Assembly: GCA_021845885.1 (NCBI GenBank) | Contig: JAJZVB010000007.1 | Coordinates: 1-34,443 of the forward strand | Origin: Pseudomonadota bacterium | Lineage (GTDB): Bacteria; Pseudomonadota; Gammaproteobacteria; Burkholderiales; JABEVD01 | Direction of reading: 5' to 3' | DNA length: 34,443 nucleotides | Part shown: positions 1-34,443 of the stretch, one piece after another | How positions within the stretch are numbered: position 1 is the stretch's first letter | Layout of the letters: each line of letters opens with the position of its first letter | Notes under the pieces: generated by a model | The model's input: the letters and a program-made list of their open reading frames with translations, nothing else | What the model was told of the DNA's origin: nothing | Databases searched by the model: none | Program-made: the position numbers and the translations under genes

Positions 1-870
1 GATCACGGCGAGGATGAAGCCGCAGGCTGCGGCGAACAGGACGGGCTTCTCCCGCATGAAAGCGCTCGCCCTGAACGGCAGTATGCGCCCCGCATTGATC
101 AATATGAGGCTGAATATCCCGCCCATGATGCCGCCCATGATGCCGCAAACCAGGACATAAACCCAGCCCTGGCTGAAATTCAGCGAATCGTTGGTATGCC
201 CGAAATAGGTATAGTTGCCGAGCATGGCCAATGACGCCATCCCCGCGAGGATGATGGCGGTCAGCACGGCGCCGCTGGTGCGCGCCTCGAAGGATCGGCT
301 CATTTCCTCGATGGCGAACACGATGCCTGCAAGCGGAGTATTGAATGCCGCAGCCACGCCCGCCGCGCCTCCAGCGAGGATTAGGCTGCGTTCGACATCG
401 ACTTTCGAGAAAAAACCCATCCGGCCCAATGCGTGCATGATCGACGCGCCGATCTGCACGGTCGGTCCCTCGCGCCCGGATGACGCCCCTGAAAAAAGCG
501 CAAGAAGGGTCATGAGCACCTTGCCTATCGCGATTCTCAGGGAAAGCACGGATTCCCTTGCGCCTGCGTCGGAAATCTTGAGCGCTGCGATAGTCTGGGG
601 AATCCCGCTGCCCTGTGAGCCCGGGAAATACCTGCGGGTGATGAAGACGACCAGTGCGAGCCCCAGCGGGCTGATCAAAAGCGGAAGATAGGGGGACAAG
701 TCCAAGAGATCATGGAAGACGGCGTTGGCATAGGCCGCAGCGACAGCGAACAGCACCGCCGAGATGCCCACGCAGACCGCGCCGCCCCAGAATATCAGCC
801 TGCGCTTCCAGTGCATTGCCGAAAGCCATATGTATTTGGAGCGCCGGTAAAAGCGGTTTTGCATCCTCAT
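1..870 (-). CDS. CLC-family chloride channel / Cl-/H+ exchanger (3' end outside window)
   Basis: The frame is open from the ATG at 870 to the window edge, giving about 290 residues without a stop, so the C-terminus is missing. It reads as an inner-membrane CLC protein. The anion-filter segment GSGIP is near residue 87-91, the gating-glutamate segment GREGPTVQIG near 132-141, and IEEM lies further on, where E. coli ClcA carries its internal proton glutamate. Keeping both glutamates favours an H+-coupled exchanger over a passive channel (inference from the family). Several hydrophobic helices are visible. The start overlaps the TGA of the upstream P-type ATPase as ATGA, so the two are probably translated as a coupled pair; a second in-frame ATG lies two codons later. 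Whether C-terminal CBS domains exist cannot be seen. Confidence 0.9.
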   Translation of the reverse strand, partial: MRMQNRFYRRSKYIWLSAMHWKRRLIFWGGAVCVGISAVLFAVAAAYANAVFHDLLDLSPYLPLLISPLGLALVVFITRRYFPGSQGSGIPQTIAALKISDAGARESVLSLRIAIGKVLMTLLALFSGASSGREGPTVQIGASIMHALGRMGFFSKVDVERSLILAGGAAGVAAAFNTPLAGIVFAIEEMSRSFEARTSGAVLTAIILAGMASLAMLGNYTYFGHTNDSLNFSQGWVYVLVCGIMGGIMGGIFSLILINAGRILPFRASAFMREKPVLFAAACGFILAVI

Positions 871-3272
871 TCATCCCTGCTTTCGGCTCGCTCGCCTGAA
901 ACGCCGGTGCGCTGCAAGAGCTTGTGGATCACCCACATTCCGGCGCCAGAAATGCCCACTATGATCGGCCAGGCGGGAGGAGATAGGGCGGTCAGCCCGA
1001 AAAAACTGTTCATGACGGGCATGTAGACCGCGACCACATGCAGGAGGATCGCGCCCCCCAGAATGGTCCATGCGCCCAGGCGCTGCCTTCTGCTGGCCTT
1101 GGCGCTTCTTTCGATGGAAGAGACATGGAATACGGCGTAAAGCCCCATGAGCACGATCACCGAAACGGCTGCCGTTTTGCCATATTCTTCCCCGCCGTCG
1201 AGGAAATAAAAATTCACATAAATGAACAGGGTGAAAAAAGCGATCGTGAACCCTGTCACAAGCGCGAATTTGGTCGTGTCGTAAAGGAAATGCTCGACCG
1301 ACTGCCTCTGGAATACCGGGGTCATGAAAGTCAGGACAGTGGTGGGGATGCCTATCGTGAGCAGATCGATCCAGGTGATATAGCGCGGGCTCAAGGGGAA
1401 TTCCAGCCCGACGAATCCGGAAAAGAGGATGAAAAAGAGCGTATAGATGTTCTTCGTGAGGAAAAGCCGGGAGACGCGCCTGATGTTGTAGATGATCCTG
1501 TCCCCCTCTTCGGAGGCCGCTGGCAAATAAGTGAAGGCATCCTTCAGCAGCACGATGTCCGAGACGTCCCGGGCTGCCGCAGCCCCGGTATTCATGGCAA
1601 CACCGATATCCGCCTGCTTCAGGGCGAGAATGTCGTTGATGCCGTCCCCCACCATGCCGACGAATTCCCCGGAATCCTGAAGACACTTGACGATATGCAT
1701 TTTCTGCTGGGGATCGAGCCTGCCGAAGAACTGCCCTCTCGCCACGGCCGATCTGAATTCGATCGATTCGACATCGGGCAGATCCGCCCCGCTCAGCAGA
1801 TCGCCATTGACTGAAATGCCCGCCTCCCTGGCGAGGGCTGCCACGGTCTCGGGATGATCTCCGGAAAGAATCTTCAGCCTGACATTCCTCGACTCGTAAT
1901 ACTTGACCGCCTCGGTGACGTCTTTCCTCAGCTCGTCCCGGAGCACGACGAAGGCCAGAATGGAGAGCGCTTCCCTTTCCGGAATGGGCTCTTTCGTGCT
2001 GCAAAATGCGAGCACGCGAAATCCCTTCTGCCTGAACCCGGAAAGCATGGATTCATGGAAAGGAGAAAGATTTTTTCCGCAAAGCGCTTCGGGCGCGCCG
2101 AGCCAGAGCGTGACTTCGGTCCCATCCTGGTCCTTCACCCTGACGGCGCTCATTTTCTGCTCCGAAGAAAAGGGAAATTCGCCTGCAACCTCGCAGGCCA
2201 GGCCGGGATAGTTCTCTTCTATGGCCCGCAGGGTCTGGTTTTTTTCCCTGACAGAACCGGTGAAAAACCTTATTTTCCTGACTGTTTCGTCGTAGAGCGG
2301 AGAAAGGAAAACGAGTTCCTCGAAATTCAGGCGATTGGTGCCCAATGTTCCGGTCTTGTCGAGACAGAGGGTGGTGATGTGGCTCATGGACTCGATCGCG
2401 CAAAGCCGCTGCACAAGAACCTGCCGCCTTGCCGCGCGCAATGCGCCCAGGGCGAAGGCGAGGGTCAGGATCAGCACCAGCCCTTCGGGGACGAGAGACT
2501 TGATCACGGTCACGATGGACAGGATGTTCGCCGAAATCGAAACCTGCTTGATGAAATTCGCCAGAAGCAGGAGCAGCACGAAAAGCACCATCACTGCGGT
2601 CAAAACCTGGATGATCGAATTGACGTCGTGCTGCAACGGCGAGCGCATGTCCCTGTATTTCTTTGCCTGCTCTGAAAGTTCATTGACGCGCGAAGCCCGC
2701 CCCACGCCGATCGCGACATACCTGCCCGATCCCCTCACGCAGTAGCTCCCGGAAAAAACCGCATCGCCCTGGTTCTTTTTCACGGCATGCGCCTCGCCGG
2801 TAAGCAGGGATTCGTCCATGAATACGTCGGATTGAGAAACCAGCATGCCGTCTGCGACGATCTGGTCTCCCGGGCCGAACGCGACCAGATCGTCCGCGAC
2901 GACATCTTCGCTTTTTATTTCCTGTTCGATGCCTTCCCTGATCACCACCGCCATTTTCTTGCGCAGCAACGCGATCCTGTCCAAGGCCCACTTGGCGCGC
3001 AATTCCCCGGTGATGCCGACTGCCATGTTGCCCAAGGTGACAATGGCCAGGAAAAAGGCGTCGCTGTAGGACTGGATGACGAGGAGCGCCGCGATCGAAC
3101 TGGCGAGCACGCCGTTGAACAGGGTGACGATGTTGCTGCCCAGGATCCCCGAAATCGGACGCGATGTCGCTCTTTTGACCCTGTTGACGCGCCCGTCTTT
3201 AGTCCTTTGCGCGACTTCTTCGCAGCTCAGTCCGAACGCCGAGGGTGCGGAAATTTCCGAAATCTTGTGCAT
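867..3272 (-). CDS. Cation-translocating P-type ATPase, CtpE-like
   Basis: An 801-residue membrane cation pump driven by ATP. It shows the actuator motif TGE at residues 158-160, the phosphorylation motif DKTGT at 305-309 and the hinge motif GDGIND at 542-547. There are two hydrophobic pairs before the phosphorylation site and several C-terminal membrane helices. There is no N-terminal heavy-metal-binding domain and no CPC motif, so it is not a P1B metal exporter. The M4 helix carries VPEGL (261-265), the pattern seen in the actinobacterial CtpE group, which is linked to Ca2+ uptake; the ion here is inference. Its stop overlaps the start of the CLC gene by ATGA, suggesting that cation pumping and anion/proton exchange are made together. 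A 105-bp divergent intergenic region separates it from the exonuclease gene. Confidence 0.93.
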   Translation of the reverse strand: MHKISEISAPSAFGLSCEEVAQRTKDGRVNRVKRATSRPISGILGSNIVTLFNGVLASSIAALLVIQSYSDAFFLAIVTLGNMAVGITGELRAKWALDRIALLRKKMAVVIREGIEQEIKSEDVVADDLVAFGPGDQIVADGMLVSQSDVFMDESLLTGEAHAVKKNQGDAVFSGSYCVRGSGRYVAIGVGRASRVNELSEQAKKYRDMRSPLQHDVNSIIQVLTAVMVLFVLLLLLANFIKQVSISANILSIVTVIKSLVPEGLVLILTLAFALGALRAARRQVLVQRLCAIESMSHITTLCLDKTGTLGTNRLNFEELVFLSPLYDETVRKIRFFTGSVREKNQTLRAIEENYPGLACEVAGEFPFSSEQKMSAVRVKDQDGTEVTLWLGAPEALCGKNLSPFHESMLSGFRQKGFRVLAFCSTKEPIPEREALSILAFVVLRDELRKDVTEAVKYYESRNVRLKILSGDHPETVAALAREAGISVNGDLLSGADLPDVESIEFRSAVARGQFFGRLDPQQKMHIVKCLQDSGEFVGMVGDGINDILALKQADIGVAMNTGAAAARDVSDIVLLKDAFTYLPAASEEGDRIIYNIRRVSRLFLTKNIYTLFFILFSGFVGLEFPLSPRYITWIDLLTIGIPTTVLTFMTPVFQRQSVEHFLYDTTKFALVTGFTIAFFTLFIYVNFYFLDGGEEYGKTAAVSVIVLMGLYAVFHVSSIERSAKASRRQRLGAWTILGGAILLHVVAVYMPVMNSFFGLTALSPPAWPIIVGISGAGMWVIHKLLQRTGVSGERAESRDE

Positions 3273-3377
3273 CAGGCTTTATAACAAAAAGCGGGCAATT
3301 CAGGCAACCTTCTGCAGGAAAATGGGGAAGGCGGGCATGGAAATTAGGTATACAATCCACAAAAACAGAGGATGACT

Positions 3378-4130
3378 ATGCTCCTGCTCGGCCTTGACCT
3401 TGAAACCGGCGGCGAATTCAATGCTGCGTCCAGCCGGAACTTCATCATCGAAATCGGAATGGTATTATGGGATACGGATTTTGCCCAGCCCGTCGATCTT
3501 TATTCCGTTCTCATCGACAACGAAACGCCGGTGTCTGCCGAAGCAGCCGAATATACCGGGATCACCGACGCCCTGCTAAAGCGCCACGGCTCGAAACCGG
3601 ACATCAGGGTGATCAATCCCGTCAAGGATCTCATGAACAGGGCCGATTACATCGTGGCCCACAACGGCCGCGATTTCGACAGGCCCCTGCTCGAGGCATT
3701 CTTCACCCAGATGAGCCATAAAATGCCGGTCAAGCCCTGGCTGGATACGCTTTACGACATCGATTATCCGAGGAACTGCAAGAGCCGCAACCTCACCTAT
3801 CTGGCCGGTTTTCACGGCATCCTGAACAGCTTCCCGCACCGCGCGGTCACGGACGTGCTGACCATGCTGACCATCCTTTCACGCTATGACCTCAGCGAGA
3901 TCATCGCCAATGCGAACCATCCGCGCCTCGTCGTCAAGGCCGAAGTCGGCTTCAGCGACCGGGACAAGGCCAAGGCGAAGCGCTTTTCCTGGGAATCCGC
4001 TGGAAAGGGCACGGGCAAATATGCGAAAAGCTGGGTCAGGATCATCAGGGAAGACCAGCTCGATGCATTGAAACAGGAATGCGATTTTCCAATCCAGATC
4101 CTGGAGCGATTGAAACCCGCATCAGGCTAA
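3378..4130 (+). CDS. DEDDh-family 3'-5' exonuclease (DnaQ/RNase T-like fold)
   Basis: The protein has about 250 residues. It has the exonuclease I motif LDLETGG near the N-terminus (Asp and Glu metal ligands), a central HNGRDFDRP block (ExoII Asp) and a late HRAVTDVL block with the His and Asp of ExoIII. Together these make the DEDDh active site that removes 3' nucleotides from DNA or RNA. The C-terminal about 70 residues are basic and carry no domain I recognise. An ATG at 3372 is also in frame, but AGAGG at 3367-3371 sits at workable spacing only for the ATG at 3378, so I chose that one. The stop overlaps the convergent small secreted-protein gene by 4 bp. The substrate is unknown; it is not fused to a polymerase or GIY-YIG domain. 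Confidence 0.85.
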   Translation: MLLLGLDLETGGEFNAASSRNFIIEIGMVLWDTDFAQPVDLYSVLIDNETPVSAEAAEYTGITDALLKRHGSKPDIRVINPVKDLMNRADYIVAHNGRDFDRPLLEAFFTQMSHKMPVKPWLDTLYDIDYPRNCKSRNLTYLAGFHGILNSFPHRAVTDVLTMLTILSRYDLSEIIANANHPRLVVKAEVGFSDRDKAKAKRFSWESAGKGTGKYAKSWVRIIREDQLDALKQECDFPIQILERLKPASG

Positions 4131-4429
4131 TAACCTCCTCCCATTCCACTCCCCATGCCGCCTCCGGGAGGCGGCATGTCGGGAAGCTGCATCCCGCGCT
4201 CCCTCGCCCTTTCCTGCATTTCCTTGTGGTGTTGAAGGCGAAATGCTTCGCGCTCCTGCCTGGTTTTCAGGGAACGCATCCTGGTGCGGTATTCCATGCG
4301 TTCCTGGGGCGTCATGAGCTGGCTGCCGTAGATCTGCTGCCTGGTCTGCTGCTGAACCTGAGCCTCTTCTGCCGCAAGGGATGCCATGGAATAAACGAGC
4401 ATGGTCATCAAAACGAGCACTTTCTTCAT
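4127..4429 (-). CDS. Small secreted protein with Met/Gly-rich tail
   Basis: 100 residues. A clear Sec signal peptide (MKKVLVLMTM… with a likely cut after SLAA, about residue 20) is followed by a charged helical stretch that includes MTPQERMEYRTRMRSLKT and an Arg/Glu-rich region. It ends in a proline/glycine/methionine tail, PPPGGGMGSGMGGGY. I recognise the MTPQER-YR-RMR pattern from small periplasmic proteins of unknown function in proteobacteria. The frame is open further upstream, but the start at 4429 has GGAGG at correct spacing and puts the signal peptide at the N-terminus. It diverges from the ECF sigma gene, with 94 bp between the chosen starts, and could be a target of that sigma factor (inference). 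Confidence 0.72.
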   Translation of the reverse strand: MKKVLVLMTMLVYSMASLAAEEAQVQQQTRQQIYGSQLMTPQERMEYRTRMRSLKTRQEREAFRLQHHKEMQERARERGMQLPDMPPPGGGMGSGMGGGY

Positions 4430-4472
4430 TTCAGCCTCCATCTGTGATTGCTCCATTTTCACCATAGACCAT

Positions 4473-4500
4473 GTAACCTTTTCCTTCTCAAGCGGTATAA
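4473..4500 (+). promoter_or_regulatory. Candidate ECF-type promoter upstream of sigma gene
   Basis: GTAACC at 4473-4478 and GTATAA at 4495-4500 are separated by exactly 16 bp. A -35 with an AAC core is typical of ECF sigma factors, and autoregulation is common, so this may be the autogenous promoter of the sigma operon starting at 4524. It rests on one sequence and no experiment. Confidence 0.35.
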
Positions 4501-4523
4501 GGGGCATAAAAAAGGAAAACGAA

Positions 4524-5045
4524 TTGGAAATCGAATCGATCTTGGCAAGGATCAGGCTTGGCGACAGGAAAGCCTTTGCGGAAGTGGTGATGCGCTTCCA
4601 GAAGCCGCTTTTCGGCTTTCTCGGCCGCATGGGATTGAGCCAGGCAGTCTGCGAGGAGATTGCCCAGGAGACTTTCGTCAGGGCCTGGATCAGTCTGGGT
4701 CGGTACGATCCTGCAATTTCGATGTTCTCGACCTGGATATACACGATCGCCCGTAACCTCGCCCTGAATGAACTGGGTAAAGCGGCAAGACGGCCTGAAA
4801 TTTCCGGGGAAAGCCTTCCTGAGCATCCATGCGAAGCGCATCCCGCAGAATCGATGAATCGCCTTCAACAGGCGCTCCTGAAGCTCGATCCTTCAGACCG
4901 CAGCATCCTGGCTCTCGCCTATGTCGAGGGCATGGCTCAATCTGAAATCGCGCAAATGGAAGGATGTTCGAAGGGCGCCGTGAAAGTCCGGATTCACCGT
5001 GCCAAACAGAAACTGAAAGCCTTTTTGGAGAAAGATGATGAATGA
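4524..5045 (+). CDS. ECF-type RNA polymerase sigma factor (RpoE-like)
   Basis: About 173 residues. The sigma region 2 block runs through EVVMRFQKPLFGFLGRMG and then EEIAQETFVRAWISLGRYDP (core binding and -10 recognition), followed by FSTWIYTIARNLALNEL. Region 4 has LDPSDRSILALAYVEGMAQSEIAQMEGCSKGAVKVRIHRAKQKL, the helix-turn-helix for the -35. I place the start at a TTG (4524) because AAGGA lies 7 bp upstream and it fits the length of the family; the open frame extends to 4401 but the added part looks non-coding. It overlaps the next gene by 8 bp. The operon is sigma factor, putative anti-sigma factor, signal peptidase. The inducing signal cannot be read from the sequence; envelope stress is a reasonable guess from the partners. 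Confidence 0.9.
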   Translation: MEIESILARIRLGDRKAFAEVVMRFQKPLFGFLGRMGLSQAVCEEIAQETFVRAWISLGRYDPAISMFSTWIYTIARNLALNELGKAARRPEISGESLPEHPCEAHPAESMNRLQQALLKLDPSDRSILALAYVEGMAQSEIAQMEGCSKGAVKVRIHRAKQKLKAFLEKDDE

Positions 5046-5253
5046 AGACATCGAAAAACTTCTTGAGACAAACCTGTTCGATCCTCCCGAATCGTTTCTG
5101 GATGAAGTCATGCTGAGGATCGAGGTTCTACCTCTCCCCGTTCGAGAAACCCGCAAGCTGGAATGGATTGCGCTCATAGGGGGAACGATTGCGGGGGTGC
5201 TGCAGCTATTTGCATTCCTTTTCGGAATATGGGCAGCCACGGCTGCAGGCTAA
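5038..5253 (+). CDS. Putative small anti-sigma factor, single-pass membrane protein
   Basis: 71 residues. The N-terminal half is acidic and soluble (MNEDIEKLLETNLFDPPESF…), and one hydrophobic helix near residues 44-68 reaches almost to the C-terminus. It overlaps the sigma gene by 8 bp, and GGAG 7 bp upstream selects this ATG over the one at 5035. A short cytoplasmic segment plus one membrane helix directly after an ECF sigma gene is the usual layout of an anti-sigma factor. I see no zinc-binding HxxxCxxC motif, so assignment rests on position and topology. The extreme C-terminus reads WAATAAG, which resembles a signal-peptidase site; since the next gene encodes a signal peptidase this may matter, but that is speculation. 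Confidence 0.6.
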   Translation: MNEDIEKLLETNLFDPPESFLDEVMLRIEVLPLPVRETRKLEWIALIGGTIAGVLQLFAFLFGIWAATAAG

Positions 5254-5270
5254 CTACAGGAGAAACAGAA

Positions 5271-6170
5271 ATGAATCAGCCAAGAAATCCCTATTTTGCC
5301 CTGTCCATGTCGCTCGTTCTTCCCGGATTCGGCCAGCTCTACAATGGCGAGCCGAACAAGGCGATCTGGGTTTATCTGATCTTCTCCCTGCTTTGCGTAC
5401 CGGGAGCGCTTCTGGTTACCCTTCATTTGCCCGATGCGCTCGTGGTTCCTGCGCTTTTCGCCGGACTTCTATTGACCCTCGGAATCTGGCTCTACGGCAT
5501 GATGGACGCCTGGAGAAACGCGAAAAAGAAGCAGGATTACCTTGCCAAGGAATGGCAGTCGAGCGGCCTGTATGCACTCGTCTTCCTGATTTGCAATGTG
5601 CTCGCCCTTCCCTTTCTCATCGGTTATGTGCGCGCGCATGAAGTGGAATCTTTCAGGATCCCGAGCAGAAGCATGGAGCCCGGCATATTGCATGGCGACA
5701 TCCTTTTTGCCGACAAGCGCTACAATTGCCCGGGATGCAAGGAAGCCGTGCAGCGCGGCGACATCGCCATTTTCGTTTATCCCAACAACAGAACGCGCTA
5801 TTACATCAAGCGCGTCATCGGATTGCCAGGGGATCATGTCACCATCCTGGGACGGAAAGTGACGGTGAACGGGAAACCGCTGACAATGAAGGAAGAGCAT
5901 AGCCAAAATGGCTTGCTGGTCACGGAATCCCTCGATGGGAAGTCCTGGGCTGCGCAATGGACCGAACCCAAGAAAAAGCCGCCTGAAGCAGACGAAACGG
6001 TTCCCGCGGGCCGGGTTTTCGTATTGGCGGACAACCGGGAAGAGAGCGTGGATTCGCGCGCTTTCGGCACCGTGCCATTGCAGGACGTGGTGGGAAAAGC
6101 GCGTCAGATATGGTTCTCGAAGGGCTCCAGCGGAATTCGCTGGACGAGGTTCGGCAAGGTGCTGGAATGA
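5271..6170 (+). CDS. lepB: Signal peptidase I (S26) with N-terminal multi-helix membrane domain
   Basis: 299 residues; AGGAG precedes the ATG at good spacing. The first about 120 residues form three to four membrane helices, beginning with a PGFGQLYNGEPNKAIW segment of the kind found in TM2/DUF5683-like membrane proteins. The periplasmic S26 domain follows: catalytic Ser134 in PSRSMEPG, catalytic Lys180 in YYIKRVIGLPGD, and the conserved DNREESVDSRAFGTVP near residue 265. It would remove signal peptides from exported proteins. A CPGC pair (153-156) between Ser and Lys is unusual and could form a disulfide or bind metal. It is third in the sigma/anti-sigma operon, 17 bp after the anti-sigma gene, so it is probably an inducible second signal peptidase, not the housekeeping one normally beside lepA. 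Confidence 0.88.
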   Translation: MNQPRNPYFALSMSLVLPGFGQLYNGEPNKAIWVYLIFSLLCVPGALLVTLHLPDALVVPALFAGLLLTLGIWLYGMMDAWRNAKKKQDYLAKEWQSSGLYALVFLICNVLALPFLIGYVRAHEVESFRIPSRSMEPGILHGDILFADKRYNCPGCKEAVQRGDIAIFVYPNNRTRYYIKRVIGLPGDHVTILGRKVTVNGKPLTMKEEHSQNGLLVTESLDGKSWAAQWTEPKKKPPEADETVPAGRVFVLADNREESVDSRAFGTVPLQDVVGKARQIWFSKGSSGIRWTRFGKVLE

Positions 6171-6175
6171 GACCT

Positions 6176-6403
6176 TCAGCCTTTTCTGATCCAGAATCTC
6201 AGTTGCCCCGCCATGTCTTCCTGGAAAAGCAGAGAGTTTCCGGTCTGCCTGCAGTAGGCCGGAATATCGTTTTCCATGGAAGACTTGTCGGAAATGACCA
6301 GCAGGATGTCTCCTTTTGCCAGCGGCTTCATCTCCCTGGTAATCTTGATGATGGGCTCGGCACAGCAAAGTCCGCTGATATCCAGGGTTTGGTCGTGCTT
6401 CAT
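6176..6403 (-). CDS. TusA-like sulfurtransferase-family protein
   Basis: 75 residues, the size of the TusA/SirA fold. The family signature D-x-x-G-L-x-C-P-x-P appears here as DISGLCCAEPIIKI: the active-site cysteine and the second proline are kept, the first proline is alanine, and an extra cysteine precedes the active one. TusA proteins pass persulfide sulfur to partners, for example in tRNA thiolation, molybdenum cofactor synthesis or sulfur oxidation. The C-terminal half fits the beta-alpha-beta fold. The ATG overlaps the stop of the upstream sigma gene (ATGA) and has GGAGGAAG before it, so it is co-translated with that sigma factor. It ends 5 bp from the convergent signal peptidase gene. 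The role in a sigma operon is unknown. Confidence 0.8.
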   Translation of the reverse strand: MKHDQTLDISGLCCAEPIIKITREMKPLAKGDILLVISDKSSMENDIPAYCRQTGNSLLFQEDMAGQLRFWIRKG

Positions 6404-6915
6404 GACGCTTCCTCCAGCAGGTATTCGCGCAGCAGTTGCCTCGCCCGGTGCAGCCGGCTTTTGACGGCTGCGATGGACATCCCGAGGCGTGCCGCCATCT
6501 CGCCTATGGTGAGTTCCTCGAGATCGCGCAACACGATGACTTCGCGATAATGGACAGGCATCGATTCAAGGGCCTGCACCACCTCGAACCGCAAGGTCTC
6601 GGGCGGTGTCGCTTCTATCCAGGCTTCGTCTTCGATGGAATCGAACCCGAACAGCTTTTTTTCGAGGCGCCTGCATTCCCGCTTGACGATCCTGAAAAGC
6701 CAGCTCGAAAAAGCGGCGATGGCGCGCAGCGATCCGAGATGCCTGGACAGGATCAGGAGCGTCTCCTGGACCGCGTCGTCCACGTCGCTTGCCCGGCAAT
6801 TTCGCCGGGCATAACGGCGAATATCGGGCTGGCAAACTCTCAGCAATTGATCGAGCGCGCCCGGATTGCCCGTGCAGGCCGCCTCCAGCAAAGGGTGAAC
6901 CCTTTCGAGCTGCAT
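6400..6915 (-). CDS. ECF-type sigma factor
   Basis: About 171 residues. Region 2 includes CRASDVDDAVQETLLILSRHL, then AFSSWLFRIVKRECRRLEKK. Region 4 includes MPVHYREVIVLRDLEELTIGEMAARLG and SIAAVKSRLHRARQLLREYL. An upstream in-frame start at 7026 would read through the neighbouring gene; the ATG at 6915 has AGGGGA before it and lies 2 bp after the DUF2892 stop, so I chose it. The operon order is DUF2892 membrane protein, sigma factor, TusA-like protein, all nearly touching. No classical anti-sigma factor is present; the upstream small membrane protein could serve that role, but this is only inference. Confidence 0.88.
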   Translation of the reverse strand: MQLERVHPLLEAACTGNPGALDQLLRVCQPDIRRYARRNCRASDVDDAVQETLLILSRHLGSLRAIAAFSSWLFRIVKRECRRLEKKLFGFDSIEDEAWIEATPPETLRFEVVQALESMPVHYREVIVLRDLEELTIGEMAARLGMSIAAVKSRLHRARQLLREYLLEEAS

Positions 6916-6917
6916 CG

Positions 6918-7130
6918 CTATTTCCCCTGGCGATTCTGCAGCCGGCGGCCCGCCATGGCGCACATCGGGCAGAAACCGACGAGGCCGGACAAGGCCATGC
7001 CTATGCCTGCCGCTGACAAAAGCCACATGGCCGTGCCCTCAAGACCGGACATGGCATAGATCGCCATCATCATGCCGCCGCCCGTGCGCAGCAGCCTCTC
7101 CCAAACGGGCAGATTCTTCACGTAAAACAT
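6918..7130 (-). CDS. DUF2892 (YgaP-like) small inner-membrane protein
   Basis: 70 residues with two hydrophobic helices. It opens with FYVKNLPVWERLLR and ends with a GLVGFCPMCAMAGRRL segment, the N-x-x-x-x-E-R-xx-R and G-x-CP pattern of the DUF2892 domain that also forms the membrane part of the rhodanese YgaP. The CPMC pair is conserved in the family as a CP-containing motif. The start at 7130 is favoured over 7145 by GGAGG at 7-bp spacing. It heads the ECF sigma/TusA operon. DUF2892 and TusA-like proteins are both linked to sulfur-transfer chemistry, so the operon may sense or handle sulfane sulfur (inference). Confidence 0.8.
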   Translation of the reverse strand: MFYVKNLPVWERLLRTGGGMMMAIYAMSGLEGTAMWLLSAAGIGMALSGLVGFCPMCAMAGRRLQNRQGK

Positions 7131-7204
7131 CCTCTTTCCTCCCATGTTGATGAAATGTCACACGGGCTAAGAGGCGTGAAAACATGAAAAGGATTCGCGG
7201 CCTT

Positions 7205-7507
7205 CTAGATCACCGCTTCGAATAGCTCCAGATTCGGCGGGCCCATGTAAACGTTTTTGGTCGATCCGGCATGGGCGTGCGCGCGCCTGAACGCTTCCGA
7301 TCTGGTCCAGTCCTCGAAGGCCTGAGCCGAGTCCCAAACCGAATGGGAGGCGAAGAGCGTGTATTCCTCAAAGCTCTGGCCCTGCAAAAGATGGAATTCC
7401 CTGAAGCCCGGAACATCGTCGAGATGGCTCTCGCGATTTTTCCAGATTTCGATGAAATCGTTTTCCATCCCCTTGACGATTTTGAATCGATTCATTGCGA
7501 TAAACAT
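7205..7507 (-). CDS. IsdG/HmoB-type heme-degrading monooxygenase (ABM fold)
   Basis: 100 residues with a ferredoxin-like antibiotic-biosynthesis-monooxygenase fold. It keeps the triad known for IsdG-type heme oxygenases: Asn6 (MFIAMN), Trp67 (FEDWTRSEAF) and His77 (RRAHAHA), at almost the same numbers as in staphylococcal IsdG (Asn7, Trp67, His77). It would open the heme ring in the cytoplasm to release iron. The start is supported by AAGGAG 5 bp upstream. It stands alone: 203 bp separate it from the end of ettA, and it reads away from the DUF2892 promoter region. I see no clear Fur box directly upstream. A non-heme ABM enzyme is possible, but the triad argues for heme. Confidence 0.8.
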   Translation of the reverse strand: MFIAMNRFKIVKGMENDFIEIWKNRESHLDDVPGFREFHLLQGQSFEEYTLFASHSVWDSAQAFEDWTRSEAFRRAHAHAGSTKNVYMGPPNLELFEAVI

Positions 7508-7710
7508 TTCTGCTCCTTATTGATTGGTTTTTAAGACAGTTATGGGTTCTTCCCGGCCGGGCAAGCCCGACCAGGGGACCTGAATCGCGATGCATGAAAG
7601 GCTTGCGGGCGGCACCTGCCTGAATCCGGGCAAGCCTGTCGCCGATTCTGCAATACCGGAAAAACTCATGTTTCAAGACCAGGCACGTTGCAGGCGATCT
7701 CCTGTAGCGA

Positions 7711-9378
7711 TCAGCGGCTGATCGGCTTGTATCTCAGGCGTTTGGGCTTGGCGCCTTCCACCCCCAGGCGCTTCTTCTTGTCTTCCTCGTATTCCTGGTA
7801 GTTGCCGTCGAAGAACACCCATTTCGATTCCCCTTCCGCCGCAAGAATATGGGTCGCGATCCTGTCGAGGAACCATCTGTCGTGCGAGATCACCAGCACG
7901 CAGCCTGCGAATTCGAGCAGGGCATCTTCGAGCGCGCGCAATGTCTCGACGTCGAGGTCATTCGAAGGTTCGTCGAGAAGCAGGACATTCCCTCCTGAAA
8001 TCAAAGTCTTGGCAAGATGCAGCCGGCCCCGCTCGCCGCCTGAGAGATTGCCCACGATCTTCTGCTGGTCGGAACCCTTGAAATTGAAGCGCCCGATATA
8101 GGCTCGCGAAGGCGTCTCGTATTTCCCGACCGTCAAAACGTCGCGGCCTTCCGAGATTTCCTCGAAAACCGTCTTGTCCGCGACAAGGGCATCCCGCGAC
8201 TGGTCGACATAGGCGAGCTTCACGGTAGACCCGATCTTCACTTCTCCGGAATCCGGACTTTCCTTGCCGGTGATCATCCTGAAAAGCGTCGATTTACCCG
8301 CGCCGTTGGGGCCGATGATGCCGACGATCGCGCCGGGCGGCACGCGGAACGAGAGATTGTCCATCAGCAGCCTGTCGCCGTAACACTTGGAAACATTCCC
8401 GAACTCGATGATTTCGCTCCCAAGCCGTTCTCCGACCGGAATGAAGATTTCCTGGGTTTCATTGCGCTTCTGGTATTCCTGTGAGCTCAATTCCTCGAAT
8501 CTGGAAAGCCTCGCCTTGGATTTCGCCTGCCTCCCTTTGGGATTCTGCCTCACCCATTCGAGCTCCTGTTTCATCGCCTTGATTCGGGCCGCCTCCTGCT
8601 TGGCTTCCGTCTCGAGCCTGGCTTCCTTCTGTTCGAGCCAGGAACTGTAATTGCCCTTCCAGGGAATGCCGTGCCCGCGGTCAAGCTCCAGTATCCATTC
8701 GGCGGCATTGTCGAGGAAATACCGGTCGTGGGTGACGGCGACCACCGTCCCGGAAAATCTCGTGAGGAACTGCTCGAGCCATTCCACACTTTCGGCATCC
8801 AGATGGTTGGTCGGTTCGTCCAGAAGCAGCATGTCCGGCTTCGAGAGAAGAAGCCTGCAAAGCGCGACGCGGCGCTTCTCCCCGCCTGAAAGATGCCCGA
8901 TCTTCGCGTCCCAGGAGGGAAGCCTCAGGGCGTCCGCCGCGACTTCCATCTGCTGTTCCACATTGTGCCCGCTTGATGCCGCAATGATCGCTTCGAGCCT
9001 CGCCTGCTCAAGAGCCAGCGCGTCGAAATCGGCATCGGGTTCGGCATAGGCGGCATACACGGCTTCGAGCTTCTGCTGCGCCTCGAATACTTCGCCCAGC
9101 CCCTGCTCGACGGCTTCCCTGACCGTGATTCCCGGATCGAGTATCGGCTCCTGGGCAAGATAACCGATGTTGAGATTGGGCATGGGAATCGCCTCCCCCT
9201 CGATATCGCGATCGAGCCCGGCCATGATTTTCAGCAGGGTGGATTTGCCCGAACCGTTGAGCCCGAGCACGCCGATCTTGGCGCCCGGGAAAAACGAGAG
9301 CGAAATGTCCTTGAGTATCTGACGCTTGGGGGGGACGATCTTGCCCACCCGGTTCATGGTGAAAACATACTGTGCCAT
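7711..9378 (-). CDS. ettA: Energy-dependent translational throttle protein EttA (ABC-F ATPase)
   Basis: 555 residues from the ATG at 9378 (GGGGAA upstream), the same length as E. coli EttA; the open frame reaches 9465 but that extension is unlike the family. It has two ABC cassettes in tandem: Walker A GLNGSGKST and GPNGAGKST, signatures LSGGEKRR and LSGGERGR, Walker B LLLDEPTNHLD and LLLDEPSNDLD. Between them lies the charged linker rich in Lys/Arg/Glu that contacts tRNA. The arm segment typical of EttA is present in the first cassette. EttA binds the ribosomal E site and gates the first steps of elongation according to the ATP/ADP ratio. It is monocistronic as far as can be seen. Confidence 0.96.
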   Translation of the reverse strand: MAQYVFTMNRVGKIVPPKRQILKDISLSFFPGAKIGVLGLNGSGKSTLLKIMAGLDRDIEGEAIPMPNLNIGYLAQEPILDPGITVREAVEQGLGEVFEAQQKLEAVYAAYAEPDADFDALALEQARLEAIIAASSGHNVEQQMEVAADALRLPSWDAKIGHLSGGEKRRVALCRLLLSKPDMLLLDEPTNHLDAESVEWLEQFLTRFSGTVVAVTHDRYFLDNAAEWILELDRGHGIPWKGNYSSWLEQKEARLETEAKQEAARIKAMKQELEWVRQNPKGRQAKSKARLSRFEELSSQEYQKRNETQEIFIPVGERLGSEIIEFGNVSKCYGDRLLMDNLSFRVPPGAIVGIIGPNGAGKSTLFRMITGKESPDSGEVKIGSTVKLAYVDQSRDALVADKTVFEEISEGRDVLTVGKYETPSRAYIGRFNFKGSDQQKIVGNLSGGERGRLHLAKTLISGGNVLLLDEPSNDLDVETLRALEDALLEFAGCVLVISHDRWFLDRIATHILAAEGESKWVFFDGNYQEYEEDKKKRLGVEGAKPKRLRYKPISR

Positions 9379-9473
9379 GGTTCCCCGAAATGATAACAAA
9401 TTGTGAAAGCTTAACCGATGGCCGTCCTTTTGGGTAGCCGGAAGGGCATGCTTTGCCCGCCTCAAATAACCAT

Positions 9474-9516
9474 GATAATGATAACGTTAATTATTACGAA
9501 AATGATGCCATAATAT
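9474..9516 (+). promoter_or_regulatory. Fur-box-like operator and promoter of the 34-codon gene
   Basis: GATAATGATAACGTTAAT (9474-9491) matches the first two Fur hexamers (GATAAT GATAAT) at 11 of 12 positions and continues with two looser AT-rich hexamers. It overlaps the expected -35 region of a promoter with TAATAT at 9511-9516 as -10. Repressor binding here would block transcription when iron is plentiful. The site could also affect the divergent ettA, but that start is about 95 bp away. Confidence 0.5.
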
Positions 9517-9564
9517 CTCCGCCGAAAGGCACGGAGCAAAACAACATACTAAGGAGATTGATAA

Positions 9565-9669
9565 ATGGCTGATGGAATTCAGTTCACCAATATGGGCGGT
9601 GTCATCGTATTGCTCGCTTTTGCAGTGGTCTATCTTGGAAGCAGTTATCTTTATCAAAAAGCGAAATAA
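9565..9669 (+). CDS. 34-residue single-pass membrane microprotein
   Basis: A very short gene that is nevertheless well framed. AAGGAG lies 8 bp before the ATG, there are 34 codons, and a TAA is followed at once by a strong intrinsic terminator. The protein has a short polar N-terminus (MADGIQFTNMGG), one hydrophobic helix (about residues 11-28) and a basic tail ending YQKAK, predicting an inner-membrane protein with the tail in the cytoplasm. I do not recognise the family. Size and shape resemble small accessory subunits of respiratory or transport complexes, but no partner gene is adjacent. The Fur-like operator upstream suggests expression under low iron. Confidence 0.65.
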   Translation: MADGIQFTNMGGVIVLLAFAVVYLGSSYLYQKAK

Positions 9670-9696
9670 AAAAAGCCGGGATTTCCCGGCTTTTTT
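9669..9696. terminator. Bidirectional intrinsic terminator
   Basis: The stem GCCGGG/CCCGGC (9675-9680 with 9685-9690) has an ATTT loop, flanked by A6 on the left and T6 on the right, so it ends transcription in both directions. It serves the 34-codon gene on the plus strand and the small secreted-protein gene ending at 9696 on the minus strand. Confidence 0.9.
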
Positions 9697-9893
9697 CAGA
9701 TCCCCTCGAGTTCTTCCGAAATGGCGCGGTGCGCGGAGAAATAGACCCGCAACCTGGATTCGTAGACACATTTCTCCCGTACACGAGACGCCTTGTGCTC
9801 GACCTGCTCAACGGGTTTCTGGCGGTCGGCGGCGATCGCAGATCCCGCCGCTTCGGCAAGCAGGCAAACGGCAATGATGAAGTTCTTTTTCAT
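9696..9893 (-). CDS. Small secreted protein of unknown function
   Basis: 65 residues. A Sec signal peptide (MKKNFIIAVCLLAEAAGSAIA, cut near residue 22) is followed by a charged mature part of about 43 residues with one cysteine (REKCVYESRLRV). It begins 11 bp after the Spy/CpxP-like gene on the same strand, so the two form an operon that ends at the bidirectional terminator. I do not recognise the family. The mature protein would be periplasmic and about 5 kDa. The larger open frame that runs through it from 10229 is out of frame with the upstream gene and is not used. Confidence 0.6.
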   Translation of the reverse strand: MKKNFIIAVCLLAEAAGSAIAADRQKPVEQVEHKASRVREKCVYESRLRVYFSAHRAISEELEGI

Positions 9894-9904
9894 TGCATCT
9901 CCCT

Positions 9905-10300
9905 TCAGCGGCGGCGCATCCCGGCAAAGCGCTTGTCCGCAATGGACTTCTGCTCGGGCGTCAAGGCTCCATAAAGGTTCTTGAATGCCTCGTCCATGTT
10001 CTCGAGCAAGGCCAGGCGGCGCTTCATCCTGTCGATGCGCCTGTCGAGCCGCTCGGGCGCGGTCATGGGTTCGTCTGTCCGGCCTTCGCGCAGGGTTCCG
10101 ACAAGACTTTCCGTTCTCTTGGCATATTCGTCCCATGCGCCTTCCTGAGCGGGCGTGATTTTCAGCGCTTCCTTCAGCTTTGCAAGACGCGCTTCCACTT
10201 TGCCGTGCATTTCTTTCCCCGGGCCGCAAGGGCCGAAGGCAAAAGCCGGGGCGGCCATGCCGAGCAGAATGAAGGTCAGCAGTGTCATTTTCGCTTTCAT
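9905..10300 (-). CDS. Spy/CpxP-like periplasmic LTXXQ protein
   Basis: 131 residues. A Sec signal peptide (MKAKMTLLTFILLGMAAPAFA) is followed by an all-helical, charged mature protein that carries the two family repeats, here as ITPAQ and LTPEQ, about 70 residues apart. Spy and CpxP are cradle-shaped periplasmic dimers: Spy is a chaperone and CpxP also inhibits the CpxA kinase. The C-terminus RFAGMRRR is basic. AAGGAG 6 bp upstream supports the start. It leads a two-gene operon with the 65-residue secreted protein. Whether it senses envelope stress or metals is not visible; no CpxAR genes are in the window. Confidence 0.82.
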   Translation of the reverse strand: MKAKMTLLTFILLGMAAPAFAFGPCGPGKEMHGKVEARLAKLKEALKITPAQEGAWDEYAKRTESLVGTLREGRTDEPMTAPERLDRRIDRMKRRLALLENMDEAFKNLYGALTPEQKSIADKRFAGMRRR

Positions 10301-10418
10301 GCCAGTCTCCTTATTGAATTGGGTGATGCAATTTAATCGCTCGCATGTAAAGCAGACATTTCAGCATGGTGAAATTTTGTGACAGGCTTCGCCCTTTTTC
10401 AGTGCAAAAAAAGATTAT

Positions 10419-10435
10419 TTCACGAAACATGTGCA
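10419..10435 (+). promoter_or_regulatory. Candidate NtrC-binding dyad upstream of nasT
   Basis: TTCACGAAACATGTGCA fits the NtrC pattern TGCAC-N7-GTGCA except for one base in the left arm. Its centre is about 98 bp upstream of the start predicted from the sigma-54 promoter, the usual enhancer distance. The pair of better sites at 13809-13843 makes this more credible. Confidence 0.5.
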
Positions 10436-10498
10436 CGATCACCCCTCAAACCAATAATCATTTTTATTGAATTCAACGAGTTGAAAAATAAAATCAGC

Positions 10499-10514
10499 TG
10501 GCCCGGTTATTGCT
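10499..10514 (+). promoter_or_regulatory. Sigma-54 (-24/-12) promoter of nasT
   Basis: TGGCCCGGTTATTGCT matches TGGCACG-N4-TTGCW at every position but one, with the invariant GG and GC exactly 10 bp apart. The predicted start is near 10525, about 20 bp before the nasT ATG. Confidence 0.82.
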
Positions 10515-10545
10515 TTTAAACCACGGTGTAACTTCAGGATGTGCC

Positions 10546-11121
10546 ATGCTCAGAGTGATGCTGATCGACGAGGACGAAGAAAGGCGCGCCCTCCTGGGTG
10601 GCGCCCTGATCGAGAACGGGTATGAGATCGTATCCGAGATTTCGGGCACCCAGAATCTGTACGAGGCGGTGAAGGATGCGCATCCCGACGTGATCATTAT
10701 CGGAACCGATTCGCCCAGCCGCGACAGCCTCGAGGACATCTGCCTGTTGAGCCGGGATGCGCCGCGCCCCATCGTGATGTTCACGCATGACGGGGACGGT
10801 AAGAAGATCCGGGAGGCGATCAGGTCGGGCGTTTCGGCCTATGTCGTCGACGGATTGAAGGGCGATCGCATCAGGCCCCTGGTCGATGTCGCCATCGCCC
10901 GTTTCGAAGCGCATCAGGCGCTCGTGAGCGAACTCGAAGCCATGCAGGGCAAGCTGGCCGATCGAAAGATCGTCGAGCGGGCGAAAGGCATACTGATGCA
11001 GAAAAAAAATTGCAGTGAGGAAGAGGCTTACAGGATTTTGCGCAAAACAGCCATGGACAAGAACATGAAGCTCGTCGAAGTGGCCGGGCAATTGATCGAA
11101 ATGGCCAATCTTCTCACTTGA
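10546..11121 (+). CDS. nasT: NasT: ANTAR-domain nitrate antiterminator
   Basis: 191 residues from the ATG at 10546 (CAGGA upstream). It has an N-terminal receiver-like domain (MLRVMLIDEDEERRALL), a coiled linker near residues 125-140, and a C-terminal ANTAR RNA-binding domain (ADRKIVERAKGILMQKKNCS, then EEEAYRILRKTAMDKNMKL). NasT frees nitrate-assimilation leader RNAs from attenuation by binding twin hexaloop hairpins. In known systems the nitrate sensor NasS holds it inactive until nitrate or nitrite binds. The aspartate expected at the end of receiver strand 3 is glycine here (IIIGTDSPSRD, Gly53), so control by phosphorylation is unlikely. A sigma-54 promoter and a possible NtrC site lie upstream, and its own transcript runs into an ANTAR leader. 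Confidence 0.9.
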   Translation: MLRVMLIDEDEERRALLGGALIENGYEIVSEISGTQNLYEAVKDAHPDVIIIGTDSPSRDSLEDICLLSRDAPRPIVMFTHDGDGKKIREAIRSGVSAYVVDGLKGDRIRPLVDVAIARFEAHQALVSELEAMQGKLADRKIVERAKGILMQKKNCSEEEAYRILRKTAMDKNMKLVEVAGQLIEMANLLT

Positions 11122-11138
11122 ACAGCATAAAGGGGCTT

Positions 11139-11227
11139 TTCCCCAAAGGCGGGGAAGCGCTCCGGGACTGAAGTCCCGAAGGCAAAGGCGTCATTCCGGG
11201 TGTAAATCCGGATGGCGCCTTTTTTTA
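11139..11227 (+). ncRNA. ANTAR-type attenuator leader 1 (nasT / porin gap)
   Basis: After the nasT stop comes hairpin TTCCCC-AAAGGC-GGGGAA (11139-11156), a six-base loop with A at position 1 and G at position 4, the signature bound by ANTAR proteins. A second hairpin (CGGGAC/GTCCCG, 11163-11178) folds best with a UGAA tetraloop, so it is less canonical, although ACTGAA (A1, G4) spans its tip. The intrinsic terminator follows. In the absence of active NasT, transcription would stop before the porin and binding-protein genes. Confidence 0.75.
11184..11226 (+). terminator. Intrinsic terminator of leader 1
   Basis: AAAGGCG (11184-11190) pairs with CGCCTTT (11216-11222). The inner arms TCCGG/CCGGA close a loop of eight bases, with one bulged T, and a T-tract runs through 11226. 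It lies only 25 bp before the next start codon, as expected for an attenuator and not for an operon end. Confidence 0.8.
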
Positions 11228-11251
11228 TTGCAGCGTTTTCAGGAGAATGAA

Positions 11252-12493
11252 ATGAAAAAGTTATGGCCCAGCCTTATGCTTCTCACATCGATTCATGCCG
11301 ATGCCGATGCGCTTTCCGACATGCTGGAAGGCGGGAAGCTCAATCTGCAAATGCGCCCCCGCTACGAATTCGTGCAGCAGGACGGCAAGCCCAACGATGC
11401 CAATGCCTTCACCATGCGCACCCTGCTCGGCTACACGCTGAAACCGGAATCGGACTTCGGAGGCACCCTCCAGTTCATCAATGTGAGCAACCTCGGGCCG
11501 GTGCATTTCAACAATACCAGGAACGGGCAGACCGCTTATCCCGTCGTGGCCGACCCTGCAGTCAACGACGTCAACCAGGCTTTCGTGAGCTACGCAGGTC
11601 TTCCGCAAACCCAACTGAAATTCGGGAGACAGATCATCATCCTGGACAATTCCCGCTGGGTGGGCAATGTCGACTTCCGCCAGAACATGCAGACATTCGA
11701 TGCGCTCAGCTTTGAAAACAACAGCCTGCAGAATACGACGCTTTTCGCTTCGCACATCAGCCATGTCAAGGGAAGCTACGCGAATTTCCAGACTCCGGTG
11801 GGATACAACCTTCAACACGTGAATGTCAACCTGTTCCACGCATCGTTTTCCCCGGTGAACGGGATGAATATTTCGGCTTACGACTACTTCTACCAGGACA
11901 AAAGCTTCCCCCAAGGCGCGGCTTCGAACATTTCCAGCGCAACCCCTGGCCTGCGCCTGGATGGCGCCACAAAGGGAAAACTCAGGCTACTCTATACCGC
12001 TGAATATGCCAAACAGAGAAGCTATGGAGGAGGTCAGCCGGGGATAGACGCCCGATACGAGACGATTGGCGGGGGCGCCGCTTACGGAAGCCTTTACGGA
12101 CGCCTGGACTACGAGAAGCTGGGAGCCAATTCGACTGGAACCTATGGCCTGCAGACCCCGCTGGCCACGAAGCATATCTTCAACGGCTGGGCGGACCAGT
12201 TTCTCGTGACCCCCGGAAAGGGGCTCAGGGACGTTTTCGCAACCCTGGGAGGAAAAAAAGGGCAATTCGACCTGCTCGCCATGGTTCACGACTACAGGGC
12301 TGCTTTCGATTCGACCCATTACGGCAGCGAATGGGATCTTTCCGCATCCCGTCCTTTCACGAAGCATCTTTCCGCGAGCCTCATTTATGCCGACTACAGG
12401 GCAAAGGACGGGGCAGGTTTGGCTTTCCCTGGAACGATCGTCCCCAACGTCAATACCAGGAAAGCCTGGCTCACCCTCCTCTACAACTACTAG
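11252..12493 (+). CDS. Outer-membrane beta-barrel porin (alginate-export-like family)
   Basis: 413 residues from the ATG with AGGAG 6 bp upstream. It has a short signal peptide (MKKLWPSLMLLTSIHADA) and then alternating hydrophobic/polar strands throughout. These include GKLNLQMRPRYEFVQQDGK at the start of the barrel, KFGRQIIILDNSRWVGNVDF, and a C-terminal strand ending LTLLYNY, the aromatic end typical of barrel proteins recognised by BamA. The overall pattern resembles alginate-export/OprD-like barrels. Its place behind the ANTAR leader in the nitrate cluster suggests it lets nitrate or nitrite cross the outer membrane. That substrate is inference; no specific binding residues can be read. 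It is followed after 56 bp by the nitrate-binding protein. Confidence 0.78.
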   Translation: MKKLWPSLMLLTSIHADADALSDMLEGGKLNLQMRPRYEFVQQDGKPNDANAFTMRTLLGYTLKPESDFGGTLQFINVSNLGPVHFNNTRNGQTAYPVVADPAVNDVNQAFVSYAGLPQTQLKFGRQIIILDNSRWVGNVDFRQNMQTFDALSFENNSLQNTTLFASHISHVKGSYANFQTPVGYNLQHVNVNLFHASFSPVNGMNISAYDYFYQDKSFPQGAASNISSATPGLRLDGATKGKLRLLYTAEYAKQRSYGGGQPGIDARYETIGGGAAYGSLYGRLDYEKLGANSTGTYGLQTPLATKHIFNGWADQFLVTPGKGLRDVFATLGGKKGQFDLLAMVHDYRAAFDSTHYGSEWDLSASRPFTKHLSASLIYADYRAKDGAGLAFPGTIVPNVNTRKAWLTLLYNY

Positions 12494-12549
12494 CCCGGGT
12501 ACGGATATTGCTTTGCTTAAAAGGTCTTGGAGAATTTCAGGAGTTGAGG

Positions 12550-13803
12550 ATGAGTAAAGGAACAGATTCAGGGCGGCGTGATTTTTTCCGGCAGGGCGCA
12601 GCGCTGCTCGGCGGGGCTGCGCTGCTCGGCATGGTACCTCCGGGAGTGCGCAATTCGGCCTACGCTTCGGGTTCCGATGCACCTGAATTGAAGGAAGTGA
12701 AAATCGGCTTCATGCCTCTGACCGACTGCGCTTCCGTGGTGATCGCATCCGAATTGGGTTTCGACAGCCAATACGGCATCAAAATCGTCCCAAGAAAGGA
12801 AGCCTCGTGGGCTGCAGTGCGCGACAAACTCTTGAGCGGGGAACTGCATGCCTCCCATGTGCTGTACAGCCTGGTTTATGACGTGCAGATGGGAATAAGC
12901 GGACAGAAAACGGACATGGCCGTGCTCATGACCCTCAACAACAACGGGCAGTCCATCATGCTCTCCAGCAAGCTGAAGGAAAAAGGCATCAGCGACGGCC
13001 ATGCCCTGGAAAAGCGGGTTGCAGCAAAAAGCCGCGAATACATTTTCGCCCAGACCTTCCCGACGGGCACCCACGCGATGTGGCTGTATTACTGGATGGC
13101 CGCCCATGGAATCGATCCATTCAGGGATGTGAAAACCATCACCATTCCCCCTCCGGGGATGGTCGCCAACATGCGCATGGGCCATATGGATGGATTCTGT
13201 GCAGGCGAGCCCTGGGGATCCGTCGCCATCCGGGAAAAAATCGGTTTTGCCGTGGCATCGACCCAGGACATCTGGAAGGATCATCCGGAAAAGGTTCTGG
13301 GAACCACGCAGGATTTCGTCGACCGGTACCCGAACACGGCCCGGGCCATGGTCATGGCCCTGCTCGACGCTTCCAGGTTCATCGACGCCATGGCGAACCG
13401 GCCCAGGGTGGCGCAGATCATTGCCGGAAAAAATTATGTCGATGCCCCCAGGGACGCGATAGAAAAACGCATGCTCGGCGAGTACGAGAACGGCCTCGGA
13501 AAGACGTGGAAGGATCCGGACTACATGAAATTCCACAGGGAAGGCGAGGTGAATTTCCCTTACCTTTCCGATGGCATGTGGTTCCTGACCCAATTGAGGC
13601 GCTGGGGCCTCTTGAGGGAAGATCCGGATTACCTTGCCGTGGCGAGGAAAGTCAACAAGATCGAGCTTTACAGGGAAGCCGCTTCGCAGGTGAAGGTCGC
13701 CGTTCCCAATGACCCCATGCGTTCTTCCACGCTGCTCGACGGAAAGATTTGGGACGGGAAGGATCCCGGGGCTTATACCGAAGGTTTCGAAATCAGGGCC
13801 TGA
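12550..13803 (+). CDS. NrtA/CmpA-like nitrate-binding protein with Tat signal
   Basis: 417 residues. The N-terminus holds a twin-arginine signal (GRRDFFRQGAALLGGAALLG), so the folded protein would be exported. The mature part shows the NrtA family pattern: VKIGFMPLTDCASVVIASEL, then EASWAAVRDKLLSGELHASH, then TFPTGTHAMWLYYW and GFCAGEPWG. The family binds nitrate, nitrite or bicarbonate and feeds an ABC transporter, or, as cytoplasmic NasS, senses nitrate and restrains NasT. Here no NrtB/NrtC permease or ATPase is adjacent, and the next transporter is of the MFS type. Its position next to nasT is that of NasS, but the Tat signal argues for the periplasm. CAGGAG 6 bp upstream supports the start. 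Confidence 0.85.
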   Translation: MSKGTDSGRRDFFRQGAALLGGAALLGMVPPGVRNSAYASGSDAPELKEVKIGFMPLTDCASVVIASELGFDSQYGIKIVPRKEASWAAVRDKLLSGELHASHVLYSLVYDVQMGISGQKTDMAVLMTLNNNGQSIMLSSKLKEKGISDGHALEKRVAAKSREYIFAQTFPTGTHAMWLYYWMAAHGIDPFRDVKTITIPPPGMVANMRMGHMDGFCAGEPWGSVAIREKIGFAVASTQDIWKDHPEKVLGTTQDFVDRYPNTARAMVMALLDASRFIDAMANRPRVAQIIAGKNYVDAPRDAIEKRMLGEYENGLGKTWKDPDYMKFHREGEVNFPYLSDGMWFLTQLRRWGLLREDPDYLAVARKVNKIELYREAASQVKVAVPNDPMRSSTLLDGKIWDGKDPGAYTEGFEIRA

Positions 13804-13808
13804 CTTGC

Positions 13809-13843
13809 GCACCATCGTCGTGCATAGCGCACGGCGATGGTGC
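13809..13843 (+). promoter_or_regulatory. Two tandem NtrC-type binding dyads
   Basis: GCAC-N7-GTGC occurs twice: 13809-13823 (GCACCATCGTCGTGC) and 13829-13843 (GCACGGCGATGGTGC). The centres are 20 bp apart, two helical turns. The two sites are mirror images, so the whole 13805-13847 can also fold as a 19-bp hairpin. The centres are about 108 and 88 bp upstream of the start predicted from the sigma-54 promoter at 13898, a normal enhancer distance. Confidence 0.72.
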
Positions 13844-13897
13844 GCAAAATTCCGGTTTGCTTCGGCGCCCCGGATATCATTCAAGGTTTTATCGGGC

Positions 13898-13913
13898 AGG
13901 CACGGATGTTGCA
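13898..13913 (+). promoter_or_regulatory. Sigma-54 (-24/-12) promoter of the transporter/reductase operon
   Basis: AGGCACGGATGTTGCA matches TGGCACG-N4-TTGCA with only the first base different; GG and GC are 10 bp apart. The predicted start is near 13924, just before the ANTAR leader. Confidence 0.85.
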
Positions 13914-13934
13914 TAGGATGCAGTAGGTTTTAAA

Positions 13935-14010
13935 GGCCCCCCAATGGCGGGAGGCCGTTGACAGGACAAAGGCGTCCATGGCGGAAATTTCAGCCATGGA
14001 CGCTTTTTTA
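13935..14010 (+). ncRNA. ANTAR-type attenuator leader 2 (upstream of nitrate transporter)
   Basis: Hairpin P1 (13935-13956) has arms GGCC-CCC and GGG-GGCC around a C/A mismatch, with the loop AATGGC. Hairpin P2 (13955-13972), CCGTTG-ACAGGA-CAAAGG, has one G/A mismatch. Both loops are six bases with A at 1 and G at 4, the ANTAR consensus. P2 shares bases 13968-13972 with the left arm of the terminator, so P2 and the terminator cannot form together. NasT binding would therefore favour readthrough. Confidence 0.85.
13968..14009 (+). terminator. Intrinsic terminator of leader 2
   Basis: A perfect 11-bp stem GCGTCCATGGC/GCCATGGACGC (13972-13982 with 13993-14003) is extended by AAAG/TTTT and followed by T6. 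It ends 20 bp before the transporter start codon. Confidence 0.9.
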
Positions 14011-14029
14011 TTTTCGAAAGGAAACGGAC

Positions 14030-15241
14030 ATGAACACAAGCTTCTGGAAAGCGGGCCATGCGCCCACGCTTTTTGCGGCATTCCTTTATTTCGACATCAG
14101 CTTCATGGTCTGGGTGATGCTGGGGCCGCTCGGCGTTCAGATTGCTTCAAGCCTGGGATTGAATGCAGCCCAGAAAGGCATGATGGTGGCCACACCGGTT
14201 CTCGCGGGGGCGCTTCTTCGCATCGTGATGGGCATGCTGGTCGACCATCTGAAGCCGAGAATGGCGGGCATCATCGGGCAGATTGTGGTGATGCTTGCGC
14301 TGGCCGCAGCCTGGATGCTCGGCATTCATGATTTCAGGCAGATCCTGATCCTCGGGGCATTCCTGGGTTTTGCGGGCGCTTCCTTCGCAGTCGCCCTTCC
14401 CCTCGCTTCGCGCTGGTATCCTCCGGAACACCAGGGAACCGCGCTCGGCATCGCAGGAGCGGGCAATTCCGGCACCGTGCTGGCCGCCCTTTTCGCGCCG
14501 ACGCTCGCCCTCTGGTACGGCTGGAACAACGTCATGGGCCTCGCCCTGATTCCGCTTTGCCTCACGTTCGCAATCTACTTTTTCCTGGCGAAGGACAGCC
14601 CGGAATGCCCGCCCCCCAAGACGCTTTCCGAATACCTGCAGGTGTTGAAAGACCGCGACGCATGGTGGTTCATGTTTTTCTACAGCGTGACCTTCGGGGG
14701 TTTCGTGGGGCTCGCCTCTTCGCTCACGATCTATTTCCACGACCAGTACGGACTCGCTGCGGTCAAGGCGGGCTACTATACGGCTGCCTGCGTGTTCGCA
14801 GGCTCCCTGGTTCGCCCCATGGGCGGAGCGCTGGCTGACAGGATAGGCGGGGTCCGCACCCTTTCCTTCATGTACGTGATCGCCTCGATCAGCCTGTTCG
14901 TCATGAGCTCCGGGCTCAATGACGTGAACGCCACCCTGGCCGTATGCGTGTGCGCCATGCTGGCACTCGGCATGGGCAACGGCGCAGTTTTCCAGCTCGT
15001 CCCGCAGCGCTTCAGGAAGGAAATCGGCGTCATGACCGGTCTCGTCGGCATGGCCGGGGGAATAGGCGGATTCTATCTCGCATTCAGCCTCGGCTACTTC
15101 AAGCAGCATACCGGGGACTACAGAATGGGACTGATAATCTTCGCCGGCCTCGCCGTCCTGGCATTGACCGGATTGAGCAGCGTGAAGAAAAGATGGAGAA
15201 CCACATGGGGCGCCCTGAACCTCAGCGCTGCGAAAATCTGA
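14030..15241 (+). CDS. NNP-family MFS nitrate/nitrite transporter (NarK/NasA type)
   Basis: 403 residues with about 12 membrane helices. The nitrate-signature motifs of the NNP family are present in both halves: GIAGAGNSGTVLAALFAPTL and ALGMGNGAVFQLVPQRF. The substrate-binding arginines are probably those in LLRIVMGMLVD (helix 2) and SLVRPMGG (helix 8). It would bring nitrate into the cytoplasm for assimilation. AAAGGAAA precedes the ATG at good spacing. It is the first gene after the sigma-54 promoter and ANTAR leader, and its end overlaps the kinase/phosphatase gene. The order transporter, kinase, nirB, nirD, nitrate reductase matches the Pseudomonas nitrate-assimilation cluster as I recall it. 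Confidence 0.93.
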   Translation: MNTSFWKAGHAPTLFAAFLYFDISFMVWVMLGPLGVQIASSLGLNAAQKGMMVATPVLAGALLRIVMGMLVDHLKPRMAGIIGQIVVMLALAAAWMLGIHDFRQILILGAFLGFAGASFAVALPLASRWYPPEHQGTALGIAGAGNSGTVLAALFAPTLALWYGWNNVMGLALIPLCLTFAIYFFLAKDSPECPPPKTLSEYLQVLKDRDAWWFMFFYSVTFGGFVGLASSLTIYFHDQYGLAAVKAGYYTAACVFAGSLVRPMGGALADRIGGVRTLSFMYVIASISLFVMSSGLNDVNATLAVCVCAMLALGMGNGAVFQLVPQRFRKEIGVMTGLVGMAGGIGGFYLAFSLGYFKQHTGDYRMGLIIFAGLAVLALTGLSSVKKRWRTTWGALNLSAAKI

Positions 15242-16911
15242 TGGGCCTGCAAATCTCGCTCGGCGCGTCCAGCGAAACAGGCCGGCGCGAAAGGAACGAG
15301 GATTTCTTCGGCGCAGTGACGCCTGAAAACGGGCTTCTGGAACGCAAGGGGATACTGGTGGCCATAGCCGACGGGGTCAGCGGCAATGCGGGCGGGCGGG
15401 AAGCAGCCGAATATACTGTGAGAAGCGTCCTGGGCGACTATTATTCGACGCCCGAAACCTGGGGCATCACCCAATCGCTCGACAGGCTGCTTTCCGCTGC
15501 CAACCGCTGGCTGCTCGCCCAGAAAGGCGGATTTTCAGGCATGGCGAGCACGGTCAGCCTGCTCGTGCTAAGGGACAACCGTTATACGATCGCCCATGTC
15601 GGCGATACGCGCATCTACCTCAAGCGGGGCGAGGATTTCAGGCTCCTCACCACGGACCATGTCTGGGAGAGGCCCGATTTGCGCCATGTATTGAAACGCG
15701 CGGTGGGATTGGACCAGCATCTGATGGTCGATTACAGCGAAGGCGAATTGATGGAGAAAGACGTCTTCCTGCTCGCAACAGACGGCGTATGGGAAGTGCT
15801 CGGTCAGAAAAGGATGCACGAGATCCTCCACCTGCATGAGAATCCAGAACGATCCGCAAAAGTTCTCGTCGAAGAAGCGCTGGCCTCGAACGGCCGGGAC
15901 AATGCCACTGCCCAGGTGCTGAGGATAGAACGTCTCGGGGAAGAGAATCTTCGAGGCAGCCTCCTCGAAGGCGCCGATCTCCCCCTGCCTCCGCGGCTGA
16001 AAATCGGGCAAAGAATCGACGGGTACGAAGTGCTGGAAATTTTGCACGATTCGCGGGAAACGGTGCTTTACAAGGTGAGGGAAGGATCGAGCCGGAAAAA
16101 TTTCGTGCTGAAGACCCTGCAGCCTTCCATGGCGCGCGACGAAAAGGCATGCAGCGGCCTCCTCGTCGAGGAATGGCTGGGCAAGCGCATCCATTCCCAG
16201 TATTTCCCTCAGGTGATTCCGACCAAACGACATGCCCTCTATTACGTGATGACTTACCACGAAGGCGCAACGCTCAAGGACCATATCGAAAGCGGGCGGC
16301 ACTTCACCATCGCCGAAGCGAAGCAAATCGGCATCAGGCTGGCAAAAGGGCTTGCCGTCCTGCACAGGCTCAACATCATTCACCGCGACATCAAGCCCGA
16401 TAACCTGCATCTCGGGGAAGACGGAAAGCTGCGCATCCTCGATCTGGGCGTGGCCCTGAATCCGGCCTTGAACCGGGGCGAGCAGGATGCCAATCCGGGA
16501 ACCCCGAGCTACATGGCCCCGGAGCGCTTCGAAGGGGGTGGCGCGACATTCGCCTGCGACCTCTATGGCGCCGGCGTCACGCTTTATCATCTTCTCACCC
16601 GCAAATACCCTTATGGCGAGATCGAGCCTTTCCAGCATCCGAGATTCACCGATCCCGTTCCTCCAACGCGTTACCGCCCCGACATTCCGGCCTGGCTCGA
16701 AGCCGTCATCCTCAAGGCCGTTGCAAAAAATCCTGCGGCGCGATTCGAGTCACACGAGGAATTTCTTCTCGCCATGGAACTGGGCGAGCAATCGGCGATT
16801 CTGCCGCCTCCGCGCACGCCAGCCGGAAGCAGGCTGTTCGTCTGGCAGATCGCCGCAGCCCTGTCCATTCTGCTGAATTTCTTCCTCCTCTACCTTGCGG
16901 GGATAGGTTGA
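15205..16911 (+). CDS. Bifunctional PP2C phosphatase / Ser-Thr protein kinase, membrane-anchored
   Basis: 568 residues. The N-terminal PP2C domain (about 15-245) has RNEDFF, the metal-binding ADGVSG, HVGDTRIYL, ATDGVWE and GRDNATAQV. The kinase domain (about 270-535) has the lysine in VLKTLQP, the catalytic loop HRDIKPDNL, DLG in place of DFG (RILDLGVA) and PSYMAPE. The glycine loop (GYEVLEILHDSRE) is degenerate. One C-terminal membrane helix (LFVWQIAAALSILLNFFLLY) anchors it. It can both add and remove phosphate from Ser/Thr. GGAG at 15195 supports this start, which overlaps the transporter gene by 37 bp; an ATG at 15241 overlapping its stop is the alternative. Such a fusion recurs in nitrate-assimilation operons; its targets are unknown to me. 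Confidence 0.88.
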   Translation: MGRPEPQRCENLMGLQISLGASSETGRRERNEDFFGAVTPENGLLERKGILVAIADGVSGNAGGREAAEYTVRSVLGDYYSTPETWGITQSLDRLLSAANRWLLAQKGGFSGMASTVSLLVLRDNRYTIAHVGDTRIYLKRGEDFRLLTTDHVWERPDLRHVLKRAVGLDQHLMVDYSEGELMEKDVFLLATDGVWEVLGQKRMHEILHLHENPERSAKVLVEEALASNGRDNATAQVLRIERLGEENLRGSLLEGADLPLPPRLKIGQRIDGYEVLEILHDSRETVLYKVREGSSRKNFVLKTLQPSMARDEKACSGLLVEEWLGKRIHSQYFPQVIPTKRHALYYVMTYHEGATLKDHIESGRHFTIAEAKQIGIRLAKGLAVLHRLNIIHRDIKPDNLHLGEDGKLRILDLGVALNPALNRGEQDANPGTPSYMAPERFEGGGATFACDLYGAGVTLYHLLTRKYPYGEIEPFQHPRFTDPVPPTRYRPDIPAWLEAVILKAVAKNPAARFESHEEFLLAMELGEQSAILPPPRTPAGSRLFVWQIAAALSILLNFFLLYLAGIG

Positions 16912-16940
16912 ATTCTTGAAACTTTTATAAGGAGATTGCA

Positions 16941-19361
16941 ATGCAAAAACTCAAACTCGTAGTGGTGGGAAACGGCATGGCCGGCATGAAGGTCGTGGAG
17001 GAGTTGTTGAAGATCAGCCCAGACCTTTACAACATCACCGTTTTCGGCGCTGAGCCCCATCCCAATTACAACCGGATCATGCTCTCTCCCGTTCTGGCCG
17101 GGGAGCAGAATTTCGACGAAATCATATTGAACGATCTTTCCTGGTACGAAAAGAATAACATCAGGCTGCATCTTGGAAAAAAGATCGCCAGGATAGAACG
17201 GAGCAGGCGTATTGTCCAAACGGAAGAAGGACTGGAGGCGGAATACGACAGACTGCTTCTGGCCACGGGATCGAACCCCCTGATCCTTCCCGTTCCCGGA
17301 AAGGACCTGGAAGGCGTGATCTCCTATCGGGACATTCACGACACGCAAGCCATGATCGAGGCATCGAAAACCTGCAAAAATGCAGTCGTGATAGGCGGCG
17401 GACTGCTCGGACTGGAGGCGGCGAACGGCCTGAAATTGCGCGGCATGGACGTGACCGTCGTGCATCTCGCTCCCTGGCTGATGGAGCGCCAGCTCGACAG
17501 AACCGCAGGAAAAATGCTGCAAACGGAGCTGGAAAAAAAAGGGTTGAAGTTCCTCATGGAAAAAAAGACGGAGGAAATCATTGGAAATAACGGCAAAGTT
17601 TCCGGCCTGAAATTTTCCGGTGGAGAGGAAATCCCCGCGGACATTGTCGTGATGGCGGTGGGGATCCGGCCCAACATATCCCTTGCCCAGTCGGCTGGGA
17701 TCCATTGCGACAGGGGAATCGTGGTGGACGACACGATGCAGACCTATGACCCCCGAATTTATGCGGTGGGGGAATGCGTTTCCCACAGGGGGAAGGCCTA
17801 CGGCCTCGTCGCCCCGCTTTTCGACATGGCGAAAGTCTGCGCCAATCATCTCGCAATGATGGGAATAGGGCGCTACACGGGCTCTTTCACCGCGACGAAA
17901 CTCAAGGTCACGGGGGTGGACCTTTTTTCCGCCGGCAATTTCGAAGGAGAGGGCGAGGCCATCGTGCTCAACGACGCAGCCGGCGGCGTATACAAGAAGA
18001 TATTGATCAATCAGGGGAAAATCATCGGAACGGTGCTCTACGGCGACACCGTCGACGGGCAATGGTATTTCAGGATGCTGAAGGAAGGACAGGACATCTC
18101 CGAAATACGCAATCACTTGATGTTCGGTCAGAACCACCTCGGCAATGCCGGACACGAAGGGCACAGCCAGGCGTCCCTGATGACGGACGACATGGAGGTG
18201 TGCGGCTGCAACGGCGTGTGCAAGGGAACGATCACCAAGGCGATCAAGGAAAATGGGCTGTTCACCGTCGACGATGTGAGGAAGCACACCAAGGCTTCCA
18301 GCTCATGCGGCTCCTGCACCGGGCTCGTCGAACAGATTCTGGCTTCCACGCTGGGCGGGGGGTATGCGCCGAAGACGAGCACGGAAAAGCCGGTCTGTGC
18401 CTGCACCGATCATACCCATCAGGACCTGAGGCGCGCGATCAGGGAGGAAAAGCTGCTTTCCATTCCGGAGACGATGGCTTTCATGAACTGGAAAACGCCG
18501 AACGGCTGCGCCACCTGCCGTCCCGCCCTCAATTACTATCTCGTCTCGACCTGGCCGCACGAGGCGCAGGACGACCCCCAGTCGCGCTTCGTCAACGAAA
18601 GAATGCACGCCAACATCCAGAAGGACGGGACTTTTTCGGTCGTTCCGAGAATGTACGGCGGCATCACGAATCCCGAGCAGCTGAGAAGAATCGCCGACGT
18701 CGCGGAAAAATACCAGGTGCCCATGGTGAAAGTCACGGGAGGGCAGCGCATCGACCTGTTGGGCGTCAGGCGCGAGGATCTTCCGGCCATGTGGGCCGAC
18801 CTCGACATGCCTTCGGGCTATGCCTACGGAAAATCCATTCGTACCGTCAAGACCTGCGTGGGCAGCGAATTCTGCCGATTCGGGACTCAGGATTCGACGA
18901 AGCTCGGCATGACGATAGAGATGGCTTTCGACAGGATGTGGGCTCCCCACAAGGTGAAAATGGCGGTCTCCGGCTGCCCCAGGAATTGCGCCGAATCGAC
19001 CATCAAGGATGTGGGCATCATCGGCGTGGAATCCGGATGGGAAATTTATGTGGCGGGAAACGGCGGGATCAAGGCTGAAGTTTCGCATTTTTTCGCCAAG
19101 GTGAAGACTGACCAGGAAGCCATGGAATATTCCGGCGCCTTCCTCCAGCTCTACAGGGAGGAAGCCTGGTATCTGGAAAGGACGGTCCACTGGATAGCCA
19201 GGGTGGGGCTGGATTATGCGAAAAGCCGGGTCGTCGAGGACGAGAAGGACCGCAAGGCACTGTACCAGCGCCTGCTTTATGCCCTTTCCGGGGAAAGGGA
19301 TCCGTGGAAATCCGTGGTTGAAAGCAGGGCGAAGCCCTTGTTCGAATTTGTGGAGGCATGA
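16941..19361 (+). CDS. nirB: NirB: assimilatory nitrite reductase, large subunit
   Basis: 806 residues, a normal NirB length; AAGGAG 6 bp upstream. The N-terminal FAD/NAD(P)H half shows VVGNGMAGMK and the second nucleotide fold VVIGGGLLGLEAANGL. BFD-like [2Fe-2S] segments follow (EVCGCNGVCKG with SSCGSCTGL; VCACTD with GCATC). The C-terminal sulfite/nitrite reductase half includes the siroheme/[4Fe-4S] cysteines in TCVGSEFCRFGTQDS and SGCPRNCAES. It reduces nitrite to ammonium with six electrons from NAD(P)H in the cytoplasm. Its TGA overlaps the nirD start. It lies 29 bp after the kinase gene in the same operon, so it should answer to both NtrC/sigma-54 and NasT. Confidence 0.97.
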   Translation: MQKLKLVVVGNGMAGMKVVEELLKISPDLYNITVFGAEPHPNYNRIMLSPVLAGEQNFDEIILNDLSWYEKNNIRLHLGKKIARIERSRRIVQTEEGLEAEYDRLLLATGSNPLILPVPGKDLEGVISYRDIHDTQAMIEASKTCKNAVVIGGGLLGLEAANGLKLRGMDVTVVHLAPWLMERQLDRTAGKMLQTELEKKGLKFLMEKKTEEIIGNNGKVSGLKFSGGEEIPADIVVMAVGIRPNISLAQSAGIHCDRGIVVDDTMQTYDPRIYAVGECVSHRGKAYGLVAPLFDMAKVCANHLAMMGIGRYTGSFTATKLKVTGVDLFSAGNFEGEGEAIVLNDAAGGVYKKILINQGKIIGTVLYGDTVDGQWYFRMLKEGQDISEIRNHLMFGQNHLGNAGHEGHSQASLMTDDMEVCGCNGVCKGTITKAIKENGLFTVDDVRKHTKASSSCGSCTGLVEQILASTLGGGYAPKTSTEKPVCACTDHTHQDLRRAIREEKLLSIPETMAFMNWKTPNGCATCRPALNYYLVSTWPHEAQDDPQSRFVNERMHANIQKDGTFSVVPRMYGGITNPEQLRRIADVAEKYQVPMVKVTGGQRIDLLGVRREDLPAMWADLDMPSGYAYGKSIRTVKTCVGSEFCRFGTQDSTKLGMTIEMAFDRMWAPHKVKMAVSGCPRNCAESTIKDVGIIGVESGWEIYVAGNGGIKAEVSHFFAKVKTDQEAMEYSGAFLQLYREEAWYLERTVHWIARVGLDYAKSRVVEDEKDRKALYQRLLYALSGERDPWKSVVESRAKPLFEFVEA

Positions 19362-19663
19362 TGGAAAACTGGATCAGGGTATGCGAAGTCGAGGACATTC
19401 CGGTCCTCGGAGCGAGGGTATTGAAAGGACGGGGAATCGCCTTGTTCCGGGACGGCAGCGGCGCGGTCTTCGCGCTCAAGGATAAATGCCCACACAAGGG
19501 CGGGCCGCTTTCCCAGGGTATCGTGAGCCGGGGGCAGGTCACCTGCCCCCTTCACGGCATGACTATCGGGCTTTGCGACGGACGCGCGGCCCCGCCCGAC
19601 GAAGGCTGCACTGAAACCTATTCCGTCAAAATCGAATCGGGTCAGGTTTTCCTGTGGATCTGA
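19361..19663 (+). CDS. nirD: NirD: nitrite reductase small subunit with Rieske [2Fe-2S] motif
   Basis: 100 residues. It has a Rieske-type fold with the complete ligand set: CPHKGGPL (Cys, His) and CPLHGMTI (Cys, His). Many enterobacterial NirD proteins have the fold but lack the ligands, so this one probably holds a real cluster and passes electrons to NirB. Two adjacent ATGs are possible (19358 and 19361); GGAGG at 19352-19356 gives better spacing to the second. It overlaps nirB by one base and the nitrate reductase gene by 10 bp, which indicates tight translational coupling. Confidence 0.93.
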   Translation: MENWIRVCEVEDIPVLGARVLKGRGIALFRDGSGAVFALKDKCPHKGGPLSQGIVSRGQVTCPLHGMTIGLCDGRAAPPDEGCTETYSVKIESGQVFLWI

Positions 19664-22320
19664 ACCCATCCGTCACGGAAGTGCGCTCGACCTGCTGCTA
19701 TTGCGGGGTGGGCTGCGGCGTGCTCATCCGCACGAATGGCGGGGTCGTCGAATCGGTCAGGGGAGACCCGGACCATCCGGCCAATTCCGGGAAGCTGTGC
19801 ACCAAGGGGGCGACGCTCCACCTGACTGCAACTCCTGAAGGCAGGCTGCTGTATCCCGAATTGCGCGGCGAAAAAGGCATGGTCAAAGTTTCCTGGGTCG
19901 ACGCGCTCGATCATGCCGCGCAGCGCTTTGCTGAAACGATCAGGCAATACGGTCCGGATTCGGTCGGATTCTACATTTCCGGTCAGCTCCTCACCGAGGA
20001 TTATTACGTTTTCAACAAGCTGGCAAAGGGACTGATCGGCACCAACAACATCGACACCAATTCCAGGCTTTGCATGTCTTCCGCCGTGGCCGGCTACAAG
20101 TTGACCCTCGGTGCGGATGCCCCGCCGGCCTGCTACGAGGACATCGATCATGCGCAATGCATCCTGATCGCGGGATCCAACACGGCCATCGCCCATCCCG
20201 TGCTCTTCAGGCGCATCGAGGCGGCGAAGGAAAAAGGGGTGAAGCTCGTCGTCATCGACCCGAGAAGAACCGACACTGCGCGCGCAGCGGACCTTCACCT
20301 GCCCATTCTTCCAGGCACGGACGTCGCCCTTTTCAACGGCATGCTGCATGTGCTGATCTGGGAAAACCTGGTCGACGTCGATTATATTTCGAATCATACC
20401 GAGAATTTCGACGCCTTGAAGGCGATTGCAAGGGAATACACGCCGGGTCTGGTCTCGAAGCTGTGCGGAATAGCCGAGGAGGAACTCATCCAGGCAGCCA
20501 GATGGTTCGGAGAATCGGCTTCCTCCCTTTCCCTTTATTGCCAGGGGCTCAACCAGTCCATCCACGGAACGGAAAAGAATGCAGCGCTCATCAATCTGCA
20601 TCTTGCCACGGGGAAAATAGGAAAACCCGGCTCGGGCCCTTTTTCCCTCACCGGGCAGCCCAACGCCATGGGCGGAAGGGAAGTCGGTGGCATGGCGAAC
20701 CTGCTTTCAGCCCACAGGGATCTTTCCAATCCCCTGCACAGGAAGGAAATCGCCGAATTCTGGAAAGTGGGCAAAATCCCGGAAAAGCCCGGGAAGAGTG
20801 CGGTGGAAATGTTCGAGGCCCTGGAAAAAGGAGAAATCAGGGCATTATGGATTGCCTGCACCAATCCGGCCCAATCGATGCCCGACCTGAAAAAGGTTTT
20901 TTCCGCCCTGGAAAAGGCTGAATTCGTCGTGGTTCAGGATGCATTCCGCGGAACGGAGACCGCACGCTTCGCCGATCTCCTTCTTCCCGCCTCGACCTGG
21001 GCGGAGAAGGAAGGCACGGTGACGAATTCCGAGCGCAGAATCACGCATGTGAAACCGGCCATTTCCCCTCCCGGGGAGGCGAGGGCCGACTGGGAAATCG
21101 CATCGAACTTCGCATCGAGGCTGGGCAGGCTCATGGGAAAGGAAGGCCTTTTCCCCTACGATCAAGTCGAGGAAATCTTCCTTGAGCATAGGGAAACGAC
21201 GCGGGGGCGAGACCTCGACATCACCGGGCTCGATTATGCCGTGCTCGACGAAAAAGGCCCTCAGCAATGGCCATGCCCTGAAGGAACAGGCAAAAAGCGG
21301 CTCTATGAAGACGGCCTCTTCCCGACGGAAAGCGGCCGGGCGAAATTTTATGCTGCGGAATATGCAGGGACTTCCGAACAAACCGATTCAAGTTATCCCT
21401 TCCATCTCACCACGGGGCGCCTGCGCGACCAGTGGCACGGCATGACCCGCACGGGAAGGCTGGGCAGGCTTTTCAGCCACGAACCCGAAGCCTGTCTTTC
21501 CATGAACCCGGAAGACATGAGAAGGCACCATCTCGATTCGGGCGACACCGTCCGGGTGAAAAGCAGAAGGGGCGAGATGATCTTGTCCGTCAGGGAGGAT
21601 GAAGACTTGAGGCCGTCGCAGGTTTTCCTGCCCATGCACTGGGGAAGACGCTTCGTCGGAAGGCAGGGCGTGAACGCCCTCACCCTCGGGCATTTCGACC
21701 CGATATCCAAGCAGCCCGAGCTCAAGCATGCTGCGGTATGCGTAGAGAAAGTCGATCTTTCATGGCGGCTTTCAGTCATGAGAAGCGGGCGGGCGCTCGA
21801 ATACCTGGAAAAGGCGCAGCCGCTTTTCGACTGTTTCGACTACGTGAGCTGCACTTTTTTCGGCAGGGAGGAAAACTTCTTTTCCATGAATGCGGGCTCG
21901 ATCGACAGGCCCGCAAGCGATATTCTCGAAAGCATCGATGCCGTGTTCGACATGGAAGGAGAATGTCTCGCCTACCGCGATGCGGCACTGGGCATAGACA
22001 AGAAAGTGAAAGTGGAAAACGGCAGAGCAGTCGGCGTCAGGCTCGCAGGAGAAAACGCAGCCCGGGAATGGCTCATGGAAACGATGGCTTCCCGAGCCGA
22101 CATTTCGCTTTACAGACAGTGGCTGCTCGCCCCTTCCCTCCCCGCCTTCGAAAGACAGGGCAGGATCGTCTGCAACTGCCTGGGCGTGTCCGAATCCCAG
22201 ATCGTCGAGTCGCAACTGGATCTCATCGGGCTGCAGGAAAAATTCAAGTGCGGCACCCAGTGCGGCTCATGCCTGCCCGAAATCAGGAAGCTGATTCAGG
22301 CGAGGCGGCTCACTGCATGA
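19654..22320 (+). CDS. nasC: Assimilatory nitrate reductase, molybdopterin catalytic subunit
   Basis: 888 residues with a GTG start inside the end of nirD. The N-terminal [4Fe-4S] motif is CCYCGVGCG with the last cysteine in GKLCTKG. The bis-MGD oxidoreductase core follows, including NNIDTNSRLCMSSAV (the cysteine as likely Mo ligand) and SGPFSLTGQPNAMGGREVGG. The C-terminal dinucleotide-binding domain is near residues 580-700. After about 100 less familiar residues a BFD-like [2Fe-2S] domain closes the protein (CNCLGVSESQI … KCGTQCGSCLPEI). It reduces nitrate to nitrite in the cytoplasm. No separate electron-transfer subunit is encoded here, so ferredoxin, flavodoxin or an unlinked reductase must supply electrons. 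It is the last gene of the operon; its 3' end overlaps the convergent lipoprotein gene by 11 bp. Confidence 0.95.
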   Translation: MDLNPSVTEVRSTCCYCGVGCGVLIRTNGGVVESVRGDPDHPANSGKLCTKGATLHLTATPEGRLLYPELRGEKGMVKVSWVDALDHAAQRFAETIRQYGPDSVGFYISGQLLTEDYYVFNKLAKGLIGTNNIDTNSRLCMSSAVAGYKLTLGADAPPACYEDIDHAQCILIAGSNTAIAHPVLFRRIEAAKEKGVKLVVIDPRRTDTARAADLHLPILPGTDVALFNGMLHVLIWENLVDVDYISNHTENFDALKAIAREYTPGLVSKLCGIAEEELIQAARWFGESASSLSLYCQGLNQSIHGTEKNAALINLHLATGKIGKPGSGPFSLTGQPNAMGGREVGGMANLLSAHRDLSNPLHRKEIAEFWKVGKIPEKPGKSAVEMFEALEKGEIRALWIACTNPAQSMPDLKKVFSALEKAEFVVVQDAFRGTETARFADLLLPASTWAEKEGTVTNSERRITHVKPAISPPGEARADWEIASNFASRLGRLMGKEGLFPYDQVEEIFLEHRETTRGRDLDITGLDYAVLDEKGPQQWPCPEGTGKKRLYEDGLFPTESGRAKFYAAEYAGTSEQTDSSYPFHLTTGRLRDQWHGMTRTGRLGRLFSHEPEACLSMNPEDMRRHHLDSGDTVRVKSRRGEMILSVREDEDLRPSQVFLPMHWGRRFVGRQGVNALTLGHFDPISKQPELKHAAVCVEKVDLSWRLSVMRSGRALEYLEKAQPLFDCFDYVSCTFFGREENFFSMNAGSIDRPASDILESIDAVFDMEGECLAYRDAALGIDKKVKVENGRAVGVRLAGENAAREWLMETMASRADISLYRQWLLAPSLPAFERQGRIVCNCLGVSESQIVESQLDLIGLQEKFKCGTQCGSCLPEIRKLIQARRLTA

Positions 22321-23272
22321 TTCTCAGGACGGGGAATCCGCCGACGTTTTTCAGGGGAAAATAGAGCCTGTGGGTTGCCGGGTCGACGGTCACCACATGG
22401 GCATTGTCGCCGACGAATCCTTCCCCGGTCTTCCTTGCCCCGCCGGAGAGGTCGAAAACGGAAACGACGCCCTGTTCGCCCGCAACATAAAGCCGGTGCA
22501 GGCCGGGGTCCATGGCGAGCACGTCGGGATCCTTCCCGACCCCGAAGGAAGAAACGACCCGCATCGTCTTCATGTCCAGGGCCAGCAGCCTGTCATTGTC
22601 CTGGCAGGCGACGAAGGCGATCCGTTCAGCGGAATCGATGAGCAGGCCGTGGGGGCCGTCGCAGCCGGCAAGCTCGTGGCGTCCGACGATTTTGTCCGTT
22701 TCAGGGTCGATTTCGATCAGCCTGCCGAGGGTTTGCGCATTGACGAAGACATGCCCTGAGACGGGGTCATATTGGGAATTGCCGACCTCGCTCTCCAATC
22801 GGAGCGTCGAAATCCTCCGGTTGCTGCGGGTATCGATCACGGTTTCGGTATTGCCGTGCTCGTCCGAAACATAAAGCTTCTGCTCACCCGGCGCATAGGC
22901 CATGCCGTCGGGATAAACGCCTGCCGGCATGCGCGCGACGACCTTCAGGGTTTTTTCGTCGATCGCGACGATTTCGTTCGATGCCGTGGCCGATGCGTAG
23001 ACTTTCCCTGTTTCCGGCACGGCCAGAACCCCGTGGACCCGATCTATGCCCGGAATGGTCGCCACCACTTTCCCTTTTTCGACGTCATAGGCGACGACTT
23101 CGCTGTCTCCCAGATGGGCGATGAAAAGCAGACCGGTTTCGGGATCGAGGCTCGCGTAGTCGAAGCGGGAAGCATGCCCTGAAAGAGGGATGTCGGCGAC
23201 CTGCCGGAAGGGCAGGCTGCCCGCGCAGGCAATGAGGGGAGCTGCAAGCAGGATGAAGACGAGTCTGATCAT
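22310..23272 (-). CDS. YVTN-type beta-propeller protein, probable lipoprotein
   Basis: 320 residues. The signal peptide ends in LIAC, which fits a lipobox, so the mature protein is probably lipid-anchored at Cys16; ordinary signal peptidase cutting at ACA is the alternative. The rest is built of repeated blades of about 42 residues with the D-x-x-T/G-x-x-L/V-Y-V/F-A pattern, for example LDPETGLLFIAHLGDSEVVA, VPETGKVYASATASNEIVA and YDPVSGHVFVNAQTLGRLI, giving a seven-bladed propeller. Such YncE/YVTN proteins often bind partners; the function here is unknown. GGAGG sits 4 bp before the ATG. An unusual nested inverted repeat lies directly upstream. Confidence 0.82.
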   Translation of the reverse strand: MIRLVFILLAAPLIACAGSLPFRQVADIPLSGHASRFDYASLDPETGLLFIAHLGDSEVVAYDVEKGKVVATIPGIDRVHGVLAVPETGKVYASATASNEIVAIDEKTLKVVARMPAGVYPDGMAYAPGEQKLYVSDEHGNTETVIDTRSNRRISTLRLESEVGNSQYDPVSGHVFVNAQTLGRLIEIDPETDKIVGRHELAGCDGPHGLLIDSAERIAFVACQDNDRLLALDMKTMRVVSSFGVGKDPDVLAMDPGLHRLYVAGEQGVVSVFDLSGGARKTGEGFVGDNAHVVTVDPATHRLYFPLKNVGGFPVLRIMQ

Positions 23273-23280
23273 GATTCCTC

Positions 23281-23349
23281 CAGGAAAGCATGGAATTTAC
23301 CCGGGAAGAATTAGGTGAGTATTATCTTCCCTCTTCCATGCTTTTCCTG
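23281..23349. repeat. Nested inverted repeat between AAA+ gene and lipoprotein gene
   Basis: The outer arms CAGGAAAGCATGGAA (23281-23295) and TTCCATGCTTTTCCTG (23334-23349) are complementary except for one extra T. An inner pair GGGAAGA/TCTTCCC (23303-23309 with 23325-23331) is nested inside. It fills nearly all of the 80-bp gap and ends directly next to the ribosome-binding site of the lipoprotein gene. There is no clear U-tract, so it is not an ordinary intrinsic terminator. Confidence 0.75.
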
Positions 23350-23352
23350 AGG

Positions 23353-24309
23353 CTAGAAGCCTATCCTGGATTTCTTGCGCCTGATCTTTCCCGTGTCGAG
23401 ATCCCTGGCGGCGAGCTCGCTGCGATGCTCGAGCCTCGCATTGCCGAAGGCATCGATCAGGATTTTCCTCATATCCCTGGGCGGGATTTCGCAAAGCTCG
23501 GAAAGCACCGCCTCATCGGGATCCTCGGGAAAGCCCCAGTTGTGGTCGTCGAGGATGTCCCTGTAGACGGCGAGTGCGATCTTCATCGCACCAATCCTGT
23601 CGGGCCTGTCTATGACATAGACGTTCATCCTGTTGAGAATCGGCTCGGGAATCGAGCTCTCATCGTTGGCCGTCGCAATCCAAAGGATATGGCTCGCGTC
23701 CATCTCGACGTCGATGAATTCGTCCCTGAAGTGCTCTGCCGTTTCCCGCTCGAGCAGGCCGTAGAGCGCCCCCAGGGGATCGTATCGCGCATCCCCCCCG
23801 CATTTGTCCACTTCGTCTAGCGCAAGAAGCGGATTGGCATATTCCCCGTTCACGAGCGACTGCGCGACTTTTCCAGGCTTCGCATTGCTCCATTGTGAGG
23901 AGGCGCCGGAAAGGATCCATCCGGCAGTCAGCGAATTCATCGATATGAATTCGAAACCCGTTCCCAGGGCTTTGGCCACGCATTTGGCGAAATGGGTCTT
24001 GCCCAGGCCAGGTTCGCCCAGCAGCAGGATGGGAGTGAAATTCATGGGCTCGTTGCCGAAAACGGCGAGCGCCATCTGCTTCCTGAGATCGTCTATCACC
24101 TCGCTGAAATTCGGCGCGCTTTCGTAAAGGCCGTCCAGCCCTTTTTCGCTGGAAGGCTTGACGATGTAGCGCACCCCGCCTGCCTGTTTCATCTTCTGGT
24201 AAAGGCAATTGAGGGGTTCGTTCTTCGATTCCCCCATCGCGCGGTCGACTTCGGCAACGCTGTAGATGGATTTGTAATCCGCAACCGGAATGTGAAATGC
24301 ATGGGCCAT
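23353..24309 (-). CDS. Lon-like AAA+ ATPase without protease domain
   Basis: 318 residues. The single AAA+ module has Walker A GEPGLGKT (98-105), Walker B LLALDEVDK (161-169), a sensor-1 Asn in WIATANDESS and a likely arginine finger at ILNRM. The lid helices end near residue 290. The N-terminal about 80 residues are helical and unfamiliar. The ATPase part resembles that of Lon and related MoxR/ClpX-type unfoldases, but no peptidase domain or partner follows. GAGGAG 6 bp before the ATG supports the start. It probably remodels proteins; substrate and partner are unknown. It lies 88 bp after the PPK2 gene on the same strand. Confidence 0.82.
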   Translation of the reverse strand: MAHAFHIPVADYKSIYSVAEVDRAMGESKNEPLNCLYQKMKQAGGVRYIVKPSSEKGLDGLYESAPNFSEVIDDLRKQMALAVFGNEPMNFTPILLLGEPGLGKTHFAKCVAKALGTGFEFISMNSLTAGWILSGASSQWSNAKPGKVAQSLVNGEYANPLLALDEVDKCGGDARYDPLGALYGLLERETAEHFRDEFIDVEMDASHILWIATANDESSIPEPILNRMNVYVIDRPDRIGAMKIALAVYRDILDDHNWGFPEDPDEAVLSELCEIPPRDMRKILIDAFGNARLEHRSELAARDLDTGKIRRKKSRIGF

Positions 24310-24397
24310 GGCAAACTCCTCGGAATCCTCGATACTCGATATGAATCAAGCAGGATTCATACCAGCATATCGGCAACTTCCGGCAAGGCTTGAGCCC

Positions 24398-25171
24398 TTA
24401 TTTGGCGATCAATCCCTTCCTCAGGCAGTCTTCGTGGTAGCCGAAAACGACATCCGGATTGGGCAGGGTGACCTCCTCGTCCTTGTTGTCGTATTCCAGA
24501 CGGGTCAGGATGTCCTTGATCACGCTGACCCTGGCAAGCGGCTTGTCGTCAGCTCTTACGACGGTCCATGGGGCGATTACGTTGTGGGTTCTCGCGAACA
24601 TTTCGTTCCTCGCATGGCTGTATTCCTTCCACCGGTTCAGGGCCGCCTCGTCTATTTCGCTGATTTTCCATTGCTTGAGCGGGTCCTTCTTCCTGTCTTC
24701 AAGGCGCCTTTTCTGCTCCTTTTTCGAAATGTCGAGGTAGTACTTGAAAAGCTTGATGCCCGCATGCACGAGGAGATGCTCGAATTCGCACACCGACCCC
24801 ATGAATTCCTCGTATTCGGCGTCATTGCAGAATTCCATCACCCGCTCCACGCCGGCCCTGTTGTACCAGCTCCTGTTGAACAGGACGAGCTCCTGCGCCG
24901 AAGGGAGATGGGGAACGTAGCGCTGGAAGTACCAGGCGCCGCGGTCCCGGTCGGAAGGCTTGCCGAGCGCGACGACCCTGGTCTCCCGGGGTGAGAGGTA
25001 TTCCATGATGCGCTTGATCGTGCCGTCCTTGCCCGACGCGTCCCTGCCTTCGAAAATGATCAGGATTCTTTCGTTGCATTTGATGAAATGACGCTGCAGC
25101 TTCGTGAGCTCGATCTGAAGAAGATGCAGCGTTTTTTCATACTCTTTTTTCGAAATGGTCGGAAGTTCCAT
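24398..25171 (-). CDS. ppk2: Polyphosphate kinase 2 (PPK2 family)
   Basis: 257 residues, a single-domain PPK2. The Walker A loop is EGRDASGKDG (41-50), the lid/Walker B region has KPSDRDRGAWYFQRYVPHLP (71-90), and LFNRSWYNRAGVER (97-110) completes the active site. PPK2 enzymes move phosphate between polyphosphate and nucleoside di- or monophosphates, usually making GTP or ATP from polyphosphate. The open frame extends to 25213, but the ATG at 25171 with GAGGG upstream matches the family's N-terminus. Which nucleotide it prefers cannot be told from the sequence. The upstream 169 bp, to the MarR gene, hold no gene I can support. Confidence 0.93.
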   Translation of the reverse strand: MELPTISKKEYEKTLHLLQIELTKLQRHFIKCNERILIIFEGRDASGKDGTIKRIMEYLSPRETRVVALGKPSDRDRGAWYFQRYVPHLPSAQELVLFNRSWYNRAGVERVMEFCNDAEYEEFMGSVCEFEHLLVHAGIKLFKYYLDISKKEQKRRLEDRKKDPLKQWKISEIDEAALNRWKEYSHARNEMFARTHNVIAPWTVVRADDKPLARVSVIKDILTRLEYDNKDEEVTLPNPDVVFGYHEDCLRKGLIAK

Positions 25172-25340
25172 GGCACCCTCAAAGAATTGATTATGCCATG
25201 CGAGGAAATGCAACGGCTATAATGTTTCGAGGAGGGCGCTTGAAGATCGAACGCATCGGCATGATAGGCGCGAAAGCCGTCAGGATGGGCGATGAATTTT
25301 CTTTTTCCGGAATGGATGCCGTGATCAATCTCGTGGCTGA

Positions 25341-25763
25341 TCACAGGTCCTTCTGAAGTTCTTCGGCGTCCGGCACGCTGAATCGCCCTTTCGATCCGAT
25401 CAATTCGTCGCGGTGCAATCGCGCGAGCTTTTCGACCATCCTGTTCCCCTCCGGCGTGAGGTGCACCTCGACCTCCCGCTTGTCGCTTCTTCCCTGCTTC
25501 CTGTAGACGAGGCCGAGCTTCTCGCAGCGCGAAACCAGGGAAACCGCCCCGTGGTGGTGCGACTGGAGCTTCTCGGCCAGTTCGCCTATGGTCGCCCATT
25601 CCCTTCCGTGGTAGCCCTTGATGTGCAGCAGCAAAAGATACTGGAGATGGGTGAGGCCGTGCGCATGCACCGCCTCTTCGCTGAAGCGCAAAAAGCGCCT
25701 CAACTGGTAGCGGAAATTGGAGAGGGTTTCGAACTCCTTCTTGCTGAGCGCTTCGTCGGCCAT
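25341..25763 (-). CDS. MarR-family transcriptional regulator
   Basis: 140 residues. It has a winged helix-turn-helix with the recognition region ATIGELAEKLQSHHHGAVSL, the wing YRKQGRSDKREVEVHLTPEG and helical dimerisation ends. The SDKR in the wing is a typical MarR DNA contact (usually D-x-R). MarR proteins usually repress nearby genes and release DNA on binding a small ligand or on oxidation. It starts 9 bp after the glutamine amidotransferase gene and is probably cotranscribed with it. No palindromic operator is obvious to me upstream of that gene. The ligand is unknown. Confidence 0.87.
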   Translation of the reverse strand: MADEALSKKEFETLSNFRYQLRRFLRFSEEAVHAHGLTHLQYLLLLHIKGYHGREWATIGELAEKLQSHHHGAVSLVSRCEKLGLVYRKQGRSDKREVEVHLTPEGNRMVEKLARLHRDELIGSKGRFSVPDAEELQKDL

Positions 25764-25772
25764 GGACCAATA

Positions 25773-26573
25773 CTAACCCTGTTTGGTCTTTCCAGACAAG
25801 ACTTCACAAGCAGCCACTTCACCTTCATGAAACAGGTAGAGGGAGCCCGGCTCCATGACATTCCATGATTCGTTGTCGGTGAGCGGAACGGTGGCGATCA
25901 CGGCGACCCGGTCTTTCATGCCTGTCACCTCGCTGAAGTCGACGCTCAAATCCTCGTCCTTCAGATGCGCCACGGCAAAAGGCGCAGCCCTCACGATGTA
26001 GGCGAGATGGGTGGAACAGTGGGCGATGAGACATTCCCCGTTGGATAAAAGATAATTGAAAATCCCACACCCGGCCAGATCACGACTCAACACCTTCAAG
26101 GCATCATAAAGGGCCACGGGGTCCGGGGCCTTCTCCCCGAAAAGACTCCGCAAGTTCTGAAGCAGCCAGCAGAAACTGCGCTCGCTGTCCGTATCGCCCA
26201 CGGGAAGGAATGTGCCGTCGAGATGGGGATGGAATTCAGGAAGATGACCATTGTGGGCGAAAATCCAGTATCGGCCCCAGAGCTCACGCATGAAAGGATG
26301 GGTGTTTTCGAGCGCAACGCGGCCCTGGGTCGCCTTTCTGATGTGTGCAACGACATTGAGCGACCTGATCGGATAATTTCTCACGAATTCCGCCACAGGG
26401 GAATGCGCTGAAGGCTGCGGATCGACGAAAAGCCGCACCCCTCTTCCCTCGAAAAAGGCGATCCCCCATCCGTCGCCGTGCACGTCGGTTCCCCCGCCGC
26501 GCCTGTGAAAGCCCGTGAAGGAAAAACAGATATCCGTGGGGACGTTGCAATTCATGCCGAGAAGCTGGCACAT
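25773..26573 (-). CDS. Class II glutamine amidotransferase (YafJ-like)
   Basis: 266 residues. The N-terminus MCQLLGMNCN exposes Cys2 as the catalytic nucleophile after Met removal. Further family blocks are GDGWGIAFFEGRG, VVAHIRKATQGRV, NTHPFMRELWGRYWIFAHNG and PVGDTDSERSF, which together form the Ntn-hydrolase glutaminase site. It releases ammonia from glutamine, but no synthetase domain is attached, and the physiological acceptor for YafJ/YlxR-type stand-alone proteins is not established. GGGGAG 6 bp upstream supports the start. It is followed by marR. The 198 bp between it and the next gene upstream hold an open frame without a ribosome-binding site that I do not accept as a gene. Confidence 0.88.
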   Translation of the reverse strand: MCQLLGMNCNVPTDICFSFTGFHRRGGGTDVHGDGWGIAFFEGRGVRLFVDPQPSAHSPVAEFVRNYPIRSLNVVAHIRKATQGRVALENTHPFMRELWGRYWIFAHNGHLPEFHPHLDGTFLPVGDTDSERSFCWLLQNLRSLFGEKAPDPVALYDALKVLSRDLAGCGIFNYLLSNGECLIAHCSTHLAYIVRAAPFAVAHLKDEDLSVDFSEVTGMKDRVAVIATVPLTDNESWNVMEPGSLYLFHEGEVAACEVLSGKTKQG

Positions 26574-26771
26574 ATCACGCTCCCCGCTTCTTCAGCAATG
26601 AAGGCTTGCGCAGCACCGGACTTCCTTGCTCGTGAGGTGTATCATGTAGGGAGGCCTTGACCCCGGTGATATCCTTGAAAATCTGAGTGGATGAACTGGT
26701 TTCGCTGATGCGGATCCATGACGCTGAAGCCGACTCCGCTTTGAATGTTCGATGGGTGCGCATAGCGGCAA

Positions 26772-27260
26772 TCAATCGTAACGCAGGAAATCCTCGGCCA
26801 TGGCATCCGCCCCGAATCTTTCGATCAGATCCTCGATTTCCTGAATCACGGTTTCGTCCTCATCCTCTTCGAGCGCGCCTTCAGCCACCAGCCTTGCGAC
26901 GAGGCCGGAGGCAATGGCTTCCTTCACATCATCGAGCGTGGGTGGAATCTCGGCTCCGTCCACCGCCGCCTCGATGACCCTGGAAAGCGCTTCGCTCGCC
27001 TCGTTTTCCAGGAAGTCCGCTGCATTGGCGTCTTCTCCGTATTCTCCGATCAGCCCATCCAGTTCGTCGATCAGCGAATCGCCGTCGTCGATATGGTGCA
27101 GGCTTTCGGTTTCCTCGAATTCGGGCGGAAGCAATGCCTCGACGAATTTTCTCAAACTGCCGAGCGTGACCGGACCCTCGATTTCCGGATCATTAATGCG
27201 GCCGGCGATAAGCCTTGCCAGCTCGGGACTGACCGTGATATCAACCGGATTTCTGATCAT
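26772..27260 (-). CDS. Acidic protein with internal duplication, unknown function
   Basis: 162 residues, strongly acidic, without signal peptide or membrane segment. The second half repeats the first: SLIDELDGLIGEYGEDANAA (starting near residue 62) aligns with TVIQEIEDLIERFGADAMAE near the C-terminus, and both copies are followed by DFL. The parts before them (PVTLGSLRKFVEALL and PPTLDDVKEAIASGLV) also match loosely, so the protein is a tandem of two modules of about 75 residues. I do not recognise the family. AAGGA upstream of the ATG supports expression. It diverges from the PEP-CTERM metalloprotease gene across 168 bp. Confidence 0.7.
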   Translation of the reverse strand: MIRNPVDITVSPELARLIAGRINDPEIEGPVTLGSLRKFVEALLPPEFEETESLHHIDDGDSLIDELDGLIGEYGEDANAADFLENEASEALSRVIEAAVDGAEIPPTLDDVKEAIASGLVARLVAEGALEEDEDETVIQEIEDLIERFGADAMAEDFLRYD

Positions 27261-27380
27261 GGCTTCATCCTTTCTTCAATGGACCATACCATTTTGGCCG
27301 TAATGGGGAAAAAATCAAGCTTGTCGGAAATTTTTACACATTTTCCGGAAAATATTCCTAATTCATTGAATACAAAAAGC

Positions 27381-27396
27381 AGGAACGGAATTTGCT
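27381..27396 (+). promoter_or_regulatory. Candidate sigma-54 promoter of PEP-CTERM metalloprotease
   Basis: AGGAACGGAATTTGCT has the GG and GC exactly 10 bp apart and fits TGGCACG-N4-TTGCT with two or three mismatches. The predicted start is near 27407, 22 bp before the ATG. A 12-bp palindrome, TTTTCCGGAAAA, lies at 27341-27352 and could bind a regulator. Sigma-54 control is established for PEP-CTERM genes in some species through PrsK/PrsR. Confidence 0.6.
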
Positions 27397-27428
27397 TGTA
27401 TGTTTGAAAGTTAACCGGGTAACCCTAA

Positions 27429-28376
27429 ATGAACCGATTCAAATGCCTCTGCCTTGGAACATTCGGCATGATGGCTTCCAGTTCGGCCCATGCCTTGACG
27501 ATCACCGCCACATTCGACAGCTACTGGCAGACTTATGCGCCAAGCGCTGCCACTGCAGCGGTCAATGCCGTGGATGCCATGTTCAGCTCCATGTTTTCCA
27601 ATCCTGGAAACGTGAACCTCACTTTCGGCTGGAACGAAGTCAACGGCCAAACGCTTGGCGGCGGCACGCTCGGCGAGACATCCTCCAGTTTGATCATGAA
27701 CCAGTCCTACAACAATGTGGCGAGCCTGCTCGCCGGTTATTCGAGCGGCCATCCGCAGAACGCCGTGCTGGCCAGCGAAGTCGCCAACCTGCCCGGCTCG
27801 GGCAGCAACCCCTACCTCAATTCCTCGTTCGCCATTCCCCATTCGCAATACACTGCGCTCACCGGAACAAGCTATTCAGGTACGGATGCCTATGTCGGCT
27901 TCGGCAGCGGCTTCACCTGGGATTACAGCCAGGCCGGAGGCATAACGGCGGGCTACTACGATTTCACCGGCGTGGCGATCCACGAGATCACCCACGCGCT
28001 GGGAAGAGTGAATTACGAGTTCATCAACCCCACCCCCTTCCTCACCCCGCTCGATCTGACCCGCTATACCTGCGGAGCCACGACGCTCAACAGCGCCTCG
28101 GGCAGCACGGCCTGCTTCTCCATCAACGGAGGGGTCACGGATCTCGCCACGTACTCGGCCACTTCAGATTCCGCCGACCTGAATGGCGCCACAACCGATC
28201 CTTTCAACGCCTACATGTCTCCGGGCACCACCTACACCATGACCGCAGTCGGCAGCCAGATCATGCAATCGCTGGGCTGGACGGTTCCCGAGCCCGGCAC
28301 ATTCTATCTCTTCGCCCCGGCACTGGCCGGCATGCTTTATCGCGGCAGGATCAGGGGGAAAGGCCTGCTTTCCTGA
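27429..28376 (+). CDS. PEP-CTERM-anchored zinc metalloprotease (HExxHxxG)
   Basis: 315 residues. It has a Sec signal peptide (cut near SSAHA, residue 22) and a secreted domain with the zinc site HEITHALGR at 185-193, in which His185, Glu186 and His189 are certain ligands or catalyst. The C-terminus is a textbook PEP-CTERM sorting signal: VPEPGTFYLFAPALAGMLYR, then a basic tail. Such proteins are cut and anchored by exosortase and are linked to extracellular polymer and floc formation. I see nothing resembling an exosortase in the window. The ribosome-binding site is weak. The 3' end overlaps the convergent serine protease gene by 26 bp. The protease substrate is unknown. Confidence 0.86.
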   Translation: MNRFKCLCLGTFGMMASSSAHALTITATFDSYWQTYAPSAATAAVNAVDAMFSSMFSNPGNVNLTFGWNEVNGQTLGGGTLGETSSSLIMNQSYNNVASLLAGYSSGHPQNAVLASEVANLPGSGSNPYLNSSFAIPHSQYTALTGTSYSGTDAYVGFGSGFTWDYSQAGGITAGYYDFTGVAIHEITHALGRVNYEFINPTPFLTPLDLTRYTCGATTLNSASGSTACFSINGGVTDLATYSATSDSADLNGATTDPFNAYMSPGTTYTMTAVGSQIMQSLGWTVPEPGTFYLFAPALAGMLYRGRIRGKGLLS

Positions 28377-29109
28377 TCAGGTCGACGATGTATTCTCCCG
28401 GGATCGCATAGGCGATGCCTGAAGGATCGGAAAGAATCTTCTCCTTCGTGCTCTTGACGAAAACCATGTTGACGATGCCGACGACCTTTCCGCTGTCGGG
28501 CAAATAAAGCGGGCTCCCGCTGTTCCCTGGATAGGCGGTCGCATCGAGCTGGAACACCGCGAAGGGCGTCCTGAGCTGCCTGATCGACCTAGAAGAAAGC
28601 TGCTCCGCGTGGGGAGCGGGTATGACGATGGGCGTGATTGAGGAAAGCGTGGCGCGATGGGTCACGGGGTAATAGCCCAGCACCACGCCGATGGGAAAGC
28701 CCGTGAATGCAAGCGAATCGCCTTCCCTGACGAGTGACGAATCGCCGAAGCGGAGCGCAGGTCTGGGGGGACCCGCTATCTTCAAAATAACCAGATCATG
28801 CGCCGCATCGATCGATACCGTTTTCGCATCAAGCGCTTCGGCCTTGTTGCCCTTACCTGAAAAAACCACGAGCTTCTCGTTTTCAAGGACGTCGAGAACG
28901 GGCGGCAAAACATGGGCATTGGTGACCACATAGGTTCCGTCCGCAACGACGAATCCGGTGCCGAGAAAGCTCACCGGAGGCGTCCGGTCAGCCTGCAGCG
29001 TGCCTACCGCCACTATCGCATACTTGAGCGTGGCCACCGTATCGGAAAGACTCGCCGAATTCGCATTCCCGGAAAAAAGGAAAAAGACGAGAAAAAGATA
29101 TTTTTGCAT
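28351..29109 (-). CDS. Secreted trypsin-like (S1C) serine protease without PDZ domain
   Basis: 252 residues. A Sec signal peptide (MQKYLFLVFFLFSGNANSA) precedes a chymotrypsin-fold domain with the triad His66 (VVTNAHV), Asp105 (DAAHDLVILK) and Ser197 (PGNSGSP). The layout is that of DegP/HtrA proteases, but the chain ends right after the protease domain, so there is no PDZ domain. It would act in the periplasm or outside the cell. GGGGAGG upstream supports the start. Its gene lies between two PEP-CTERM genes on the other strand and overlaps the first one's end by 26 bp. Whether it acts on them is only a guess. Confidence 0.86.
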   Translation of the reverse strand: MQKYLFLVFFLFSGNANSASLSDTVATLKYAIVAVGTLQADRTPPVSFLGTGFVVADGTYVVTNAHVLPPVLDVLENEKLVVFSGKGNKAEALDAKTVSIDAAHDLVILKIAGPPRPALRFGDSSLVREGDSLAFTGFPIGVVLGYYPVTHRATLSSITPIVIPAPHAEQLSSRSIRQLRTPFAVFQLDATAYPGNSGSPLYLPDSGKVVGIVNMVFVKSTKEKILSDPSGIAYAIPGEYIVDLIRKAGLSP

Positions 29110-29317
29110 GGCCTCCCCTACAGGTTATTCGGGATTGTAAGGGGATGCCGCCTCCCTGTCCAACCATGGGACAAATTGAATTTAATGACGAATCATGTGA
29201 TAATGAAAACTATCGATGATTATTGCATGTGACGTTTTTTTGCGCCTTTTTCAAATTTTCGTCATGTGCATGAAGACGAAAGGCAGGCAGGATAAGAAAA
29301 ACCGCCAATGATTTCGT

Positions 29318-29333
29318 TGGCATGATTATTGCT
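29318..29333 (+). promoter_or_regulatory. Sigma-54 promoter of second PEP-CTERM gene
   Basis: TGGCATGATTATTGCT matches TGGCACG-N4-TTGCT with a single change, with GG and GC 10 bp apart. The predicted start is near 29344. Upstream there are two CATGTGA and one CATGTGC copies (between 29193 and 29272), possible enhancer elements. Confidence 0.8.
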
Positions 29334-29362
29334 GATAATACAGAAATTTCCGGGAAAGCATG

Positions 29363-30205
29363 ATGAACAGGTATTACCAGATTCTGATCAGCGCAGGCAT
29401 AGGGCTCGTGTTGCCGAACATTGCTCACGCCTCATTTTCCTCCGACGGCCAGACCTATACCTATTCGACCGCTTCAGGCGCGAACGACTCGGTAGGCGAA
29501 TCCGTCAGCGCGCAGGCCAGCTTCAGCATCTCGGGCGACTCCATGGTGGTGACCCTGGTCAATCTGCAATCCGGCATCACGAGCGTTGGCCAGAACATCA
29601 GCTCGGTTTTCTTCGACATCAACAATTGCGGTTCCGTCCTCAGCCTCTCATCCCAGAATTACAGCAGCCAGGGGAACGAAATCACCGTAGGCAGCGGCGG
29701 CACCATCACCGGCACCCAAAGCAATGCCTCCCTGGACCATTGGCAGATTTCCTCTTCGGGAAACCAGATTTCTCTGAACGACCTTTCAGGAAACGGCAGT
29801 CCTGACCAGACCGTGATCGGTCCAGCGAATTCGCAAGGCGATTATTCAAGCGTGAACAAGTCCATCTATGACAATGCGCCTCACAATCCCTTCGTCCAGA
29901 ACGAGGCGCAGTTCACGGTCAAATTTCCCCCGGGGCAACTGGGCGACAACGTCTCGATCTCCAACGTCAGGATCGGCTTCGGAACGGCTCCGGGCGACAA
30001 CCAGAATTGCTACATTTCCCCAGGACGCCTTCCTGAACCCGGAACGCTGCCTTTGCTGGTGATCGGCGCGGCCGCCATCGGCATGATCAGGAAAGGCAGG
30101 TCGCTTTACGGCTGCGCATCGGGCATCTCCCCCCTGTCTCATGCGCGGGGCTTGACCCTCGACGCCGCGAAGGCGCTTTCTTTCTCAGCGAAATTCGCTG
30201 TCTGA
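29363..30205 (+). CDS. PEP-CTERM protein with unusual C-terminal extension
   Basis: 280 residues. A signal peptide (cut near NIAHA) precedes a Ser/Gly/Asn-rich, beta-type secreted domain without catalytic motifs that I can see. A complete PEP-CTERM signal, LPEPGTLPLLVIGAAAIGMI plus the basic RKGR, ends near residue 246. Unlike normal members, which stop here, the frame continues for 34 more residues (SLYGCASGIS…) up to the stop, directly abutting the convergent phosphorylase gene. A single-base change in the TAC three codons after RKGR would restore a stop at the expected place, so loss of the original stop is likely. GGGAAAG upstream fits the second of two ATGs (29360, 29363). Confidence 0.82.
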   Translation: MNRYYQILISAGIGLVLPNIAHASFSSDGQTYTYSTASGANDSVGESVSAQASFSISGDSMVVTLVNLQSGITSVGQNISSVFFDINNCGSVLSLSSQNYSSQGNEITVGSGGTITGTQSNASLDHWQISSSGNQISLNDLSGNGSPDQTVIGPANSQGDYSSVNKSIYDNAPHNPFVQNEAQFTVKFPPGQLGDNVSISNVRIGFGTAPGDNQNCYISPGRLPEPGTLPLLVIGAAAIGMIRKGRSLYGCASGISPLSHARGLTLDAAKALSFSAKFAV

Positions 30206-32752
30206 TCACAGCCAGGTCATCAATCCGCACTCGAGCGGATGGGTGAGAAGCGGGTGATGGGGATAAACCCTGATCTGGTAATCGATGAGCCCGCAGATGT
30301 CCGGCCTGATGTCCAGAGAAAAGACATGCTCATGACCCATCATCCTCTCGTATGAAAACCTGGCGCTCTTCCGGCTTTTCCTGAAGTCTTTCGTGTAAGA
30401 CCGGTTGTAGAGCAGTTCGACGGCGACATCCTTCTCGTCGAGTCCATCCAGATCGAGCGCCACTTCAAGGCGCAAATTCTCGCCGAAAGTCAGTCTTCTT
30501 TTCGTCTCGTCGAGACGCCTGATCGTGACGGCAGGCCAGGCCGCACTCACTTTGGTCTTCCAGGCAGAAACCGTTCTGGCGGACTGGTATCTGTTTTCGG
30601 CATAAGCCTTCCCCTGCCTGCTCGCGGGCAGATAGCATTTCGAAACGTATTCATCGAGCATCCGTCCGGCATTGAAGCGAGGCAAAACGGAAGCCATGGC
30701 CCTTTTCGACTTTTTCACCCAATCCTCCGGATAACCGTATTTCCCCCTTTCGTAATAGAGCGGAATGACCTTGTCCTGGAGGATCTCGTAAAGCGTCCTG
30801 CTTTCCTCCCGGTTGCGCCTGAAAATGTCGAAATGCTCGGGAGAAGGCTTGATCGCCCAGCCGTTCTGCCCGTCGTACCCTTCCCCCCACCATCCGTCCA
30901 GGACGCTCAGGTTGATTGCGCCGTTGATGCTCGCCTTCATCCCCGAAGTGCCGCTCGCTTCCAGAGGATAAAGCGGGGTATTGAGCCATACGTCGACCCC
31001 GGATACGAGGTGGCGGGACAGGGCCATGTCGTAGCCTTCCACGAGCAATATCTTGCCTTCGAACTCGGGCATGTGGGAAAGTCCGTTGATCTGCCTGATC
31101 AGATCCTGCCCAGGCTGATCGGCCGGATGGGCCTTCCCTGCGAAAACGAAAATGACCGGGCGGCGGGTGTCGGACAGAATCTCCTTCAGCCATTCTATGC
31201 TGTCGAAAAGCAGGGTTGCGCGCTTGTAGGTCGCGAAACGCCTGGCAAAGCCTATAGTCAGCACGTTGGGGTCGTAGCTGTCGAGATACCTCAAAAGGCG
31301 GTCAAGATGCGCCTCACTTCCGCTGTTCCTCAAATGCCTGTTGCGTATCTGGGCGCGCAATGAATACAGCATCCGGGATTTCAGGGACTGCCTCACGCTC
31401 CAGTAGAGATGATCCGGAATGTCGTCGATCCGGCTCCAGAATTCAGGGTCTGAAACATGGTTGCGCCATTCCCCGCCGAGAAACTTGTCGAAAAGGTCCA
31501 CCCATTCTTCCGCGAGGAAAGTCGAAACATGCACGCCATTCGTGATGTAGGACAGGGGATTTTCTTCAGGCTGGATTCCAGGCCAGAATTTCGAACATAT
31601 TCTCGAAGAAACCTCCCCATGGATGCGGCTCACGCCGTTCTGGAAGCGCGAGCCCCGGACTGCGAGGGCAGTCATGTTGTATTCTTCGGGATTGTCGGGA
31701 TCGAAGCCCAACTCGAGTATGGCGTCCACAGGCATGCCGACCAGGGTGCAGCAGCGGTTGAAATATTCCTCGATCATTTCCTTGTGGAAATGATCGTGCC
31801 CTGCGGGAACAGGGGTATGCGTCGTGAACACCGTGCAGGCCGCTACCGCTTCCAGAGCGCTCTGAAAATCGAGTCCTTTCTCGACCATTCTCCTGATACG
31901 CTCGAGAATCAAGAATGCGGCATGCCCCTCGTTGATGTGCCATACCGTGGGCTTGAGCCTCAGCGCCTCGAGCGCCCTGACCCCGCCCACACCCAGTATG
32001 ATTTCCTGCTGGATGCGCATGACGTGATCGCCGCCGTAAAGCTGGTGGGAAATGCTCCTGTCCGATTCCGTATTTCCGGGAAGATCGGTATCGAGCAGGA
32101 AAAGGCTGACATTGCCCACTCTCGCCTTCCAGATTCTGGCGAGCACTTCCCTTTCAGGGAAATCGATGCTCACGACGATTTCCTCCCCGTTTTCGTCCAG
32201 GGCCGGCTTCACGGGAAGGTCGCAGGCATCCATTTCGTTGTAGGAGACGATCTGATTGCCTTCGGCATTGATGCTCTGGGAGAAGTAACCCCGCCTGTAA
32301 AGGAAGCCCACCCCGACGAAAGGCAAACCCATGTCGCTTGCCGCCTTGCAATGGTCGCCGGCCAGGATGCCGAGTCCGCCTGAATAGATGGGAAAGCTCT
32401 CGTTGAAGCCGAATTCCGCGCAGAAATAGGCGATCAGGTCTTCTCCGCCCATTGCCGTCCTGACCTGGTCTGCGCTGTGATAAGTGTCGTAGGAGGAAAG
32501 AACGCGATGATAGGCTGAAAGGTAGACTTGGTCTTCTGCAGCCTCGACAAGGGTGCGCTCGTCGAGCCGCCTCAAGAACACCTTGGGATTATGCCCGACC
32601 GCATCCCAAAGCCTCGGATTCATGCGGGCGAAAAGCGTTCTGGTCGCCTTGTCCCAGCTGTACCAGAGATTCTCCGAAAGCTCGACCAGACGGGAGAGCT
32701 TTTCCGGAATTCTGGGATTGATTTCCATGTAGAAACGCGTTCCTTGCTTCAT
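30206..32752 (-). CDS. glgP: Alpha-glucan (glycogen/maltodextrin) phosphorylase
   Basis: 848 residues, matching the shorter alpha-glucan phosphorylase subfamily more than classical GlgP/MalP. Family blocks include NLWYSWDKATRTLF near the N-terminus, GGLGILAGDHCKAASDMGLP, VWHINEGHAAFLILERIR, and the pyridoxal-phosphate lysine in SGTSGMKASINGAINLSVLD with GWWGEGYDGQNGWAI. It releases glucose-1-phosphate from storage glucan in the cytoplasm. No other glycogen genes lie nearby. Its stop abuts the stop of the PEP-CTERM gene on the other strand (TGATCA), and 36 bp separate its start from the phosphoesterase gene upstream on the same strand. Confidence 0.94.
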   Translation of the reverse strand: MKQGTRFYMEINPRIPEKLSRLVELSENLWYSWDKATRTLFARMNPRLWDAVGHNPKVFLRRLDERTLVEAAEDQVYLSAYHRVLSSYDTYHSADQVRTAMGGEDLIAYFCAEFGFNESFPIYSGGLGILAGDHCKAASDMGLPFVGVGFLYRRGYFSQSINAEGNQIVSYNEMDACDLPVKPALDENGEEIVVSIDFPEREVLARIWKARVGNVSLFLLDTDLPGNTESDRSISHQLYGGDHVMRIQQEIILGVGGVRALEALRLKPTVWHINEGHAAFLILERIRRMVEKGLDFQSALEAVAACTVFTTHTPVPAGHDHFHKEMIEEYFNRCCTLVGMPVDAILELGFDPDNPEEYNMTALAVRGSRFQNGVSRIHGEVSSRICSKFWPGIQPEENPLSYITNGVHVSTFLAEEWVDLFDKFLGGEWRNHVSDPEFWSRIDDIPDHLYWSVRQSLKSRMLYSLRAQIRNRHLRNSGSEAHLDRLLRYLDSYDPNVLTIGFARRFATYKRATLLFDSIEWLKEILSDTRRPVIFVFAGKAHPADQPGQDLIRQINGLSHMPEFEGKILLVEGYDMALSRHLVSGVDVWLNTPLYPLEASGTSGMKASINGAINLSVLDGWWGEGYDGQNGWAIKPSPEHFDIFRRNREESRTLYEILQDKVIPLYYERGKYGYPEDWVKKSKRAMASVLPRFNAGRMLDEYVSKCYLPASRQGKAYAENRYQSARTVSAWKTKVSAAWPAVTIRRLDETKRRLTFGENLRLEVALDLDGLDEKDVAVELLYNRSYTKDFRKSRKSARFSYERMMGHEHVFSLDIRPDICGLIDYQIRVYPHHPLLTHPLECGLMTWL

Positions 32753-32788
32753 TCTTATTTTTCCTTATTAGGCAATTCCAGATCCTGT

Positions 32789-34204
32789 TTATTTCGATCG
32801 CAGACCGCTTTCAGGATCGAGCATGAGCCGCCCGTTGACCCTCGAAAAATCAAAAAGGTCATCGAGCGGTCCCGCCTTTTCGTCGAACGAATCGTTTCCT
32901 ATTCTCCCGAGATCCCAGGTGTCCTCGATGAAGCGCAATATCGAACTCTGATCCGAAATCGAATGGCTGACGTAATTGGATTTCGCCCAGGATGAAATCA
33001 GCAGCAGCGGAAGGCGCGGGCCGTAGCCGCAGCGGACAGGGTAGCCCCGACCTTTTCCGCAATTCGAATCGAGAATCGAATGCGACTGGTTCACGACTGG
33101 CCCCTTCACATGGTCGTACCAGCCGTCCGAATCGTCGTAGGTGACGAATACCGCAGTCTCCTTCCATTCCTTCAGTTTCTGCAGGCGGTTCAGGGTCTCG
33201 ACAATGAAAACCTGCTCGTCGAGCGGATCCGAATAGCCGGCATGGCCGTCCTGGGCCATTTTCGCCTTCAGGAAGCTGACGGAAGGCAAATGTCCCGATT
33301 CAGCAGCGCGCCAGAAGTCCTCCAGGTCATACTGATGGTTGGCGCGCCCGTCATGGCCGATTTCTGCCGTGGACGCCGGCGCGAGATGATGGGGATTGGC
33401 CGTCGATGCATAATACTGGAAAGGCTCGTGATGCGGACTGTAGTCCTGAATCGATTCCCCTGAAATATTCCGGCTCCTCGAGCCGCAAACCGCCTTTCCG
33501 TCCGAAACGGAAGTCGGCCTGAATCCGCCCTGGAACCACCCCCATGTGACTTTCTTCTCATTCAGCAGATCTCCGACATTCTTCCCCGACATCCTGATCT
33601 TTTCTCCCCTGGAGCAGTCGTCGTATTCCGGATCCGTATCGCCGTAAACCGTTCCATCCTTCGTGACTTCCGTGAGATTCGCAGGAGTCGCCCCGTGCGT
33701 CTGCCCCGATACGAGGTTGATCGCCCCCGGTGTGGAAGGGCCAAAAGTGGTGCCGTAATAATTGTCGCTCATGGCAAAATGCTGGGCATAGTTCCATAGT
33801 GCCGTCACGGTATTGCCGTCGAAATAGCCCATCACCTCCCCGGGATCGCATTTTTTCGAGGCGGTGTATTCGACGAATTTGTCCATGAGGCCTGAATCGA
33901 ACGCGAGCTGCTCGGCGGTGTATTCGTGCCCCATGTCGCAAGTCATGGACTCGCTTCTTGCCAAGCGGCGCGGATTGATGGAATTGGGATTGTGACTGAG
34001 CAGGAATCCGTTCAGGCCGTTGACGGAAGGGGTATGGCTCGAAGCGTGAAAAGGCGGATCGCCTGCCTCGTTGGCCGCATTCGGATAGGTCGCAAAATAA
34101 TGATCGAAGGAAACGTTCTCCTGGAAGATCACGATCACATGACGGATCGGGGAAGCGCAGGCTTGGCCTGCAACCAGGGTCAGAATCAACCACAGTTTTT
34201 TCAT
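32789..34204 (-). CDS. Secreted phospholipase C / acid phosphatase family phosphoesterase
   Basis: 471 residues. A Sec signal peptide (MKKLWLILTLVAGQACA) is followed by the phosphoesterase family blocks: VIVIFQENVSFDHYFATYP (the E-N-x-S-F-D-H active site), NYYGTTFGPSTPGAINLVSG, FVTYDDSDGWYDHV and a late SSILRFIEDTWDLG. The family covers bacterial phospholipases C and AcpA-type acid phosphatases; the substrate cannot be decided from the sequence. The residue usually His in the late motif (H-T/S-S-x-L-R-F-I-E) is Gln or Ser here. AAAGGA upstream supports the start. It precedes glgP by 36 bp on the same strand and may be cotranscribed, although the functions look unrelated. Confidence 0.88.
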   Translation of the reverse strand: MKKLWLILTLVAGQACASPIRHVIVIFQENVSFDHYFATYPNAANEAGDPPFHASSHTPSVNGLNGFLLSHNPNSINPRRLARSESMTCDMGHEYTAEQLAFDSGLMDKFVEYTASKKCDPGEVMGYFDGNTVTALWNYAQHFAMSDNYYGTTFGPSTPGAINLVSGQTHGATPANLTEVTKDGTVYGDTDPEYDDCSRGEKIRMSGKNVGDLLNEKKVTWGWFQGGFRPTSVSDGKAVCGSRSRNISGESIQDYSPHHEPFQYYASTANPHHLAPASTAEIGHDGRANHQYDLEDFWRAAESGHLPSVSFLKAKMAQDGHAGYSDPLDEQVFIVETLNRLQKLKEWKETAVFVTYDDSDGWYDHVKGPVVNQSHSILDSNCGKGRGYPVRCGYGPRLPLLLISSWAKSNYVSHSISDQSSILRFIEDTWDLGRIGNDSFDEKAGPLDDLFDFSRVNGRLMLDPESGLRSK

Positions 34205-34368
34205 TATTGTCCTTTCAGCTGGATGCTTTTTCATCGCAGAACCCGATACAGAAGGCAAGCCGGCTGCATTTCCCAGGCTCCCATTATATCCGCAGAAGAT
34301 TGCACTAATCCGAATATAGACGATCGAAATTTTCAGGTTGGGATTTCTGGCGAAAGGCGACGGGAAAG

Positions 34369-34443
34369 TCAGGAAGGGTTGATTCTCTTCGCCAGTTCAT
34401 AGGCGCGCAAGACTGCAGTCCTTCCTGAGATCGAATCGAACCA
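34369..34443 (-). CDS. Possible 3' end of a gene entering from the right edge
   Basis: The minus strand is open from the window edge for 24 codons to a TGA at 34371-34369 and reads WFDSISGRTAVLRAYELAKR followed by INPS. The composition looks coding and the stop leaves a normal 164-bp gap before the phosphoesterase gene, in which I see no other gene. Too short to assign; an alternative is plain intergenic DNA. Confidence 0.35.
   Translation of the reverse strand, partial: WFDSISGRTAVLRAYELAKRINPS

Follow-up and report, generated by a model that had tools for sequence, protein, structure and literature searches.

Genes of the nas locus

We analyzed a stretch of 34,443 nucleotides from a bacterium of the Burkholderiales (GenBank assembly GCA_021845885.1, contig JAJZVB010000007.1), hereafter called the window. 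It carries a nitrate assimilation cluster that reads, in order, nasT, a porin gene, a gene for a binding protein with a Tat signal, a regulatory region, narK, a gene for a PP2C phosphatase-kinase fusion, nirB, nirD, and nasC (Table 1). The open reading frame of nasT extends from 10510 to 11121, and its probable ATG puts the start at 10546. The gene lies 2.7 kb upstream of the narK leader, which thus has an ANTAR gene nearby. The porin is a candidate nitrate porin, nitrate being its presumed substrate. Outside the genus, the nearest narK genes belong mostly to betaproteobacteria, and in most of the loci fetched the gene for the PP2C-kinase fusion adjoins narK.

Table 1. Genes and predicted regulatory features of the nas cluster (positions in the window)
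Feature	Position	Strand	Evidence or detail
NtrC-like dyads upstream of nasT, imperfect	10391-10405, 10420-10434	+	One mismatch each; weak when taken alone
Sigma-54 promoter upstream of nasT, TGGCCCGGTTATTGCT	10499-10514	+	Counterpart in congener G008: TGGCATGAACATTGCT
nasT, receiver-like and ANTAR domains	10546-11121	+	PF03861 4e-23; PF00072 2e-8
Second ANTAR attenuator, gap between nasT and porin gene	11132-11227	+	Hexaloop-pair pattern search
Porin-leader P1	11138-11157	+	Loop AAAGGC, 11145-11150
Porin-leader P2	11181-11192	+	Loop AAAGGC, 11184-11189
Porin-leader terminator	about 11184-11226	+	Folding z -5.8 over 11122-11235
Outer-membrane beta-barrel porin (Alginate_exp-like)	11252-12493	+	PF13372 4.5e-7
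NasS/NrtA-like nitrate-binding protein (NMT1_2), Tat export signal SGRRDFFRQGAALLGG	12544-13803	+	PF13379 8.8e-97
Mirror hairpin, 19-bp stem and 5-nt loop, holding two NtrC dyads in mirror orientation	13805-13847	+	Folding; not conserved in the congener
Distal NtrC-type dyad, GCACCATCGTCGTGC	13809-13823	+	Exact GCACN7GTGC, centre 13816
Proximal NtrC-type dyad, GCACGGCGATGGTGC	13829-13843	+	Exact GCACN7GTGC, centre 13836
Sigma-54 -24/-12 promoter of narK, AGGCACGGATGTTGCA	13898-13913	+	11/12 positions vs TGGCACGNNNNTTGCA
ANTAR hairpin P1, hexaloop AATGGC (13943-13948)	13935-13956	+	GGCC-C-CCC[AATGGC]GGG-A-GGCC, one C.A mismatch; compensatory changes across five leaders
ANTAR hairpin P2, hexaloop AAAGGC (13968-13973)	13964-13977	+	GGAC[AAAGGC]GTCC
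Intrinsic terminator hairpin and T run, ending at about 14009	13968-14007	+	-27.1 kcal/mol, z -7.9
narK-type MFS nitrate/nitrite transporter	14030-15241	+	TIGR00886 2e-89, 300.2 bits, just under cut-off 311.7
PP2C phosphatase - Ser/Thr kinase fusion (start approximate)	15244-16911	+	PF00069, PF13672
nirB, assimilatory nitrite reductase large subunit	16941-19361	+	TIGR02374 948 bits, over cut-off
nirD	19358-19663	+	TIGR02378 1.8e-20, 73.1 bits, just under cut-off 74.65
nasC/nasA-type molybdopterin nitrate reductase	19654-22320	+	NF047855 NasC 7.8e-163, under cut-off; position after nirBD

NtrC-type sites and the sigma-54 promoter upstream of narK

An earlier, sequence-only reading of this DNA had placed two GCAC-N7-GTGC dyads, 20 bp apart, between the binding-protein gene and narK. 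Both are present as exact matches, the only ones in the window. Pattern searches of the whole genome found 31 such sites as against six for the reversed control pattern, a five-fold difference. The near-perfect -24/-12 promoter of the same reading was confirmed as well, and the required GG-N10-GC spacing is present. Transcription is predicted to start at about 13923-13924, and relative to a start near 13924 the dyad centres lie at about -108 and -88. It should be mentioned that sigma-54 matches of this grade are common by sequence alone (with two or fewer mismatches, 6 were observed in the window and 6.0 expected), so that the significance of this element lies in its position and conservation. 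NtrC is encoded in the genome (682 bits, over the curated cut-off), and an RpoN DNA-binding domain is present; together with the upstream dyads, these genes are what an NtrC/sigma-54 promoter calls for, and we infer that NtrC binds here.

At glnA, the same dyad is found upstream of a sigma-54-like element, and this is the only case that we kept as support. The dyad near amtB (contig C156) overlaps the start of the gene and forms no clean enhancer, and an identical 15-mer on contig C46 lies inside an open reading frame and was dismissed as a coincidence.

Two further observations concern the same motifs at other genes. Elsewhere in the genome, a PP2C phosphatase gene (G000:C49, L025:1002-1999), a relative of the phosphatase-kinase gene of the nas operon, lies downstream of a GCACN7GTGC dyad and a sigma-54 element matching at 11 of 12 positions, suggesting that it may be under NtrC control. 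In the window, a sigma-54-like match, TGGCATGATTATTGCT, is located at 29318-29333, just upstream of an open reading frame (29360-30205) that has no Pfam match.

The ANTAR leader of narK

Downstream of the promoter, the sequence-only reading had described two hairpins with A1/G4 hexaloops and a terminator whose left arm shares bases with the second hairpin. All of this was borne out. The loops of P1 and P2 both have A at the first and G at the fourth position, the dual hexaloop of ANTAR/NasT leaders, and the loop and right arm of P2 form part of the left arm of the terminator. Because P2 and the terminator have the ten bases 13968-13977 in common, the two structures are mutually exclusive.

The pairing of P1 is supported by compensatory changes. 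Across five leaders from three species, four of the eight pairs are changed on both sides and 90% of the cells are paired; the covariation score is 0.487, as against 0.285 in shuffled alignments, and 4 of 500 shuffles score as high, in a set of related leaders from one genus. P2, with four types, has weaker pairing support (49/500 shuffles as high), and its set too comprises five or fewer leaders of that genus. A sixth leader, from the nirB gene of the congener G004, was excluded from the P1 count, as its outer P1 stem could be aligned only with gaps. A MAFFT alignment of three full leaders misaligned G004, and one of six leaders put a gap in the wrong place in P1 of the G004 nirB leader; both were left unused for counting, and the hairpins were aligned piecewise.

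At gathering thresholds, Rfam gave no match in the window or in two congener loci. The narK RNA model (RF03032), which opens with a -24/-12-like GGCAC...TTGC and also contains a hexaloop hairpin and AAAGACG, aligns over the leader at 28.8 bits, under its gathering cut-off of 43.2. The P11 model (RF00625), which carries GGCAC, a CAACG-type loop, AAAGGCG, and a terminator, does so at 26.8 bits, under its cut-off of 70. In other words, the leader belongs to neither family at these thresholds. Over nine genomes of the genus, RF03032 made two matches, both under the cut-off, and missed the leader of the window itself; it is therefore a poor probe in this genus.

Conservation in the genus and beyond

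The leader of the congener G008 retains the sigma-54 element (15 of 16 bases identical), P1, P2, the terminator, and the proximal dyad. Its hexaloops and stems are kept, in P1 with compensatory changes. The proximal dyad is a perfect GCACCGTCATGGTGC, and the distal one agrees with the NtrC consensus at only 9 of 12 positions. In G004, a sigma-54 promoter and ANTAR leader precede nirB (L099:8049-8120), and an ANTAR leader precedes the porin gene (L099:3478-3570), so that within one genus the attenuators stand at different genes.

Among 369 genomes of the class, three contain a match to a strict pattern that combines the -24/-12 element, both hexaloops, and their spacing, the genome of the window being one of them, and none matches the reversed control; given the strictness of the pattern, this count is a floor and not a frequency. 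The other two matches come from two further genera, both outside the family; one immediately precedes nirB, and the other lies a short distance upstream of an NrtA-like gene. Directly upstream of narK, the full leader was found only in G008 among the 80 loci searched. Most of the betaproteobacterial narK genes that were fetched lack this leader directly upstream, and narK often comes after nirBD.

A second promoter and attenuator in the same cluster

The sequence-only reading counted three stacked nitrogen controls at 13805-14029. The count holds for that region, but it is incomplete for the window, where a sigma-54 promoter of nasT and a second ANTAR leader before the porin gene had gone unmentioned (Table 1). 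The stretch of G008 that corresponds to the two imperfect dyads of nasT contains CGCACTGATTGGGTGCT and TACACCGATTTGGTGCA, and the tandem NtrC-like sites are clearer there. In the porin leader, an additional hairpin, CGGGACTGAAGTCCCG, lies between P1 and P2, and the P11 model reaches 28.3 bits, under its cut-off. G008 keeps the porin leader, and G004 has a similar one before its porin gene.

A proposed two-stage switch and its alternatives

We propose that the narK-kinase-nirB-nirD-nasC operon is controlled by a two-stage NtrC/sigma-54/NasT gate, a reading to which we assign a probability of about 0.88. Under nitrogen limitation, phosphorylated NtrC would bind the dyads, some 90-110 bp upstream of the predicted start, and activate sigma-54 RNA polymerase at 13898-13913. 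The transcript from near 13924 would by default fold the terminator, and transcription would stop before narK. When nitrate or nitrite activates NasT, its ANTAR domains would hold the P1/P2 hexaloop pair; P2 would then occupy the bases of the left arm of the terminator, the terminator would be blocked, and the polymerase would read on. The unit of nasT, porin, and binding protein appears to be controlled in the same way, through a sigma-54 promoter and an attenuator of its own: nasT would be made whenever nitrogen is low, and the uptake genes downstream of it only with active NasT. The order NtrC, sigma-54, ANTAR attenuator is that of the sequence-only reading, and it is well supported by the genes for NtrC, RpoN, and NasT, by the conservation in G008, and by the compensatory changes in P1.

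The palindromes upstream of the promoter can also be seen as something else, namely as by-products of a stem whose primary role would be to form the 3' end, a terminator or a stabilizer, of the nasT-porin-binding-protein mRNA. The hairpin at 13805-13847 immediately follows the stop codon of the binding-protein gene, and its 19 pairs (18 Watson-Crick and one G-U) fold at -38.2 kcal/mol with z -8.2. Any two tandem dyads are complementary at 8 of the 19 positions by definition, but at least 10 of the 11 further pairs are formed as well, for which the chance is about 1e-5; the mirror symmetry is thus real and not random. However, no T tract follows the hairpin on either strand, and in G008 a 7-base deletion has taken much of the left arm and spared the proximal dyad, which is still perfect; selection on the hairpin should have had the opposite effect. 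Nothing therefore supports the hairpin as a terminator or as a shared element. The positions of the dyads, on the contrary, are suitable for NtrC enhancers, and tandem NtrC-like sites lie at a similar distance from nasT in G008. We consider a primary role at the 3' end unlikely, and of the earlier claim about this hairpin its existence is confirmed and its service as a 3' end is unsupported. Given the hairpin, one dyad implies the other; the two NtrC sites are not independent pieces of evidence, and "two NtrC sites" and "mirror symmetry" amount to a single observation.

Another view would take the leader for a small RNA element resembling P11 and ending at about 14009, and not for an attenuator controlled by NasT. 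Rfam lists P11 as a Pseudomonas sRNA, its model aligns over the leader, and a stop near 14009 would produce an RNA about 85 nt long. However, the hexaloop pair, the overlap with the terminator, and the nearby ANTAR gene make up the pattern of NasT leaders. P11 itself probably lies in the nirBD operon of P. aeruginosa. Antitermination within that operon is reported, according to the title of Romeo 2012 as cited in PMC8092218. We regard an sRNA-type element as very improbable here. Less credible still is the view that a sigma-54-like match and palindromes came to stand together by chance: matches of roughly this quality do occur in the window at the chance rate, but the ordered arrangement is kept in G008, its sigma-54 and hexaloop part recurs in other families with zero control matches, and an ANTAR gene is adjacent.

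The source of the nitrate signal

NasS has no signal sequence of the NrtA type and is predicted to be cytoplasmic (PMC3795266). No cytoplasmic NasS was found in the genome, whose assembly is 96% complete and may thus lack such a gene: the sole match to PF13379 (NMT1_2) is the binding protein at 12544-13803, which carries a Tat signal, so that the system is better named NasT than NasS-NasT, a two-component pair in which NasS is cytoplasmic and free of a signal sequence. The NMT1_2 protein of G008 likewise has a Tat signal, and the NasT-linked binding protein of G004 has no twin arginine. No NrtB match was found in the genome of the window or in that of G008. Among the closest relatives of the binding protein in other genera (62-67%) are binding proteins whose genes are followed by those for NrtB and NrtC. 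Either the protein at 12544-13803 is an orphaned transporter component, with sensing done elsewhere, or it senses nitrate itself.

The sequence-only reading described an AND gate of low nitrogen and nitrate. Its logic matches the report on nirBD of P. aeruginosa, but its nitrate step assumes a cytoplasmic sensor of the NasS type, while the only NMT1_2 protein bears a Tat signal. It can be speculated that, in this species and in G008, NasT is under the control of an exported nitrate-binding protein with a Tat signal, or works with no NasS, so that sensing takes place in the periplasm or has passed to another protein, and that the NtrC enhancer pair doubles as the hairpin 3' end of the nasT-porin-binding-protein mRNA; we think it unlikely that all of this holds.

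Comparison with known systems and implications

Dual A1/G4 hexaloops are a general target of ANTAR proteins (PMC3369931). In the leaders of Klebsiella nasF, the target of NasR, and of Enterococcus eut, the target of EutV, such hairpins lie upstream of a competing intrinsic terminator, as they do here (PMC3369931), whereas the ANTAR proteins of both systems differ in architecture and Klebsiella NasR has its own nitrate-sensing domain. NasT of Azotobacter vinelandii acts on stem-loops in the leader of the nitrate assimilation operon nasAB, as stated where Wang et al. 2012 is cited in PMC12316311. The nirBD operon of P. aeruginosa is under RpoN, NtrC, and NasT, according to the statement in PMC8092218 that cites Romeo 2012. 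As described there, the leader of nirBD-PA1779-cobA shares with ours the three regulators, the pathway, and the order nirB-nirD-nasC within the operon. In contrast to P. aeruginosa, the leader here precedes narK, narK and the kinase gene come before nirBD, and a second attenuator stands at the porin gene. The nasT promoter of the window resembles that of P. denitrificans, in which nasT needs an NtrC site (PMC5424462), and a survey of sigma-54 regulons predicted sigma-54 promoters for a gene group including nasT, mainly in beta- and gammaproteobacteria (PMC12316311).

Layered control by NtrC, sigma-54, and NasT has already been described in Pseudomonas, and the leader reported here is a further example of a known switch. 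With it, the range of this integrated nitrogen/nitrate switch grows to include an uncultured genus of proteobacteria that has a small genome and whose closest matches outside the genus are betaproteobacterial, and a single cluster uses the switch twice, in one case for a porin gene. The nas cluster also offers a compact setting for the question of how the signal reaches NasT without an evident cytoplasmic NasS.
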